A stretch of DNA of 64,000 nt. Source: Mucilaginibacter rubeus (lineage in GTDB: Bacteria; Bacteroidota; Bacteroidia; Sphingobacteriales; Sphingobacteriaceae). Of this stretch, positions 1 through 64,000 are shown one piece after another (position 1 is the first letter of the stretch; every line of letters begins with the position of its first letter). The notes below the pieces were generated by a model that had not been told where the DNA came from, did no database searches, and saw only the letters and a program-made list of their open reading frames with translations. The translations under genes were made by a program, and so were the position numbers. The DNA is taken from the NCBI RefSeq assembly GCF_014643835.1, contig NZ_BMKD01000007.1, positions 124,001 through 188,000 on the forward strand, given 5' to 3'.

Positions 1-575
1 CGGTTGATACAACTAAAGCATTTTATGATATTAAACAGCCGCTTACCATTAAATATACTTTTTGGGATTGGCTGCGTGATAACTGGAAGCTGATTGCAGG
101 TATACTGGCAGGTTTGATTGTTGGCGGAGGTTCGATATTTTATCTGCTCAAAAAGCCTAAAAAAGAAGTTGTTGTTGAAGAGGTTAAACCCGACATTCCG
201 CTGCATATCCAGGCACTTCAAAAGCTTGAGGAGATCAAAAGCAAGCAGCTCTGGCAGCACGATCAGGTTAAGCAATATTATATTGAACTGAGCGACGTGG
301 TGCGCGAGTACCTCGAAAAAAGGTACACGATACAGGCCCTCGAGCAAACATCCGAAGAAATTTTTGCCAGCTTAAGGCATATGGACATCGCCAGCGAAGA
401 CAGGAACCTGCTAAGGCAATTGCTTGTGCTATCGGACATGGTGAAATTTGCCAAAGAGAAACCTGCGGCCCATGAAAATGAAAAGAGCATGGAAAACGCT
501 GTCACCTTTATTAAGGACACACAGCCTCATGCCCAGCCAACCGATGTAAATGTGAAGGGAGATGAGGCAAAATGA
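1..575 (+). CDS. Bat-operon membrane protein upstream of batA (5' end outside window)
   Basis: The reading frame is open from base 3, so the gene begins before the window; 190 residues are visible. A TTG at 114 is inside the membrane segment and is not a credible start. Visible layout: a short extracytoplasmic piece, one membrane helix (about residues 31-50, after WLRDNW), then a cytoplasmic helical domain containing YYIELSDVVREYLEKRY and a conserved LVKFAK-like segment. This resembles the DUF4381-type proteins that sit between the DUF58 gene and batA in Bacteroidota. The stop overlaps the batA start (ATGA at 572-575), so the genes are translationally coupled. Specific function is unknown. 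Confidence 0.8.
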   Translation, partial: VDTTKAFYDIKQPLTIKYTFWDWLRDNWKLIAGILAGLIVGGGSIFYLLKKPKKEVVVEEVKPDIPLHIQALQKLEEIKSKQLWQHDQVKQYYIELSDVVREYLEKRYTIQALEQTSEEIFASLRHMDIASEDRNLLRQLLVLSDMVKFAKEKPAAHENEKSMENAVTFIKDTQPHAQPTDVNVKGDEAK

Positions 576-1576
576 TTTGGTTTAAAGGAATAGAATTCGC
601 TCATCCAAGCTTTTTCTGGCTGTTCATCAGCATTCCGCTTATGGTGGGCTGGTACATCTGGAAACAAAAGCAGCTGCAGGGTAACCTGGCTATGCCAACT
701 ATCAGGGGCTTTGCCATGATCACCAAAAGCATGCTGCCCCGTTTCAGGCATTTGAGCATCATATTACGTTCGCTGGCTATGGCGGCGCTTATTGTTGCGC
801 TGGCAAGGCCGCAATCGTCGTTAAGCTGGCAGGATACTACGACCGAAGGTATTGATATCGTTATTGCATCAGATATCTCGGGCAGTATGCTTGCCGAAGA
901 TTTTAAGCCCAACAGGCTTGAGGCCGGCAAAAACATCGCCATCGATTTTATCCAGAACCGCCCTAATGACAGGATCGGCCTGGTAGTTTTCAGTGGTGAA
1001 AGCTTTACGCAATGTCCGCTCACCATCGATCACTCGGTATTGGTAAATCTTTATGCCGACATCAAAAACGGGATGATTGAAGATGGAACCGCCATTGGCA
1101 TGGGTTTGGCAACAGCCGTAAACCGTTTAAAGGATAGCGAGGCCAAAAGTAAAGTAGTGATCCTGCTTACGGATGGTTCAAACAATTCGGGCTCTATCCC
1201 TCCGGTTACCGCTGCCGAAATTGCCAAACAGTTTGGTGTAAGGGTTTATACAGTTGGTATAGGTACCAACGGCTATGCCCCCTATCCTGTTCAAACGCCA
1301 ATGGGTGTACAATACCAGCGCATGAAGGTTGATATTGACGAAGGTACGCTGAACAAAATTGCCACCATTACCGGCGGCAAATACTTCAGGGCTACCAACA
1401 ACAGCGCATTGAAGGATATTTACGAACAGATTGACAAACTGGAAAAAGCCAAGATTGATGTTACCCAGTACCGCAAAAAAACAGAGCGCTTTTTACCGTT
1501 CGCAATTATCGCACTGGCGCTTTTATCGTTGGAATTTTTAACAAGACACACCCTGCTTAAGGGAGCTATAACATAA
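572..1576 (+). CDS. batA: BatA, VWA-domain membrane protein
   Basis: The product has 334 residues. Membrane helices lie near residues 12-30, 60-78 and 308-326, with a von Willebrand factor A domain between them (about 90-290). The metal-ion-dependent adhesion site is intact: D101-I-S-G-S105, the threonine of DGTAIG near 173, and the aspartate of LLTDGSNN at 201. Bat proteins were linked to aerotolerance in Bacteroides and to envelope stress in other bacteria; they probably assemble into a membrane complex together with a MoxR ATPase encoded upstream. Four-base overlap with the preceding gene and a 4-bp gap to batB indicate one operon. Confidence 0.92.
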   Translation: MIWFKGIEFAHPSFFWLFISIPLMVGWYIWKQKQLQGNLAMPTIRGFAMITKSMLPRFRHLSIILRSLAMAALIVALARPQSSLSWQDTTTEGIDIVIASDISGSMLAEDFKPNRLEAGKNIAIDFIQNRPNDRIGLVVFSGESFTQCPLTIDHSVLVNLYADIKNGMIEDGTAIGMGLATAVNRLKDSEAKSKVVILLTDGSNNSGSIPPVTAAEIAKQFGVRVYTVGIGTNGYAPYPVQTPMGVQYQRMKVDIDEGTLNKIATITGGKYFRATNNSALKDIYEQIDKLEKAKIDVTQYRKKTERFLPFAIIALALLSLEFLTRHTLLKGAIT

Positions 1577-1580
1577 CAGC

Positions 1581-2621
1581 ATGCTACGTTTTGCAAATAC
1601 AGAATTTTTATGGGGATTGCTTGCTATTCCGCTGCTGCTCTTTATTTTTTTGAGGGTAAACTGGTGGAAACGTAAAGCAATTGCCTCGCTGGGTAATAAG
1701 GAGGTGGTGATGCAGCTGATGCCACAGGTATCCTTTTCACGCCCCTGGATCAAGTTCATCTTTTTTATTTTAGCCTATGCGCTTGTTGTTATCGGCATAG
1801 CTGACCCTCAGCTTGGTTCAAAAACCGAAGAGGTAAAACGCAAAGGCGCTGACCTGATGATCCTGCTCGACGTTTCAAACAGTATGCTGGCGCAGGATTT
1901 GGCCCCTAACCGGCTGGAAAATGCCAAACGTGCACTATCTCAACTGATTGATAAACTGCACGACGACCGTATCGGCATCGTTGTATTTGCGGGCCAAGCC
2001 TATGTACAACTCCCGGTAACTACCGATTACGCAGCGGCCAAACTGTTCCTCAATACCATTAACACCGAAATGGTGCCAACGCAGGGTACTGCCATTGGTG
2101 CGGCAATTAACCTGGGGATGCAGTCGTTTGATTTTAAGAACGGCACCGGTAAATCCATGATCATTATTACCGATGGTGAAAATCATGAGGATGATGCCGT
2201 ATCGGCAGCCAAAGCCGCTTTAGCCAGAAATGTTACTGTGAATGTGGTTGGTGTAGGTTCGGAAGAGGGTGCGCCGGTTCCAATTTACCAGGGTGGTAAA
2301 CAAGTTGGGTTTCACAATGACAGCACCGGACACCCTGTAGTTAGTAAACTTGATGAGGCTATGGGCAAGGAGATTGCCGAAGCCGGTAACGGCGTTTATG
2401 TACGTGCCAACAATGCCAACAGCGGCCTTAACATTGTGATGGACCAGATTGCCAAGGTGCAACGCAAAATGACGGATACCAAACAGTTTAAGGATTTTGA
2501 AGACAGGTTCCAGTTTTTCCTGGGCATTGCCTTTGTGCTGTTACTGGTTGAGTTCTTCATCTCCATTCGCAAAAACATGCGCTTGAGCAAGATCAAATTA
2601 TTTGAAGTAAAAAACACATGA
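1581..2621 (+). CDS. batB: BatB, VWA-domain membrane protein
   Basis: The product has 346 residues and the same architecture as its neighbour BatA: two N-terminal membrane helices (about 9-25 and 57-74), a VWA domain, and a C-terminal helix near 312-331. The MIDAS motif is D97-V-S-N-S101, with asparagine replacing the usual glycine, plus GTAIGAA and TDGENHED. BatA and BatB are ancient paralogues that occur side by side in most Bacteroidota bat operons. The gene overlaps batC by four bases (2618-2621). Confidence 0.92.
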   Translation: MLRFANTEFLWGLLAIPLLLFIFLRVNWWKRKAIASLGNKEVVMQLMPQVSFSRPWIKFIFFILAYALVVIGIADPQLGSKTEEVKRKGADLMILLDVSNSMLAQDLAPNRLENAKRALSQLIDKLHDDRIGIVVFAGQAYVQLPVTTDYAAAKLFLNTINTEMVPTQGTAIGAAINLGMQSFDFKNGTGKSMIIITDGENHEDDAVSAAKAALARNVTVNVVGVGSEEGAPVPIYQGGKQVGFHNDSTGHPVVSKLDEAMGKEIAEAGNGVYVRANNANSGLNIVMDQIAKVQRKMTDTKQFKDFEDRFQFFLGIAFVLLLVEFFISIRKNMRLSKIKLFEVKNT

Positions 2622-3373
2622 AGCAATATATCATAGCCATTTTATTAGTGCTGCAGGCTTCATTTCTTTTTGCCCAGCAGGAAAGAAAATACCTGAGGCA
2701 GGGTGACCAACTCTATCAGCAAAAAAAGTATAAAGAAGCCGAAGCCGCGTACCGCCAGGCCATGAGCAAAAAGGCCAAAACCCTGGAGGGTAATTTTAAC
2801 CTTGGCGACGCCATGTTTAAGCAAAAAAAATATGATGATGCCGCCGCACAGTTCAATAAACTGGCAACTGCATCTATTGATAAAAATGTAAAAGCAGGCG
2901 CCTATCACAACATTGGCAACTCCTTTTTAACACAAAAAAAATACCAGGAAAGTATCGACGCCTATAAAAAAGCGCTGGTTAATAACCCTAAAGATGAGGA
3001 AACCCGGTATAACCTTGCCTATGCCCAAAAAATGCTGAAAAACCAGCAGAATAAAAATAAAGGCGGCGGGGGCAACAATAATAATAAGGACAAGGACAAA
3101 AACAAGGATAAGAATAAAGATAACAAAGACAATAAGGACAAGGATAAAGACAAAAAAGACCAGGATAAAAATAAGCAGGACCAAGACAAGAAGGATCAGG
3201 ATAAGCAAAACCAGGATCAGAAAGATCAGCAGGGACAGCAGCCAAACCAACTGTCAAAAGATGATGCGCAGCGGATGCTTGATGCCCTCAACAATGATGA
3301 AAAGCAAACCCAGGATAAGCTGAAGAATAAAAAATTAAAAGGTGCTAAGGTGCCTATTTCAAAAGATTGGTAA
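2618..3373 (+). CDS. batC: BatC, secreted TPR protein with a charged low-complexity tail
   Basis: The product has 251 residues. A signal peptide (about 1-19, ending FLFA before QQE) is followed by TPR-like helical repeats at about 25-140 (QLYQQKKYKEAEAAYRQA; AYHNIGNSFLTQKKYQESID). Residues of about 145-215 form a tract made almost only of K, D, N and Q, followed by a short conserved C-terminus (MLDALNNDEKQTQDKLKNK). The tract should be disordered in the periplasm and may vary in length between strains. The start overlaps the batB stop. Role: probable periplasmic scaffold of the Bat complex. Confidence 0.9.
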   Translation: MKQYIIAILLVLQASFLFAQQERKYLRQGDQLYQQKKYKEAEAAYRQAMSKKAKTLEGNFNLGDAMFKQKKYDDAAAQFNKLATASIDKNVKAGAYHNIGNSFLTQKKYQESIDAYKKALVNNPKDEETRYNLAYAQKMLKNQQNKNKGGGGNNNNKDKDKNKDKNKDNKDNKDKDKDKKDQDKNKQDQDKKDQDKQNQDQKDQQGQQPNQLSKDDAQRMLDALNNDEKQTQDKLKNKKLKGAKVPISKDW

Positions 3374-3397
3374 ATCTTTGTTGTTTTGTAAATACTA

Positions 3398-5215
3398 ATG
3401 AAAATTAAACTTTCCATATTAACGCTGCTGCTGTGTTGCTCAAGCCTGGTTTTTGCACAGGTAAAATTCACTGCGTCGGTAAATAAAACCACTATAGGCA
3501 CAGGCGAGGTCCTCGAGGTCACCTTCTCCATCAACGCCAATGGCGAGCGTTTTGCGCCGCCTGCTTTTGGCGGCTTCCAGGTAGTTGGCGGCCCCAATGT
3601 ATCCAACAGCATATCCATGATCAATGGGGTTACTTCGGCAAGCATAGCATATGGGTATGATCTTGTACCAACAAAAGAAGGTGAAATAACCATTGGCCCC
3701 GCTACTATTGTAGCAGGCGGAAGGCCTTACAGCACTGCCCCGATTAAAATTAAAGTAGTAAAAGGCCAGGGCGGGCAGGCCAATCAGCAGGCCCAGCAGC
3801 AAAGCAGCAACGGGCCCGATAGCCGCAACATTCAAAAAGGGCGTGTAAGCGATATATCCAAATCATTGTTTTTACGTGCCGAGGTTGATAAAACAACCGC
3901 CTACATGGGTCAGCAGATCATGATGAACCTGCGCCTATACACCCGGGTTAACATCGCCAACGGCGAACCGGAAAAAATCCCCGATCTTAATGGTTTTTAC
4001 AGCCAGGAGATCAAAAACACCAATCCTAACGCCCAATGGCGCACCGAAATTTTAAATGGTGTACGGTACAACGTAACCGATATTAAACAAACCGTTCTGT
4101 TTCCCGAGCATGAGGGCAATATCACTATTGAGCCTTCTGTCATGAACTTTATAGTACGGCAGCAGGCCGCTTCATCATCAGGCGACCCCTTCGATGCATT
4201 CTTTGGCGGATATGAGGATGTGAAGTACAAGATTAAAAGTGCGCCCGTTGTCATTCACGTGAAACCACTGCCATTAGCAGGCAAGCCTGCCGAATTTACA
4301 GGCGCTGTGGGCAAGTTTAATATTGAGGCTTCGCTTGATAAAAATGATGTTAAAGCTAATGATGCCATTAATTACACCATAAAGGTAAGCGGCGCAGGCA
4401 ACCTGAAGTTGTTGAAACCGATAACGCCAACTTTCCCAGCCGACTTTGAGAAGTATGAGCCCAAGATCACCGATACCATTACCATAAATGCCAGCGGGGC
4501 ATCAGGTAGCAGAAAATACACTTATCTGCTGATCCCGAGGCACCAGGGCGATTTTACTATCGACCCGGTTAAATTCGCTTATTTTAACCCAGCCACCGGC
4601 CGGTACGTTTCATTAAGCACCCCGGCATTTCATGTTAAGGTTGCCAAAGGCAGCAGCGATGGCAGTAACGTTACCGCCTTTTCAAACGCCGGCAAACAGG
4701 ATGTTAAGGTGCTGAGCAATGATATCCGCTATATAAAAACCGGCACTGAATTAAACGAAGTCGGCAGCGATTTTTATGGCTCTGGATTATATTATTTCCT
4801 GCTGATCTTGGGTCCGGCAGGTTTCTTAGGCGCTTTGGTTTACGGTAAATGGCGAGATAAAAATAATGCCGACGTGGTTGGTTTAAAAAGTCGCAAAGCA
4901 GGTAAAGTGGCAGCCAAACACCTGGCCAGCGCCAAACAGCAACTAAACGATAAAAAGGCTTTTTATGAAAACCTCTTCCGCGGTTTATATGGCTATTTGA
5001 GTGATAAACTTAATATTCCTTACGCAGATCTTAACCGTGAAAAGATAGCTTCGGAACTAAAAGCCCGCTCGCTTGATGAAAGCCTCATTAACGAGATGTT
5101 GGGCACACTCGATCTTTGCGAAATGGCCCGCTATGCCCCTGTATCAGGCATTACCGAGCAACAGGTATTTGATAAGGCCCAGAACATGATCAATAACATT
5201 GAAAATAAAATATAA
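3398..5215 (+). CDS. batD: BatD, oxygen-tolerance protein
   Basis: The product has 605 residues: signal peptide (1-20, ending VFAQ), several beta-sandwich segments (starting VKFTASVNKTTIGTGEVLEV, with a further region around 285-420), one membrane helix near 462-482, and a cytoplasmic helical tail of about 120 residues. This matches the BatD family length and order. It lies 24 bp behind batC and runs up to batE. In the family it is a membrane-anchored periplasmic component of the Bat system. Confidence 0.92.
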   Translation: MKIKLSILTLLLCCSSLVFAQVKFTASVNKTTIGTGEVLEVTFSINANGERFAPPAFGGFQVVGGPNVSNSISMINGVTSASIAYGYDLVPTKEGEITIGPATIVAGGRPYSTAPIKIKVVKGQGGQANQQAQQQSSNGPDSRNIQKGRVSDISKSLFLRAEVDKTTAYMGQQIMMNLRLYTRVNIANGEPEKIPDLNGFYSQEIKNTNPNAQWRTEILNGVRYNVTDIKQTVLFPEHEGNITIEPSVMNFIVRQQAASSSGDPFDAFFGGYEDVKYKIKSAPVVIHVKPLPLAGKPAEFTGAVGKFNIEASLDKNDVKANDAINYTIKVSGAGNLKLLKPITPTFPADFEKYEPKITDTITINASGASGSRKYTYLLIPRHQGDFTIDPVKFAYFNPATGRYVSLSTPAFHVKVAKGSSDGSNVTAFSNAGKQDVKVLSNDIRYIKTGTELNEVGSDFYGSGLYYFLLILGPAGFLGALVYGKWRDKNNADVVGLKSRKAGKVAAKHLASAKQQLNDKKAFYENLFRGLYGYLSDKLNIPYADLNREKIASELKARSLDESLINEMLGTLDLCEMARYAPVSGITEQQVFDKAQNMINNIENKI

Positions 5216-5216
5216 C

Positions 5217-5978
5217 ATGATGAAGCGCATTATATACTTACTGCTCATCATCGTTATGCCGATATCTGCATTAGCTAACGATGAAGCTAACATCCTGTTA
5301 AAAAAAGGGAACAACCAATACGCCAAAGGTCAGTATAAGGAAGCCATAACCACCTACCAGAAAATTGTGGACGATGGGCACCAGTCGGCATTGGTTTACT
5401 ATAATTTGGGCAATGCTTATTTTAAAAATGAGGATGTGCCATCGGCGTTGCTTTACTATGAAAAGGCCCATAAACTTTCGCCGGGCGATGAGGATATCAA
5501 TTTCAATATCCAGTTTGCCAATCAAAAAACAACCGATAAGGTAGAGGCCGGTACCGAGTTTTTCATTACCAAATGGTGGCACTCGTTTATTCTCCGCTTT
5601 TCATTAACAACTTTGGCGGTGATGACGATTCTGTTCTTTATAGCGGGATGTGCATTGCTGATCGTGTACAGGTTTACTAATTCGGTAAGCATTAAAAAAT
5701 GGTCGTTTTATTCGGCTTTGGTAATCTTACTTTTCGGTTTCGCGAGCATGTTTGTTGCAAGTCGCCAGGATCAATACTTTGATGCCCATCACGGCGCTAT
5801 CATATTCAGCACGTCTGTTAATGTAAAAAGCGCGCCAACGCCCAACGCTAAAAATCTGTTCCTGATCCATGACGGTACAAAGGTTGAGATACTGGAAAAC
5901 AACAACGACTGGATGAAGATCAGGCTGGCCAGCGGCAACGAGGGCTGGATCAATGCTTCGGACGCTAAGGAAATATAG
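5217..5978 (+). CDS. batE: BatE, TPR and SH3-domain membrane protein
   Basis: Start chosen at ATG 5217, two bases after the batD stop; an upstream in-frame ATG at 5199 would put KIKYN before the signal sequence. The product has 253 residues: signal peptide (MMKRIIYLLLIIVMPISALA), TPR repeats (about 22-85; GNNQYAKGQYKEAITTYQKI), two membrane helices (about 112-132 and 145-164), and a C-terminal bacterial SH3 domain (SVNVKSAPTPNAKNLFLIHD through WMKIRLASGNEGWI). It closes the operon; a repeat-rich intergenic region follows. Confidence 0.9.
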   Translation: MMKRIIYLLLIIVMPISALANDEANILLKKGNNQYAKGQYKEAITTYQKIVDDGHQSALVYYNLGNAYFKNEDVPSALLYYEKAHKLSPGDEDINFNIQFANQKTTDKVEAGTEFFITKWWHSFILRFSLTTLAVMTILFFIAGCALLIVYRFTNSVSIKKWSFYSALVILLFGFASMFVASRQDQYFDAHHGAIIFSTSVNVKSAPTPNAKNLFLIHDGTKVEILENNNDWMKIRLASGNEGWINASDAKEI

Positions 5979-6257
5979 TTTTTGAGGAGGTGAAAGGATA
6001 AAGGTAAAAGGCGAAAGGTTGCTTTTTAAACTCAATTCTTTCTTTCACTGGTCGAAGTTTAGTGATATCGCAACTTCGTCCTAAAACTGTGGAAGCATTC
6101 TGCTTCCGCGGATTATCTATTGCAGATGTTCAGTTAAGCTGAATGGTTACCCATTTTGGGTCCAAGGTTCGCTATCGCTAAACTTAAACCAGGTGTGGCT
6201 TGGGCAGCAATTAAACTACGGACATCAAGGAAAATCCAAAAGAATTTTAATATTAAA
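5979..6257. other. Intergenic region with hairpin element A
   Basis: No credible gene. The only structure seen is the multi-hairpin element at 6054-6190, annotated separately. Composition changes here from the operon behind to the AT-rich island ahead. Confidence 0.6.
6054..6190 (+). repeat. Multi-hairpin REP/REPIN-like element, copy A
   Basis: Consecutive hairpins: GAAGTT/AACTTC (6054-6077), GGAAGC/GCTTCC (6091-6107), TTCAG/CTGAA (6129-6143), CCCA-TTT-TGGG (6150-6160), and the CTATCGCTAA core within 6164-6190. The first hairpin is an inverted relative of the last, so the whole is REPIN-like. Copies B and C keep the last three stems in the same order and orientation. It lies just 3' of the minus-strand gene ending at 6258. 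Confidence 0.75.
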
Positions 6258-6830
6258 TCAAAATTGATCCCAAAAGTCAGGACTTTGTTGATCCATATCC
6301 AAGTCATCATTATAATGCGACCATGATTCATCATTGCTTAAGTCGTTATAATCATAACTAAGAGCTTCACGTTTTCCGTCTTGAATGTCTTCGAAACGAT
6401 ATTTGCCATATAGCACTAATGTTTTTTCAACTTCACGATAGTAACTTAATGAGCCATTCTTTAGTTTATAATTATACTTTAAATTATTAAGAGCCGCTTG
6501 ACTATTTTCCTGCGAATAATCAAAATCAGGATAAAGATCGCCGATAAAGGCGTCTCCAAAAGTGTCATCCAGAGCTTGATAAGTTTTTATTTCAGAAACC
6601 CACTTGTCCCAAAAGTCGATTTCTTCTCTTGAAAAATTTCTAACATCTGGACGATATATATCGACTTTGTTTAAAAAGTAAGCAAACCAATGGCTTAATT
6701 CAGGTAATTGATTTTCTTTAAACAAGTCCTGATAGGAGCCTACGTACCCCCGGTCTGTTTCCGGAAGATTGAAAATGCTATCTATCTGTTCAAAAATAAA
6801 GCTATCATATTTATTAAAAATGGTTATCAT
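6258..6830 (-). CDS. Unknown AT-rich 190-residue protein, possible orphan immunity protein
   Basis: Family not recognised. The product is 190 residues, acidic, soluble, without signal peptide or membrane helix, rich in aromatic residues (SHWFAYFLNK, DFWDKWVSEI) and ends in an aspartate-rich tail (DDLDMDQQSPDFWDQF). ATG at 6830. It is visibly richer in A and T than flanking genes, lies between hairpin elements A and B, and is on the opposite strand to the bat operon. Small acidic single-domain proteins in such islands are often immunity proteins of polymorphic toxins, but no toxin gene is nearby; this role is inference. Confidence 0.6.
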   Translation of the reverse strand: MITIFNKYDSFIFEQIDSIFNLPETDRGYVGSYQDLFKENQLPELSHWFAYFLNKVDIYRPDVRNFSREEIDFWDKWVSEIKTYQALDDTFGDAFIGDLYPDFDYSQENSQAALNNLKYNYKLKNGSLSYYREVEKTLVLYGKYRFEDIQDGKREALSYDYNDLSNDESWSHYNDDLDMDQQSPDFWDQF

Positions 6831-7104
6831 GCTTTAGCCAATTTTTTTTGCTATAAAATCATCTTTAAAGGTATTAAACATGTGCGAGAATAGCTCCATT
6901 TGAACATGTTTTCAAACCTTATACTAAAAAATTTAAATAATTGTCTAAAGGAAGCAACACATAAAACCCGCCGTCCGCTGCGTCTAAGGATGACTATTCT
7001 ATGGCTGTCCGTAGATCTGTCTACGGATTCATAATGCCTGTAGTTTGCAACTACAAGCCATCAATGGGTTGAAGTTCACACTATCGCTAACTTTAGCCAA
7101 AGAT
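6831..7104. other. Intergenic region with hairpin element B
   Basis: AT-rich spacer with no gene. Small hairpins CGTAGA-tctg-TCTACG (about 7010-7026) and element B (7039-7093) are the only structures seen. Confidence 0.5.
7010..7093 (+). repeat. Multi-hairpin REP-like element, copy B
   Basis: Stems in order: CGTAGA/TCTACG (about 7010-7026), TGTAGTT/AACTACA (7039-7055), CCAT-ca-ATGG (7058-7067) and AAGTT..CTATCGCT..AACTT (7072-7093). The middle mini-stem differs from copies A and C on both sides of the stem, so pairing is kept. It ends 12 bp from the stop of the minus-strand gene at 7105. Confidence 0.7.
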
Positions 7105-7455
7105 TTATTTGGTGAATATCGATTCGTTTACTTTTCCTGTACCGGGGTCAATTGTAAATCTAAATCCGCACCAATTAAATGAAACCAATTTCAGATTTTG
7201 GATTTCAATACTTATAAAAGGGCAATATCCGATAATGTCAAGATTTTCGCTTCTTTCAATTTGCCATAAAATCTCACCGTTAAAATCTATGGCATACACA
7301 TTCTGATTAAATTTAGTATCCCCCGAAATATCTAAAAGAACAACAATTTTGCTGTCGAATACCAACGTATCCTGTATCGAAAAATCAAACTCTATGAATT
7401 TTCCTGTTTCAAAAATTATCTTCTTTTGGTCTACACGATAGCTTCCTACATTCAT
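7105..7455 (-). CDS. Unknown 116-residue beta-rich protein, possible orphan immunity protein
   Basis: The product has 116 residues, no signal peptide and no membrane helix. It contains NVYAIDFNGEILWQI, a turn-and-strand pattern like one propeller blade, then SFNWCGFRFTIDPGTGKV. Similar small proteins with the E-I/L-W-Q-I and I-D-P-x-T-G-K patterns are widespread in Bacteroidota as uncharacterised, immunity-like proteins (recalled, not searched). The gene is AT-rich and bracketed by hairpin elements B (3' side) and C (5' side). No partner toxin is visible. Confidence 0.6.
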   Translation of the reverse strand: MNVGSYRVDQKKIIFETGKFIEFDFSIQDTLVFDSKIVVLLDISGDTKFNQNVYAIDFNGEILWQIERSENLDIIGYCPFISIEIQNLKLVSFNWCGFRFTIDPGTGKVNESIFTK

Positions 7456-7564
7456 AATTTAATATAATTAATGTTAGTAGAATATGGGTGGTCTATTAGT
7501 AAGCTCGGTGTTGCCTAAAATAGTTGCAATATCCTATTTTCACGGACTGTGTCAATTGCAGGTA

Positions 7565-7622
7565 TTCAGTTAAGCTGAAAGCTTAACCTATTTTAGGTCC
7601 AAGTTACGCTATCGCTAAACTT
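7565..7622 (+). repeat. Multi-hairpin REP-like element, copy C
   Basis: TTCAGTTAAGCTGAA (7565-7579) is identical to copy A. It is followed by CCTATTTTAGG (7587-7597), where copy A has CCCATTTTGGG (a compensated base-pair change), and AAGTT..CTATCGCT..AACTT (7601-7622). It lies 38 bp 3' of the pfkB-type gene, at the edge of the AT-rich island. Confidence 0.75.
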
Positions 7623-7659
7623 GAACCAGTATTTGTGTATTTGCTTTGGGCTTAAAGCC

Positions 7660-8547
7660 TTAAGCTTTCGGCTTTATGCTGTGTTTCGCTAACAGCTCCA
7701 GTACATCTTCTTCGGTACCGGTAAAAGGGCCTGATGATTCTATTTTAAAACTGGCCATAGCAGCAGCAAACTCGCCGGCCTCCTGGAAACCCTTCCCTTT
7801 GGCGCGTTGGTATAAATAGCCTGCCATGTAAGTATCACCGCAACCTGTAGCATCAACTACTTCAACCGGTTTGTAGGCCGGGATCTGATAATAAACACCA
7901 TCTGTATAAATCACCGAGCCCATACTGCCTAATGTAACCACTACCTCTTTAACGCCCCAGTCATTCAAAACTTTGGCACCTTCATGAATGTCAGTTATAC
8001 CAGTAAGTACTTCCATTTCATGTTCGTTCACCTTCAGGATATGGATATGTTGCAGAGCGTCACGCTTTTCGGGCCAGTCGATGGCTATTACGTTTTTATC
8101 TTCTACCTTACGCAGGTAGCCCTGTGCGTCAAGAGAAAGCTTGCCCCGTTGAGCCAAGTTCTTTATAAATTCTACGGAGATATCATCGGCCAGTAAAGGG
8201 CCTAAATGATAAACGTCGGCCTGGATCTCGTCAAGCTGTTCAATAGTGAAGGGATCCGCTTTTTGTAACACGCGCTGGGTACGGTGATCCTGGTTAACAG
8301 AGTAAATATTTTCAAAGTAAACCGTTTCGCCGCCTGTAGTAGCATGTACTTCGATACCTTTGTTACGGAGTTTTTCAACAACCGGCATTTCGCTCAAAGC
8401 AAGCGAGGTAACCAGGGTATAATTCACATCCATGTTACGGATGGCGTTTGAAAAGTAAAAAGAAGTACCGCCAGCCATGTGTTTAACCGCTTGCGGTGTT
8501 ACCACTTTATCTAACGTAATATGCCCTACACAACAAATATCGTACAT
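7660..8547 (-). CDS. PfkB-family carbohydrate/nucleoside kinase
   Basis: The product has 295 residues. The N-terminal substrate side contains the glycine pair (MAGGTSFYFSN, 24-34); the C-terminal PfkB signature is VDATGCGDTYMAGYL (231-245), with D238 the expected catalytic base and ATGCG the anion hole. Family members phosphorylate sugars or nucleosides with ATP; the substrate cannot be told from sequence alone. The N-terminus (MYDICCVGHITLDKV) resembles a Bacteroidota subgroup annotated only as PfkB sugar kinase. Likely monocistronic and cytoplasmic. Confidence 0.9.
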   Translation of the reverse strand: MYDICCVGHITLDKVVTPQAVKHMAGGTSFYFSNAIRNMDVNYTLVTSLALSEMPVVEKLRNKGIEVHATTGGETVYFENIYSVNQDHRTQRVLQKADPFTIEQLDEIQADVYHLGPLLADDISVEFIKNLAQRGKLSLDAQGYLRKVEDKNVIAIDWPEKRDALQHIHILKVNEHEMEVLTGITDIHEGAKVLNDWGVKEVVVTLGSMGSVIYTDGVYYQIPAYKPVEVVDATGCGDTYMAGYLYQRAKGKGFQEAGEFAAAMASFKIESSGPFTGTEEDVLELLAKHSIKPKA

Positions 8548-8663
8548 GAAATTTCCCTATTATGATTTGATACTCAACCCCTATTATTAAAACAAACGGC
8601 AAATGTAAAGAAATAGGAAAGGGAGTACAAGAATTGTGGCATATTATAACATCCCCGTTATAA

Positions 8664-9269
8664 TCATTTACTCGCTGTTGAAAGTTGTTGAAGTGTTTTA
8701 GCACCCAGCATACCATCCGGAATAAGCTTACAATGTGCCTGAAAAGCCATCACCGCTTTTCTGAATATATCAGATTCTTGCCCGTCTATCGGTCCGGCAT
8801 AATATCCAAGTGATTTTAACTGCTTTTGCGTTTCGGTTAATAAATCAATCTTTCGATCAGCAGACAGATCGCCCAGCGAGGGTACTTCTCCCGGGTGTTT
8901 AATTATTTTGGAAAGCTTAACTCTTAAGCTATCATCATTAACGAGGCCGGTTTGCACTAAAAAGTTCAGGTTTTGCGCAGCTGCCTGTTGATCGCCGTTG
9001 GTTTCTATCATTTTTAAAACCAGGTCTGCTTCAAATTTTTGTTTTTCCAGGTTTCGATTTGCAACACCCTGTATCCATGCGCCTACTCCGGTACCGAGTA
9101 AGGCAAATATCGCTGAGAGGATTATCGGTGCATACTGTGATTTAAGCCACTTATTTTCACTCCTTTTCGACTGCTCTTCCTGGTAGTACTTAAAAACTTC
9201 AAAGTCAAGCTCTGTTTTTATCTGTGATTTAAACTTGTTAAAACTTTCATCCGGTTGTGTGTCGGCCAT
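8664..9269 (-). CDS. Membrane-anchored peptidoglycan-binding domain protein
   Basis: The product has 201 residues. A charged helical N-terminus (1-45) precedes one membrane helix (47-67), a helical linker (70-135), and a C-terminal PG_binding_1 domain (about 142-197: KQLKSLGYYAGPIDGQESDIFRKA, then FQ and PDGMLGAKTLQQL). No signal peptide precedes the helix, so the N-terminus should be cytoplasmic and the binding domain outside, if topology follows the positive-inside rule. Role beyond wall binding is unknown. Confidence 0.75.
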   Translation of the reverse strand: MADTQPDESFNKFKSQIKTELDFEVFKYYQEEQSKRSENKWLKSQYAPIILSAIFALLGTGVGAWIQGVANRNLEKQKFEADLVLKMIETNGDQQAAAQNLNFLVQTGLVNDDSLRVKLSKIIKHPGEVPSLGDLSADRKIDLLTETQKQLKSLGYYAGPIDGQESDIFRKAVMAFQAHCKLIPDGMLGAKTLQQLSTASK

Positions 9270-9359
9270 AGGTTATTTATTAGCTGTATGATTATAAAAT
9301 TAGATAATAAAATCTATTCTTTAAACAATCAACTCAGTCGCGAATATAATAACAAGCTT

Positions 9360-10526
9360 TTATACTACCCCGCTAAACACATCTACACCTGCCATTTCGG
9401 CCAGGTCATCAAAATATACCGATGCGAGATGCTCCCAGCTTAAGCGGCTGCTGTATTGGAGGGCCCCTTCAATAAACTGTTCCCGCAGGCTTTTATTCTT
9501 CAGCAATAATTCAATCCGCTCAACATAGCAGCCGGCATTGTATGGCTCACATTTAAAGCCATTAATGCCTTGCTCAATAAAATCTTTTGAGCCGCCGCCG
9601 TCGGCAATAACGCACGGTACGCCCGATGCCATAGCCTCAAGTACTACGTTACCATAAGCTTCAGATACCGATGGAAACAGGAACAGGGTTGATGACGCGT
9701 ATAAAACCGAGAGCGTTTTATGATCTACCTTACCGGTAAATACGGCCTTGGGCATCTTCGCTTCACAGGCTTTGCGTGCAATGCCATCGCCTGCAATGAT
9801 GAAGTTAACTTCGGGATGGCGGTCCTGCATTATGGTATAGATCTCAAACAGGGTCTCCAGGTTTTTCTCCCAAACCAGGCGGCTCGCAAATAAAATAGTT
9901 GGATTATCATTTCCTGTTATCGAGTGCAAACTTTTTTTATGCCTTGGCGAAAACAGCCGGGTATCTATTCCCCTTTGCCATAGTTTCATGCGATAGGTAT
10001 CAACTCCCATATCAATCAGCTCATCCTTCATAGTAATTGAAGGCACGTATACCTGATCACATTGATTATAGAAAACCTTATGACTCTCGGCCATCATCTG
10101 CTTAACCTTATTGATGAGGAAAGGGGTATGTTTCAGGTAATAATCGATGTAGGAAATAAAATGAGTATGGTATATGCTCATAACAGGCAAGCCTTGCTGG
10201 GTAGCATATTTTAACGCAAAATTGCCCAAAAGCGATGGCGTGGCGATGTGTACAACATCTGGCGAAAAATTATCAATCTCTTGCTTTAATTCGCCCATCA
10301 CCAGGGCAGGTATCGCCATAGTGTAACCGGTATTGATCGGCAAGGTCAAAGCCGGCACTTTTAATGATTCAAAACCGGCTATGCTATCCGGCCCGGCACC
10401 GTAAACAAACAGAAACTCAAAAATATTACGGTCAATCCGTTTAATGAGCTGATACATGGTGCGTACTGCACCGTCAAAATCTTCAATAAGTATCTCGGCA
10501 AAAAATGCTACTCTGATCTTTTTCAT
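9360..10526 (-). CDS. GT4-family glycosyltransferase
   Basis: The product has 388 residues in two Rossmann halves. The N-terminal half starts KKIRVAFFAEILIEDFDGAVR (acceptor side); the C-terminal half carries the GT4 donor signature SEAYGNVVLEAMASGVPCV near residue 290, whose two glutamates (E-x7-E) contact the nucleotide sugar. Closest by feel are the MgtA / SQD2-like lipid glycosyltransferases; substrate unknown. It lies 22 bp behind the GDPD-like gene on the same strand, so the two are probably co-transcribed, which would fit a lipid-related acceptor. Confidence 0.88.
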   Translation of the reverse strand: MKKIRVAFFAEILIEDFDGAVRTMYQLIKRIDRNIFEFLFVYGAGPDSIAGFESLKVPALTLPINTGYTMAIPALVMGELKQEIDNFSPDVVHIATPSLLGNFALKYATQQGLPVMSIYHTHFISYIDYYLKHTPFLINKVKQMMAESHKVFYNQCDQVYVPSITMKDELIDMGVDTYRMKLWQRGIDTRLFSPRHKKSLHSITGNDNPTILFASRLVWEKNLETLFEIYTIMQDRHPEVNFIIAGDGIARKACEAKMPKAVFTGKVDHKTLSVLYASSTLFLFPSVSEAYGNVVLEAMASGVPCVIADGGGSKDFIEQGINGFKCEPYNAGCYVERIELLLKNKSLREQFIEGALQYSSRLSWEHLASVYFDDLAEMAGVDVFSGVV

Positions 10527-10548
10527 CTTATTGACTGATTAGCGGTTA

Positions 10549-11397
10549 TTACTTTGTGTTCACCTTCGCATATCTTACAGGTTCCGGCCCCATCATCAGG
10601 AACTCTCTTAATTCGGCTAATTTATCGGTGTTGATCAGGTCAACCTCACATTCAAGCAAGGCTTTCCATACTTCCTTGTTTTCCGGGGAAGCCCACAGGC
10701 GTACCCGTTTTTTATGGTGATGCGCTGCGGCTACGTAATCACGAAGTAATTGTTTCTGATCTTCGGGCATCGGGCCTTTACCTGTCCAGCTGATCAGGCG
10801 CGAATATTTGCAGCTGGCAGTTTTATAAACGGTATTTGAAAGTGTATCGGTATGCACCTGCATCAGGTCCTCATCAATAAAAGCATAGCGTTGCCTTTGT
10901 GCCTGAAGCATCTTATATGGCTTATTGCCGGTTATAACGATGGTTACACTGCCTTCTGTTATTTCGCCGTTGTTATAGCTCGACAACATCGGCGCGTAGC
11001 GCTTTAAAACTTCCGACAGTTTTGCGTAGGTTTTCTCGGCGTCTGATTTAATATCGATCATCAACGTAACAGGAGCAAGCGGGTATACCACCTCCCTGTT
11101 TTTCCCTTCATAACAGTTAAACAATGGTTTTAAATAAAGCTGCTCCAGGGTGCGTTTTTTTTGAAAAGCGGGCAACATATGTGCCACCAGCAATTCGTCA
11201 TCACGCAGGTAAATATCAGCTTCTATGTTTTGAAAACCGTTATCCAAAGCATCGTACAGCGGTCGGTTGTGCCAGTAGTCATTATGCGCGAAACCTTTAG
11301 AGAGCGGGTTATTTTGAGCCTGGCAGGTAATGACTTTGAAGGTAAGGATAACAAAAAACAGAAATTTCAGGTGCTTGTGGCAAAATGCTGCTTGCAT
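10549..11397 (-). CDS. Secreted glycerophosphodiester phosphodiesterase-like protein
   Basis: The product has 282 residues with an N-terminal signal peptide (hydrophobic core FLFFVILTFKVITCQA). The TIM-barrel start of the GDPD/PI-PLC superfamily is seen as KGFAHNDYWHNRPLYDAL, where AHND replaces the usual AHRG, followed by NIEADIYLRDDELLVAHM, which carries the E-x-D metal ligands and second histidine. This is the AIM6-like branch. Predicted periplasmic or outer-surface hydrolase of phosphodiesters. First gene of a likely two-gene operon with the glycosyltransferase. Confidence 0.8.
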   Translation of the reverse strand: MQAAFCHKHLKFLFFVILTFKVITCQAQNNPLSKGFAHNDYWHNRPLYDALDNGFQNIEADIYLRDDELLVAHMLPAFQKKRTLEQLYLKPLFNCYEGKNREVVYPLAPVTLMIDIKSDAEKTYAKLSEVLKRYAPMLSSYNNGEITEGSVTIVITGNKPYKMLQAQRQRYAFIDEDLMQVHTDTLSNTVYKTASCKYSRLISWTGKGPMPEDQKQLLRDYVAAAHHHKKRVRLWASPENKEVWKALLECEVDLINTDKLAELREFLMMGPEPVRYAKVNTK

Positions 11398-11595
11398 CGT
11401 AATTTGTATTTGTTGCTACAAATTTATCCTTCAGATATGTACAGGCAGTTATGTCATGGTAAAGTAAAAGCACCAAATGCTTTAATTTATTGTAAATGAC
11501 TTAACGTTTTCATCACATTAAAATATACAAATTGACACCGTTCGATTAAGCTGGAGTCACATTAAATACGCATTTTATAAAGAAGTGTTAATATG

Positions 11596-12483
11596 CTATG
11601 ACAAATGGCGAAGAATTGATGCACCGAGCTCCTGCCAGTTACCAGCTTTTTCGGGAAGTGAACAAAGATCTGAGATAAGCATAAATACATCTTCCGCACT
11701 TTTGCCTTCCTGCCTTAGATATCTAATCGACGTTGAGCCGGCCGATTTGGATAGCTTTTTACCGTCTTTTTCAAGCAACAGCGGATGATGATAAAATACG
11801 ATATCATTAAAATCCTGCTTATCCAACACAGCCGCCAACTGGATCTGAGCCAATGTTGACGCCCACAGATCTTCACCCCTCACAATCAGGTCAATGCCAT
11901 AAAACAGATCGTCAATAACAGAAGTAAGTTGATAAGCCGGGAAACCGTCTTTTTTTTTGACCACAAAATTTTCCATTTCGGCAAGTAGCTGAGTTTGGAT
12001 AATTTTGCCGGTATAACTTTTCACGAGCAATGTAGCAACGTTATCTGTACGTAAGCGCCAACTCGCTCCAAGGGTATTTAAAGGAATCTGCTTATCTGAG
12101 CAGGTACAGCTTCCAATTTCACTCATTTGCTTGCGCGAGCAGGCACAGGCAAATACAAAACCACCTGCGGCTAATTGCTCGAGGGCTTCGTTATACAGAT
12201 GCATCCGGTGAATTTGTGAAAACCTGGCTTCAAAATCGTCGGCATCCTGCGGTCCTTCATCCCAGGGGATCTCCAAAAATCGTAGCGTATCAAAAATATC
12301 AGTCAGGTATTCCCGATTAACCCTTGCCCGGTCGAGGTCATCAATCCTCAATAAAACTTTAGCGCCATGCTTACGCGCCAATGTCGCGGTGATAGAAAAA
12401 GACAGCACATTGCCCACATGCAAAAACCCGCTTGGTGTTGGAGCAATGCGGGTTTTATTAAAATGTATCGGGGCACTTGTCAA
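11596..12483 (-). CDS. gluQ: Glutamyl-Q tRNA(Asp) synthetase
   Basis: The product has 295 residues, the length of the GluRS catalytic core without an anticodon-binding domain, as in YadB/GluQ. Class I signatures: PTPSGFLHVGN (16-26, HIGH equivalent) and KKLSKS near 245 (KMSKS). A zinc-site cluster is present at C113-x-C115 and C126-x-C128. The enzyme glutamylates queuosine in tRNA(Asp). The only possible initiation codon is TTG at 12483: an in-frame stop lies three codons upstream and no ATG precedes the HIGH motif. Confidence 0.85.
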   Translation of the reverse strand: MTSAPIHFNKTRIAPTPSGFLHVGNVLSFSITATLARKHGAKVLLRIDDLDRARVNREYLTDIFDTLRFLEIPWDEGPQDADDFEARFSQIHRMHLYNEALEQLAAGGFVFACACSRKQMSEIGSCTCSDKQIPLNTLGASWRLRTDNVATLLVKSYTGKIIQTQLLAEMENFVVKKKDGFPAYQLTSVIDDLFYGIDLIVRGEDLWASTLAQIQLAAVLDKQDFNDIVFYHHPLLLEKDGKKLSKSAGSTSIRYLRQEGKSAEDVFMLISDLCSLPEKAGNWQELGASILRHLS

Positions 12484-12573
12484 TAGCTTTTAGGATTGAT
12501 GAATGCTAAGATACAAAAGCGGGCGGCTATAGCAAATAGTGTGACGGATTCCTTTTGAGCGATGGGTTGTGCG

Positions 12574-12693
12574 ATTCCCTCCCCTGGGAGGGTGTAGGGA
12601 GGGGTTTCGTCGACATACCTATGCGCTTTAATGACGCACAAACCCCTCCCTGCCACTACTCATTCCAACCACACCCCTCCCGGGGGGAGGGAA
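12574..12693. repeat. G/C-block inverted repeat (REPIN-like, CCCTCCC family)
   Basis: Left arm CCCTCCCCTGGGAGGG then GGGAGGGGTTT; right arm AAACCCCTCCCTG then CCCCTCCCGGGGGGAGGG. Each arm is itself a hairpin and the arms are inverted copies, as in a REP doublet. It separates gluQ from the SDR gene. Related elements are at 14307-14413 and 55284-55508. Confidence 0.75.
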
Positions 12694-12721
12694 TTGAAAA
12701 TGGAGCGCCTCCTATAAACCA

Positions 12722-13465
12722 TTATGCCAGCAACGTACCTCCATCAACCACTAAATTCAACCCGGTGCCAAAGCTTTGCTTCATAAGATAAACAAAAGCA
12801 AGGGCAACGTCATCCGCGTGACCAACGCGACCAAGCAATAACGTATCTTTTGCCCAATTGTAAAGGCCTTCTTTATCTTCGGCAGGCATACTATCCCACA
12901 GGTTGGTGTCAATTACCCCGGGTACCACCGCGTTTACACGTATTGGAGCAAGCTCAACGGCAAGTGCCCTCACCAGGCCTTCCATGGCGCCGCAAATACT
13001 GCTGGCTATCGACCAACCAGCTGCCGGTCTTGCCCCTGCCGTGCCCCCAGTTAGGTTTACCGAGCCGCCCTCATTAATGAACGGGGCACCATACTTAACA
13101 GCAGCATAAGCCCCCCAATAGCGGAGATTAAAGAACTTACGTGCGGCCCCGATATCTGTTTGGTCGATATTATTCAAATTAAGATTTTCGGCAGCGGTAT
13201 AAACCAGGTGATCGAACTTCCCGGCCTGCTCAAAAAATGATTGTATGTTTTCCTCGTGCGATAGATCTATGGCGTAGCCCTCTGCATCTTCAGGCAGCTG
13301 GCTTAAAGCATTATTGATCTTACTTTGATTACCTGAAACTATTACCACTTTAGCCCCTTCCGCAGCAGCAGCTTTTGCTGTCGCGAAGCCTATACCTGTA
13401 CTGCCACCCAATATAATTACCCTTTTGCCTTTTAATGACGATTTGTTTTCAATTTGATTACTCAT
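12722..13465 (-). CDS. Divergent SDR-family protein lacking the Y-x-x-x-K catalytic pair
   Basis: The product has 247 residues with a Rossmann fold and cofactor motif GGSTGIGFATAKAAAAEG (19-36). The segment that normally carries Y-x-x-x-K reads GWSIASSICGAMEGL, so tyrosine and lysine are replaced by serine. Downstream ELAPIRVNAVVPGVIDTNLW is typical of SDRs. A subgroup of bacterial and fungal SDRs shows this GW-[SA]-x-x-x-S pattern. It may bind NAD(P)H without classical dehydrogenase chemistry, or use another mechanism. Divergent from the SMUG2 gene. Confidence 0.85.
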   Translation of the reverse strand: MSNQIENKSSLKGKRVIILGGSTGIGFATAKAAAAEGAKVVIVSGNQSKINNALSQLPEDAEGYAIDLSHEENIQSFFEQAGKFDHLVYTAAENLNLNNIDQTDIGAARKFFNLRYWGAYAAVKYGAPFINEGGSVNLTGGTAGARPAAGWSIASSICGAMEGLVRALAVELAPIRVNAVVPGVIDTNLWDSMPAEDKEGLYNWAKDTLLLGRVGHADDVALAFVYLMKQSFGTGLNLVVDGGTLLA

Positions 13466-13578
13466 GATGTTTATTCTTTTTTAGACACCACAAATTTCCG
13501 CCGTAAAAAACCGGTTCCACTTACCATTTGGTAAAAAGCGATTAGCCTTCAGAATTTATAAAATGCTAAATTTGAGTT

Positions 13579-14277
13579 ATGACACTCGCAGACCGGATTA
13601 TCCAATTCAATGAGCAGCTAACCTACACCGGCGATCCTTTACCTGAAGACATCCGCATTATGAACCCTTTTAAGGAACATCCGCAAACCATGCGTATTGT
13701 CGATGAGTTTTACCATAAATATTATAATGATAATCAACAGCGGCATATCATTTTGGGCATTAACCCCGGCAGGTTTGGCGGTGGCTTAACAGGCATCCCT
13801 TTTACGGATCCTAAACGACTGATCTCTGAGTGCCACATCAATTACGAAGGCAAAATGTCGCATGAGCCTTCTTCTGTGTTTGTTTATGAGGTGATCAACG
13901 CCTTTGGCGGCCCGGAAGCTTTTTATAAACAAATCTATATTAATTCGCCCTGTCCGCTTGGTTTTACAAGTGTTGATGCAAACGGCAAGGAAAAGAACTA
14001 TAACTATTACGACAGTAAGGAACTAACCAAAGCCGTTTATCAGTTTATGATCGAAAATATCCGCAAGCAGATTGACCTGGGCATTAATACCGAAAAATGC
14101 TTTTGTTTTGGTACGGGAAAAAATGAAACATTCCTGCGCAAGCTAAACGATGAATACCATTTCTTTGGCGAGATCATTGCACTGGAACATCCGCGTTTCA
14201 TCATGCAGTATAAAACGGCAAGCAAGCAATTTTATATTGATAAATACCTTGCTGCTTTTGAAAGTATTGCGGGATAA
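13579..14277 (+). CDS. SMUG2-type uracil-DNA glycosylase (DUF4918)
   Basis: The product has 232 residues. The active-site motif GINPGRFGGGLTGIPFTDP (around 57-75) and the late motif EHPRFIMQY match the SMUG2/DUF4918 branch of uracil-DNA glycosylases. The enzyme removes uracil or related damaged bases for base excision repair. A TAnnTTTG-like box (TAAATTTG, 13567-13574) ends only five bases before the ATG, so the transcript could be leaderless; this is inference. Confidence 0.85.
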   Translation: MTLADRIIQFNEQLTYTGDPLPEDIRIMNPFKEHPQTMRIVDEFYHKYYNDNQQRHIILGINPGRFGGGLTGIPFTDPKRLISECHINYEGKMSHEPSSVFVYEVINAFGGPEAFYKQIYINSPCPLGFTSVDANGKEKNYNYYDSKELTKAVYQFMIENIRKQIDLGINTEKCFCFGTGKNETFLRKLNDEYHFFGEIIALEHPRFIMQYKTASKQFYIDKYLAAFESIAG

Positions 14278-14306
14278 GTTATCGCCTATTAAACAAAACT
14301 TATCAA

Positions 14307-14413
14307 TTCCCCTCTTGAGAGGGGGCGCGAACGAAAGCGCGGTAGCAGGGGTGTGTTTCTGCGGTAGACTTATCAAGCAGAAACACACCCCTCCGCCCCT
14401 CTCAAGAGGGGAA
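14307..14413. repeat. REPIN-like inverted repeat (CCCCTCTTGAGAGGGG family)
   Basis: The left arm TTCCCCTCTTGAGAGGGG plus GGGGTGTGTTT is mirrored by AAACACACCCCT plus CCCCTCTCAAGAGGGG on the right. Each end is a hairpin and the arms are mutually complementary. The same family occurs at 55342-55450. Confidence 0.85.
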
Positions 14414-14522
14414 TCGCTCAATCCCGCACCATTTGTCCCTTATATTAACTATGCAATAAACATCCTCTTGTTTCAGGCTAAAACGCTTATATTGTGTGCT
14501 GCAACCAATTAACCTTTAAGCT

Positions 14523-15542
14523 ATGACCCAAAGCAAGTTTTTAGCATTCCTGCTGGTGCTTTTTGTTTTTCCTTTTGTTTCAAAAGGGCAATCAGCTGCA
14601 AACAATAAACTCATCTCGCCCCGCATCAGGGTGATCATGGACAACGATTTTAGCGGTGACCCGGATGGTTTGTTTGCGCTTACACATTTGGTATTATCAC
14701 CATCGGTTGACGTTAGAGGGATCATTGGTTCGCACCTGAATGCCAATGATGGGTTCGACAGATCTAAAACCCAGGCGGAGAACGCGGCAAAAAAGGCTGC
14801 AGACCTGTTAGCTGTTTTAAAGATTAAAGATCAATTCCCGGTAATAGCAGGCTCTAACACCGCGATGGTAAACGACAGTACCCCGGTAAAAAGTAAAGCT
14901 GTCGATCTGATCATTAAAGAAGCATCCCGTACAGACACCTCCTTACCTCTTTACATCCTTTGTGGCGCCGGACTTACCGAAATTGCATCGGCTGTATTAA
15001 CCGATCCAAAAATTGCCGACAAACTCACACTGGTGTGGATTGGCGGCCCGGAGTACAGCGATCTTGCACTACCCCCACCCAATTACAGCAGCCCCGAATA
15101 TAACCTCAATATCGATATCAATGCGGCGAGAGCTGTGTTTAACCATTCTCAGCTAAAATTATGGCAGATTCCGAGGGATGGATATCGCCAGGCCATACTT
15201 TCCTACTCAGAATTACTGCTTAAAGTAAAGCCGCAAGGCGAAACAGGGAAATATCTGGCTGGCGCACTTGAAAACGTCATGAAGCTCATCCAGCAATATC
15301 GTCTTAATTTGGGTGAAACCTATATCATAGGTGATAGTCCGCTGGTGTTGCTTACCGCGCTGCAATCATCCTTTGAAGCCGATCCATCATCAAGTGAATA
15401 TGTGTTAAAGCCCTGCCCGCTTATTAACGCACAAGGCGGATATGATTACAATGCCCATGGCCGAAATATCCGTGTTTATCGCAGGTTAGATATCAACCTC
15501 ATGTTTAATGATTTTTTTGCCAAGCTGGAGTTGGCTAAATAA
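14523..15542 (+). CDS. Secreted nucleoside hydrolase-like protein
   Basis: The product has 339 residues. The signal peptide (1-21, FPFVSKGQS) is followed by the inosine-uridine hydrolase fold: the calcium-binding aspartate cluster appears as MDNDFSGDPDGLFAL (about 39-53), close to the family's D-x-D-x-x-x-D-D. IPRDGYR replaces the later histidine region. Predicted to hydrolyse N-glycosidic bonds of nucleosides in the periplasm, though members of this divergent branch (DUF1593-like) may act on other ribosides. Followed by the GH35 gene 99 bp downstream. Confidence 0.8.
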   Translation: MTQSKFLAFLLVLFVFPFVSKGQSAANNKLISPRIRVIMDNDFSGDPDGLFALTHLVLSPSVDVRGIIGSHLNANDGFDRSKTQAENAAKKAADLLAVLKIKDQFPVIAGSNTAMVNDSTPVKSKAVDLIIKEASRTDTSLPLYILCGAGLTEIASAVLTDPKIADKLTLVWIGGPEYSDLALPPPNYSSPEYNLNIDINAARAVFNHSQLKLWQIPRDGYRQAILSYSELLLKVKPQGETGKYLAGALENVMKLIQQYRLNLGETYIIGDSPLVLLTALQSSFEADPSSSEYVLKPCPLINAQGGYDYNAHGRNIRVYRRLDINLMFNDFFAKLELAK

Positions 15543-15641
15543 ATGCTGCATTTGGCACATTTTTAACCATAAACGGTTTATTTAGTATTACCAAAAGTGC
15601 TGTTTTGTAATTATTTTGCATGGTCATAAACCTTTGTTATC

Positions 15642-17273
15642 ATGCTTAAAATAATTGGCAAAAAAACTCAAAATACGCTTCTGCTTACATTACTATTATT
15701 TGCGGGGGGTAAAACTCTTGCTCAAACCAATGATACATCGTTACCTAAGCTTATCGAAAAAAATGGCAGGCACGCGTTTTTAGTTGACGGCAAACCATTT
15801 TTAATGCTGGGCGGACAGGCGCACAACTCAAGTGCATGGCCCGCTTTAACGCCAGGCGTATGGAAATCGGCCGGAGCAATGCACCTTAACACGCTCGAAG
15901 TACCCATTTACTGGGAGCAGGTAGAGCCACAGCCCGGGAGGTTTAACTTTTCATTAGTGGATACCCTGCTTACCCAAGCCCGGCAGCATAACGTGCATTT
16001 GGTATTATTATGGTTTGGCACCTGGAAAAACGGCAGCAACCATTACATGCCCGAATGGATGAAACGCGATGCGGAGAAATATCCAAACATTACTGGTAAA
16101 ACAGGCAAGCCCATTGACTCGCCTTCACCTCATTCAAAAGCCACTTTAGATGCTGATATCAAAGCGTTTTCGGCAGTTATGCGTTACTTAAAGCAGGCTG
16201 ATGAGCAACATACCGTAATCATGGTGCAGGTTGAAAACGAACCAGGCTCATGGGACACCGTTCGCGACTATTCAGCCAAGGCGCAAAAACTGTTTGAAGG
16301 CGATGTCCCCGCCCAACTGTTAAAACCAGCTGTACTAAAAGCCCTGAATGTATCGGAACACTCAAAAGGCTCGTGGACCAAAGTTTTTGGCGACAGGGCT
16401 GACGAATATTTCCAGGCCTGGTCAATAGCCCGGTTCATCGAACAGGTGGCCGCAGCCGGTAAAGCTGAGTATCCGCTGCCATTATACGTAAACGTGGCGC
16501 TCCGTGATCCGCTTACCAATCCGCCGGCAACCCATTATGAAAGCGGGGGCGCGACAGATAACGTAATCCCGATCTGGAAAGTAGCCGCCCCATCAATTAA
16601 CCTGCTTGCTCCTGATATTTACCTGTCGGGCAGCGAAAGGGTGTTGAAAGTAATTGACCTGTATACCCGCGCAGATAATCCCCTGTTTGTACCCGAAGCT
16701 GGCTTAATGGCTGATAATGCCAAATATTTTTATGATGTGTTGGCCCACGGTGGTATTGGCTTTTCACCTTTCGGGATAGATGACAATGGCGATAGTTCAA
16801 ACGATGATCATTTGGCCGAGCTACTTTCCCCTTTTGCGGATGAATATGCCATGGCAGCACCAATGATGCGTGAACTGGCACAATGGGCATTTGAAAATAA
16901 GATCAAAGCCGTTGTTGAACATGAAGATGGCGCGGAGCAAAGCATTAAACTTGGTGCCTGGGATGCCATTGTAAAATTTGGCAGCGGCCGGGGTGGTGAA
17001 CTTAAACCTAATAAAGACCATAACGGTAAAGCCATGATTGTTAGCCTTAATGAAAATAAATTTATCGCGACTGGAACAAACTGTCGCATCACCTTCCGCC
17101 CGGCCGGCAGCAACACCGGTAAGGCATGGCAATACCTTAAGGTTGAAGAAGGCTGGTATGATCAAGGCGTATTTAAATCGCTTCGCATCCTTAATGGTGA
17201 TGAAACAGACTGGGGAGGGCCTGCAATTGGCGATAAGCCGAGGGTGTTGCAGATCTCGTTGGTGGTGAGGTAA
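15642..17273 (+). CDS. Secreted GH35 beta-galactosidase-like enzyme with DUF5597 C-terminus
   Basis: The product has 543 residues: signal peptide (1-27), then GH35 barrel entry LVDGKPFLMLGGQAHNSS and LEVPIYWEQVEPQPGRFNF. The probable acid/base is in QVENEPGSWD (glutamate near 200) and the probable nucleophile in FVPEAGL (near 351). The C-terminal 150 residues match the DUF5597 beta-domain. Predicted to remove terminal galactose-like residues from plant polysaccharide. No SusC/SusD pair is adjacent, so it is not in a classical PUL here. Confidence 0.88.
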   Translation: MLKIIGKKTQNTLLLTLLLFAGGKTLAQTNDTSLPKLIEKNGRHAFLVDGKPFLMLGGQAHNSSAWPALTPGVWKSAGAMHLNTLEVPIYWEQVEPQPGRFNFSLVDTLLTQARQHNVHLVLLWFGTWKNGSNHYMPEWMKRDAEKYPNITGKTGKPIDSPSPHSKATLDADIKAFSAVMRYLKQADEQHTVIMVQVENEPGSWDTVRDYSAKAQKLFEGDVPAQLLKPAVLKALNVSEHSKGSWTKVFGDRADEYFQAWSIARFIEQVAAAGKAEYPLPLYVNVALRDPLTNPPATHYESGGATDNVIPIWKVAAPSINLLAPDIYLSGSERVLKVIDLYTRADNPLFVPEAGLMADNAKYFYDVLAHGGIGFSPFGIDDNGDSSNDDHLAELLSPFADEYAMAAPMMRELAQWAFENKIKAVVEHEDGAEQSIKLGAWDAIVKFGSGRGGELKPNKDHNGKAMIVSLNENKFIATGTNCRITFRPAGSNTGKAWQYLKVEEGWYDQGVFKSLRILNGDETDWGGPAIGDKPRVLQISLVVR

Positions 17274-17284
17274 AATTAATTAAT

Positions 17285-17382
17285 GTAGAGACGCATAATT
17301 GCGTCTCTCGCAGGCAGGTCACGCATGCAATTTTCAATTAAATGAGGCTCAGTACATTAGAGACGCAATTATGCGTCTCTAC
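17285..17382. repeat. Palindromic repeat pair (GAGACGCAATT family)
   Basis: Two palindromes, GTAGAGACGCATAATTGCGT.. and AGAGACGCAATTATGCGTCT.., face each other across about 50 bp between two convergent genes. They can form individual hairpins or one large cruciform, and could act as a bidirectional terminator. A single related hairpin is at 40205-40225. Confidence 0.8.
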
Positions 17383-17395
17383 ACGTTAAACCCTC

Positions 17396-19129
17396 CTATT
17401 TCACCTCATAAACCACCGCCTCATACGGCATCAGCGTGCCATTTTTTGATGGCTTTTGATAATTGCCGATTAAAACCGTTGCATTACCCAAATTCATACC
17501 TGTTTGAGCCGGAGCTGTTTTACTTGTAAAATTCAGGAATACCAGCAGCTTCCTGCCGTTCAACTCCCGGGTGTAGGCATAAGTATCGGGGTTTTGTGCA
17601 TCGAGCAATGTATATTTTCCGTATACCAGTACCGGGTTATCCTTCCGCAGCTTTACTATCCGCCTGAAATAATTCAACGTGCTATTGGCATCTTTTTCCT
17701 GCGCAGCAGCGTTGACACTTTTATAATTGGGATTTACCTTTATCCAGGGTGTACCCGTTGTAAAACCGGCATTGGCCGTGCTGTTCCATTGAAATGGAGT
17801 GCGCCCGTTATCACGGCTTTCAAAGGCTATTCGTTTTAAATATGTAGGCAAATCGGCACCAATATTTTTTTGCCGCTGATATTCGTTTAACGTTTGCACG
17901 TCACGATAGTCATCAATTGTGCTAAAGCCAGCATTGGTCATGCCCAGTTCGTCGCCATTATAATAGTATGGCGTACCGCGCATAGTCATCAAAAATGTAG
18001 TGAGCATTTTTGATGATACAGCCCTGAACTCCGGACTATCATTGCCGAACCTGCTTACCAGCCGGGCCTGGTCATGATTGGCTAAGAATATTGATAACCA
18101 CCCCTTTGATGCAAAGGCACTATCCCATTTGGTAAATACCTGTTTTAAGTGAACTACGCTATAGCCTTCGGGTTTGGCAATATCCACACCTTCAAATGCG
18201 TAAGCCATGTTCAATTCATTTCTGTCGGCATCAACTAAATTATGGCCGTCTTCAAAAGTATTGCCTGCACCTTCGGCTACACTCATTACGTTATATTTAC
18301 TGAGCACTTCTCTGTTCATTTCCTGCAGGTATCCGTGCAAATTGCCCTGTACGCCGTAATATTGGGTAAAGTTTTTTTCAAACCCTTTCGGAAAGGCCGG
18401 AAAGGTAGTATCCTTTGCAGCAAATTGGAAGGCATCCAGCCGGAAACCGTCAATCCCCTTATCAGCCCAAAACTTCATTATGCCGTATACTTCATTCCTC
18501 AGTTTTGGATTTTCCCAGTTAAGGTCGGGCTGCTTGCGCGAAAAATAATGCAGGTAATAGGCATTGGTAAGCGAATCATAACGCCAGGCATCGTGGTTTA
18601 CGTCAAATAAACTGTAGCGATAAGCGGGTTTGCCCTTTTCGGCGTTCCACCAGTGATAATATTCCCGGTACGGATTTTTGCGCGAGCTCCTGCTTTGTTT
18701 AAACCATTCGTGCTCATCGCTGCTGTGATTTACTACCAGGTCCATCACCAGTTTTATGCCGCGGGAATGCATGCCTTTCAGCAAAACATCAAAATCATCC
18801 ATGGTTCCAAAATCCTTCATGATGTTGCGGTAATCGCTTACATCATAGCCATTATCGTCATTAGGCGAGCTGTAAATTGGGTTAAGCCAAACAACATCAA
18901 CACCGAGGCTTTTGATATAATCAAGTTTGGAGATAATGCCTTTCAGGTCACCAATACCGTCTCCATCGTTGTCCTTAAAGCTTCGGGGATAAACCTGGTA
19001 AACTACGGCTTCCTTCCACCATTTGCGGTCAATAGTGTCTGCTCTGCCTTGATTGTTTTGCGCGGCCCCTGAAATGGCAACAAACATAAAAACAATGAAG
19101 GCCACAAAACGAATGTAAGGTACGTTCAT
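17396..19129 (-). CDS. Secreted GH13 alpha-glucosidase / oligo-1,6-glucosidase
   Basis: The product has 577 residues with a signal peptide (1-22). GH13 motifs in order: DLVVNHSSDEHEWF (region I), GFRLDAFQFA (nucleophile aspartate near 230), VAEGAGNTFEDG (acid/base glutamate) and FLANHDQARLVSRFG (transition-state aspartate). The N-terminal WWKEAVVYQVYPRSFKD is the hallmark of the oligo-1,6-glucosidase / alpha-glucosidase subfamilies. Acts on maltose- or isomaltose-like oligosaccharides in the periplasm. Convergent with the GH35 gene. Confidence 0.93.
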   Translation of the reverse strand: MNVPYIRFVAFIVFMFVAISGAAQNNQGRADTIDRKWWKEAVVYQVYPRSFKDNDGDGIGDLKGIISKLDYIKSLGVDVVWLNPIYSSPNDDNGYDVSDYRNIMKDFGTMDDFDVLLKGMHSRGIKLVMDLVVNHSSDEHEWFKQSRSSRKNPYREYYHWWNAEKGKPAYRYSLFDVNHDAWRYDSLTNAYYLHYFSRKQPDLNWENPKLRNEVYGIMKFWADKGIDGFRLDAFQFAAKDTTFPAFPKGFEKNFTQYYGVQGNLHGYLQEMNREVLSKYNVMSVAEGAGNTFEDGHNLVDADRNELNMAYAFEGVDIAKPEGYSVVHLKQVFTKWDSAFASKGWLSIFLANHDQARLVSRFGNDSPEFRAVSSKMLTTFLMTMRGTPYYYNGDELGMTNAGFSTIDDYRDVQTLNEYQRQKNIGADLPTYLKRIAFESRDNGRTPFQWNSTANAGFTTGTPWIKVNPNYKSVNAAAQEKDANSTLNYFRRIVKLRKDNPVLVYGKYTLLDAQNPDTYAYTRELNGRKLLVFLNFTSKTAPAQTGMNLGNATVLIGNYQKPSKNGTLMPYEAVVYEVK

Positions 19130-19368
19130 GATTATAATTGGTTAAGCTTTAGCAGGACGAAACAGACTTTCTGTGGTTTATAACAATAGAATATTAAGAT
19201 AGCAATATTTAAGCGAAACAAAAAATAATGCAACTAAATCCGTCGGCTTAGCGCCCGTACAAATTTGAAGTTCAAACATTATGCACATTTCGGGGTTTAG
19301 AAATGAGCTAACACCAATCACAATTAAACAGTCAGTAAATTGAATTTTTAATATTTATATCCGTTAGC

Positions 19369-20715
19369 GTGCATCACAAACCACCACATAAAATTTCTAC
19401 CCTGCTTTTAAAAACAGTTTTATTCATACTATTTACAGGCATATCGGTACATGCTTTCGGCCAGGTACCTGTACCTGCCGATTCGGTAAAAGCCGATTCA
19501 TTGCGCATTAAAGAAAAAGTAGTAAAACCGGCCAAACCGACCGATACTTTATATAAACAATATGACTTTGGCGATCTGGTGCGTAACATACTTCACCCCG
19601 GCCGACCGGCTGCACCTCCTAATAAAAAGGCATCGGGAATTACCATCATACCCAATGTGGCATCCAATCCCACTATCGGCTCACAAATTGGGATCAAGGC
19701 TGTAGCCGGAAAAAAATTAGGGAACGATCCAAATACCCTGCTTTCGGTTGCTGCCACATCGGCTTCTATTACTACCAAGGGGATCATCTATTTTTATATC
19801 AACCATAACATATATACACCGGGTAATAAATGGAATTTTCAGGGCAGTTTGGTTGCAGCCAAAACAGTTTCGCCCGATTACGGCTTGGGAATTGGCCAGG
19901 CATCAAGCGGCAGCGAAGCCGACCAGGTGTTGGCCAATCCCGGGCGTAAAGGCAGGGCATTGCATTCGCAATTTTATAATATCCGCGAGAAGGTATACAA
20001 AGAGATAGATAAGGGATTATTTTTAGGCGCGGGCGCTTCTTTTGATATCAGGCGAAAAATTGAGGATACCAAATCAACAACTGATCTTACCCCATACAAT
20101 ATCTATAGCGACCGTCATGGATTTGCCCGCGACCATTATGCTGCTAACGGCTTGCTTTTTAACTTACAATACACTACCCGCGACAATCAAAACCGGGCCT
20201 ACAGAGGGATTTACGTCGATGCCGGCTTCCGCATTAATCAAAGCTGGATGGGGAGCTCCAAAAATGCGGTACAGTTCACTACCGATTTCAGAAAGTATTT
20301 CAGCCTGTCAGAAACTAACCCCGAACATGTTGTTGCCTTCTGGAACTGGGGCTCATACCTTATCAGCGGTAACATCCCCTATCTCGAGCTGCCAGGCACC
20401 GGCAAAGATCCGGGCTTCCGGAGCGGCAGGGGTTATGTAGTACAATATTTTAAGGGTACGCAATACAACTACTCGGAAGTAGAATACCGTTTCCCGATAC
20501 TGCGGAATAAATTTTTAAGCGGCGTGGCATTTGCCAACCTGCAAACAACCAATGATGAATCGGGCACCAAAATATTCCAGGTATGGCAACCGGGTTATGG
20601 CGGCGGTTTGCGGGTACTATTTAATAAAGCAACCCGTACCAATCTTTGTCTTGACTATGCCTTTGGTCGGTATGGTTCAAAGGGGTTCTTTTTGGGCTTG
20701 AATGAAGCATTTTAA
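19369..20715 (+). CDS. Outer-membrane Omp85/D15-like beta-barrel protein
   Basis: The product has 448 residues, GTG start at 19369. A signal peptide (FILFTGISVHAFGQ, around 16-30) is followed by a short linker and a region typical of the surface-antigen D15 barrel (FLGAGASFDIRR, YNYSEVEYRFPILRNKFLSG, GYGGGLRVLFNK) ending in a terminal phenylalanine, the usual barrel signature. No POTRA domains are visible, so it is a short barrel-only member rather than BamA. Cargo unknown. No clear RBS is seen before the GTG. Confidence 0.82.
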   Translation: MHHKPPHKISTLLLKTVLFILFTGISVHAFGQVPVPADSVKADSLRIKEKVVKPAKPTDTLYKQYDFGDLVRNILHPGRPAAPPNKKASGITIIPNVASNPTIGSQIGIKAVAGKKLGNDPNTLLSVAATSASITTKGIIYFYINHNIYTPGNKWNFQGSLVAAKTVSPDYGLGIGQASSGSEADQVLANPGRKGRALHSQFYNIREKVYKEIDKGLFLGAGASFDIRRKIEDTKSTTDLTPYNIYSDRHGFARDHYAANGLLFNLQYTTRDNQNRAYRGIYVDAGFRINQSWMGSSKNAVQFTTDFRKYFSLSETNPEHVVAFWNWGSYLISGNIPYLELPGTGKDPGFRSGRGYVVQYFKGTQYNYSEVEYRFPILRNKFLSGVAFANLQTTNDESGTKIFQVWQPGYGGGLRVLFNKATRTNLCLDYAFGRYGSKGFFLGLNEAF

Positions 20716-20747
20716 AACGGCCTCTATGTTAATCACGAAGGCCGTTT
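20715..20747. terminator. Bidirectional intrinsic terminator
   Basis: Perfect 9-bp stem AAACGGCCT / AGGCCGTTT with a 15-base loop, directly between the convergent ends of the Omp85-like gene and the 237-residue gene. Confidence 0.8.
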
Positions 20748-20778
20748 CGTTAAATCGACTACGATAGTTCTATATAGC

Positions 20779-21492
20779 TTACTTAGTATAAACAGCGAAC
20801 TTTGTATTTTTAGCATTGAGCGGTGTCATCCATTTAATATCTTTTCTTTTGATCGTGCCGTTTAGTTGATCTGCAATTACCAATTGTTTTTTATTTATCA
20901 ATATCGAGTCCTTATCGGAAGATATCACGATCCATCCTGTTTCATCCACCATATAAAACTTATTATCAACCTTAACCAACACATCCTGATTGCCAGCTTT
21001 TGCTGCAGATAGTTTATTATCAAATGTTCGGGCGATTTTTATCTGATCAAAATGTTCCAGCGTACTGTGATAATCCAGATCGCCAATCGCCTTGTTTACC
21101 AGTTTTGAAAAAGAGTTTGATCCTGATCCTTTATCTAACCCAAAATACATTAGCGCTTTTGTATTGCCCGGCAAACTGCCCCAATGCTCGCTTTGCATAA
21201 TGTTATTATAGCCTTTTTTAATGATCTTTAACTTAAACCTCATCTCCCCATCGGCCATAAAACTAAGTGAGATCTTAAAATAGCCCCGCACATCCGTTTT
21301 TCCAAGCAGTTTTTCATCAGCCCCGAAAATACCAGCTCCTTCAATTGGCAATAAGGTTTTTGAATCAACAACGAGACCGGCGATGTCTATATTTCTTGTC
21401 ATTCTGTTATATGTGTTGGCCAATAGCAGAGCCGGGATGAAAAACAGAAGTATCGCAACAAAAGACAACTTTGTTATTAAAAATTTATTCAT
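20779..21492 (-). CDS. Exported protein with a carboxypeptidase-regulatory-like domain
   Basis: The product has 237 residues. A hydrophobic signal or anchor (about 8-27) is followed by a beta-sandwich domain beginning NIDIAGLVVDSKTLLPIEGA and GKTDVRGYFKISL, the pattern of CarboxypepD_reg-like domains common in Bacteroidota exported proteins. The C-terminal half is unrecognised. No lipobox. Function unknown; likely periplasmic or surface. Confidence 0.65.
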   Translation of the reverse strand: MNKFLITKLSFVAILLFFIPALLLANTYNRMTRNIDIAGLVVDSKTLLPIEGAGIFGADEKLLGKTDVRGYFKISLSFMADGEMRFKLKIIKKGYNNIMQSEHWGSLPGNTKALMYFGLDKGSGSNSFSKLVNKAIGDLDYHSTLEHFDQIKIARTFDNKLSAAKAGNQDVLVKVDNKFYMVDETGWIVISSDKDSILINKKQLVIADQLNGTIKRKDIKWMTPLNAKNTKFAVYTK

Positions 21493-21661
21493 GACAGTAT
21501 TTAAGTTTAGGTGAAGATAGGAGTTTAACTAAAGAAAAAAAATACAACATAAAATATCTGTGCTGTTAATTATTATTCTTAATTTTATACTGCAAGCACC
21601 TGTAAAACAATCATGTAATACAACTACATGATATTCCTAACCATATCAATAACCGGGAAGC

Positions 21662-22408
21662 ATGGCCAAAAAGAAAACAGCCGATAAAGACAGCATATGG
21701 AAAAGCCTGCAATTGAAGCTGGGCGTAATTACTGTTATTTTAGGTTTAATAACTACCGGGTATAATCTGATTAAGAAAGATCCGCCACCGCCGGTTAACC
21801 CTGATCTGAAGGCCAGCCTCGAAATTTCGTATATCAGCATGGTCAATGATATTTATGCCCTGGCGGGGGGTGATAGTGCTGTAAGGAAAAAGGATGCCTT
21901 TTATCTTGATTATCCCATACTCACTAATGAAATTTCAGATAAAAACCTCCAGAAAACCGACCAGCTTTTTAACGACACCACGGCTGTTGATTATGACCTG
22001 TTTATCACCTGCCTCATGATCCAGAACAAAGGCAAAGGCGATGCATCAGACATTGAACTTGACGTGAGCAAGCTCAATATTAGCCAGCCGCTTACCATAA
22101 CTGAAGCCCCTCAAAGCAAAAATGATTATGACAGCCAGATCAGGGCCAAAGGCAACGCTGTGAAACAAATTATAAAACTACCTTCAAGGCTTTCAACCGG
22201 GCAAGGAATTTTAATCCCCTTATTCGTGACCTATGATAAACCAAACGCTGTTAATAAAAACAGACAATGGAAAATTGAATCGAAAACCATTTTTCTGCCG
22301 GATAATATCCACTATACAGAACCGGCGGATACCGCCCGTAAATCATTAGTAATACGAAAAATGCTGAGCCCGGTTAGGCTGGCCGAAGGGGTGCAGGGGC
22401 GCGGATAG
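21662..22408 (+). CDS. Membrane-anchored hypothetical protein, first of a tandem paralogous pair
   Basis: The product has 248 residues: lysine-rich N-terminus, one membrane helix (about 16-35, LGVITVILGLITTGYNLI), then a soluble domain. Shared with the next gene, in order: DYPILTNEISD / YPVMKNEIDD, IQNKGKGDASDIELDVSKLNI / IKQVGKGKAESVKLDINRLKL (each about 21 residues, similar not identical), LIPLFVTYD / LMPLYISDG and ESKTIFLPDNI / AGPILLPVSL. Family not recognised. A 27-bp gap to its paralogue suggests an operon. Confidence 0.7.
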   Translation: MAKKKTADKDSIWKSLQLKLGVITVILGLITTGYNLIKKDPPPPVNPDLKASLEISYISMVNDIYALAGGDSAVRKKDAFYLDYPILTNEISDKNLQKTDQLFNDTTAVDYDLFITCLMIQNKGKGDASDIELDVSKLNISQPLTITEAPQSKNDYDSQIRAKGNAVKQIIKLPSRLSTGQGILIPLFVTYDKPNAVNKNRQWKIESKTIFLPDNIHYTEPADTARKSLVIRKMLSPVRLAEGVQGRG

Positions 22409-22435
22409 TTCGACAATGATCAGATATTCATAAGA

Positions 22436-23242
22436 ATGGAAAATAACGAAAACCCAGTACCGGCCAAACAACCTAAAAACAGCCTCGCCCTTATCCTGAT
22501 AGTGGCTGGCAGTGTCCTGATCATCGGCAACCTGTATTTTTATGTTGCCCGGCAAAAGCGCAATACTATAAAAAGGCAACAATTAGACAGCCTTGCCAAA
22601 CAATTGGATACCGCCAATGCAAAATTTGAAATTGGCTATGGCGAAATGAGCATAGCCTCATACAATAAGATGAAAGATGCTGCCGGCCAAAAGGATCACA
22701 GCCCTTTAGTTTATCCGGTAATGAAGAACGAAATAGATGATCTTATCGCTGCCGGAAGCTATCACCCCGACTATGGAATCTCTTCCACTTACCTGGAGGA
22801 ATTTACATCCTTATACAAGAAAAAAAAGCTGAAGCCAATGGGTACGGCAGTTGCCTGCTTAATTATTAAACAAGTTGGAAAAGGCAAAGCAGAATCTGTA
22901 AAGCTCGACATCAACCGTTTAAAGCTTGATGAAGTAAGTGAAATGTTTGACCCTACCGATATCAATAAATTTACAGATCCGGAACGTACAGCTAAATCTT
23001 TCCATTCTACTTCCCTGCAAATAGATCTTGGCGCAATGGATACCGGAGACGCATGGCTTATGCCCCTTTACATCAGCGACGGCTTCTTGAGATTAACAGA
23101 AGGCGGCGATCCGCCGGGATGGTCTGTTACCGCCGGGCCAATACTTCTCCCGGTTAGTTTAAATTATATCAAAAAAGATAAGCGTATTCAAAAGATCCCG
23201 CTGCAAGAAGTACTTAACCGGCCGATAGAGATACTGGATTAA
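22436..23242 (+). CDS. Membrane-anchored hypothetical protein, second of the tandem pair
   Basis: The product has 268 residues with one membrane helix (about 17-37, ALILIVAGSVLIIGNLYFYV), a short helical stalk (QKRNTIKRQQLDSLAKQLD), and the same soluble domain as its upstream neighbour, diverged well beyond recent duplication. Function unknown. Followed by a strong hairpin terminator. Confidence 0.7.
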   Translation: MENNENPVPAKQPKNSLALILIVAGSVLIIGNLYFYVARQKRNTIKRQQLDSLAKQLDTANAKFEIGYGEMSIASYNKMKDAAGQKDHSPLVYPVMKNEIDDLIAAGSYHPDYGISSTYLEEFTSLYKKKKLKPMGTAVACLIIKQVGKGKAESVKLDINRLKLDEVSEMFDPTDINKFTDPERTAKSFHSTSLQIDLGAMDTGDAWLMPLYISDGFLRLTEGGDPPGWSVTAGPILLPVSLNYIKKDKRIQKIPLQEVLNRPIEILD

Positions 23243-23312
23243 GAAACAGTTGAAGTACGATATGAACTATCTGCCATGGCACTGTATGCCGGTTAAACAA
23301 ATTTTATAAATA

Positions 23313-23348
23313 AACAGGCCGCTCTAATCACAAGAAAAGCGGCCTGTT
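23313..23348. terminator. Bidirectional intrinsic terminator
   Basis: Perfect 11-bp stem AACAGGCCGCT / AGCGGCCTGTT followed by ATTTTG on the plus strand. It lies between the convergent tandem-pair operon and the 126-residue gene. Confidence 0.85.
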
Positions 23349-23364
23349 ATTTTGTTACTACTGG

Positions 23365-23745
23365 TTATTGTCCGCTTGTGGCGCTCCAGCCATCACCCCA
23401 CCCACTGCCACCTGCTGCTTTGCTGCCTTTCAAAAGCTTATCGTATTTTACTGTTTGTTCTTTAGTTAAAACAGCTTTGATCTTTGAGATGGTAGCTTCC
23501 CGTAATGGCTTAATATCAACCATCATTTTCGTGTTATCACCTTTATCAGCAGCTTTGATCTTTTCAAACTTATCGGATGATTCCTGGTATATCACCGCAA
23601 TTTTTTCGGTTTGTTTATCAGTGAGCTTTAATTGCTTTTGCAGGTCTTTTGATTTTTCAACAGGTTTGGCACCGGGCTTGGTTTGCGCGTTGCCTGCTAC
23701 AGCCAATCCAATGAACATGCAGCATAGTAATAAGAGTTTTCTCAT
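23365..23745 (-). CDS. Small secreted helical protein (Spy/CpxP-like)
   Basis: The product has 126 residues: signal peptide (1-20, GLAVAGNAQ), then a helical domain with LQKQLKLTDKQTEKIAVIY and ISKIKAVLTKEQTVKYDKLL. The pattern of two 'L(T)-K/D-x-Q' helices is the one seen in Spy/CpxP-like periplasmic chaperone-type proteins, but conservation is too weak to assign. The C-terminus is a glycine/serine tail. Probably monocistronic. Confidence 0.65.
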   Translation of the reverse strand: MRKLLLLCCMFIGLAVAGNAQTKPGAKPVEKSKDLQKQLKLTDKQTEKIAVIYQESSDKFEKIKAADKGDNTKMMVDIKPLREATISKIKAVLTKEQTVKYDKLLKGSKAAGGSGWGDGWSATSGQ

Positions 23746-23834
23746 GGTTAAGATTTATTTTAATTGTTGTTGATATAAATGTAACTATTTTGGTATAAAA
23801 CCAGAGCTAATATTTTCTATTACAGAAACATGAT

Positions 23835-26078
23835 TTAATTTATTTTGGCTGCCATTTGCATCGGCATACAACCAGGCATGTTTTTGCTGCGGAAAATCAG
23901 TTTTGTTAACTGGGTAGTTTTGTATTGTGCATTACCCTCGATGATATTTAAGAACTGATTGGGCGCCACATTTTTAAAGTATTGCACAGCGCTGCTGCCT
24001 GCCCATTTTATCTCAATCTCATCAATCATCTTTGCCTGGCCAATTCCTATCTCCTGCCGCAAAGGCGACGACCCAAAACTCCCGCCCGAATTAACGTCTT
24101 TATAAACAGAACGTTTAACCCCATTTTCGGTAAAAGTGAGTTTGATATGGCTTCCGATGGCTGCATTATTGGCTTTTGTGCCATTCAATTTCAGACTGAT
24201 CCAATTATTATTGCTTATACCGGGGTTCATGTATAATGAACTGGTATACGAGTCGCCAATGTAAGCCCCTCCCATTTCGGCAAAAATATCCTGATGGCCG
24301 TTATTCCTCAAATCGGCAAATGCGATGCCGTGCCCCTTTTGCAAATTACCCGTACGCGATGAAGAAGTGATATCAGCAAAACGTTTACCCCCTATATTTC
24401 TGAAAAATTTGTTAGGCACAAGCGATTTAAAATCGGGGTTACCTGTACCAAAATACATATCAGGATAGCCATCGTTATCAATATCGCCAAAATTGGCCCC
24501 CATACTGTAAACTACTTTATCGAGGCCGGCTTCTTTGGTTACATTGGTAAATGTCCCGTTATGATTGTTTTTGTATAGATAAATGTTGCCAGCTTCCGGT
24601 ATAGCTTTGCCCAGGGCGGCGGCGGCACTGTAATAACCTAAAGTACGTTCAAAGTTATAGTTAGCGACCATCAAATCGGGCCAGCCATCGTTATTATAAT
24701 CATAAAACCAGGTGGTAAAGGTGCGTTGTTTAATTTGATCGAGGCCCGATTGCGCGGTAACATCTTCAAAATCCACACCCACACTGGTTTTACCTTTATT
24801 TTTAAGCAGGTATTTATGCCCGTCCATAGTTGAAATAAATACATCCGTAAAACCGTCGTTATCATAATCGGCAGATGTTACACCTTTAACAAATGCCTTA
24901 ATACCGCAATGGGCAGCAGTAGTTATATTAGTGAATGTACCGTTACGGTTATTCATGTACAGCTGGCAGGTTGATTCATCGGCGTAGTACATCGACTCCG
25001 AATTCTCATTACCCACAAACACATCCAGCCAGCCATCGTTATTAAAATCGGCCCAGGTTGCGGTTTGAGTAGGGTGAAGCATAAACAAACCACTTATGGC
25101 GGTTACATCAGTAAAAGTCCCATCGCCATTGTTGCGCAATAAGGAACTTGGTTGGTTGCCGAAGCCCTTGGTGAGCCATGCGCCACGCAAAACAAAAACA
25201 TCCAGTTTACCATCATTGTTATAATCCGTTTGCTGGATATTAAGCCCCCCGGTAATCCCTTTTAAACCGGCGGCTTCGGTTCGGTCACTAAACGTGCCGT
25301 CCTGGTTATTTTGAAAGTAATGCATCGGATCGCTCAGGTCCCAGCCCGATGTCATGATATCAAGATAGCCGTCGTTATTAAAATCATCAACAATGACCCC
25401 GCCTGCCCGGCCGTTGATGTTAAGGCCAAGGCTACCGGCCACATCAACAAAGGGTTTAACCTGTGCTGCAGTATCCGGGTCGGCATTAAGGCCGGGGATT
25501 AAGGCATTCCTAGGCACTTTTTGCGGATACTCGCCAAGCGTCATATAGGCTATGTTGATTAACCAGCGCGACTCATAATCATCAGGACGAAGCTTTAACA
25601 ATGCTTTATACACTTCAATTGCTTTTCTTGAGCCGGTTTGGATCTTGTGTACCCCATCATCTTTAATTGGGAAGATGCACGACGAGCCGGTATGGTTAAG
25701 CATACAATTGCTCCGTTCACCCAAACGCATGTAAGCTATGGCCTGTTCAGGCAACGTTTCATCAGTCGACATGAAATCGATGTTATCCATCAGGTACTTA
25801 TAAATATCAACTGATTGCTGCTCTTGTCCTGCTTTTAATAGCAGTGAGGCCTTTGAAAATAACACCTCGGGGCTTTTGCCAAGCTTTTTGGTTTTAAGCA
25901 ACGAATCGCAATAAGCCAGCTTCATTTCGGGGTTAAACGGGTTTGAAATGGTATTATTCTTTTTATTTATCTGCTTCAGCACCTGGGCCATCTCCTCATT
26001 AGATGAGTTCTGGCATGATGCTATTATGGTAAAGCCGCACAGCAGCACAAGCGCGGCGGTAACTTTTTTCTTTATCAT
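23835..26078 (-). CDS. ASPIC/UnbV and FG-GAP repeat lipoprotein (CRTAC1-like)
   Basis: Start chosen at ATG 26078 rather than 26180 because it gives a lipoprotein signal peptide (MIKKKVTAALVLLCGFTIIA, then C). The product has 747 residues: a TPR-like N-terminal region (about 35-190), then at least six FG-GAP/VCBS repeats, each with a D-x-[DN]-x-D-G calcium loop (DFNNDGYLD, DYNNDGKLD, DFNNDGWLD, DYDNDGFTD, DYNNDGWPD, DIDNDGYPD), and a C-terminal ASPIC/UnbV domain (about 650-715). Predicted calcium-binding beta-propeller on the outer membrane. Such proteins often accompany SusCD systems; none is adjacent. Confidence 0.88.
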   Translation of the reverse strand: MIKKKVTAALVLLCGFTIIASCQNSSNEEMAQVLKQINKKNNTISNPFNPEMKLAYCDSLLKTKKLGKSPEVLFSKASLLLKAGQEQQSVDIYKYLMDNIDFMSTDETLPEQAIAYMRLGERSNCMLNHTGSSCIFPIKDDGVHKIQTGSRKAIEVYKALLKLRPDDYESRWLINIAYMTLGEYPQKVPRNALIPGLNADPDTAAQVKPFVDVAGSLGLNINGRAGGVIVDDFNNDGYLDIMTSGWDLSDPMHYFQNNQDGTFSDRTEAAGLKGITGGLNIQQTDYNNDGKLDVFVLRGAWLTKGFGNQPSSLLRNNGDGTFTDVTAISGLFMLHPTQTATWADFNNDGWLDVFVGNENSESMYYADESTCQLYMNNRNGTFTNITTAAHCGIKAFVKGVTSADYDNDGFTDVFISTMDGHKYLLKNKGKTSVGVDFEDVTAQSGLDQIKQRTFTTWFYDYNNDGWPDLMVANYNFERTLGYYSAAAALGKAIPEAGNIYLYKNNHNGTFTNVTKEAGLDKVVYSMGANFGDIDNDGYPDMYFGTGNPDFKSLVPNKFFRNIGGKRFADITSSSRTGNLQKGHGIAFADLRNNGHQDIFAEMGGAYIGDSYTSSLYMNPGISNNNWISLKLNGTKANNAAIGSHIKLTFTENGVKRSVYKDVNSGGSFGSSPLRQEIGIGQAKMIDEIEIKWAGSSAVQYFKNVAPNQFLNIIEGNAQYKTTQLTKLIFRSKNMPGCMPMQMAAKIN

Positions 26079-26220
26079 AGGATTTTTATATACCCTCGCG
26101 GATAAAATGCCAGGGCTTTTACCCGCGAGATGTGGTATTAAATTGTCAATAGAAATTTCGGACAACACGACCATGGGCATTAAACAAATGCAGGTCGGTA
26201 AATAGACTAAATGGAGAAAA

Positions 26221-26769
26221 TCAGCAGGTTGCTTTGGGTGGTTGTTCGGGAATATCCTGATGAGAACTTACTAACGATTGCACAGGTTGTACAACGTTTT
26301 CAGGCAATGGCACTACAGGGCAGTAAAATTCAAATTGCGCAAATGAAAGGCTTACATTATCCTTTAAAACCATTTTGCCAAAGGGCACATGCTCTTTGGG
26401 AGAAACAGGAGCCCCCTTTATTCCTTTTGCATCAAGCACATTGCTATCGGCAAAGCGGGTAGTTTTATAATTAGGAATGCACATCAGGTGAAGGGCACTC
26501 CTCGTCAATCGCATTTTTACGTAATTGTAGGTGGCGTTTCCAAATGTAATATGCCCCGATATATTTTCAAAAGCTCGCCAATCATGAATAGCAGGTAAGT
26601 TAACCGGGATAGTTACTTCGGTAAGGTCATTTACATTATACAAGCCTTTCCCAACCTGTTCATTAAAAAACCGGTCCGATTTATAAACCAGGTATTGGTG
26701 CAAAGCCAGCTGTCCGCCAATGTTAAGCAGGTAAATATTGAGCAATATTAAAGCGATGGTCTTTTTCAA
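26221..26769 (-). CDS. Exported hypothetical protein
   Basis: The product has 182 residues with a signal peptide or anchor (KKTIALILLNIYLLNIGGQL) and a soluble part of unknown family (IPVNLPAIHDWRAFENISGH, SFAQFEFYCPVVPLPENVVQ). Similar small proteins occur across Bacteroidota, often near metal-efflux or TonB genes (recalled). The reading begins at TTG 26769; no ATG is available upstream of the signal sequence. TTG use lowers confidence in the exact start. Confidence 0.6.
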   Translation of the reverse strand: MKKTIALILLNIYLLNIGGQLALHQYLVYKSDRFFNEQVGKGLYNVNDLTEVTIPVNLPAIHDWRAFENISGHITFGNATYNYVKMRLTRSALHLMCIPNYKTTRFADSNVLDAKGIKGAPVSPKEHVPFGKMVLKDNVSLSFAQFEFYCPVVPLPENVVQPVQSLVSSHQDIPEQPPKATC

Positions 26770-26885
26770 AGGTTTACAATTATCTAAAGATGAGATTTAT
26801 AAACGATATTTTCAAGACTTATTTATGCCCATTTAATTTATTATTAAAATCATATAATATCAATGCATAAATCGACTTACACGGT

Positions 26886-26966
26886 CGGCGCTTCGCCGGA
26901 CCAGCCGCTTTACCCTTCGGGTGAGAAGGAAAAAGAATCCCCTCTTTGCGCTTGCGTAGAGAGGGG
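26886..26966. repeat. Pair of GC-rich hairpins in an intergenic region
   Basis: GGTCGGCGCTTCGCCGGACC and CCCCTCT..AGAGAGGGG (26939-26966) are two short hairpins. The second resembles single arms of the CCCCTCT family seen at 14307 and 55342. The rest of 26770-27016 shows no gene. Confidence 0.55.
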
Positions 26967-27016
26967 CGACGAGCATAGCAATCCCGGGTTGAGTTAATAC
27001 CCATCCTACCCTAATA

Positions 27017-28147
27017 TTATTTAGGCCTTTTCAGCAGAAAACGATTCTTTAACCACTCCCTAACAGGTTCATCATAGAGCTTGAGGCAGGCGTAGGCGAT
27101 GGCGATACTCGCTACAAAAAGGCCCAAACCTACAAGCAGCCCTTCTGTCATAGGGATCTTATTATTTGTTACCCAGGCTGTATGAAAATAAATGAGAGGA
27201 TAATGGGTGATATAAAGCGGGTACGACAGATCACCTATAAATTTGCAAACCCTTACTGAACTTTTACTCTTTAACGTTCCACCGGCGCCGATAGCCACAA
27301 TTAACGGAAAAACGATAATAATACAAAACGACTCATACAAACCATTCATCCATAAATGTTCGGGCCCTCCTATCCGCGGCACGCATAAAACGGCAATGAT
27401 TAGAGCACTGCAAACCGTAAATGCGCTTTTAACATGAATGAGCTTACCCATGCGGCACAGCAACATCCCCGCAAAAAAGGGATAAAGCAACCGCGTGAAG
27501 CCAATATAGAGTTGTGTTTTATTAACCGACCATCCGCCAATTACATCACCCTGCGGTCCCATTACTGTATAATGGATCAGCAAACAGGCCGATGCAAACA
27601 CCAATATGGCCAGCAGCGTTTTGGAGAACTTGCGGATCACCAGCGCGTAAAGAATATTAGCGATATATTCAAAAAACAGCGACCAGGCCGGGCCATCCAA
27701 CGGGTGCATTTCCTGCCAGCCGCGGATATCCATAGAAGGCAGTATCGGTATCAGCGTACAACCAACCAGCATTACCAACAACATTTTCCAAACCGGCGTG
27801 TCATGAATAAGCGGAAACACTGCACCGCTTTGCGAGTAAAAAAACAAGGCGCCAATAATTGATCCGGCAATAACCATGGGCTGCAGGCGAATGAGACGGC
27901 GCTTATAAAAATCCCATGGGGTCATTTTGCCCCAGCGGTCGTCATAGGCGTAAGCGACTACAAAGCCCGAGAGCAGAAAAAAGAAATCGACCGCCAGGTA
28001 GCCGTGATTTATAATTTGATGAAAACGATCGCCGGCATAGGTTTCAAAAATGTGGAAGGCCACTACAAACAGCGATGCTACACCGCGTAAGCCGTCAAGA
28101 ATTTGATAATGTCCTTTTGTTTCAAGGTACGTAGTGCTTTTACTCAT
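27017..28147 (-). CDS. Acyltransferase 3 (OafA/YrhL-type) membrane protein
   Basis: The product has 376 residues and about ten membrane helices. Family motifs: ILDGLRGVASLFVVAFH near the N-terminus (conserved R and H), GYLAVDFFFLLSGFVVAY, and a late SYPLYITHYPL. These integral enzymes O-acylate sugars or lipids of the envelope. The substrate is unknown. The gene is on the same strand as the ABM and DUF1624 genes but separated by 141 bp. Confidence 0.9.
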   Translation of the reverse strand: MSKSTTYLETKGHYQILDGLRGVASLFVVAFHIFETYAGDRFHQIINHGYLAVDFFFLLSGFVVAYAYDDRWGKMTPWDFYKRRLIRLQPMVIAGSIIGALFFYSQSGAVFPLIHDTPVWKMLLVMLVGCTLIPILPSMDIRGWQEMHPLDGPAWSLFFEYIANILYALVIRKFSKTLLAILVFASACLLIHYTVMGPQGDVIGGWSVNKTQLYIGFTRLLYPFFAGMLLCRMGKLIHVKSAFTVCSALIIAVLCVPRIGGPEHLWMNGLYESFCIIIVFPLIVAIGAGGTLKSKSSVRVCKFIGDLSYPLYITHYPLIYFHTAWVTNNKIPMTEGLLVGLGLFVASIAIAYACLKLYDEPVREWLKNRFLLKRPK

Positions 28148-28288
28148 TTAGCAGGAAAAAACAAGTATGACAAATTGGTTAATTCGGGATTGATAGCATG
28201 CGCTGCAAACAGAACATAGCACCCTGGCTATAAATATGCTTTAATTTATTGGCAAGTCAAAACCGGAAGAATAAAGAGCATATTAACG

Positions 28289-28747
28289 TTACAATCGCGG
28301 CTTAGCAGCCAGTACTATCGGCGTCGTTTCCACAAGCTCAAGCGATTTAACCATATCTTTTGTGGTGCTTTTGTATTTTTTAAAATGAGGTGTTTGCAGG
28401 TGGGCCTGGTATGCGGCGGCATCGGCATAAATTTCAAAAACTGTTATGTGGGTGGGGTTATTTTTTTCGGCTACTGCGTATAGGGTTAAAACGCCGGGTT
28501 CAACGCGCACAGCGGTTTCAGCATGCTCTTTAAGCGCAGCCATATAATTCTGCAATTGAGCAGAATCAATTACAAGTTTGGCTATGCGTACCACATTGTT
28601 TTTATCCTGGGCGGCGGCACTATGTGGCGAAAATATCGACAACATAAAAATTATTAAAACTGATAGCAACCCGCTGCCAAAAGCCGGTATCCATGTTGTG
28701 CGGGTATGTTTTCCTGTTGGTTCTGAAATTTCATTTATAGCTTCCAT
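28289..28747 (-). CDS. Exported ABM-domain (putative quinol monooxygenase-like) protein
   Basis: The product has 152 residues. An N-terminal hydrophobic segment (about 21-40) may be a signal or anchor; the C-terminal 95 residues are an antibiotic-biosynthesis-monooxygenase dimeric alpha/beta barrel (VRIAKLVIDSAQLQNYMAAL, EPGVLTLYAVAEKNNPTHI, ITVFEIYADAAAYQAHLQT). Many such domains are of unknown substrate. It lies 10 bp behind the DUF1624 gene, hence co-transcribed. Confidence 0.8.
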   Translation of the reverse strand: MEAINEISEPTGKHTRTTWIPAFGSGLLSVLIIFMLSIFSPHSAAAQDKNNVVRIAKLVIDSAQLQNYMAALKEHAETAVRVEPGVLTLYAVAEKNNPTHITVFEIYADAAAYQAHLQTPHFKKYKSTTKDMVKSLELVETTPIVLAAKPRL

Positions 28748-28757
28748 TTTTTACTTT

Positions 28758-29942
28758 TTATAAATAACTCAACCACCATTTTCCTTTGTTGGCCTGTTTG
28801 TAATCATCATAGCGCTTGCATAAAGGATATAAGGCCATTACTATTCCAATCCAAACAAGATACGCAACCGGCAATGAAAACCCGTAGCCCTTCAGGTTTG
28901 TTGTAAACCAGATAGGTTGTTTCAGGAACCAGATCGTCCAGTCCTGCCCGGGCGTAAGCGCTGATGCGATAATTGCTATCAGGTGGATTATATAAATATG
29001 AATAAGGTAATAAAACATGGGCACCCTACCATATACCGAAACTACTTTTACAACAGCTCCTTTTGATTTTTCGGTGAATGACAGGAACAGAAAGGCCGCA
29101 CCCAGCGTCAACAGCAGGTACAACAACGATGGCGGATATTTATTTACCTTAATAAATGACAAGATGGTAAATAATGTATTTTTCTGTACGCTCCATTTCA
29201 CCGGATCTCCATATAGATTGGTATAACGTAATACAATAAACAAAGCAATACAAGTGGCACCGGCTATCCATAAGTTTCGTTGCCTTTTGCCAACCTCATA
29301 GCCCGCCGTATACCATCCGCCTAAACAATAACCTAATGACATGACCGCCATTAGGGGTACAATGGGATACCCTACCAATAAAATTTCCTTATGCCAGGTA
29401 AAAAACTGCTGATCATGAAGCAGTGACCAGCCAAAAGCCGGCAAAGTGCTGCCCGGCACATGAACGCCGTCTAAAAGATTATGCCCCAATATGATTATAA
29501 CGCTAATGCCCAGGATCAATTTTTTAGGCAGATGGATCAATGCCGCCAGTATGATCATGCTTAAGCCCAGCGCCCATATAGTAATAAAGAAAAACATGGG
29601 AAATGTGATATTGAAGTTCCAGCCGAAGTTAACCACGAACATTTCGAGAAATATAAGCCACAATCCCCGTTTTACCAGGAATATGGATAACTCTCTTTTA
29701 GTTTTCTTTTGCCCGATGAGGTATGCCGATGTTCCGGCAAGCAGCATAAATATTGGAGCGCAAAAATGAGTGATCCACCGGGTGAAAAACAATATGCCGC
29801 TTGTTTTTGTAAGGTCAAGCGGATCATAAAAAAATGATCCGGAGTATAAATAGTCTCTCACATGATCAAGGGCCATAATAATCATGATAGTACCACGGAG
29901 AAAGTCAATAGAGGTTATCCGGTTTTTTATAATTGCGCTCAT
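28758..29942 (-). CDS. DUF1624 / heparan-alpha-glucosaminide acetyltransferase-like membrane protein
   Basis: The product has 394 residues and roughly ten membrane helices. The N-terminal signature RITSIDFLRGTIMIIMALDHVRDY contains the R, the DH pair and the R-D-Y typical of DUF1624/HGSNAT-like proteins; the next motif is RWITHFCAPIFMLLAGTSAY. Distantly related to acyltransferase 3 proteins. Possibly transfers acyl groups across the inner membrane. First gene of a two-gene operon with the ABM protein. Confidence 0.85.
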   Translation of the reverse strand: MSAIIKNRITSIDFLRGTIMIIMALDHVRDYLYSGSFFYDPLDLTKTSGILFFTRWITHFCAPIFMLLAGTSAYLIGQKKTKRELSIFLVKRGLWLIFLEMFVVNFGWNFNITFPMFFFITIWALGLSMIILAALIHLPKKLILGISVIIILGHNLLDGVHVPGSTLPAFGWSLLHDQQFFTWHKEILLVGYPIVPLMAVMSLGYCLGGWYTAGYEVGKRQRNLWIAGATCIALFIVLRYTNLYGDPVKWSVQKNTLFTILSFIKVNKYPPSLLYLLLTLGAAFLFLSFTEKSKGAVVKVVSVYGRVPMFYYLIHIYIIHLIAIIASALTPGQDWTIWFLKQPIWFTTNLKGYGFSLPVAYLVWIGIVMALYPLCKRYDDYKQANKGKWWLSYL

Positions 29943-30105
29943 TCAGGTTTTTTATGATGAAGTTACTATTTATATAGATAGATTTTAACGAATGCGTATT
30001 TCTTGACATTGACATTAAGAGCACAATCCATTTTCCGATACATGATGCATCTTTCCAGTTACCATTTTTATGTAACTATTTTAACTAAAATGATGTCTTG
30101 TAGTT

Positions 30106-32556
30106 ATGAAACTACTCCAGGCATTCTTTTTGACCTTATTCACATTGTTGCTACCCGCCGTTTCCGATGCGCAAACCGGAGGTGGTAAAATTTCGGGGAT
30201 AGTTTTAGATGATGCTAAAAAACCGCTCGATGGTGCAACCGTAACCTTGCTTATCGCAAAAGATTCTACGGTTGTAAGTACGCTGCTTACCCATCCGGAC
30301 GGCAGTTTTGCCTTTCAAAATTTAAAAGATGATACTTATCTGGTTAAGGCAACCTATATGGGCTATAAAAATTACCGAAGCGCCCCTGTAGTTCTCAACC
30401 AGCAACAACCGGTTAATTTACCGGCATTCATTTTACCCTTAGCGGGCAAAACGTTGAATGAAGTAGCTATAACCGGTAAAAAATCTTATGTTCAGCAAAA
30501 AATCGACCGCACAATAGTTAATGTAGGCGCATTGATATCCAATACCGGCGCCAATGCTTTGGAAGTGTTGTCAAAAACGCCCGGCGTGCAAATAGATGCC
30601 GATGGCAATATTACCTTTAAGGGGAAAAGCGGGGTGCTGGTAATGATTGATGATAAACCAACTTATCTTTCGGCTGCAAACCTGGCCACGTACCTGCGTT
30701 CTTTACCATCTTCATCTTTGGACCAGATAGAGCTGATGGATAATCCGCCGGCTAAGTATGATGCGGCAGGTAACGCGGGCGTAATCAATATCAAAACTAA
30801 GAAAAACACCACCAGGGGATTTAATGCGGTAGTGTCTGCCGATTACGCGTTGGGTTTTTATTACCGCAATAATGAAAGTATCAACCTTAATTACCGTTTC
30901 GACAAAGTTAACCTGTTTGCTAACCTTGCTTATAATAAACAAAGAACCTACCGAAGGCTTGAAATTGACCGCGATTATTTTGATATGAACGGAGACCAAA
31001 TCTCCTCGCTAAAAGATATTTCCTATTTCAGGCCGACAAGCAACAATACCAATATTAAAACCGGGATGGATTATTATGCATCGCCGAAAACAACCTGGGG
31101 GGTGGTATTTACCGGCACCTTATCGCACGACCATGACAGCAGCCCTGTAAACAGTTTATTATATGGCAAAAATAGTGAATTAGATTCAACCATTAATACC
31201 CTCAATACTTCCAGAAACAGCTTTAAAAGCGGAGGCGTCAACTTAAATTACACCCATAAATTTGATAGTGCCGGCAGGGCGCTCACATTCGATCTGGATT
31301 ATATCCGCGATGTATCGGGCAGTAATCAATTGTTTGTAAATAATGCCTTTTTGCCCGATGGCACTTTAACAAACTCAACCACGCTAAGTGATAATTTACC
31401 AGCTACTATCAATATCTACTCTGCAAAAGCTGATTATTCCCATCCACTCAAAGGCAAGGCAAAGCTGGAGGCCGGCGTTAAGAGCAGCTATGTAAATACG
31501 GATAATGCCGCCAATTACTTTAATGTAATTAATAACGTAAGCACTATTGATTATAACAACACTAACCGTTTTTTATATAAAGAGAATATAAATGCCGCCT
31601 ATGTTAATTTCAATAAAAAATTAGGCCGCTTCGCATTACAAACTGGCTTGCGGTTAGAGAACACCAATGGCAAGGGGCATCAATTAGGTAATGTTCAAAG
31701 GGCCGACTCGTCTTTTGCTAATCATTATACAAACCTGTTTCCAACCGCGTATTTTTCCTACAACCTCGATACAGCAGGGCATAAAGTATTAGTTATTTCT
31801 TACGGTCGCCGGATAGGCCGGCCGAATTATGGGAGTTTAAACCCCTTTACCTTTTTTGTAGACAAGTTTACCTACTTTTCAGGCAACCCTTTCCTGAAAC
31901 CACAGTTTACCGACAATTATAAGCTGGCCTATAGTTTCAAAAGCCTGTTTACCGTTGCGGTTGCATACAATTATACCACCGATGTTCAAAATGAAACCAT
32001 TCACAAAAATGGCAACGTATTCATCAGCACCACCGGTAACATAGGGCAACGGAAAACACTGGATTTTTCTGTCAATACCAATCTTCAGCCAACCAAATGG
32101 TGGTCGGTTAATTTATATGCCGAGGTATATAATAACACCTACCAGGGCATGTTTTACTCTGGCTACCTCCATCAATCTCAAAGCACATTTAGCGGCAATG
32201 GCAATAACCAATTCACCTTATCAAAAACCTGGAGTGCCGAATTAAGCGGCTTTTATGATAGCGGCGGCACTTACGGCCAGTTTGTTACGATACCCAAAGG
32301 CATGCTCAATGCCGCTATTCAGAAAAAAATATTGAATAACAAAGGTTCAATCAAATTAAATGCACGGGATATCTTTCACTCGTTTCGCCCAAGCGGTACC
32401 ATTACCAATATTGAAGGAGCACATGCAACCTTCCATAATTTTTTAGATACCCGGGTGGTAACCCTTGCCTTTAACTATAGCTTCGGCAAATTAACAAACG
32501 TCCCTAAAAAGCGTGATACCGGCGGTGCGGATAGTGAACAAAACAGGGCGCATTAG
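30106..32556 (+). CDS. TonB-dependent receptor, outer-membrane beta-barrel family
   Basis: The product has 816 residues: signal peptide (1-22), CarboxypepD_reg-like domain (KISGIVLDDAKKPLDGATVT, about 28-105), plug domain (about 120-215; NALEVLSKTPGVQIDADGNI, ELMDNPPAKYDAAGNAGVIN) and a large barrel of the OMP_b-brl_3 type (GRRIGRPNYGSLNPF, NPFLKPQFTDNYKL). No SusD partner. Ligand unknown; members are often linked to siderophore, peptide or metal uptake. AGTTAC-N9-GTAACT at 30057-30077 is a weak operator candidate. Confidence 0.88.
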   Translation: MKLLQAFFLTLFTLLLPAVSDAQTGGGKISGIVLDDAKKPLDGATVTLLIAKDSTVVSTLLTHPDGSFAFQNLKDDTYLVKATYMGYKNYRSAPVVLNQQQPVNLPAFILPLAGKTLNEVAITGKKSYVQQKIDRTIVNVGALISNTGANALEVLSKTPGVQIDADGNITFKGKSGVLVMIDDKPTYLSAANLATYLRSLPSSSLDQIELMDNPPAKYDAAGNAGVINIKTKKNTTRGFNAVVSADYALGFYYRNNESINLNYRFDKVNLFANLAYNKQRTYRRLEIDRDYFDMNGDQISSLKDISYFRPTSNNTNIKTGMDYYASPKTTWGVVFTGTLSHDHDSSPVNSLLYGKNSELDSTINTLNTSRNSFKSGGVNLNYTHKFDSAGRALTFDLDYIRDVSGSNQLFVNNAFLPDGTLTNSTTLSDNLPATINIYSAKADYSHPLKGKAKLEAGVKSSYVNTDNAANYFNVINNVSTIDYNNTNRFLYKENINAAYVNFNKKLGRFALQTGLRLENTNGKGHQLGNVQRADSSFANHYTNLFPTAYFSYNLDTAGHKVLVISYGRRIGRPNYGSLNPFTFFVDKFTYFSGNPFLKPQFTDNYKLAYSFKSLFTVAVAYNYTTDVQNETIHKNGNVFISTTGNIGQRKTLDFSVNTNLQPTKWWSVNLYAEVYNNTYQGMFYSGYLHQSQSTFSGNGNNQFTLSKTWSAELSGFYDSGGTYGQFVTIPKGMLNAAIQKKILNNKGSIKLNARDIFHSFRPSGTITNIEGAHATFHNFLDTRVVTLAFNYSFGKLTNVPKKRDTGGADSEQNRAH

Positions 32557-32603
32557 TTTCAATATTGCCCGGAAATTAACAAGCGCAGCATATTCTGATC
32601 CTG

Positions 32604-32933
32604 TTAAAAATCATGCTTATTTGCAGAGCGTTTTATTTTACCAAAAAGATAATAAAGAGCCAGGGCAAGCATAGTCCAGTAGAATGCGAACCCGATAAGA
32701 AAAAACGGGGGCGGCGTATCCGGCTCTTGCCTTAAAAAGTTAATAAAAGGTATCAAGGGGCCTATCAAAATAACTTTAACAGGTAACAAAACTGTGGAGA
32801 TCACATTCCTCCAGCCTGTTTCTGATCCCGTTCCCAGGAAAGACTCGCCATTCCCGGGAAAGAGCCTCACTTCCGATAAAGAAAGAGCATTAGTGATCAA
32901 TTGAAAGGCAAACGCAGAAACGAGGAAGAGCAT
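32604..32933 (-). CDS. Small membrane protein of unknown function
   Basis: The product has 109 residues with an N-terminal hydrophobic segment (1-20), a central one (about 45-66) and a C-terminal one (about 76-96), ending in a basic tail. No family recognised. It converges on the TonB receptor gene (47 bp) and is divergent from the Crp/Fnr gene (56 bp). Confidence 0.55.
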   Translation of the reverse strand: MLFLVSAFAFQLITNALSLSEVRLFPGNGESFLGTGSETGWRNVISTVLLPVKVILIGPLIPFINFLRQEPDTPPPFFLIGFAFYWTMLALALYYLFGKIKRSANKHDF

Positions 32934-32989
32934 AACAAACTTTGTTCTTGAAGTTTGAGTTTAACGATACTGTAATTTAATTTAGCTCA

Positions 32990-33565
32990 ATGGAGTTGTT
33001 AATAGAAAAAATTAAAAGTTATGTCCCGCTCTCTTTCGATGACGAAGGTATAGCGCGCACTTTATTTCACAAGAAAACTCTTAAAAAGGGCGAGCATCTG
33101 CTTAAAGCAGGCGATATTTGCCGCTACGTTGTTTTTATCGAAACCGGGCTTGTGAGATATTATATTAACAATGATGGAGTAGAACAAACCAATTACTTTA
33201 ACAAAGAAAACGAGTTTGTGTGCGACTATATAAGTTTCCTGCCCCAAACTCCCTCGTACGTTAATATACAGGCACTGGAGGATACCACTATCTGGGTGAT
33301 CAGTTACGTTGGTATGCAGCAATTTTATAATGAGGTAAAAGCAGGCGAAAGATTTGGCCGCCTGGCAATAGAACAGGTATTTGTAAGTGTAATCAGCCAG
33401 ATAGGTTCTTTATATACCGATTCGCCCGAAACAAGGTATGCGAAGTTCTTAAGTGAGTATGCCGATATTGCACAGCGTATTCCTCAATACTATATAGCCT
33501 CCTATGTAGGTATTAAACCACAATCGTTAAGCCGTATCCGTAAACGGATCTGGGATAAGCATTAA
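32990..33565 (+). CDS. Crp/Fnr-family transcriptional regulator
   Basis: The product has 191 residues. An N-terminal cyclic-nucleotide-binding-like beta-barrel (about 20-115; KKGEHLLKAGDICRYVVFIE, FVCDYISFL) is followed by a C-terminal helical DNA-binding part (about 140-191; RIPQYYIASYVGIKPQSLSR). The cAMP-contact R and S/T of true CRP are not evident, as usual for this short Bacteroidota branch. Adjacent membrane genes carry an operator-like dyad right at their start (33609-33630), suggesting local control. Confidence 0.88.
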   Translation: MELLIEKIKSYVPLSFDDEGIARTLFHKKTLKKGEHLLKAGDICRYVVFIETGLVRYYINNDGVEQTNYFNKENEFVCDYISFLPQTPSYVNIQALEDTTIWVISYVGMQQFYNEVKAGERFGRLAIEQVFVSVISQIGSLYTDSPETRYAKFLSEYADIAQRIPQYYIASYVGIKPQSLSRIRKRIWDKH

Positions 33566-33601
33566 TTAACCTGGGTGAATCGATGGAAGATTTCCATTGC
33601 C

Positions 33602-33630
33602 CAATTTTGTACTGTTAAAAATAACAGTAC
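33602..33630 (+). promoter_or_regulatory. Candidate Crp/Fnr operator over the start of the DUF4267 gene
   Basis: A CAnnTTTG box (CAATTTTG, 33602-33609) runs into a perfect dyad GTACTGTTA-aaaa-TAACAGTAC (33609-33630) that abuts the ATG at 33631. The core TGTTA-N4-TAACA has the spacing of FNR-class sites. The neighbouring regulator gene makes it the obvious binder. Binding is inferred. Confidence 0.55.
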
Positions 33631-34035
33631 ATGAAAACAATACACGAAACACAGCAATGGGGCATCCGGTCGGCATCCTTTTGGATGACCCTGTTCATTG
33701 CAGTGGGCATCATTTTTATTGGTGTCCGCTTTATAATAAACCCTGCCGCCGGCGCTATAGGCTACGGTATTCCCATCATTAATAACGATGATTTACCATT
33801 TGGAAGAATAAAAGGCATCCGCGACATTTTTTCGGGAGTGGTCCTGCTACCCCTTTTATTGTTGCGTATGCGCAGGGCAACAGCCTGGGTATTTACATCA
33901 GCAATAACTGTTCCGGCAGCCGACTTCCTCATTGTGCTTTCAACCAACGGACCGTTGGATATCTCTCATTTAATGATCCATGGGTTAACCGCAGCCTATA
34001 TGGCTATCACCAGTTTTTTGTTATTTAAATCCTAA
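33631..34035 (+). CDS. DUF4267-type membrane protein
   Basis: The product has 134 residues and four predicted membrane helices (about 19-36, 60-80, 84-103, 112-131). RFIINPAAGAIGYGIPI and RIKGIRDIFSGVVLLPLLLL match the DUF4267 pattern. Function unknown. A dyad overlaps its transcription start region, and it lies 8 bp before the next membrane gene, so both are probably one operon regulated by the upstream Crp/Fnr protein. Confidence 0.75.
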   Translation: MKTIHETQQWGIRSASFWMTLFIAVGIIFIGVRFIINPAAGAIGYGIPIINNDDLPFGRIKGIRDIFSGVVLLPLLLLRMRRATAWVFTSAITVPAADFLIVLSTNGPLDISHLMIHGLTAAYMAITSFLLFKS

Positions 34036-34043
34036 TTAATTTT

Positions 34044-34520
34044 ATGAATTCCTACACGCTTTTACAAATATGCCTCTTTATGCACCTTACCGGTCTCACG
34101 CTAATGGCGGGAACCGATATTGTTGAGTTTGTTGCGTTCAGAAGCATTTTAAAAACCTATCAAACTAATAAAGATGCCGCAGTACACCAAATTGGTATAC
34201 TATCCAGATTTTCCGTTTTACTACTTATCGGCGGTATATTATTAGTACTTTCAGGAATAGGTTTCCTGATTATTACGCATAATGCCTTCGGCAATCAGCT
34301 ATGGTTTAAAATTAAGATGATATTTGTACTCGGGCTTGTGCTTAACGGCATGCTAATGGGGCAAAAGAGCGGCAACCGGCTTAAACAAAGTTTGACAACA
34401 GGCAACAATGTGAAAGCCCGGCAGGTTGAAGATGCTATCCGTACTATGATCAGGTTTCATTTTATACAGCTTTGCATCTTCTTTATTGTGGTACTAATGG
34501 CCGTTTTTAAGTTTAACTAA
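34044..34520 (+). CDS. Four-helix membrane protein of unknown function
   Basis: The product has 158 residues with four hydrophobic segments (about 5-25, 52-76, 85-102, 134-156). A conserved-looking start (LQICLFMHLTGLTLMAGTDI) carries the histidine seen in DUF2214/DUF2269-like small membrane proteins, but the match is not firm. Co-transcribed with the DUF4267 gene. Confidence 0.65.
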   Translation: MNSYTLLQICLFMHLTGLTLMAGTDIVEFVAFRSILKTYQTNKDAAVHQIGILSRFSVLLLIGGILLVLSGIGFLIITHNAFGNQLWFKIKMIFVLGLVLNGMLMGQKSGNRLKQSLTTGNNVKARQVEDAIRTMIRFHFIQLCIFFIVVLMAVFKFN

Positions 34521-34549
34521 GTTGGAAAGTTGCGCCTTCATGCAAAAAC

Positions 34550-34581
34550 AAAAGCCTCAAATCTCTCGACTCAAGGCTTTT
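34550..34581 (-). terminator. Intrinsic terminator of the first tRNA-fMet gene
   Basis: Stem AAAAGCCT / AGGCTTTT. Read on the minus strand it follows the tRNA 3' end by about 20 bases. An almost identical hairpin follows the second copy at 42041-42072. Confidence 0.75.
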
Positions 34582-34599
34582 GACTTTTTTTTTCTGAGG

Positions 34600-34672
<73 letters not shown>

Positions 34673-34892
34673 CTGTTTTGATAGTGCAAATGTACAATAA
34701 GTTATCACATCTGTTTGTCACAAATGGTAGTATACTGTTAATAGTTACTTAACATGCTATCACCTAACTTATTAATTTCGTTGACATAAGTCAATTTCTT
34801 TCTTACTATAAGTCAATGTGTAGCGTTTGGGTACTTTGCACCTTTGTGATACCCCGACCGATGAACGGACAGGATGATAAAATTTCAAAGAA

Positions 34893-35306
34893 ATGAAAAC
34901 CGCTAAAGAATTATTGCTCAGCTATCTTGAGCATGTCAATAACCCCGATACAGCTATTGAACTTTTTGCCGACGACGCAGTGTTCGAGCTTCCCTACCTT
35001 GCAAGTTTAGGTTTACCCTGGCAATGGAAAGGCCGGGACGTAATATATAATTTCCTTAAAAACTTACCCAAAACATTCGGCAATTTTAAATTTCAAAACA
35101 TCAGGATCCATATTGATACACCTGATCAGGCCTTTGGCGAATATGATGTGAACGCTATAGTCAATTCGACAGGTCGGGTTTATCCGCAAACCTACATGGG
35201 GCGCGTGGTTGCCGAAAATGGTAAGATCAAACTGATCCGCGAAGCGCTTGATATGGTTGTAGTGGCCAAAGGAATGTTTCCTGACGGGCTGGCACACTTA
35301 GCTTAA
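34893..35306 (+). CDS. NTF2/SnoaL-like protein
   Basis: The product has 137 residues, one cone-shaped NTF2-like domain: N-terminal helix AKELLLSYLEHVNNPDTAIE, strand FADDAVFELPYL, then RVVAENGKIKLIREALD. Such proteins may be small enzymes (isomerases, dehydratases) or binding proteins; no catalytic residues can be assigned with confidence. Monocistronic, followed by a repeat-only stretch. Confidence 0.82.
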   Translation: MKTAKELLLSYLEHVNNPDTAIELFADDAVFELPYLASLGLPWQWKGRDVIYNFLKNLPKTFGNFKFQNIRIHIDTPDQAFGEYDVNAIVNSTGRVYPQTYMGRVVAENGKIKLIREALDMVVVAKGMFPDGLAHLA

Positions 35307-36059
35307 GCAAGTTATACCATTATAAACAACTGTCATCCTGTGTGTTTAAATCAGAGCCCCCCGAAGGTTAAATGACACTAACTCTTATTGTCATCCTGAG
35401 TGTTTAAATCCGCAAGCCTCTGAAGGTGAAATGACAAAAGAGGGCCTGTCAGTCTGAGCCTGTCGAAGACTCGCGCGCAGAGGCCTGCCCACTATGCTTC
35501 GACGGGCTCTGCATGACACCCGTTTTAAGTTGTCATGGGTAGGAACGAAGGATCCTCTTTGCTTTGCATAGCAGTAGAGGCGATTCAAGAAGATCCTTAG
35601 CTTATCGCTACCCATGACAAGATAAAAAATGTGTTTTTTCGCAGCAGATCAGCTTCGGGTGAAAACGAGCAGAACGATGCTGGGCGGTGCGGTTGCAGGG
35701 GCATAGCAAGTTTTTGCAGAAGCGGAGGCATTGCGTGCGAATCGGGGCAAAATAATTGCAGCCCGTGGTTCTGTTCGTTTTGCAGGGTGAAGGTCGCGCC
35801 GAGGGCTATGGGGGCCAGGTTGTGCACAAAGAAGCCTCTCTGCTGCAAGCCTTTTTGGTTACTTTTGTGGCGACAAAAGTAACTGGCCCCGCGCGGCCAA
35901 GAGCGCGACGATGTAAGTCTAATACTAATGAAGCCCGTTACCAGCCTGTCGGGGATTGCTTCATTTCTTACAGCAATGACGTGACGCAGATGTCATTTTA
36001 CCTTCAGAGGCCGCCGGATTTAATTTACTCAGTATGACAAAAAATATTAAAAACACTCA
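35307..36059. repeat. Gene-free cluster of several intergenic repeat families
   Basis: No credible gene in 750 bp. Visible units: two direct copies of a TGTCATCCTG..GTTTAAATC..GAAGG..AAATGACA element (about 35332-35433), an inverted relative at 35990-36040, a CCTGTCGAAG / CTTCGACGGG doublet (about 35450-35520), a TGTCATGGGTAGG / CTACCCATGACA pair (about 35532-35620), and GTTACTTTTGT / ACAAAAGTAAC (about 35858-35882). Confidence 0.75.
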
Positions 36060-38483
36060 TCAATTAGCCACATCATTATTTTCAATCCTTGTTCTGTTTT
36101 TATTGATCCTGTCTTTTAAGCCTCCAAAATTGTAGTTTAAGCTGATGCTGAATGACCTGTAATAGTTCATGCTTTGGTAGGTTTGATTAAATTGAGGACC
36201 AAATGTTTTGCTTACACTGTTGCGGTATTTGGTAAACGGATTTTTGATCCCCCCAGAGATACTGAACTTATTTTTTACAATATCCTTGTTGAAATTGAAC
36301 GCGCTGTAAAAAAAGCCGTTGGTGTACCCCTGTAAACCTGTAGGGTTGTGACTATTTATACCCAAATCGGCATTCAGGGCCCAGCCATGGTTCAGGCGTA
36401 CTACGTTTGATAGCGTAGCCCCATACATCAGCAGGTTATTGTTCACTACTTTTCCACCGGCCTGGCCCTGCAGCCACAAGTACATCATGTTACCATTGAG
36501 GCTTACGTTGTAAATTTTAGTTACAGGATAACTAAGGTTAAAATTAACGCCCGCACTGCTGGCCTTGCCGGTATTAGCATAGGTAACTTGTGTAACCTGG
36601 GTGGTGCGGTCAAAATTAACTACCTGCAAATCGAGGTTGTTCATGAACGAATAGTCGAGCCCGATGTTTATTGATATTTTTTTATTGCTGCCATACCCAA
36701 GCTGGATATCGTTCAATAAAACAGGTCTCAGGTTTGGGTTACCGGTAACTTCATAATTTGGGTTTGAGCGGTCAACGTAAGGGTTAAGCCTGTTGATGCC
36801 CGGCCGCCTGATCCTTTGCGAAAAACCGAAGTTGATACTGCTTTCGTCTTTAAATCTTTTACTTACCGAAACAGAAGGAACAACGTTAAAATAATTTTGA
36901 TCGGCCACAGATGCCGTGCTCATAAAATCAGCCCGGATCACGGTTTCCTCAACCCGCACACCGGCATTGATGTTCCAACTGTTTAAAGCCAGTTGGTAGG
37001 AGTTATAAGCGCTAAACACATTTTGGGTATTGGTAAACGCGTTTGACTGCGCTGCGTCATGCTCATATAAACCGGTTGTTTCATTTAATGAGCTATAGCT
37101 AAAATCGCTGCTGTTATTTCTGAATATAGCTTTAACACCGGCATCAATGGTCATTTTATTTACCGGGGTAACAAAATCAACCTGTACAGTGTGTTCTTTA
37201 AATTTTTGTTTATCGCTTTGTTGAAAATTGGGGCCTGGGAAATTTACCCGGTCAAAAAATTGAACGTCGCCATTTTTGTTATTTGTGTTGCTGCTGTACA
37301 TGTATGAAAATGTAAGCAGCCTGTTTTTAACTCCCTTAAAGCCCAATTCATAATTGATCCCGGCATCAATGCCATGGCTGGCGGCTTTATTATTGTTTTG
37401 AAAACGGTATTGTTCAGGCTGACTATCGCCGGTTAGCAGGGACGACTGCCCGTTATGATCGGTTACACGGCTGCCATTATAATTGAACTGGGCGGATAAC
37501 AAATTCAGTGTATCTATCTGCAGACTTAATTCGGTGCCGAAATAAGCGGTTTTATTATTTGAACGCTGATAACCGTTTTGCGCCAGTGTTGTACCGGCAG
37601 CATCAACACGTTTGTTGGTATTATAGGTTTGCGGCGAATTGTTGATGCTGCCACCGCCAAAAGCAGAAACACCAAACTTGCCTTTTTTAGCCGTAACAGA
37701 ACCTCCGATGCCGGGGCCACCTGCAGGCAAGCTTTCATTGATATTTACAGAACCATTGATACCATCGTTGATTTTTTTGCTGGTGATGATGTTAATGATG
37801 CCCGCCAAACCTTCGGCATCATATTTTGATGGCGGTGTGGTGATCACCTCAATCCGCTCAATGGTTGATGCCGGGATGCTTTTTAAAACGGCTTTAAGGT
37901 TGCTTTCCAAGCTGCCGGAGGGCTTACCGTTAATAAGCACTTTAAAGCTTGAATTTCCTTTAAGCAGTAAATTATCATCCCCATCTAATGACAGGTAAGG
38001 AATTTTCCTCATCATGCTTAGTACATTATTTCCCTTACTTTCAGGATCCGCCTTCAGGTCGTAAATTATCCTGTCGGCCTTTTGCCTGATAACCGGTCTT
38101 TCGGCGGTTATGGCAACCTCTTTCAGGTTGGTCATTACATCACTCAAATAAACCGGTTTTAGCATCAGTGTTTGCTGTTGATGTGTAAGATCGAGGGCTA
38201 TTGTTTTTGAGCTATAGCCAATAGCGTTAATCGACAGTGAATAGTTTGACGGTTGTACCGAAGCAAAACTGAAAGAGCCATCGTCTTTAGTAACAGCAAC
38301 CATAATGGTTTCATTGGCAGCATTCTTTAGCCGTACGGTTATCAATGGCAAAGGCGCTTTGGTTACCGAATCAGCAATATCCCCTTTTACCTGCACCGGG
38401 GTTTGGCTATAGCTATTGAGGTTATAAATGATTAACACAGCTATCATCATGATTAACCGTATTGCTATTTGTTTAGTTTTCAT
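36060..38483 (-). CDS. TonB-dependent receptor, outer-membrane beta-barrel family
   Basis: The product has 807 residues: signal peptide (1-27), CarboxypepD_reg-like domain (about 30-115; VKGDIADSVTKAPLPLITVR), plug (about 125-235; NVLSMMRKIPYLSLDGDDNL, EVITTPPSKYDAEGLAGIIN) and OMP_b-brl_3 barrel (FGFSQRIRRPGINRLNPY). Same architecture as the receptor at 30106 but clearly diverged. No SusD or FecR neighbour. Ligand unknown. Confidence 0.88.
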   Translation of the reverse strand: MKTKQIAIRLIMMIAVLIIYNLNSYSQTPVQVKGDIADSVTKAPLPLITVRLKNAANETIMVAVTKDDGSFSFASVQPSNYSLSINAIGYSSKTIALDLTHQQQTLMLKPVYLSDVMTNLKEVAITAERPVIRQKADRIIYDLKADPESKGNNVLSMMRKIPYLSLDGDDNLLLKGNSSFKVLINGKPSGSLESNLKAVLKSIPASTIERIEVITTPPSKYDAEGLAGIINIITSKKINDGINGSVNINESLPAGGPGIGGSVTAKKGKFGVSAFGGGSINNSPQTYNTNKRVDAAGTTLAQNGYQRSNNKTAYFGTELSLQIDTLNLLSAQFNYNGSRVTDHNGQSSLLTGDSQPEQYRFQNNNKAASHGIDAGINYELGFKGVKNRLLTFSYMYSSNTNNKNGDVQFFDRVNFPGPNFQQSDKQKFKEHTVQVDFVTPVNKMTIDAGVKAIFRNNSSDFSYSSLNETTGLYEHDAAQSNAFTNTQNVFSAYNSYQLALNSWNINAGVRVEETVIRADFMSTASVADQNYFNVVPSVSVSKRFKDESSINFGFSQRIRRPGINRLNPYVDRSNPNYEVTGNPNLRPVLLNDIQLGYGSNKKISINIGLDYSFMNNLDLQVVNFDRTTQVTQVTYANTGKASSAGVNFNLSYPVTKIYNVSLNGNMMYLWLQGQAGGKVVNNNLLMYGATLSNVVRLNHGWALNADLGINSHNPTGLQGYTNGFFYSAFNFNKDIVKNKFSISGGIKNPFTKYRNSVSKTFGPQFNQTYQSMNYYRSFSISLNYNFGGLKDRINKNRTRIENNDVAN

Positions 38484-38612
38484 ATTTGTGAGTGTGTTAG
38501 ATTTTGGTTGATTTTTTAGGCAAAAGGATTCCCGGAGAGAATTTCTCTCTGTAAAATTTGATGGTACAGGCGATTAAACCACCCGCTTAGTACAATAAAT
38601 CAGGCTGATTAT

Positions 38613-38945
38613 TTAATCCTTACGGCGGCGAAGCAGCAGGTAATAGATTAGAAAGCCGGCTGAGATAAAGATCATTTCAACTCCGTAAGGAACGGGCGAA
38701 TCTTCGGCACTGTAGGGGATGAATTGCATTACTATAAAACCTATACCGGCGCAAAGGAGGATGAGCCCCCATTTTAAGGCTTCGTTGCCTGAGTTTAACT
38801 GGGCGAGAAATTTCACGCTGTTCTCATCCAGCGGCCCCGATTTAATAATGCGTTTTTTCAGCATGTAATTATAAAGGGCAAGTATGAATATAGCAATCAG
38901 TATAAAGAATATTATGATTACGATGAATGGCATTAACTGTTTCAT
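38613..38945 (-). CDS. Small membrane protein divergent from the ECF sigma gene
   Basis: The product has 110 residues with three hydrophobic segments (about 5-28, 56-75, 87-103) and a charged C-terminus (LLRRRKD). It resembles the DUF6249-type membrane proteins that sit beside sigma factor genes in Bacteroidota (tentative, recalled). It shares a symmetric control region with the ECF sigma gene, so it is a likely member of that regulon. Confidence 0.65.
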   Translation of the reverse strand: MKQLMPFIVIIIFFILIAIFILALYNYMLKKRIIKSGPLDENSVKFLAQLNSGNEALKWGLILLCAGIGFIVMQFIPYSAEDSPVPYGVEMIFISAGFLIYYLLLRRRKD

Positions 38946-38969
38946 GATCTTGTTTGTTTAAGTATTTGC

Positions 38970-39067
38970 TACAGTAGTCAACACATGCGGTACCGCGGTT
39001 GCAATTATTTTAAATATTTTTTTAATCCTTTTTTGCAACCGCTAAACCTTATATATTGACTACTGTA
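38970..39067. promoter_or_regulatory. Symmetric divergent promoter of the ECF sigma locus
   Basis: A two-part dyad: TACAGTAGTCAA (38970-38981), 13 nt, GCGGTTGCAA (38995-39004), 28-nt centre, TTGCAACCGC (39033-39042), 13 nt, TTGACTACTGTA (39056-39067). Each half reads outward as GCAACCGC-N13-TTGACTACTGTA, like a -35/-10 pair for the ECF sigma factor encoded next to it. The rightward half ends two bases before the sigma ATG at 39070, so that transcript would be nearly leaderless. Confidence 0.65.
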
Positions 39068-39069
39068 AT

Positions 39070-39627
39070 ATGTTTAATGAACACGAGGTTGTATCCAGAA
39101 TATTAAATAAAGATCTCCGGGCTTTTGAACTGCTGGTAAAGCAATACGAAAAGCTGGTTTTCTTTGTGATAAACCGGTTGGTGCAAGACCAGCAAAACAA
39201 GGAGGATATATGCCAGGAAGTTTTCATTAAGATCCACCAAAACCTGCACCGGTTTGAGTTTCAGTCGAAACTATCAACCTGGATAGCACGTATAGCCTAC
39301 TTAACCGCTGTAAACTATTTAAAAAAGAACAAGAACAATCCCCCTGCCGAATATCCAGAAAATATTGATAATTATCATTTTACAGATGAAAACCCCGAAC
39401 AGGAACTGATAAAAAAAAATACCGCAGCTTATGTTAACCTGCTTATTGAGCAAATGCCGCATCAATATAAAACAGTGTTAACGCTATACCACCTAAATGA
39501 GTTTTCATGTGCTGAGATCGAAGAGATCACGGGTATCCCGGAAGGAACAGTGAAAAGCCATCTTTTCAGGGCGCGGAAATTATTGAAAGAGAAAATTGAA
39601 AAAGACCTTAAGAAAGAAAATATATGA
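39070..39627 (+). CDS. ECF-type RNA polymerase sigma factor
   Basis: The product has 185 residues. Region 2 (about 12-90) includes DICQEVFIKIHQNLHRFEF and LSTWIARIAYLTAVNYLKK; region 4 (about 130-180) includes LYHLNEFSCAEIEEITGIPE and GTVKSHLFRARKLLKEKI. No region 3, as expected for ECF factors. The stop overlaps the downstream gene by four bases (39624-39627), the usual arrangement with an anti-sigma gene. Likely autoregulated through the flanking symmetric promoter. Confidence 0.92.
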   Translation: MFNEHEVVSRILNKDLRAFELLVKQYEKLVFFVINRLVQDQQNKEDICQEVFIKIHQNLHRFEFQSKLSTWIARIAYLTAVNYLKKNKNNPPAEYPENIDNYHFTDENPEQELIKKNTAAYVNLLIEQMPHQYKTVLTLYHLNEFSCAEIEEITGIPEGTVKSHLFRARKLLKEKIEKDLKKENI

Positions 39628-40037
39628 AAGAGCTGGATGACGACGAATTACAGGAACTATTGAACAGCGGCTTGGTTCCGGATAACAAAACACTTTCGGA
39701 AGAAGATAAGAACGACCTGCTCGCTTATCAAAACTTATTTACCGCACTGGGTACCGAGCCAAAAGAAGGCCTGCCTATGAGTTTTGCCGCTAACGTTAGG
39801 AGAAAACTGCAGGAGCAAATCAACCGTAAAAACGATCTGCGCTTTAACCTGCTGGCGTTGGGTATCTTTGCTGCGGGATTAACGCTGGCTTACGGCCTGC
39901 TTTCTGCTATCAGTCCCGAAAGTGGCGATATGTTTCTAAATGCTACGATCAGCTTTAAATGGCTGTTATTAACACTGGTTGCAGGATTTGTGGGCTATCT
40001 TTTTATTGATCAGAGATTGGTAAACAGGAGTTATTAA
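39624..40037 (+). CDS. Candidate membrane anti-sigma factor
   Basis: The product has 137 residues: a cytoplasmic, acidic helical N-terminus (1-70; MKELDDDELQELLNSGLVPD, then FAANVRRKL) followed by two membrane helices (about 76-95 and 110-129). The position and translational coupling behind an ECF sigma gene suggest an anti-sigma role. It lacks a recognisable H-x3-C-x2-C zinc motif and any large periplasmic sensor domain, so the assignment rests on context. Confidence 0.7.
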   Translation: MKELDDDELQELLNSGLVPDNKTLSEEDKNDLLAYQNLFTALGTEPKEGLPMSFAANVRRKLQEQINRKNDLRFNLLALGIFAAGLTLAYGLLSAISPESGDMFLNATISFKWLLLTLVAGFVGYLFIDQRLVNRSY

Positions 40038-40204
40038 GAACTGGGAAACGTAGAGATCATCATTGCGGATGGGGGTTAACAGGGTTAACACAAATTCAGA
40101 AACAAACTATCAAGTAACTGATAATCAATTAAATAAAACACAACAGGGGTTACACATCTCACAATGCGCAGAGCGGGCTTACATGTTTTGCAACCTGCAA
40201 ACGG

Positions 40205-40225
40205 GAGACGCATGTGATGCGTCTC
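40205..40225. repeat. GAGACGCAT hairpin
   Basis: GAGACGCAT-gtg-ATGCGTCTC, a single hairpin related to the 17285-17382 pair. It lies ten bases from the 3' end of the NlpC/P60 gene and may act as its terminator. Confidence 0.7.
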
Positions 40226-40235
40226 TACATTAAGA

Positions 40236-40877
40236 TTAACGGGCTTCTTCTAACGTATCAGGAACAGCATCTTCGTCCTCTTCCTGTGGTTGAGGCTCTT
40301 CCTTAAACACACGGATGGTTTTAATATACCTGCGCTGGTAACGATCATTCATGGCGGTTTCAGTAACGCCATTTTCATCACCCGATGTAGAATGGATAAA
40401 CACCAATGGTTCACCAGGTTGTGATATCACAATACCAATATGCCCTGCACTGTGGTAATTGTGACTGCGGGTTCCGGTAAACAAAATCAGATCGCCAAAT
40501 TTGGCGTCTTTAATATCAATCCCCTTAACCGGCGCAAAATCCGATGAACTGCGGGGAATAGAGATGCCGAAATGAGTAAAAACATAATTAACAAAACCCG
40601 AGCAATCAAAACCTTTTTCCGGGTTGCTTGAACCATACCGATACCTGATGCCTTTCAGGGTTTGGGCAAATTCAACCAGCTCGTCGGGTGTGGTTTCGCC
40701 AGTTTCATAATTGGCCTCAACTTCGGCATAATGATGCCTCAACCTCGCATGGCTATGCAATTTTACCGTTTTATTTGCTTTATGTTTTTTTGATGCGTGA
40801 AGTACGGCAGGCTTTGCCGGCTTCATAAGTGATAAACAAGCTACAAGGAGGAGTTTGGAACCAATTACAACATGCAT
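40236..40877 (-). CDS. NlpC/P60 (C40) cell-wall peptidase
   Basis: Start chosen at ATG 40877 (MHVVIGSKLLLVACLSLM, a signal peptide); an upstream GTG at 40904 adds nine residues. The product has 213 residues: signal, basic linker rich in H/K, then the catalytic domain (about 75-190) with FDCSGFVNYVF (nucleophile Cys), SAGHIGIVIS (His) and FIHSTSG (second His). Predicted to cleave peptide cross-bridges or stem peptides of peptidoglycan. The acidic C-terminal tail (EEPQPQEEDEDAVPD) is unusual. Confidence 0.9.
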   Translation of the reverse strand: MHVVIGSKLLLVACLSLMKPAKPAVLHASKKHKANKTVKLHSHARLRHHYAEVEANYETGETTPDELVEFAQTLKGIRYRYGSSNPEKGFDCSGFVNYVFTHFGISIPRSSSDFAPVKGIDIKDAKFGDLILFTGTRSHNYHSAGHIGIVISQPGEPLVFIHSTSGDENGVTETAMNDRYQRRYIKTIRVFKEEPQPQEEDEDAVPDTLEEAR

Positions 40878-41120
40878 GTTGTAATGATAAGTAAAAATTT
40901 CCACGGATAGTAATCAAAATGTAAAAAAGACGGCAGGGGGCTAATACTATTATTTCATTTACTTCATCAAAACGTAAAATGGGTGTTAAATAACAGATGT
41001 TAAAAACATCATTTACAATCCCCGTGAGACTAAGTTCAACTCGCCTGTATGCTAATTGAGCAGTAAAGCCCTTAACTAAAGCCCAAAAACGACAACATTT
41101 TAAAACCGGTATTCCATTAC

Positions 41121-41402
41121 TTGTTTAGATTATATGGCGTAGCCTCGTTCATGACCGTACAAAGGATAAAAGAGGTCAGCATCACAAAAGTGCTTGGTGC
41201 CACTGCCGCCAGCATCGTTTATTTGTTCAAAAAAATGCATCAATGGCTGCAATCTTATGTTTATCGCATCAACATTAGCTGACTACTATTTGCTGCCGGC
41301 GGAATAACTGCAATAATTATTGCAATGGCAACAATGGGTTTCCGGGCAATAAAGGCGGCAATGGCTAACCCGGTGACGAATTTTGGAAATGAATGCTATT
41401 GC
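41121..41402 (+). pseudogene. Remnant of a MacB/FtsX-type ABC transporter permease (C-terminal part)
   Basis: Translation in the frame of 41151 gives YGVASFMTVQRIKEVSITKV, LGATAASIVYLFKK, then MHQWLQSYVYRINIS, a TGA stop at the usual Trp of ISWW, then LLFAAGGITAI..GFRAIKAAMANPVTNFGNE. This is the last quarter of a MacB-like permease (consensus ASFMTxQRxKEIGIRKVLGA ... FQAIKAAxANPVKSLRxE). Intact genes have about 20 more residues between YLF and MHQW, so it carries an internal deletion and a nonsense mutation. No N-terminal part is nearby. Confidence 0.88.
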
Positions 41403-41422
41403 TCAAGGGATACATTCCAACA

Positions 41423-41812
41423 TTATTGGGTCTTATTAATTATAGATATATTGCTTTTATTTATCTCTACATCAAATAACGCCATAGAAGGAATGGCATT
41501 ATTTGATGCATCCCTGGCTGGATTCCATGCGGGTGCTTCCTTTATTAAGGACCTCAATTTTTGGATTATAGCATTGTTGTCAAATGATTCCTCCGAAAAT
41601 TGCCTTGTTATCAATGGTTTCAATAGTTTTCCCTCAGTTGAAACTTCGCTTCGGTATGAAAGCCTGATTGTATAGCCTTTCGGAATAATTTTGGTGATCT
41701 GATTCTTTAAGGAATCTGCGAATGCTGTTGTGATGGCCGGTAATTTATAAGACTGCGCCCAAATAGATTGAGAAAGAAATATTATAAATATCAAAACCAC
41801 ATTTTTTTTCAT
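41423..41812 (-). CDS. Small secreted protein of unknown function
   Basis: The product has 129 residues with a signal peptide (1-19, FLSQSIWAQ). The mature part (IIPKGYTIRLSYRSEVSTEG, IIQKLRSLIKEAPAWNPARD) has no recognised family. Its 3' end touches the permease remnant. A terminator was not identified. Confidence 0.6.
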   Translation of the reverse strand: MKKNVVLIFIIFLSQSIWAQSYKLPAITTAFADSLKNQITKIIPKGYTIRLSYRSEVSTEGKLLKPLITRQFSEESFDNNAIIQKLRSLIKEAPAWNPARDASNNAIPSMALFDVEINKSNISIINKTQ

Positions 41813-42083
41813 GCCTTAAAATTATAAAAACTGAGTGCAATTTTCTATTCCAAATTCCCCGTCAATATCAATTGGTCGTTTAAAATTAACCGGAGAGTTT
41901 TTCGTTAAACAGGGATTGTAATTAACGCAACCAGAATCCTTTTATCTCCTAAATTAATCGTTAAATAAAATAATCTGTGGTAAAATTATTAACAACCCTT
42001 GAAAAAAGGCAGGTCAGCGCGTAAACTTGTTTTTCAAATAAAAAGCCTCAAATCTTTCGATTCAAGGCTTTTCATTTTCTTCG
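41813..42083. other. Intergenic region before the second tRNA-fMet
   Basis: 270 bp, AT-rich. Only the tRNA terminator hairpin (AAAAGCCT / AGGCTTTT, 42041-42072) is recognised. Confidence 0.5.
42041..42072 (-). terminator. Intrinsic terminator of the second tRNA-fMet gene
   Basis: Same stem AAAAGCCT / AGGCTTTT and nearly the same loop as at 34550-34581, placed about 12 bases past the tRNA 3' end on the minus strand. Confidence 0.75.
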
Positions 42084-42156
<73 letters not shown>

Positions 42157-42244
42157 CTGTATTTGTGCTATATATTTGAGATCCGGCCATAACCCCGGAA
42201 AGGTGCTTCCAATTATCAAAATGCAAATTTGCACTCCGTTTTAA

Positions 42245-42283
42245 TTGGACTGCAAAGATATAATTCGTTTCTTTGCAGTCCAA
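42245..42283. promoter_or_regulatory. Dyad-symmetric back-to-back promoter for era and tRNA-fMet
   Basis: Perfect 13-bp inverted repeat TTGGACTGCAAAG-N13-CTTTGCAGTCCAA. On the minus strand it reads TTG-N20-TATCTTTG, a full match to the Bacteroidota -33/-7 consensus, aimed at the tRNA. On the plus strand it reads TTG-N20-TTTCTTTG (one mismatch), 22 bp before the era ATG. The two promoters overlap almost completely. Confidence 0.7.
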
Positions 42284-42305
42284 ATATATTTTTAATTATT
42301 TTTTT

Positions 42306-43181
42306 ATGGCTCATCAGGCAGGTTTTGTAAGTATAATAGGTAAACCCAACGCAGGGAAATCAACCCTTATGAACGCGCTAGTGGGCGAAAAAATGTCCAT
42401 CATCACCCCTAAAGCGCAGACTACACGCCACCGCATTTTGGGTATTGTGAATGACGAAAACTACCAGATCGTGTTTTCGGACACCCCTGGTGTTATCAAA
42501 CCGCACTACGCCCTGCACGAAAGCATGATGCACCAGGTTGACGGCTCTATTGTTGATGCCGACCTTATTTTGCTGGTTACCGACATTTATGAGGAATATG
42601 ATGAAGCAGACGTTCTTAAAAAATTGGAGCGTTCATCAGCGCCTCTTGCCGTACTCATCAACAAAATTGACCAAAGCGATGAAGAAACCGTAAAAAAGAA
42701 AGTTGAATTTTGGCAGGAAAAATTAAACCCTAAAGCCATCTTCGCCATATCGGCACTGCATGGCCACAACATCAAGGCCATTATGGATTTCGTGATCGAA
42801 AACCTGCCGGAGCATGCCGCTTATTACGAAAAAGATGCGTTAACTGACCGTAACGACCGCTTCTTCGCTTCAGAAATGATCCGCGAACAGGTGTTTAAGC
42901 AATACAAGAAAGAAATTCCGTACAGCACCGAGGTTATTGTAACCGCCTTTATTGAGGGCGAAAAGCTTTACCGCATCAGCGCCGAGATTATTGTGGAACG
43001 CGAATCGCAAAAGAACATCATCATAGGCAAGGGCGGCGAAATGTTAAAAATTACCGGCACCTATGCCCGCCGCGCCATGGAAGACTTTTTTCAGCAAAAG
43101 GTTTTCTTGGAAATGTTTGTAAAAGTGATCCCCGACTGGCGTACCAAAAAGAATTACCTCAAACAATTCGGGTACGAATAG
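42306..43181 (+). CDS. era: GTPase Era
   Basis: Start chosen at ATG 42306 (MAHQAGFVSIIGKPNAGKST); the ATG at 42273 lies inside the promoter dyad. The product has 291 residues, normal for Era. G1 GKPNAGKST, G2 TPKAQTTRHR, G3 DTPGV, G4 NKID, then a C-terminal KH domain with the GKGGEMLK loop. Era binds the 3' end of 16S rRNA and aids small-subunit maturation. der follows 161 bp downstream. Confidence 0.96.
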   Translation: MAHQAGFVSIIGKPNAGKSTLMNALVGEKMSIITPKAQTTRHRILGIVNDENYQIVFSDTPGVIKPHYALHESMMHQVDGSIVDADLILLVTDIYEEYDEADVLKKLERSSAPLAVLINKIDQSDEETVKKKVEFWQEKLNPKAIFAISALHGHNIKAIMDFVIENLPEHAAYYEKDALTDRNDRFFASEMIREQVFKQYKKEIPYSTEVIVTAFIEGEKLYRISAEIIVERESQKNIIIGKGGEMLKITGTYARRAMEDFFQQKVFLEMFVKVIPDWRTKKNYLKQFGYE

Positions 43182-43184
43182 AAA

Positions 43185-43335
43185 GAACAGAATCAAGACT
43201 TTTAGAATCAAGATGCAGGATAATCCAACATCTTGATTTATCATTAATAAAAATTAAAAATTTCGTAGAAGCATTTGTTAAGTTAGATAGATTTGTATTC
43301 CTGAATCTTGATTTCTTGCATCCTGACTCTTAATA
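43185..43335. repeat. Imperfect inverted repeat (AATCAAGA family)
   Basis: AGAATCAAGATGCAGGAT near 43203 is mirrored imperfectly by ATCCTGACTC and CTTGATTTCTTGCATCCTGA near 43308-43330. Related to the stronger element at 50231-50346. It lies between era and der. Confidence 0.6.
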
Positions 43336-43342
43336 AAAAAGC

Positions 43343-44644
43343 ATGAGTAACATAGTAGCCATTGTGGGCAGGCCCAACGTAGGCAAATCAACATTATATA
43401 ACCGTTTAACCGAAAGCCGCAAGGCCATTGTTGATGACTTTAGCGGTGTCACGCGCGACAGGCATTACGGCGTTGCCGAGTGGCTTAACCACAATTTTAC
43501 CGTTATTGATACAGGCGGCTATGTAGCCAATTCCGACGATGTTTTTGAAACCGCCATTCGCGAACAGGTTGATATTGCCATTGAGGAAGCTTCAGTGATC
43601 CTTTTTGTTGTTGATGTTACAACCGGCATCACCGATCTGGACGATGAGATTGCCAACCGCCTGCGCAAAAGCAACAAACCTGTTTTTGTGGTAGTGAACA
43701 AGCTGGACAATAACAACCAGGTTGCCGATGCCATGGTGTTTTACAGCTTCGGCCTTGGCGAAATCTACAGCATTTCATCAATGACCGGCTCAGGTACCGG
43801 CGAACTGCTCGACGAAGTGGTAAAACACTTTGAAGACGAAGTACTTGAAGAAAACACCCGCCCTAGATATGCCATTGTCGGTCGCCCTAATGTGGGTAAA
43901 TCATCTATCATTAACGCACTTATCGGTAAGGACCGTAACATTGTTACCCCTATTGCCGGTACCACCCGCGACTCTATCCATATCCATTATAACCAGTATG
44001 GTCATGATTTTATGCTGATAGATACTGCCGGGATGCGTAAAAAAACCAAGGTTAAAGAAAACATTGAGTTTTACTCGGTAATGCGCACCATCAAAGCGCT
44101 GGAAGAAGCCGATGTAATTATCCTGATGATTGATGCTGTTGAAGGCTTTGAATCGCAGGACATCAATATCTTCCACCTGGCCGAAAAGAACAAAAAAGGC
44201 GTGATGATTGTGGTAAACAAATGGGATTTGATTGAGAAGAACAATAAAACCGTCAAAGTATTTGAAGAGCAGATCCGCGATAAAATTGCTCCCTTTAGCG
44301 ATGTGCCTATTGTATTTACTTCTGTTACCGAAAAGCAAAGGGTACTAAAGGTGTTAGACGTAGCCAACCAGGTTTACCAAAACCGCGCACGTAAAATCCC
44401 GACTTCCAAACTGAACGAGGTGATGCTGCCTATCATCGAAAACTATCCTCCGCCATCAATAAAAGGTAAATACGTTAAAATAAAATACATTACCCAAATT
44501 GCCGGCACTTCGCCAATGTTTGCCTTTTTCTGCAATTTGCCGCAATACGTAAAGGAGCCTTATTATAGGTTTATCGAAAATAAGCTCCGCGAAAATTTTG
44601 ATTTTTCGGGCGCCCCGGTGCAGGTATGGTTCAGGCAGAAGTAA
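43343..44644 (+). CDS. der: GTPase Der (EngA)
   Basis: The product has 433 residues with two tandem G domains: first GRPNVGKST (8-16) with DTGGY and NKLD, second GRPNVGKSS (about 179-187) with DTAGM and NKWD, then a C-terminal KH-like domain ([20 protein letters not shown]). Der is essential for large-subunit assembly. Pairing of era and der, both ribosome-assembly GTPases, is common in Bacteroidota. Confidence 0.97.
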
Positions 44645-44720
44645 GAACCTTGATTTTTAGGATTTGAGGATTACCTTGAATTTGATCTATCAAATCCAGA
44701 CTTACAAAGTTTCACCACCG

Positions 44721-44802
44721 CGTCATTGCGAGGCACGAAGCAATCTCCTATTTGAAGGTACGCCCTGCTTAGTCCGCGATTGCTTCGTTCCTCGCAATGA
44801 CG
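44721..44802. repeat. REPIN-like element (CGTCATTGCGAGG family), copy 1
   Basis: CGTCATTGCGAGGCACGAAG..CAATC at the left is mirrored by GATTG..CTTCGTTCCTCGCAATGACG at the right, followed by TTTTTT. About 30 bp of unique sequence separates the arms. Copy 2 is at 56501-56595. Confidence 0.88.
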
Positions 44803-44875
44803 TTTTTTACCCCCTCGTTGTTACGTTTCCATCTCCCGCTCCGTAATACCACTAAACCTCAATACTTTACACTTC

Positions 44876-45547
44876 ATGAAAAAGTTTTACTGTTTAGTAC
44901 TAATAGTACTGGCTGCTTTTACGGCATGCAAAAAAGGTGAGCTATCAGCTGCCGGCGGAGAAGATAATGGCTGCATCAATCGCGTTAAACGTGATTACAG
45001 CGACAGCAATAAAGTTGAACTGGCAGCGGCTATTACGCTCCTGCAAAAAAATAATATCCCGGTTAACGGCCTGGTGATATATAGAGTTATTTTAAACGAT
45101 AGCATAAGCAATAATGGCCCGCTTAATATCTACCAGCATGTTATAGCTTATGAAGAAAGCAAAGGTTTGCCCATCTTTAATTCGGGAATAGGCTATCATT
45201 TCAGGAACGAAGTTTTCGCAACTACCATTGGTCGGCGCTATGGCACACTTAGCCTGAATACTACGGCAACGGCTCCGCTGCCCCAAATACGTAAAATTTT
45301 TATTGATGCTTTTAAAAAAGATGGCTATACCATTGATAACCGCGTTAATGAATCATCATGCCTTAATGCGGAGTTCGGGTATTACAACCTAACGCCGGAT
45401 ACGCCTGACCAGCCTCATTTTGCCAAAGTTTGGAAGGTTACTTTTATGAATTACGATTATCCGGTGGCCTACATTCAGGATGATAACCGAAAACTATTAT
45501 CCTATTTCAACGGATTATTAACACTGAACAAAACCAATAAAAAATAA
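44876..45547 (+). CDS. Lipoprotein of unknown function
   Basis: The product has 223 residues. The lipoprotein signal (MKKFYCLVLIVLAAFTA then C19) is clear; the mature part begins KKGELSAAGGEDNGC. No family recognised; regions such as NIYQHVIAYEESKGLPIFNS and FGYYNLTPDTPDQPHFAKVW look like a compact soluble domain. Anchored to the periplasmic face or surface. Ends before a very strong terminator. Confidence 0.7.
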   Translation: MKKFYCLVLIVLAAFTACKKGELSAAGGEDNGCINRVKRDYSDSNKVELAAAITLLQKNNIPVNGLVIYRVILNDSISNNGPLNIYQHVIAYEESKGLPIFNSGIGYHFRNEVFATTIGRRYGTLSLNTTATAPLPQIRKIFIDAFKKDGYTIDNRVNESSCLNAEFGYYNLTPDTPDQPHFAKVWKVTFMNYDYPVAYIQDDNRKLLSYFNGLLTLNKTNKK

Positions 45548-45603
45548 AATACCGGCGCAATTGGCATTTCTTTAGCCAGCCGGCCATTCTACTTTGTCAG
45601 TTT

Positions 45604-45642
45604 AAAAACACAAAATGCAACATGGTTGCATTTTGTGTTTTT
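45604..45642 (+). terminator. Strong intrinsic terminator of the lipoprotein gene
   Basis: Perfect 17-bp stem AAAAACACAAAATGCAA / TTGCATTTTGTGTTTTT with a 5-base loop, ending in a T tract, 57 bases after the stop. Confidence 0.9.
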
Positions 45643-45679
45643 GTCATTTACCTTTATCCATAATTAACCGCAATATCAT

Positions 45680-46624
45680 ATGAAGGATTTTGATGTGATC
45701 ATTATCGGCGGCAGCAGCGCCGGTTTATCTGCAGGCATGGCTTTGGGCCGTGCCATGCGTAAAGTATTAATTATTGATAGTGGCTTGCCCTGCAACCGCC
45801 AAACGCCACACTCACACAATTTTTTTACTCGCGATGGTCAAACTCCACACGAGATTTTGACTATTGCCCGCGAACAAACTTTAAAATACCCAACTATCAC
45901 GCTGCTCCATAGTGAGGCCACTCAATGTACACCAATAACTAAGGGCTTTGAGGTTAGTACAATATCCGGTGAAACATTCAGCGCAAAGAAAATTATCCTT
46001 GCTGCCGGTATTAAAGACCAAATGCCCGATATTCCCGGCTTCGCCGAATGCTGGGGAATATCGATTATTCATTGCCCCTATTGCCATGGTTATGAATACG
46101 GTTATCAGCCTACAGGCATATTTGCTAACGGCGAAATGGCTTTTGAGCTGACCAAACTTATTTCAAACTGGACAAAAGATCTCATTCTGTTCACTAACGG
46201 AAAATCAACTTTGACAGGAGATCAGCAATCCATTATCAGTCATAATAATATACAAATTATTGAGGGGGAAATAGCAGCGTTTGATCATCATGACGGCCAG
46301 ATAACTACCATCCATTTGCAAAACGGCTCCGAAATAAAACTTAAGGCATTATATGCGAGGCTCCCATTTGTGCAACACAGTGATATTGCATTACAATTAG
46401 GCTGCTCATTTACCGATCAGGGCCATATCCAGGTTGATGCACAGCAAAAAACAACGGTACCCGGCGTTTATGCCGCCGGTGACAGTGCTTCAGGCATTCG
46501 CTCCATAGCCAACGCGGTTAACAGCGGCGGCATGGCAGGCGTTATGGCAAATTTGGAATTGATTAATGAGGTTTTCTGGTGGGAAAAGAATAAAATTAAA
46601 AGCGATTGTCATTCCCATGAATAA
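45680..46624 (+). CDS. Thioredoxin reductase-like FAD oxidoreductase
   Basis: The product has 314 residues. FAD-binding motif IIIGGSSAGLSAG (7-19), active-site pair C132-P-Y-C135 (HCPYCHG), and C-terminal FAD motif GVYAAGDSA. The NADPH-binding loop lacks the classical GGGDSA (IFANGEMAFEL in its place), like a group of CPYC flavoproteins annotated as NAD(P)/FAD-dependent oxidoreductases. It probably reduces a dithiol partner. No thioredoxin gene is nearby. Confidence 0.85.
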   Translation: MKDFDVIIIGGSSAGLSAGMALGRAMRKVLIIDSGLPCNRQTPHSHNFFTRDGQTPHEILTIAREQTLKYPTITLLHSEATQCTPITKGFEVSTISGETFSAKKIILAAGIKDQMPDIPGFAECWGISIIHCPYCHGYEYGYQPTGIFANGEMAFELTKLISNWTKDLILFTNGKSTLTGDQQSIISHNNIQIIEGEIAAFDHHDGQITTIHLQNGSEIKLKALYARLPFVQHSDIALQLGCSFTDQGHIQVDAQQKTTVPGVYAAGDSASGIRSIANAVNSGGMAGVMANLELINEVFWWEKNKIKSDCHSHE

Positions 46625-46697
46625 GCAAAGCGCTGTATATTGGTCGCAACAAAAAATTTCCAGCACCAGTTTCAGGGCACTTCAACCCAATAAATAC

Positions 46698-46934
46698 TTA
46701 TTCGTAAACTCTCGCGGCAGTGAGGATGTCGGCAAAAACGCCCCAATTTACATTTTCGGGAACTGGGAGGTTGTTATTCAGATAATAGCCTTCCATGTCA
46801 TCGGTCCAACTTTGGATTCCCTCAAGGTAATCTAACAAAGACTTGTTTTCCCATTTATCAGGGTTATCTTTCAAGTCATTGATCAATGAAGACATGAATT
46901 GTACAAAATCATCTTTCGAGTTTAAATTTTTCAT
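46698..46934 (-). CDS. Small DUF7660-like protein
   Basis: The product has 78 residues, soluble and acidic. DNPDKWENKSLLDYLEGIQS, then WTDDMEGYY and WGVFADILTAARVYE, recall the DUF7660 family of small uncharacterised proteins (W-E-N-x-x-L-x-x-[YF]-L ... W-x-x-[FL]-A-x-x-L-x-A-A). It converges on the flavoprotein gene. Function unknown. Confidence 0.7.
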   Translation of the reverse strand: MKNLNSKDDFVQFMSSLINDLKDNPDKWENKSLLDYLEGIQSWTDDMEGYYLNNNLPVPENVNWGVFADILTAARVYE

Positions 46935-47048
46935 AAATCAAGCCTTGAAGATAGTTGGTTTCTTTGCAAGGTATGGACGATTTCTTTTTATCCTCACCCT
47001 ACTTATTCCCTACCCTATTGAAATGTTTTTTATTTGAGCTTAAATCAT

Positions 47049-48635
47049 CTACTGCTCCAACCCTTTTTTAAAGGTTACATCATCGGTGTTGATCACTTTA
47101 AAGTAGGCGTTATCACCCCATTTAAAGCGGGCCGCCTGGGCTTTCAGGATTGTTTTTATCGGCTCCCTGGAGATCTGTACTTCGTGCGAATCCATTTCTT
47201 TAATGGTTTGCGAGGCATACAGTATAAATTTATCGACCTCGTCATTACTAACAGCATATTGAGTTAAAAACTCAGCTTCAGTCGGGTATTTTTTAAGCAA
47301 TTGCTGCTGGCGGTCAACAACGTAAGCGGTAAATAATTGCTGCTGGCTCAGGTCCTGGATAAGCGGGGTGAATTTGCTGGTATCCGCCGGTACAAAAACA
47401 TCGGGCATAATGCCTCCGCCGCTAAAAACTTTACGCCCGCTTGAAGTATGGAATGATGGGGTGCCTTTAAAAACACTATCGTTAAGGTTGCTTTGTTCTG
47501 AAAAAAGTTCACCTTTTTGCATGCGCTGGGCAAGTTCATTGCGATAACTGTCAACCCCGTTTTTGTATGATTTCTGGATAGAGCGGCCCGAAGGGGTATA
47601 GTACCTGGCCACTGTTAAATTAACTGCCGAACCATCGTCAAAAGCAAACTGCTGCTGTACCAGGCCTTTACCAAATGATCGTCGACCAACAATAGTAGCC
47701 CTGTCAAGGTCCTGCAGGGCCCCTGCTAAAATCTCACTGGCCGAGGCCGAATATTCATCAATAAGCACGGTAAGTTTCCCTTTCTGAAACATGCCCGAAT
47801 CGGTGGCAAAGTAATCAGTCCGGGGCTCGTGAATCCCTTTGGTATAAACTATCAGCTTTCCATCAGTTAAAAACTCATCGGCTAATGAAGTAGCAGCATT
47901 AAGGTACCCACCGCCATTGCCTCTCAGGTCGAGCAGCAATTTATTCATACCGTCAACTTTTAGCGCCGTTAAAGCCTTTCTGAAATCGAGGTCGGTAGTG
48001 GCCGAAAACTTGCTGATCTTGATATAGCCGGTGTTAGCATCGGCCATATAGGCAGCATCAACACTGCTCAGGTCAACATGCCCCCGTTTAACCGTAAGTA
48101 TTTTTAAATCTTTGCTCAGCGGAGGCACAACACTCAGTTTTATTTCAGCATCCTTTTCGCCCCTGAAAACACTATTTATACGGGTGGCTGTTAGCTTGCT
48201 GCCCGAAAACTTTTTATCGTCGACATTGATCACCTTACTGCCCACCAGTAAGCCCGCTTTTTCGGCCGGACCGCCGGCATAAACCTGCGTAATGATCAGT
48301 GTATCACGAAGTAACTGGTATTCGATACCGATACCGTTAAAACCACCGTCTAACCGTTCATTGATGGATTGCGCCTGCTGCTGCGGTAAATAAAGCGAAT
48401 GCGGATCAAGGTTTTGAAGCAGGTTATTTACCGACACGCCTTCAATACTATCGATATTAACGCTGTCAACATAGTTGCGGTCAACCAGTTGCAACACCTT
48501 TGCTATTTTACTATTGCTCACAAAGGAGAAGCCAAGGTTATGCGCGGCAAAATCCTTGTTAAGCACCTGGCCTATCATCACCCCTACCAGCAGCAGGATT
48601 ATTGTCCGGAAAATTACACCCGCGGTCCTCTTCAT
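47049..48635 (-). CDS. S41-family C-terminal processing peptidase
   Basis: The product has 528 residues: N-terminal membrane helix (9-25), helical region, PDZ domain (about 85-170; NGIGIEYQLLRDTLIITQVY, GGPAEKAGL), and catalytic core with the serine in EYSASASEILAGAL (near 298) and the lysine in RRSFGKGLVQ about 25 residues later. CtpA-like proteases trim or degrade envelope proteins. The C-terminal tail (KTILKAQAARFKWGDNAYFK) is typical of Bacteroidota members. Divergent from murQ. Confidence 0.93.
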   Translation of the reverse strand: MKRTAGVIFRTIILLLVGVMIGQVLNKDFAAHNLGFSFVSNSKIAKVLQLVDRNYVDSVNIDSIEGVSVNNLLQNLDPHSLYLPQQQAQSINERLDGGFNGIGIEYQLLRDTLIITQVYAGGPAEKAGLLVGSKVINVDDKKFSGSKLTATRINSVFRGEKDAEIKLSVVPPLSKDLKILTVKRGHVDLSSVDAAYMADANTGYIKISKFSATTDLDFRKALTALKVDGMNKLLLDLRGNGGGYLNAATSLADEFLTDGKLIVYTKGIHEPRTDYFATDSGMFQKGKLTVLIDEYSASASEILAGALQDLDRATIVGRRSFGKGLVQQQFAFDDGSAVNLTVARYYTPSGRSIQKSYKNGVDSYRNELAQRMQKGELFSEQSNLNDSVFKGTPSFHTSSGRKVFSGGGIMPDVFVPADTSKFTPLIQDLSQQQLFTAYVVDRQQQLLKKYPTEAEFLTQYAVSNDEVDKFILYASQTIKEMDSHEVQISREPIKTILKAQAARFKWGDNAYFKVINTDDVTFKKGLEQ

Positions 48636-48690
48636 AACTTATTACACACAAAGTTAATAATTGCAGGGTCAATAATTTTTACCCGCACCC

Positions 48691-48719
48691 TTGCATTTGA
48701 TGATTTTTACCGAATTTTG
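48691..48719 (+). promoter_or_regulatory. murQ: Possible murQ promoter
   Basis: TTG (48691-48693), 18 nt, then GAATTTTG (48712-48719), close to the TTG-N19-TAnnTTTG consensus, 25 bp before the murQ ATG. Confidence 0.4.
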
Positions 48720-48743
48720 TTATAAATTATTTGAAAATAGGCT

Positions 48744-49553
48744 ATGGAAACCACCACCGAAAGGGAATCGCACTATAAAAACCTCGAAAAACAGACCGTA
48801 AGGGAAATTTTAGAAAACATTAATAACGAGGATAAAACGGTTCCGCTGGCTGTGGAAAAGGCATTGCCACAGATAGAAGCCCTGGCAACTATCACCGCAG
48901 AAAGGATGAAAAACGGCGGACGTTTATTTTACATAGGCGCCGGTACCAGTGGCCGTTTAGGCGTGGTTGATGCTTCGGAATGCCCGCCAACATTCGGCGT
49001 TCCGTTTGATATGGTGGTGGGCTTGATAGCAGGCGGCGATGGCGCGATCCGCAAAGCGGTAGAATTTGCTGAAGACGATGCTGTACAGGCCTGGAAAGAT
49101 CTGGAAGCTTTCGACATTAATGATAAAGACGTGGTTATTGGCATAGCCGCTTCGGGCACTACACCGTATGTGATCGGCGGCTTAAAAACAGCTAATGAGC
49201 ATAATTTAGTTACCGGCTGTATTGTTTGTAACAGCGGCAGTCCGGTAGCGGCTGTGGCACAGTACCCGGTTGAAGTAGTAACAGGCCCTGAGTTTTTAAC
49301 AGGGTCAACCCGCATGAAAGCAGGCACGGCGCAAAAATTAGTTTTAAATATGCTGAGCACAAGCGTAATGATCCAGCTTGGCCGCGTAAAAGGGAACAGG
49401 ATGGTTGATATGCAATTGAGCAACCACAAATTGGTGAACAGGGGCACCCGCATGGTAATGGACGAAACCGGGCTGAACGAAGAAGAAGCAGCCGGGTTAC
49501 TGAAACAATACGGCAGCGTACGAGGCGCTGTTGATCATTATTTAAAAAAATAA
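48744..49553 (+). CDS. murQ: N-acetylmuramic acid 6-phosphate etherase
   Basis: The product has 269 residues, slightly shorter than E. coli MurQ. The SIS-domain motif YIGAGTSGRLGVVDASECPPTFG carries the expected catalytic glutamate (E79). GSTRMKAGTAQKLVLNML and NRMVDMQLSNHKL are strongly conserved family segments. It cleaves the lactyl ether of MurNAc-6-phosphate during cell-wall recycling. No anmK, ampG or PTS partner is adjacent. Confidence 0.95.
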   Translation: METTTERESHYKNLEKQTVREILENINNEDKTVPLAVEKALPQIEALATITAERMKNGGRLFYIGAGTSGRLGVVDASECPPTFGVPFDMVVGLIAGGDGAIRKAVEFAEDDAVQAWKDLEAFDINDKDVVIGIAASGTTPYVIGGLKTANEHNLVTGCIVCNSGSPVAAVAQYPVEVVTGPEFLTGSTRMKAGTAQKLVLNMLSTSVMIQLGRVKGNRMVDMQLSNHKLVNRGTRMVMDETGLNEEEAAGLLKQYGSVRGAVDHYLKK

Positions 49554-49655
49554 ACTGAATTTGAAGATGTGTTGATTTGGAAATTTGAAGATGCTTGTAT
49601 TCGATAAATTCTCAAATTCAAAAAATTCGGGTTCAGACAATTTGAAATCAAAAAC

Positions 49656-50222
49656 ATGCACGATATTGAACCATATTACCGCTGGAGAGACGATTACGTG
49701 GCATCAGAAGATGAGTTTTCGCCTTTCTACGCGACAGAATACAGCGAGTTTGAATTTGACAAGCAGGTATACAATTACCTGCTGCACCCGCAATGGGACT
49801 CATTCGGCTCCAATACCCTTTATTTAAAAGTGCTTTTTGCCGATTATGATAAAGGCTACACTATTATTGAGCTGATAGGTGAATGGAATGACGCCATAAA
49901 CAACGACATTATGATGCTGAAGCGTGAGCTGCTCGACCTGATGATAGATAATGGCATCAGCCATTTTATCCTGATCGGCGAAAACGTACTCAACTTTCAT
50001 TCAAGCGATGATTGCTATTACGAAGAGTGGTTCCAGGACGTGGAAGACGGCTGGATAGCAGGCATCAACTTCCGCGAACACGTGATAGACGAATTTAAAC
50101 ACAGCAATATCGACTATTACATCAATTTTGGCGGCGAACTCGATAGCCTTGGCTGGCGCACCCTGAAACCCATACAGGTTTTCAAAAAGGTTGAAGAGCA
50201 GTTGATGCGCCGTTTGAATTGA
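49656..50222 (+). CDS. Conserved hypothetical protein of Bacteroidota
   Basis: The product has 188 residues, cytoplasmic, acidic and aromatic-rich. Segments PYYRWRDDYVASEDEFSPFY, NGISHFILIGENVLNFHSSD and FGGELDSLGWRTLKPIQVFK look like a conserved single-domain protein; similar proteins are recalled from many Bacteroidota but no function is known. The short spacer before it (49555-49655) contains low-complexity TTTGAAGAT / AATTTG repeats. Confidence 0.75.
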   Translation: MHDIEPYYRWRDDYVASEDEFSPFYATEYSEFEFDKQVYNYLLHPQWDSFGSNTLYLKVLFADYDKGYTIIELIGEWNDAINNDIMMLKRELLDLMIDNGISHFILIGENVLNFHSSDDCYYEEWFQDVEDGWIAGINFREHVIDEFKHSNIDYYINFGGELDSLGWRTLKPIQVFKKVEEQLMRRLN

Positions 50223-50230
50223 GGGTTACA

Positions 50231-50346
50231 GAGTCAAGAAGCAGGAAGAACAGAAATCAAGACTGCAAGAATCAAGAGTCAAGAGACAAGACATTTCGGA
50301 AAACTTTCCTGTTTCTTGACTCTTGATTCTTGCAGTCTTGCTTCTT
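50231..50346. repeat. Long inverted repeat upstream of the BI-1 gene (AATCAAGA family)
   Basis: A perfect 27-bp inverted repeat, left arm 50258-50284 (starts CAAGACTGCAAG), right arm 50314-50340 (ends CTTGCAGTCTTG), 29-nt loop, with additional partly paired sequence outside (GAAGCAGGAAG / CTTCTTCATGCT). It ends 54 bp before the next start codon. Related, more decayed copy at 43185-43335. Confidence 0.85.
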
Positions 50347-50399
50347 CATGCTGTATTCACCTTTTATTTATATATTCGTACTATAATTTTTAACACAAA

Positions 50400-51131
50400 A
50401 TGGAATTTAAAGAATCTAAATACAACTTCGATAATGTAATCGAAGTTAGGGATCAATCAGAAGTTGCTTCACGCAGGTTTATGGCCGGCGTTTTCAGCTG
50501 GATGTTCGTTGCGCTTGGCGTATCAGCAATAACAGTTTATCTATTTTTAAATATGGGCCTGATCAGTCTGATCGTTGCACCAACAGGCGGCCTTACGGGT
50601 TTTGGCTATTTTGCGCTGTTTTCGCCACTGGCGTTTTCATTGGTAATGCAATTTGGCTATAACCGAATCTCTTATCCGGTATTGGTGCTGCTTTTCGTAG
50701 CTTATGCAACACTTATTGGCATCAGCTTAAGTTTGATATTTCTGATCTACACATCTGCATCAATATTGGGTGTTTTCATTACCGCATCAGTAACTTTCGG
50801 TATTATGGGCATTGCCGGTTATACTACCCAGATGGATTTAACAAAGTTTGGTTCAATCATGTACATCCTGTTCATTGGGATTTTTGTAGCTTCATTAGCT
50901 AACTTCTTTATGCACAGCGAACAAATGAGTTACATCATCAGCTACATAGGCATAGCTGTATTTACTGGTTTAACTGCCTACTATATGCAAATGTTAAAAC
51001 GCATTGGAGCAGGTATTGAATACGGTGATGCAAGCTCGAAAAAACTGGCCCTGATGGGTGCGCTAACATTGTACATCACACTGATCAACCTGTTTTTTAT
51101 GCTCCTCCGTTTATTCGGCAGAAGAAGATAA
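50400..51131 (+). CDS. Bax inhibitor-1/YccA-family membrane protein
   Basis: The product has 243 residues and seven predicted membrane helices, preceded by a cytoplasmic N-terminus (1-27). Family features: RRFMAGVFSWMFVALGVSAI at helix 1, and AGYTTQMDLTKFGSIMYILF. The C-terminal part (GAGIEYGDASSKKLALMGAL..LYITLINLFFMLLRLFG) carries the aspartate and tyrosine region of the BI-1 pH/calcium site. Likely calcium leak or protease-interacting protein. Confidence 0.9.
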   Translation: MEFKESKYNFDNVIEVRDQSEVASRRFMAGVFSWMFVALGVSAITVYLFLNMGLISLIVAPTGGLTGFGYFALFSPLAFSLVMQFGYNRISYPVLVLLFVAYATLIGISLSLIFLIYTSASILGVFITASVTFGIMGIAGYTTQMDLTKFGSIMYILFIGIFVASLANFFMHSEQMSYIISYIGIAVFTGLTAYYMQMLKRIGAGIEYGDASSKKLALMGALTLYITLINLFFMLLRLFGRRR

Positions 51132-51154
51132 TCTCATTAAGAAATTCAATCATA

Positions 51155-51185
51155 AAGCTGCCTCCGCAAAAGGCGGCTTTTTTTG
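51155..51185 (+). terminator. Intrinsic terminator of the BI-1 gene
   Basis: AAAGCTGCCT / AGGCGGCTTT stem with an 8-base loop, followed by TTTTTTG; 24 bases past the stop. Confidence 0.85.
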
Positions 51186-51230
51186 TTTAACAATGTGGCT
51201 TAGGCATGATATTTAGCGTATGTTATATAC

Positions 51231-51261
51231 TTGCAAATGATAACTTTATTGCGCAACTTTG
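51231..51261 (+). promoter_or_regulatory. metH: metH promoter
   Basis: TTG (51231-51233), 20-nt spacer, CAACTTTG (51254-51261), one mismatch to TAnnTTTG. Transcription should start at about 51268, at the first base of the riboswitch. Confidence 0.6.
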
Positions 51262-51266
51262 CACTG

Positions 51267-51372
51267 CTTATGGAGAAAGACGGAGGGATTAGACCCTGCG
51301 ATGTCTTAGCAACCTGTGCTTCACAAGGTGCTACATTCTACCAGGCAGCAATTACGCGCCCGGACAGATAAG
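51267..51372 (+). ncRNA. SAM-I (S-box) riboswitch upstream of metH
   Basis: P1 is formed by CTTAT (51267-51271) and GATAAG (51367-51372). The conserved core is present in order: AAAGACGGAGGGATTAGACC, CTGCGATGTCTTAGCAACCT, a P3 hairpin, AGGTGCTACATTCTACCAGG and the P4 segment. A following hairpin CGAAAGTC..GACTTTTCG (51373-51401) lacks a T tract, so the expression platform is not an obvious terminator. Confidence 0.92.
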
Positions 51373-51418
51373 CGAAAGTCATAACAACACCCGACTTTTC
51401 GAGATAAGCTGTATTTAG

Positions 51419-51577
51419 ATTTGAGATATTAGACGTGAGATTTGAGATAGCTTCGGCTCTTTCAATCGCCTGTTTAATGTCTTTTTATCAGATATATGAG
51501 GTGAAAGACATGATGTTTTAGCAAGGTTCTCTCCGCTAAAATCTCACGTCTCAAATCTCATATCTCACATCTCAAAA
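51419..51577. repeat. GAGATTTGAGA-family inverted repeat inside the metH leader
   Basis: GAGATATTAGACGTGAGATT and repeats near 51420-51455 are mirrored by AATCTCACGTCTCAAATCTC and repeats at 51540-51577. The right arm touches the metH ATG (51579), leaving no Shine-Dalgarno sequence. Confidence 0.75.
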
Positions 51578-51578
51578 A

Positions 51579-54500
51579 ATGGACATTAGAAAAGAATTAC
51601 AGAAACGCATCCTGGTGATTGACGGAGCAATGGGTACCATGATTCAAAGGTACCAGCTTACCGAGAAGGATTTTCGTGGCGAGCGTTTTCGCGATCATCA
51701 TAGCGACCTGCAGGGCAATAACGACCTGCTCAATATCACGCGCCCTGATATTATCAAAGCCATCCATGCCGAATATCTTGATGCCGGTGCGGATATCATT
51801 GAAACTAACACTTTCAGCACACAGGTAATTTCCCTTGCCGATTATCACCTGGAAGAACTGGCCTATGAACTAAGCTACGAAGGTGCACGCATTGCCCGCG
51901 AGGTAGCCGACGAATATACCCGGCGCAACCCTGCAAAGCCGCGTTTTGTTGCCGGTGCCATCGGCCCAACCAACCGTACTGCTTCCTTATCGCCAGACGT
52001 TAACGACCCCGGATATCGCGCCGTTACCTTTGATGACCTGGCCGAGGCCTACTATGACCAGGTACGCGGTTTGGTTGACGGAGGATCGCACCTGTTGTTG
52101 GTCGAAACTATCTTTGATACACTGAATGCAAAAGCAGCCCTCTTCGCCATAAAACGTTATGAGCTGGAATGTAAAGCTGCAGGTAAGGATTTTCCTGCTT
52201 TCAGGGATTCGGGCGGTATCATGATCTCAGGTACTATTACCGATGCTTCAGGCCGTACCCTTTCCGGGCAAACTGTCGAAGCTTTCTGGAACTCGATAAG
52301 CCATGCCAACCTGCTATCGGTAGGCCTAAACTGCGCTTTGGGTGCCCGGGAAATGCGCCCGCACCTTGCCGAACTTTCTGAAAAAGCAGGCGTATTTATT
52401 TCGGCCTATCCAAACGCCGGCTTACCCAACGAGTTTGGCCAGTACGACGAAACTCCGCATGAAACCGCTCACCAGGTTGATGATTTTATCAAAGCCGGCC
52501 TGGTTAATATTGTTGGTGGCTGCTGCGGTACCACACCCGAGCATATTAAGTGCATTGCCGATAAGGCTGCCAAATATCCGCCCCGCCCTATCCCTCAAAT
52601 TGAGCCGGATATGCGCCTGAGCGGCCTGGAAGCGGTCACCATTAAACCCGAAAGCATTTTTGTAAACGTGGGCGAACGCACCAACATTACCGGTTCCCCT
52701 AAGTTTTCCAAATTGATCCTTGCCGAAGATTATGAGGCAGCTCTAAGTGTTGCCTTGCAACAGGTGGAAGGCGGCGCGCAGGTCATCGATATTAACATGG
52801 ATGAGGGCATGATTGATTCGGAGGCTGTGATGGTAAAATTCCTGAACCTGGTTGCTTCTGAACCGGATATAGCCAAACTGCCTATTATGATCGACTCATC
52901 CAAATGGACAGTGATCGAGGCCGGTTTGAAATGCGTACAGGGTAAAGGTATCGTGAACTCCATCTCCCTGAAAGAGGGTGAAGAAAAGTTTAAAGAGCAT
53001 GCCCGGAAAATCTTAAGCTATGGTGCTGCCACCGTAGTAATGGCCTTTGACGAAACCGGTCAGGCTGATTCATTGGAACGTCGTATCGAGATCTGCAAAC
53101 GATCATATGAGATCCTGGTGAACGAAGTAGGTTTTCCGCCGCAGGATATCATTTTCGATCCGAACATCCTAACAGTTGCTACCGGCCTGGAAGAACATAA
53201 TAACTACGCGGTAGATTTTATTGAGGCCACCCGCTGGATCAAGCAAAACCTGCCGCACGCTAAAGTGAGCGGCGGTGTAAGTAACATTTCGTTCTCGTTC
53301 AGGGGTAATAATACCGTGCGCGAGGCCATGCACTCGGCATTCCTGTACCATGCCATTAAAGCCGGTATGGATATGGGGATTGTAAACGCCGGCATGCTGG
53401 AGGTTTACGAGGAGATTCCGAAAAACCTTTTGGAACTTGTAGAAGATGTACTCCTTAACCGCCGCCCGGATGCTACCGAGCGCCTGGTGGAATTTGCCGA
53501 CACCATCAAAAGCAAAGGAAAAGAAGTTGTACGCGACGAAGAATGGCGCAAAGGCACCGTTCAGGAGCGCCTCTCCCACTCGCTGGTAAAAGGCATTGTT
53601 GAATACCTTGACGACGATGTGGAGGAAGCCCGCCAGGCCTACAGCAAACCACTTGAGGTTATTGAAGGTCCGTTGATGGATGGTATGAACATCGTAGGCG
53701 ACTTGTTCGGTGCCGGCAAGATGTTTTTACCACAAGTGGTAAAATCAGCCCGTGTGATGAAAAAGGCGGTGGCTTACCTGCTGCCTTTTATTGAGGAAGA
53801 AAAAAAGAACAACGTAAATGCTGATCAGCGCGCCAACGCCGGCAAGGTGTTAATGGCCACCGTAAAAGGCGATGTACATGATATCGGCAAAAATATAGTT
53901 GGCGTGGTGCTGGCTTGTAACAACTTTGAGGTGATTGACCTTGGGGTGATGGTGCCCGCGCAACGCATTATTGAAGAGGCTAAAAAGCAAAACGTTGATA
54001 TCATTGGCTTAAGCGGATTGATCACCCCATCGCTTGATGAAATGGTGCATTTTGCCAAAGAAATGGAGCGCGAAGGATTTACCATCCCGCTAATCATTGG
54101 TGGTGCTACAACGTCGCGCATTCACGCAGCCGTAAAAGTGGCGCCGCAATACTCCGGGGCTGCCATTCACGTTTTGGACGCTTCGCGCAGCGTTACCGTT
54201 TGCAGCAATCTAATGAGCAAGGACAACCGGGATGCCTATATCCAGGGCATTAAGGATGAATATGCCAAAGCCCGTGAGGCACATGCCAACAAAAAATCGG
54301 ACAAGCGTTTTGTAACTATCGAAGAAGCCCGTGCTGGTAAATTCCAGATTAGCCTGGATGGCGATGTGGCGCCGAAACCCGCATTTACAGGCACCAAAGT
54401 ATTTGAGAATTTCCCGCTGGAAGAGTTGCTGCCTTATATCGACTGGACGCCATTTTTCCATACCTGGGAACTTCGCGGCAGCTATCCGAAGATCTTTGAT

Positions 54501-55283
54501 GATAAGTTTGTAGGCGTTGAAGCCAAAAAACTATTTAACGATGCGCAGGTATTGATGAAACGTATTGTTGACGAGAAACTGTTCACTGCGAAAGGCGTGA
54601 TAGGTTTCTGGCCGGCCAATGCCGTAGGTGATGATATTGAATTATATACCGATGAAAGTCGCACAACAGTTTTAAATCGCATCCATACCTTACGCCAGCA
54701 GGCCGAAAAGGTAAAGAACGATCCGTACTATGCATTGTCGGATTTTATCGCGCCAAAAGAAAGCGGTGTGCCTGATTACTTCGGCGGCTTTGCGGTAACA
54801 ACCGGTTTGGGTTGTGATGAATTGGTTGCTGAGTTTGAGGCCGATCATGACGACTATAACAGCATCATGGCCAAAGCCCTTGCCGACCGCCTTGCCGAAG
54901 CCTTCGCCGAAAAAATGCACGAGTTGGTACGTAAGGAATACTGGGGCTATGCCAAAGGCGAACAGCTAAGCAATGCCGACCTTATTAAGGAAGAATACCA
55001 GGGCATCCGTCCGGCACCGGGTTATCCGGCCTGCCCGGACCATACCGAAAAAACCACCTTGTTTGAATTACTAAAAGCAGAAGACAACGCAAACATGCAC
55101 CTAACCGAAAGCCTGGCCATGCTGCCGGCCGCATCGGTAAGCGGTTTCTACTTCGCACATCCGCAGGCAAGATATTTCGGCTTGGGTAAAATCAGTAAGG
55201 ATCAGGTTGAGGATTATGCTATCCGTAAACAAATGCCATTGGAGGATGTGGAAAGATGGCTAGGGCCGAATATTAATTATTAG
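51579..55283 (+). CDS. metH: Cobalamin-dependent methionine synthase
   Basis: The product has 1234 residues, full-length four-module MetH. Homocysteine module (1-330) with zinc cysteines in GLNCALG and [10 protein letters not shown]; pterin module (about 350-620; [17 protein letters not shown]); cap and B12 module (about 650-890) with the axial histidine in [15 protein letters not shown] near 767; AdoMet reactivation module (about 920-1234) with [13 protein letters not shown]. It transfers methyl from methyltetrahydrofolate to homocysteine. Regulated by the upstream SAM riboswitch; metF follows. Confidence 0.98.
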
Positions 55284-55508
55284 CCCCCCTGCCCCCTAAA
55301 GGGGGAGTAAGGGAAGAAACGACAAAGCGAGGGCTTGTGCGGTTCCCCTCTTGAGAGGGGTGGAGGGTGTGTTAACAAAGCGATAATAAACGCCGCATAA
55401 CACACCCCTGCCAACACACAAATCCACCGCGCCCCCTCTCGAGAGGGGAACTTGAATTGTAATTATAAAACTTAAATAAAAATTCCCCCTTTAGGGGGGT
55501 TAGGGGTC
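55284..55508. repeat. Nested REPIN-like elements between metH and metF
   Basis: Outer pair: CCCCCTAAAGGGGGA (from 55291) and TTCCCCCTTTAGGGGGG (to 55499). Inner pair: TTCCCCTCTTGAGAGGGG..GGTGTGTT (from 55343) and AACACACCCC..CCCCTCTCGAGAGGGGAA (to 55450). The inner element is the 14307 family. The structure separates two cobalamin/folate genes that probably share a transcript. Confidence 0.85.
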
Positions 55509-55510
55509 AA

Positions 55511-56467
55511 ATGAAAATACCTGAACATATAGCAAACGCCAACGGCAAAACACTTTTTTCTTTTGAACTGATCCCGCCTTTAAAGGGGCAGAGCATCCAG
55601 GGCATTTATAATGCTATTGATCCGCTGATGGAGTTTAAACCTCCGTTTATTGATGTTACTACCCTGCGCGAGGACTTTATTTACAAGCAGCACCCAAGTG
55701 GCCTGCTCGAAAAATTATCGTACCGCAAACGCCCGGGCACTATTGCCATCTGCGCGGCTATCATGAACAGGTATAAGGTTGATACCGTGCCCCACCTGCT
55801 TTGTGGCGGCTTTACCAAAGACGAAACCGAGAACGCCCTTATAGAATTAGAGTTTTTAGGTATCGAAAACGTACTGGTATTGCGTGGCGATGCGCGCCTT
55901 GGCGATTCATCATTTGTACCTACGCCTAATGGCCATTGTTATGCTACCGATTTGCTGCAGCAGGTAGTAAACCTTAACAACGGTATTTATTTGCATGAGG
56001 ACCATGGCAATACAGCCAAAACAAACTTTTGTATTGGCGTAGCCGGTTATCCCGAAAAGCATTTTGAAGCCCCGAACCTTAAAACCGACTTTAAATACCT
56101 GAAGCAAAAGGTAGAAATGGGTGCACAGTTCATTGTAACCCAGATGTTTTTTGATATTGGTAAATACAAGGAGTTTGTAAACGGCTGCCGGGCCAATGGT
56201 ATCAATGTGCCTATTATTCCGGGGCTGAAACCGATCACATCATCAAAACAATTGGTTACGCTGTCAAAGACATTCCATATTGATATCCCGGAAGATTTGA
56301 GTGATGCCATCCATGCCTGCGCCACCGAAAAGGATGTTAAAGAAGTAGGTATTGAATGGATGATCAATCAATGTAAAGAGTTGATTGCCTTTGGCGCGCC
56401 AGTGCTGCATTTTTATACCATGAGCAACGCCGGGCCTACTAAACGTATTGCTGAAGCGATATTTTAA
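55511..56467 (+). CDS. metF: Methylenetetrahydrofolate reductase
   Basis: The product has 318 residues, an FAD-dependent TIM barrel. FSFELIPPLKGQSIQGIYNA (substrate/FAD end), ENVLVLRGDARLGDS (FAD motif RGD) and GAQFIVTQMFFDIGKYKEFV are characteristic. It makes 5-methyltetrahydrofolate, the methyl donor for MetH. The ATG follows the REPIN by two bases, so initiation context is unusual. The RGDP of the E. coli enzyme is RGDA here. Confidence 0.96.
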   Translation: MKIPEHIANANGKTLFSFELIPPLKGQSIQGIYNAIDPLMEFKPPFIDVTTLREDFIYKQHPSGLLEKLSYRKRPGTIAICAAIMNRYKVDTVPHLLCGGFTKDETENALIELEFLGIENVLVLRGDARLGDSSFVPTPNGHCYATDLLQQVVNLNNGIYLHEDHGNTAKTNFCIGVAGYPEKHFEAPNLKTDFKYLKQKVEMGAQFIVTQMFFDIGKYKEFVNGCRANGINVPIIPGLKPITSSKQLVTLSKTFHIDIPEDLSDAIHACATEKDVKEVGIEWMINQCKELIAFGAPVLHFYTMSNAGPTKRIAEAIF

Positions 56468-56500
56468 TCGCCGTTAAGGTCGCACACAACCTTCTCAAAG

Positions 56501-56595
56501 CGTCATTGCGAGGCACGAAGCAACCCCCGACTGTACAGGGCGAACTTGTATCGCTACTCTGTATATTGGGGATTGCTTCGTACCTCGCAATGACG
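56501..56595. repeat. REPIN-like element (CGTCATTGCGAGG family), copy 2
   Basis: CGTCATTGCGAGGCACGAAG..CAA to the left and TTG..CTTCGTACCTCGCAATGACG to the right, with an unrelated core. Same ends as copy 1 at 44721-44802. Confidence 0.88.
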
Positions 56596-56630
56596 AGAAT
56601 GATTGGGTAACTGATATTTATAAAAGCAGT

Positions 56631-56667
56631 ATTACTAAAAATAAAACGCTATTTTTATTTTAGTAAT
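56631..56667 (+). promoter_or_regulatory. AT-rich dyad before the 185-residue membrane gene
   Basis: ATTACTAAAA / TTTTAGTAAT arms around ATAAAACGCTATTTTTAT, 9 bp before the ATG at 56677. Could be an operator or a leader hairpin. Confidence 0.4.
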
Positions 56668-56676
56668 AAACTGCCT

Positions 56677-57234
56677 ATGGATACCTTTAGTCACATCAAG
56701 GCTGTTATCAGCATTACATTGGGGCTTAGCATTACCCACCTGCTTAAAGGGGCGGCCAAGCAAATTCAGCACCCCGGCCGGGATAAACCTTATTGGGTGC
56801 ATAACCTGTGGGCGCTTTACGTGTTTATATTGCTGCTGCACTTTTGGTGGTGGGAGATTAGCCTGCACGAAATAAAGCACTGGCTTTTTGCCGAGTACTT
56901 TTTCATCATTATCTACATTGTTACTTATTACAGCGTCTGTGCATTGCTCTATCCTGATGATTTAAAAGACTATCAGGACTACAAAGACTACTTTTACTCA
57001 CGCCGGAAATGGATCTTCAGCATTTTGGGGGCCAGCTATCTGCTTGATATCATAGATACCGAAATAAAGGGGCCAAGCTATGTACATCACTATAACATCG
57101 AGTACCCAATCCGCAATATCAGTCATTTTATATTATGTATGATAGCCATTAAAGTAGAGAACCGCAACTTTCACGCGGCATTGGTGATCGTGTTCCTTTT
57201 GTACGAGGCCTCGTACATCCTGAGATTATTTTAA
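56677..57234 (+). CDS. Polytopic membrane protein of unknown function
   Basis: The product has 185 residues with about five hydrophobic segments (about 8-24, 40-66, 72-92, 110-126, 162-182). A conserved-looking helix 1 (HIKAVISITLGLSITHLLKG) and W-rich helix 2 (WVHNLWALYVFILLLHFWWW) are recalled from other uncharacterised bacterial membrane proteins. No catalytic motif seen. Confidence 0.7.
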   Translation: MDTFSHIKAVISITLGLSITHLLKGAAKQIQHPGRDKPYWVHNLWALYVFILLLHFWWWEISLHEIKHWLFAEYFFIIIYIVTYYSVCALLYPDDLKDYQDYKDYFYSRRKWIFSILGASYLLDIIDTEIKGPSYVHHYNIEYPIRNISHFILCMIAIKVENRNFHAALVIVFLLYEASYILRLF

Positions 57235-57245
57235 CGGTTAAAATG

Positions 57246-57275
57246 AGAGGGCGCCGACATGCAACGGCACCCTCT
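57246..57275. terminator. Terminator hairpin between convergent genes
   Basis: GAGGG-c-GCCG / CGGC-a-CCCTC stem; on the minus strand it is followed by a short T-rich stretch. It lies 19 bp beyond the stop of the 612-residue gene. Confidence 0.6.
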
Positions 57276-57294
57276 TCCCCCGTTCACATGCAGG

Positions 57295-59133
57295 TTACTT
57301 GCAAAAGATAACCTGGTTCGTTTTTCCCCAGTCGTTACTTTCGCCGGTGGTTAATTTGCGATAGGTTGTCAGGGTTAGGCTATAGGCGCAAGAGGGCCAT
57401 GCGCTAAAAGGAGGAGTTAAAACAAATGGTGACGGCGAGGCCATGTCAAATTTCTTAGCGTCTCCGCGCGGAGTTGTGCCACTGGGCAGACCGCTGACCG
57501 TACCCGTAGCGTTTGACCATACACCCAGCGACCAGCTGGCAATCAGTTCATGATCAACTGTGTAATCGGCATGGGCGGTTCCGCTTACCGGAGTGCAGCC
57601 GCTGCCTCCGCCGGCAAAAAGCTCTTCCAGTTTAAGCAAGCTTACTTCGTTCCAGTTATTCACATAGATTTTGCCAATAAGCGATTGGGTGTTGAGATTT
57701 GGCGAAGCGGCATTAGCCGGATCGTCAGTAGTTTGAAATTGGATGTATAACATTCTGCCATTTTTCTGATCTGCCACAGGCACAGCTAAACCAGGCGTTA
57801 ACCCGGCGCTGGCATCGCCGCCTCCAATAATGGTAGTAGTGTTTAAATAAAACAGCGATCCATAAAAACCATTATCCAATGCAGGCTGATCAACACGTAC
57901 CCAGCCATTGGCGTCAGGGTGCAGCACATGATCCGGGATCGGATTAGGATAATTATCTGCAGGAACGCTATCGGGCACAGAAGCAGGTTTATTGATATCG
58001 ATCACTACATCCTGAAAGGCAGTTGTACCATTCCAGGTGATTTGCCGGGTGGCAACTTTTAAGGCTGTAGCTTCCATCTGGGCGGTAGTTACCGGGCTGA
58101 AGTTCAAGTTATCGGTAGAAAACAAAAAGCGGTAATAAAGTGGGCTGGCCGGCGCGGTGGGCACTTTCTTGGTGGCGTAGCCCCCCAGCTTAACCGAACC
58201 AAAGAAACCGTATCCTGTGCCGCCCGCTCCAAATTTGCTCATAAGGGTTTTACCGCTGCCATCAATATCAGATGTAATGCTGAAATTCCCAACCGCGGTA
58301 AACCATGGTATATCGCTGGTAATGATGCCGCCGCCTTTAATGCACAGTTTTACGCAGAAACAGTTGTTGGCATTATGCCTGTCGTTCTGGCGGCCCCGGG
58401 TACGGTCTTCGGCCAGCAGTACAGTGCCAGATGAACTTTCAACCCTGAAATAATAGTCCGGACCGGCAGGCCATTCTACATTGAGCCATGGTAATAAGGT
58501 TTTTCTAAAATTGTCGCCGGGGTATACAATAGTGAATTTACCGCTGTTATCGGTATATGCGTTGCCCAAATAGTCGTCCTGCAGCAGGTCTACATCATAG
58601 GCAAAAACCTTAACGCCGGGGATAGGCTTTTGGGTTTCACAATCGTTTACATAACCGCAAACTACCCATATGTCTAACAGGGTAAGGATCCGGCAAAACC
58701 ATTTAGAATCTATTTTATAATCAAATCTTGCATATTGAGCATTCTCCTGGCTGCTTTTATACAAGGGTTGCAGTGTGGTAATATGGAATTGCAACACCGG
58801 GCCTTTTTTAGGCAGGGGAATTTTGAAAGGCACATTGCCGCAATACCAGTCTACATCAATGCTGCCGCCTTCATAGCCGGATTTACCTCCGTCAATTTCG
58901 ATAGTAAAATCGCCATTCTCCTGCACATCGGCCTGGGTAATGAACAGCCGCTCTTTTGCTTTCAGTTCATCATCATTTACCTGGTGAAATGTTTGTTTGG
59001 GATCGGCTACAGCAAGCCGGGTTTCATTTTGCTGATCGGACGGGCGATAAACTTTTACCGATGTACCCGCAACGGGCAGTTCGCAGTCTGAACATAATAA
59101 ACCGCGAAGGTTCCCTTTAATAATGTAGTTCAT
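57295..59133 (-). CDS. Large unknown protein with carboxypeptidase-regulatory-like domains
   Basis: The product has 612 residues, without signal peptide or membrane helix. The N-terminal beta region (KGNLRGLLCSDCELPVAGTS, with CxxC) and a second beta-sandwich (about 160-215; VCGYVNDCETQKPIPGVKVF, TDNSGKFTIVYPGD) resemble transthyretin/CarboxypepD_reg folds. The C-terminal half is unrecognised and ends in a Cys-containing strand (TNQVIFCK). Cysteines are unusually many for a protein with no export signal. Role unknown; the neighbouring genes are also uncharacterised. Confidence 0.65.
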   Translation of the reverse strand: MNYIIKGNLRGLLCSDCELPVAGTSVKVYRPSDQQNETRLAVADPKQTFHQVNDDELKAKERLFITQADVQENGDFTIEIDGGKSGYEGGSIDVDWYCGNVPFKIPLPKKGPVLQFHITTLQPLYKSSQENAQYARFDYKIDSKWFCRILTLLDIWVVCGYVNDCETQKPIPGVKVFAYDVDLLQDDYLGNAYTDNSGKFTIVYPGDNFRKTLLPWLNVEWPAGPDYYFRVESSSGTVLLAEDRTRGRQNDRHNANNCFCVKLCIKGGGIITSDIPWFTAVGNFSITSDIDGSGKTLMSKFGAGGTGYGFFGSVKLGGYATKKVPTAPASPLYYRFLFSTDNLNFSPVTTAQMEATALKVATRQITWNGTTAFQDVVIDINKPASVPDSVPADNYPNPIPDHVLHPDANGWVRVDQPALDNGFYGSLFYLNTTTIIGGGDASAGLTPGLAVPVADQKNGRMLYIQFQTTDDPANAASPNLNTQSLIGKIYVNNWNEVSLLKLEELFAGGGSGCTPVSGTAHADYTVDHELIASWSLGVWSNATGTVSGLPSGTTPRGDAKKFDMASPSPFVLTPPFSAWPSCAYSLTLTTYRKLTTGESNDWGKTNQVIFCK

Positions 59134-59419
59134 AAGTTTTTGATTAGTATTTGTACCGGCTTACTCTTTAAACTGGATTTTCAGCATACTCCACCGCAAG
59201 CAGGCTGATGTCCAGCTCATTTGCTGTGTCAAAGTTTGGGCAAAACGGGTGCGCAATCAACGTTGCCAGTACGCTATTGTAGCCTGTAGTGGTACGCGAT
59301 ATTAAAACGTATCATCAACATGAACTAAACGTAGAATTACGTTTTAAGGGAAATTTCGGTATAAAAAAGAAAGCGCCTTTCCGGGCAGGAAAGACGCTTT
59401 GCAATCACATTTTAGGTTG
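59134..59419. other. Intergenic region with terminator
   Basis: 286 bp with no gene. The hairpin AAAGCG-c-CTTTCC / GGAAAG-a-CGCTTT at 59369-59400 is a terminator for the minus-strand gene ending at 59420. Confidence 0.6.
59369..59400 (-). terminator. Intrinsic terminator of the 313-residue gene
   Basis: 12-bp stem with one internal mismatch, loop GGGCA, followed on the minus strand by TTCTTTTTTAT. Confidence 0.85.
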
Positions 59420-60361
59420 TTATTGATACAGATACGTTTCAGTAAGGTGCTGCATAGCTTCCTGAAACAGAACAAAAGCAGTTTCCTCATCATTTTGGGT
59501 TATCGCGTTAAGCGAAGTAGCAATATATTTATCGTACAGGCCTTTAAATATTGCTCCTTGGTTTGGTGTTTTGTCAATAGCTTCCAGCAGCGATGCAGAA
59601 ATGGTGTAATATTTCTCAACTTCCACACCACTAAACTTATCGGTTAGTATTTTATCGCGGAACGCGCGCAGTGTATTTAACTGGCCTTCTGCTTCTGTGC
59701 CTAACATGGCAGTTGTAATACGGGTAAGGGCGCATGGATCATTTGATGTGGTGACTGCCGGACAACCGGATGTACCTGGACATGGCATAGCCTGCTCTGT
59801 GTACATTTTGACACCGTTGGCTGGCTGTATAACAGGCTTATACAGCAAATTCTCTTCTATAAGATAGCCAAAGTGATATATAAATTGATCACAATCAACA
59901 GCATCAAGCGTTTCAATCAGACGTACCCGGCCAAGAAACGATCCGCGATTAATCTGGGTATAAGCCATGACAGGATCAAGTTTCTTATAATTTAATACAT
60001 GATTAAATAATACCTGCCATGTCCTTTCTAATGAAATAACTTCACCAGTGTTAGTCATAAAACCATGCTGGTTGATAATAGAGTTAGGCAAGCTGGCTGT
60101 TATTGTGTAATTACAGGGGATCAGTACCAGCATTCTTGATGATGGATCATTGGCATCTTCAAGGCCGTTCATAAACTTGATACCGGATACGTTTTCGCCG
60201 CTTAAAACAGTTTCAACAGCTGAGCGGCTAAGCATTACCGACTTAACTTCTGTAGGGAACTTCTGATGAAAATTTTCGGTTAATTCTAAGTAGAAGCTTT
60301 CGCTGATGAACTCGCCTACCTGATCAGGGCTGATCTGTGTAATTAGCATTTCTTGTTTCAT
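59420..60361 (-). CDS. Unknown protein with PCPG-x-x-GCP motif and CFI-box-like C-terminus
   Basis: The product has 313 residues, no signal peptide. Near residues 192-200 it carries PCPGTSGCP, closely matching PCPGSTGCP in the divergent gene at 60715. Beyond it, starting CALTRITTAMLG, the segment LRAFRDKIL..FSGVEVEKYY aligns with the CFI-box-CTERM pattern (C-x-I-x-x-A-x-x-G ... L-R-x-F-R-D-x-x-L ... G-x-x-[FV]-V-x-x-Y-Y), a module found at the C-terminus of diverse exported or multidomain proteins. The N-terminal 190 residues are unrecognised. Confidence 0.6.
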   Translation of the reverse strand: MKQEMLITQISPDQVGEFISESFYLELTENFHQKFPTEVKSVMLSRSAVETVLSGENVSGIKFMNGLEDANDPSSRMLVLIPCNYTITASLPNSIINQHGFMTNTGEVISLERTWQVLFNHVLNYKKLDPVMAYTQINRGSFLGRVRLIETLDAVDCDQFIYHFGYLIEENLLYKPVIQPANGVKMYTEQAMPCPGTSGCPAVTTSNDPCALTRITTAMLGTEAEGQLNTLRAFRDKILTDKFSGVEVEKYYTISASLLEAIDKTPNQGAIFKGLYDKYIATSLNAITQNDEETAFVLFQEAMQHLTETYLYQ

Positions 60362-60714
60362 AAAATTGAGGTTAAGGTTTTTGTGATATTATTATCAAAA
60401 GCAATTTAATAAACAATATCCATATTTAGATATTATATTAAAAACTTTTTTGCATCCTGAGAAACAGGATTATTTAAGCGCAAAAGACCTATATAACCAG
60501 CAATTTCATGCCACGTAAGATTACAGTTTCTGATACGTAAAAATACGTATAATACGCGGGTAATAAAACGCATCTAATTTGTAATCAACTAACAACCAAC
60601 AATATAAAACCAAATCAAAAACCTATCATAACCTATATGGCGGGGCATCTCATTGAAAGAGATACTTATTAGTATTAGTTTTATACAAAAAAAAACCTAC
60701 ACGCTATTATTTTT
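60362..60714. promoter_or_regulatory. Divergent control region with phased TACGTA sites
   Basis: 353 bp, AT-rich, no gene. TACGTA-aaaa-TACGTA (60534-60549) places two palindromic hexamers one helical turn apart; AATACG follows at once. A CCTG..CAGG hairpin lies near 60458. It serves two divergent genes that share a motif, near a LuxR-type regulator gene. Function inferred. Confidence 0.45.
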
Positions 60715-61212
60715 ATGGAAACACGAGAAAAAAGACCATTATCACCCATTACCGGCCAGGAAGGCGCACCAATTGAACTCAACAAAGCAGCAAACTGGAC
60801 CCAAAATTATCGCCAACGGCATCCTAATGATACAATATCACATTTTTTTGGCAGGGAAATTCTTAATAATTTATTGACCTTAGAAGGAAGCAAAGGCATT
60901 AGAATATATTATGCAAATGATACCCGGTTAAACGGATGGCAAAAGCTTTGTGTTTCGTTAAGTAACTTCATATTAAAAGTATTCGGAAACATAAATGGAG
61001 AGAAACACCTTATCATTAGTGCAGTTAATGAACTTGGAGATGATCTTCTTCCAGATACAAATCTTAATCTTCTTTCCCAAGAAGTCAATACTACATTCAA
61101 AAGCTATTCATTAACTACATCAAACGGAGATCAAAGCAACTTTATCGGTGATCAATCTTATCCATGCCCTGGCTCAACGGGTTGCCCCAAAAACGTATTA
61201 ACAAGCGACTAA
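60715..61212 (+). CDS. Unknown protein with C-terminal PCPG-x-x-GCP motif
   Basis: The product has 165 residues: charged N-terminus (METREKRPLSPITGQEGAPI), a helical middle (IRIYYANDTRLNGWQKLCVS, LGDDLLPDTNLNLLSQEVNT) and a C-terminus reading DQSYPCPGSTGCPKNVLTSD. No signal peptide or membrane helix. The two terminal cysteines sit in the same motif as in the divergent 313-residue protein. Only 14 bp separate it from the next membrane gene, so it heads a run of four genes. Could be a substrate, signal precursor or accessory protein; unproven. Confidence 0.65.
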   Translation: METREKRPLSPITGQEGAPIELNKAANWTQNYRQRHPNDTISHFFGREILNNLLTLEGSKGIRIYYANDTRLNGWQKLCVSLSNFILKVFGNINGEKHLIISAVNELGDDLLPDTNLNLLSQEVNTTFKSYSLTTSNGDQSNFIGDQSYPCPGSTGCPKNVLTSD

Positions 61213-61226
61213 TAATGTAAGTTTAT

Positions 61227-61865
61227 TTGGACATGCCAATTGATCTAATATTTGTATTGATTTCAGGTGCATCAGGTTTTTTTCCTGTATTTGCCGGCTT
61301 ATATAACTATAAATTATTAGATCATATCTTAAAAATTGTATTTGTATTCTTCATCATCTCATCAGTTTTTGACCCGATAATGTGGATATTAACACAAACG
61401 GGATCAAAGAACAATATGCCGGTTATCCATGTCAATGTTGTAGTTACTTTGTTTTTTTTTACTATAATTTATTGTAGACTTTTTTTAACACTCATCCTAA
61501 AGCGAATCACAATAATATTTTCCATTATAACATTTACAATAATGATGGTTTATGATAGGAACTTTTACGAATACCCCTCAGAATCAAATACTGCTCTAAG
61601 CATTTTGCTTATTATACTTTCATTGATTTATTTTTATCAGTTACTAAACCCTCTGACATTTATAAATATTGAAAAGCAAAGCCTTTTTTGGATAAATGCA
61701 GGCGTATTGTTTTATTCAGCAGTTAACATATTCCTTTTTATGATATTCACCCAAATTCCTCCTGAAGATCAACATAATTATTATATAATCAATAGTATTT
61801 CTAATATCATCGCCAACGTATTATATTCGATAGGTTTACTTTGTAAACCACAAAAAACATTATAA
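61227..61865 (+). CDS. Seven-helix membrane protein upstream of a histidine kinase
   Basis: The product has 212 residues with about seven hydrophobic segments spread over its length (first IDLIFVLISGASGFFPVFAG). No enzymatic motif recognised. AT-rich. It lies 14 bp after the PCPG-motif gene and 25 bp before the kinase gene. The kinase itself has almost no extracellular part, so this protein could act as its sensor or as exporter of the upstream product; inference from position only. Confidence 0.7.
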   Translation: MDMPIDLIFVLISGASGFFPVFAGLYNYKLLDHILKIVFVFFIISSVFDPIMWILTQTGSKNNMPVIHVNVVVTLFFFTIIYCRLFLTLILKRITIIFSIITFTIMMVYDRNFYEYPSESNTALSILLIILSLIYFYQLLNPLTFINIEKQSLFWINAGVLFYSAVNIFLFMIFTQIPPEDQHNYYIINSISNIIANVLYSIGLLCKPQKTL

Positions 61866-61890
61866 ATTTAGGTTGGTATATATAATAAGC

Positions 61891-62691
61891 ATGTACGACA
61901 GCCCTATTTTACAAATATCCCAAAACGGGTTAATTCCAGTGCTTATCATCGGGACACTCGTGGTTGTTGTGCTGATTATTTTTTTATTTTTCTTCGTAAT
62001 TATTTACCAGCGAAGGATGCTAAAAAACCAGGCGGAGCTACGCGCCATGCATGATGCACGGCAAACAGATTTAATGAACGCTGTTTTTGAAACCCAGGAA
62101 AGTGAACGCAGGCGGCTGGCCGAAGACCTGCACGACAGCGTAGGCCAGGTGCTTTCGGCAATCAAGCTTAACCTGCACCGGCTGGACAAAAATTGCGTGA
62201 GCGAGGTAAGCCAGCCCCTGCTAATAGACACCCGTAAACTGGCCGATGAGTGCATCCAGGAGATCAGGAACATTATACAAAATGTGCTGCCCCCTATACT
62301 TACCGACTATGGACTACTGATTGCCGTCGAGGCGCTGTGTACCAAGGTGGAAAACAACACCCATATCAAAGTTAATTTCACTAAAAATTTTGCCGATAAG
62401 CGCTTCTCTAATGAAATTGAACTGGCATTGTACCGCATAGCCCAGGAGTTGTTTGGTAATGCTATCAAACACTCGGAAGCTACGGTGATAAACCTTAATA
62501 TGGCCTTACAAGCCGGTTACCTCATTATGGAGTTTAAGGATAACGGCAAAGGCTTTAATATGGGCGATGTTAAGCAGGGCTTTGGTCTTAAAAATTTACA
62601 AAGCCGCGTGCAACTCATTAATGGCGAAATAAATACGTACAGCAAACCGCTTAGCGGGGCAATCACTATCATTAAATTAAAAGTAGCATAG
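61891..62691 (+). CDS. NarL/LuxR-type sensor histidine kinase without sensor domain
   Basis: Start chosen at ATG 61891 (an upstream TTG at 61873 is less likely). The product has 266 residues: 13-residue external N-terminus, one membrane helix (about 14-38), coiled-coil linker (39-70), HisKA_3 with the phospho-acceptor in LAEDLHDSVGQVLSAIKLNL (His near 80), and HATPase with DNGKGF and GFGLKNLQSRV. The lack of any ligand-binding domain suggests signal input via another membrane protein. The partner regulator gene is 51 bp downstream. Confidence 0.9.
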   Translation: MYDSPILQISQNGLIPVLIIGTLVVVVLIIFLFFFVIIYQRRMLKNQAELRAMHDARQTDLMNAVFETQESERRRLAEDLHDSVGQVLSAIKLNLHRLDKNCVSEVSQPLLIDTRKLADECIQEIRNIIQNVLPPILTDYGLLIAVEALCTKVENNTHIKVNFTKNFADKRFSNEIELALYRIAQELFGNAIKHSEATVINLNMALQAGYLIMEFKDNGKGFNMGDVKQGFGLKNLQSRVQLINGEINTYSKPLSGAITIIKLKVA

Positions 62692-62742
62692 TTAAAATCA
62701 ATAGTTTATATTTATTGATAATTTCAATCTTGTTAACAACCT

Positions 62743-63399
62743 ATGGGGCCAATTAAATTAGGTATAGTAGACGACCATAAAATTTTCAGAAATGGTTTAA
62801 AAGCTACCCTTGAAGATTGCGGAGGTTTTGAGCTGGTACTCGAGGCTTCGAACGGCAAAGAGCTGATAGGCTTATTGACCGACAAAACCCCCGATGTTAT
62901 ATTGATGGATATTAAAATGCCCGAAATGGACGGCATCCAAACCGCCACCTATGTCCATCAGCATTTTAAGGATATTAAGATCCTTGCGTTATCCATGTTT
63001 AATGAAGACAAATACATTGTGGATATGATGAAGGCCGGAGCATCGGGCTACCTGCTTAAAAATGCCGAACCGGAAGAGATCATCGAAGCTGTATCAACCG
63101 TTTATAACAAAGGTTTTTATTTTAATGAACATCTCTCTATAACGCTCATCAAGCAGCTAGTAGGCAACGATCATGCCGATAATATTCCCAATAACAAAAC
63201 CGACCTTAACGAGCGCGAAATTGAAGTGCTTAAACTGGTTTGCCAGGAATGCTCCAATCAGGAAATAGCTGATAAAATTTTCCTGAGTGTGCGCACAGTT
63301 GAAGGTTACCGCGCAAGGCTGTTCGAAAAAACCGGGTCGAAAAATTTAGTAGGGTTGGTTATTTACGCTATTAAGCGTGGTATTATTAACGTCACGTAA
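62743..63399 (+). CDS. LuxR/NarL-family response regulator
   Basis: The product has 218 residues. Receiver domain (1-120): acid pair D10-D11, phospho-acceptor D56 (VILMDIKMPEMDG), switch threonine/serine in LALSMFN and the K of YLLKNAEP. HTH LuxR domain (about 150-212): LNEREIEVLKLVCQECSNQE and VRTVEGYRARLFEKTG. Partner of the kinase upstream. DNA targets could include the shared divergent region at 60362-60714. Confidence 0.93.
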   Translation: MGPIKLGIVDDHKIFRNGLKATLEDCGGFELVLEASNGKELIGLLTDKTPDVILMDIKMPEMDGIQTATYVHQHFKDIKILALSMFNEDKYIVDMMKAGASGYLLKNAEPEEIIEAVSTVYNKGFYFNEHLSITLIKQLVGNDHADNIPNNKTDLNEREIEVLKLVCQECSNQEIADKIFLSVRTVEGYRARLFEKTGSKNLVGLVIYAIKRGIINVT

Positions 63400-63469
63400 C
63401 CATTGGTACGAAGCTATAGAAAAGGGAACTTTCCGACTTTCGGACTTCCGACGTTGGACTTAGTAACAA

Positions 63470-64000
63470 CTACGCTGATAACTTTTTATCGCCGGCCAGG
63501 TTGCGCATAAATCTTTTGCGGTAGTTAAGCGGACTCAGGTTCATTTTGGCTTTAAACATTTTATAAAAGTGCGATACATCGCCAAAGCCGCTCTCATAGG
63601 AGATCTCTGAAATAGGCTTATCTGTTTGCACCAGTTGCTGTATGGCATAATTAAGGCGATACTCAATTATAGTTTCCATGAATGTTTTGCGGGTAACTTT
63701 TTTAAAGTATTTGCAAAAAGCGTTCGGGGTCATATTGGCAATACCGGCCGCTTTATCTAATGATACATGTTTTCTGAAATTTTCAACCAGGTAAGCAAAT
63801 ACCGGGTTAATACGCTCACGCTCGGTATTTGAGCGCTCGCCAATAATGCGGTTCTGATCGAGCAGCACGTACTCTTCTGATGAAGCCATACGGTGCAGGA
63901 TCTCGAGCAAACCTATCAGCATCCTGAAATTGCTTTTCTCTTCAACCAGGCTAAGCAGCAGTTTGTTAACCTCGGCACGCGTTTCGCCATAAAATGACAC
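63470..64000 (-). CDS. AraC-family regulator, C-terminal part (5' end outside window)
   Basis: 176 residues are visible; the frame is open to the window edge, where the first codon is GTG by chance. Typical family proteins have about 290 residues, so a cupin-like N-terminal half should lie outside. The C-terminal two HTH motifs are complete: LDKAAGIANMTPNAFCKYFK and ISEISYESGFGDVSHFYKMF. Convergent with the response regulator gene. A short palindrome-rich spacer (63420-63465) resembles decayed repeats. Confidence 0.9.
   Translation of the reverse strand: MSFYGETRAEVNKLLLSLVEEKSNFRMLIGLLEILHRMASSEEYVLLDQNRIIGERSNTERERINPVFAYLVENFRKHVSLDKAAGIANMTPNAFCKYFKKVTRKTFMETIIEYRLNYAIQQLVQTDKPISEISYESGFGDVSHFYKMFKAKMNLSPLNYRKRFMRNLAGDKKLSA

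Follow-up and report, generated by a model that had tools for sequence, protein, structure and literature searches.

REPIN elements and variable accessory genes at the batE–pfkB locus of Mucilaginibacter rubeus

Results

Layout of the batE–pfkB locus

The window (the whole stretch of DNA analysed, 64,000 nucleotides of M. rubeus contig NZ_BMKD01000007.1, positions 124,001 to 188,000) carries a Bat-type operon and a pfkB-family kinase gene, between which two small AT-rich genes alternate with repeated hairpin elements in the order batE, REPIN A, 190-residue gene, B, 116-residue gene, C, pfkB:

5199..5978, plus strand: TPR/SH3 gene (Pfam TPR and SH3_3), left anchor, last gene of the Bat-type operon
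6046..6194, no strand assigned: REPIN A, a complete element of two REP hairpins in inverted order, both with an inner palindrome (motif count, alignment, covariance model and fold)
6046..6114, minus strand: left REP half of A (82.4 bits, covariance model)
6127..6194, plus strand: right REP half of A (57.4 bits, covariance model)
6258..6830, minus strand: AT-rich gene of 190 residues, no relatives found
7001..7060, plus strand: left part of B, a half-element of the second REP family, palindrome at 7038-7056 (match in genome G014, dispersal)
7064..7101, plus strand: right part of B, a decayed first-family REP (16.5 bits, E 0.13, for 7032-7102)
7105..7455, minus strand: AT-rich gene of 116 residues, possible orphan immunity gene (relatives, gene company, GC)
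7490..7562, no strand assigned: decayed left half of C with spacer (aligned to the REPIN of genome G001; repeats the spacer region of A)
7563..7631, plus strand: right REP half of C (91.3 bits, covariance model)
7660..8547, minus strand: pfkB-family kinase gene (Pfam PfkB), right anchor

The TPR/SH3 gene is called batE in this analysis; the genes preceding it encode BatA and BatD domains. The two enclosed genes have a GC content of 0.335 (190 residues) and 0.322 (116 residues) against 0.429 for the window, which bears out their description as AT-rich in the first-pass annotation. The same annotation had seen in A, B and C three like hairpin elements, each just 3′ of a minus-strand gene, and had read them as the sites of gene cassettes. 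Rfam models detect a SAM riboswitch (51265-51374, plus strand) and two tRNAs in the window, and no family at gathering score in the stretch from A to C.

A family of inverted REP hairpins

With up to three mismatches allowed, the motif CGCTATCGCTAAACTT occurs four times in the window, always within the A to C stretch (0.63 expected; four reached in 1 of 100 shuffles). A carries it on both strands, 115 bp apart, and such opposite-strand pairs are also found in related genomes. The hairpin on the opposite strand of A (6046-6114) had previously been overlooked; with it, A is a complete REPIN made of two inverted REP hairpins. Alignment of A with 17 other inverted pairs revealed one common design. 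The left side consists of ACTGGTCGAAGTT, a loop, AACTTCGTCCTAAAA and an inner palindrome, after which comes a variable spacer; on the right side a second inner palindrome is followed by TTTTAGGACGAAGTT, a loop and AACTTCGACCAG. The foot of the element is CTGG/CCAG, and the GT[AG]G of canonical REPs is absent. In a survey of 72 loci from 12 genomes, 52 of the 95 REP sites had the minus/plus pair.

A covariance model was built from 39 half-elements, three of them from the window itself. It ranks the right half of C first, followed by the left and right halves of A, while the left half of C alone gives a weak score or none. A and C also form direct repeats of 44 bp (89% identity) and 42 bp (81%), the latter linking the 7490..7562 part of C to the spacer region of A. 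The right half of C is a well-kept half of a REPIN related to A, spacer included. The claim of three like elements thus stands for A and C, whose common order and orientation go beyond chance, but B is a weak match (E 0.13 over the window) and a composite.

Folded as single-stranded DNA, A reaches −29.9 kcal/mol (z −6.2), the counterpart in G001, the nearest relative, −42.5 kcal/mol (z −10.3), and C has a z of −4.2. The earlier suggestion that a folding mobile DNA element takes part is supported. The inner palindrome covaries, with three pairs altered on both sides in 16, 21 and 18 of the 39 sequences. A mini-stem that keeps its pairing while its sequence changes, as had been proposed from A, B and C, was rejected as a feature of the family: 66.5% of cells pair among the 39 copies against 67.2% in shuffles, and 441 of 500 shuffles reached the observed value. 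By eye, the right halves at the batE–pfkB locus of related species do preserve this stem. In one element (L102:5458-5529) and in a REPIN of M. endophyticus (L134, L222) the loop has the opposite orientation to its stem, with the result that either strand is matched by the model. At another M. endophyticus locus (L109, G032:C30:86000-92500, 2744-3220) six REP halves stand in tandem at 65-bp steps and are followed by one inverted half.

Element B combines half of a second REP family with a decayed first-family REP, to which only its last ~35 bp belong. Its palindrome (7038-7056) is part of another dispersed repeat, GCCTGTAGTTTGCAACTACAGGC, with 22 matches in G014, 22 in M. endophyticus (G032) and 0 to 10 in the other six of the eight genomes, counts which take both strands and which exceed the number of copies where the palindrome matches twice. 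The left part of B matches G014 at 84% over 77 bp. A decayed REP is likewise seen by eye 3′ of the 116-residue gene in M. gossypiicola, at the same place as B. In M. endophyticus the second family flanks on both sides a 184-residue RAYT-like gene that has a Y1_Tnp match and carries YIHQNP (L231, G032:C23:501500-507000). At the matching place in G014 (L232, G014:C1:383500-389500) a two-piece transposase gene lies between two second-family repeats.

Spread in the genus and the linked RAYT

The named relatives nearest to the window are Mucilaginibacter, and the covariance model finds the element in at least 91 of 120 genomes of this genus, where 42 candidates were scored per genome and the counts are therefore lower bounds. 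Five single-contig genomes gave 36, 30, 70, 43 and 57 matches at E 0.01. In G001, the product of a 201-residue gene matches NCBIfam REP_Tyr_transpos (94.9 against a cut-off of 80) as well as Pfam Y1_Tnp, and by eye it contains the motifs SHVH, WQ and YVHNNP. This RAYT gene sits between REP(−) and REP(+). Its relatives in M. gossypiicola (G018), SMC90 (G097), G062, G135 and G140 are placed likewise, so that the RAYT gene is bracketed by the same inverted REPs in six related genomes.

All ten genomes with a RAYT of at least 77% identity have at least 14 element matches, compared with 24 of the 110 others (p = 1.1e-6), in a hand tally whose threshold of 14 was chosen after the data had been seen. 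G014 and G032 hold at least 30 and 38 matches, and their best RAYT is merely 52% and 58% identical; these may perhaps be populations of elements that outlived their own transposase. Two different REP-bracketed places in G062 hold RAYT sequences: one gene is intact, the other, a relative at 80% identity, is broken (L211, L212). Beside the intact gene a 73-residue OmdA/YdeI-type gene, by name a bacteriocin protection gene, also lies between REP(−) and REP(+). A clean empty site for a REPIN insertion was sought among the loci examined, and none turned up.

The batE–pfkB gap across species

Fourteen loci were compared, in 12 of which both anchors were in reach. The enclosed genes do vary between species: of the two in the window, only the 116-residue gene is shared, by one of seven close relatives. 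This is M. gossypiicola, where the order is REPIN, 116-residue gene (90% nucleotide identity to that of the window), REP, 180-residue gene, REPIN, pfkB. G001, G014, SMC90 and M. endophyticus have one REPIN each, in a gap of 238 to 349 bp with neither gene; that of M. endophyticus has its left loop inverted. The gaps of M. gossypii and M. oryzae (250 and 364 bp) contain no REP, nor do those of more distant loci, which measure 145 to 179 bp at L104, L138 and L140 and 1648 bp at L137.

In the alignment, the G001 allele consists of one REPIN with the left flank of A and the right flank of C, without a gene. A comparison of 19 spacers grouped those of A, C and G001 together, and none of the 11 from elsewhere matched them. 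The spacer of A matches equally well the spacers of C and of the pfkB-proximal REPIN in M. gossypiicola, scoring 0.50, barely above the 0.46 of the best shuffle. In a tree built from the flanking genes, G001 groups with M. gossypiicola (support 93), and the window joins the two with a support of only 70. Given this grouping, the simplest history is one gain of the 116-residue gene followed by its loss in G001; two separate gains are also conceivable. The variation fits loss or gain of genes by recombination between REPIN copies.

The two enclosed genes

No relative of the 190-residue protein was found in 60 nearby genomes or in 395 genomes of the phylum, in searches that had no positive control for this query. 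Neither small protein matches Pfam, NCBIfam or PADLOC, and their single-sequence structure predictions are poor (mean pLDDT 38.5 and 57.8). The 116-residue protein has 10 matches in nine of the 60 genomes, and a profile search found it in five of 251 genomes of the family; all of these are Mucilaginibacter. One of the ten is the gene at the batE–pfkB locus of M. gossypiicola. A second, in G023 (70%), comes after genes for an RHS-repeat protein and SUKH-1, with a KwaB-like gene nearby, and a third, in G026, is near SUKH-1 and DUF4951 genes. The other seven have no immunity-type company within ~1.5 kb, with ORFs judged by eye. An orphan immunity function is a fair guess for the 116-residue gene. 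The earlier description of both genes as immunity-like thus holds as a suggestion for one of them only, through its company in two genomes.

The G023 relative has no first-family REP within the 8 kb examined, contrary to the expectation that element boundaries always accompany the gene. Together with the dispersal of the hairpins without a link to small genes, this largely matches both outcomes that the first-pass annotation had named as refuting its gene-plus-hairpin units. Of the cassette idea there remains the finding that REPINs enclose accessory genes at batE–pfkB.

Discussion

The elements represent a new sequence family within an established class, namely REPINs with a linked RAYT in Mucilaginibacter. 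Our preferred explanation, to which we give a probability of roughly 0.8, is that intact or decayed members of this RAYT-linked REP/REPIN family (A, C and the right-hand portion of B) flank accessory genes, and that recombination between copies gives the variants of the locus. The data establish membership of the family, its dispersal, the bracketing of RAYT, the variation between species and the one-REPIN allele of G001, whereas the recombination and its direction, RAYT activity and the immunity function are proposed. To judge from its family, RAYT, an HUH/Y1 single-strand transposase, would move the REPIN. In single-stranded form the element can fold back into one long hairpin, and its sites are extragenic and avoid the starts of divergent genes. 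REPs can recombine. In the batE–pfkB gap, where related copies flank AT-rich accessory genes, recombination between REPINs would delete the genes in between, a single REPIN remaining, and the reverse reaction would add genes. This could produce two genes in the window, a partly different pair in M. gossypiicola and none in the six other close relatives. The 116-residue gene probably encodes an orphan immunity protein. With a locus of this kind, whose REPIN-bracketed genes vary from species to species, a possible influence of REPINs on gene content could be put to the test.

An extension of this reading, which we regard as unlikely, is that RAYT-linked REPIN clusters are exchange points at which small AT-rich immunity or defence genes collect in Mucilaginibacter, in the manner of rAID sites. 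Recombination would take hold of related REPIN copies, and REP pairs that face outwards could enable RAYT to transport a passenger gene in single-stranded form. If true, this would be a rAID-like gene-collecting site based on an HUH/Y1 transposase instead of a tyrosine recombinase. Besides the two co-oriented short AT-rich genes between repeats in the window, it is favoured by the clustering of sites. Among the best 150 of 236 matches in five complete genomes (95 sites), nine inter-site gaps measure 0.3 to 3.5 kb. Three contain RAYT, and the other six compare with 0.85 expected under random placement (p = 1.5e-4), in a model that let sites fall anywhere and not just between genes. The ten genes in these six gaps have a median GC of 0.409 against 0.445 for 214 controls (p = 0.002), although G140 supplies four of the six gaps and eight of the ten genes, so that the data are not independent. 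In an opportunistic set of 14 genes from nine loci, the median GC of genes between REPs was lower by 9 points than in the remainder of the locus; since this set was drawn from close REP pairs, the five complete genomes, where the effect is smaller, are to be preferred.

One cluster borders Mrr/M78 and AbiH genes. On the other hand, ordinary genes adjoin most REP sites in the 72-locus survey, some enclosed genes resemble housekeeping genes, and no transfer event was seen. Accessory regions may merely tolerate insertions, and either such plain tolerance, towards REPINs and accessory genes alike, or REPIN-based exchange would explain the pattern. In our view these data give a modest indication of AT-rich accessory genes being bracketed by clusters of REPINs.

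That the hairpins are instead transcription terminators or mRNA-protecting RNA structures of their neighbour genes seems very improbable, even though their folds are stable and their positions relative to genes are not random. Two of the 95 surveyed REP sites lie inside ORFs and two are too close to a locus end; the remaining 91 divide into 51 between co-directional, 35 between convergent and 5 between divergent genes, while the 121 control gaps without REPs at the same loci include 57, 22 and 42, respectively. Divergent gaps are avoided (p = 1.2e-7) and convergent gaps enriched (p = 0.0016), p-values which are too small because the 72 loci, drawn from 12 genomes, contain sites orthologous between several species as well as two pfkB loci (L222, L236) and because genes were called by a longest-ORF rule. 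The observation that A, B and C each lie 3′ of a gene is therefore true but reflects a general property. A general tie of the sites to small genes had to be abandoned: the trend is opposite, with 53 of 182 neighbours shorter than 200 residues against 105 of 242 in controls. Terminators or RNA structures would not account for inverted pairs with shared ends, found around a transposase gene as well as beside unrelated genes, nor for the 51 co-directional sites, and Rfam gave no family in the A to C stretch. A secondary terminator or RNA-protecting role of REPIN elements may be envisaged.

In integrons, a cassette consists of a gene and then attC, an imperfect hairpin able to fold as single-stranded DNA. 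A comparable array in which each gene with its 3′ hairpin was inserted site-specifically by a hairpin-reading integrase is very improbable: the gene-plus-hairpin order does repeat and the genes of the locus do vary, but the elements are dispersed without dedicated genes, bracket their own transposase and have neighbours that are not small, B mixes two families, and the 14 proteins scanned (572-14277) include no recombinase family, in line with the earlier remark that no integrase is visible. In the inner palindrome GTTAAGC precedes GCTTAAC, whereas attC cores stand in the opposite order. No gene with exactly one flanking half-element at an unrelated site was seen here.

Returning to the REPIN reading, the elements resemble the REPINs described in PMC3116915, which are inverted extragenic REP pairs with a spacer, dispersed, RAYT-linked and in some cases in tandem. 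The Mucilaginibacter element differs from that description in its greater length (~150 bp), in the palindrome nested within either half and in CTGG replacing GT[AG]G. According to the same paper, distances above 200 bp between REPINs of Pseudomonas fluorescens SBW25 are random, whereas the Mucilaginibacter sites, among the best 150 of 236 matches, also cluster at 0.3 to 3.5 kb. In PMC6006769, TnpA-Y1 subclass 2.6 of the Bacteroidetes is a gene flanked by atypical secondary structures that have genomic copies. The host phylum, the flanking structures with copies and WQ agree with our data, as does the YIHQNP of the second RAYT-like gene. The main RAYT reads SHVH and YVHNNP by eye, whereas the table in that paper gives NH[LIV]H and YIH[QN]NP for subclass 2.6.

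The rAID sites of Bacteroidales described in the preprint PMC12247911 likewise hold co-oriented short genes, probably for orphan immunity proteins, and a repeated intergenic sequence. The window has two co-oriented genes within their size range of 100-300 codons, immunity being suggested for one only. It differs from rAID in having no tyrosine recombinase among the 14 scanned proteins and in a repeat that is dispersed and linked to a transposase. A search of open papers for RAYT or REPIN together with Mucilaginibacter, as whole words, found none; PMC7232477 contains the terms Mucilaginibacter and repetitive extragenic palindromic. TnpA-REP is called domesticated in the abstract of PMC8266576.

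At one locus of G140 (L296, G140:C1:902500-912500), REP sites stand 2 to 2.5 kb apart and two of them share 94 bp at 98% identity; an HTH gene lies between the sites, with the Mrr/M78 and AbiH genes alongside.
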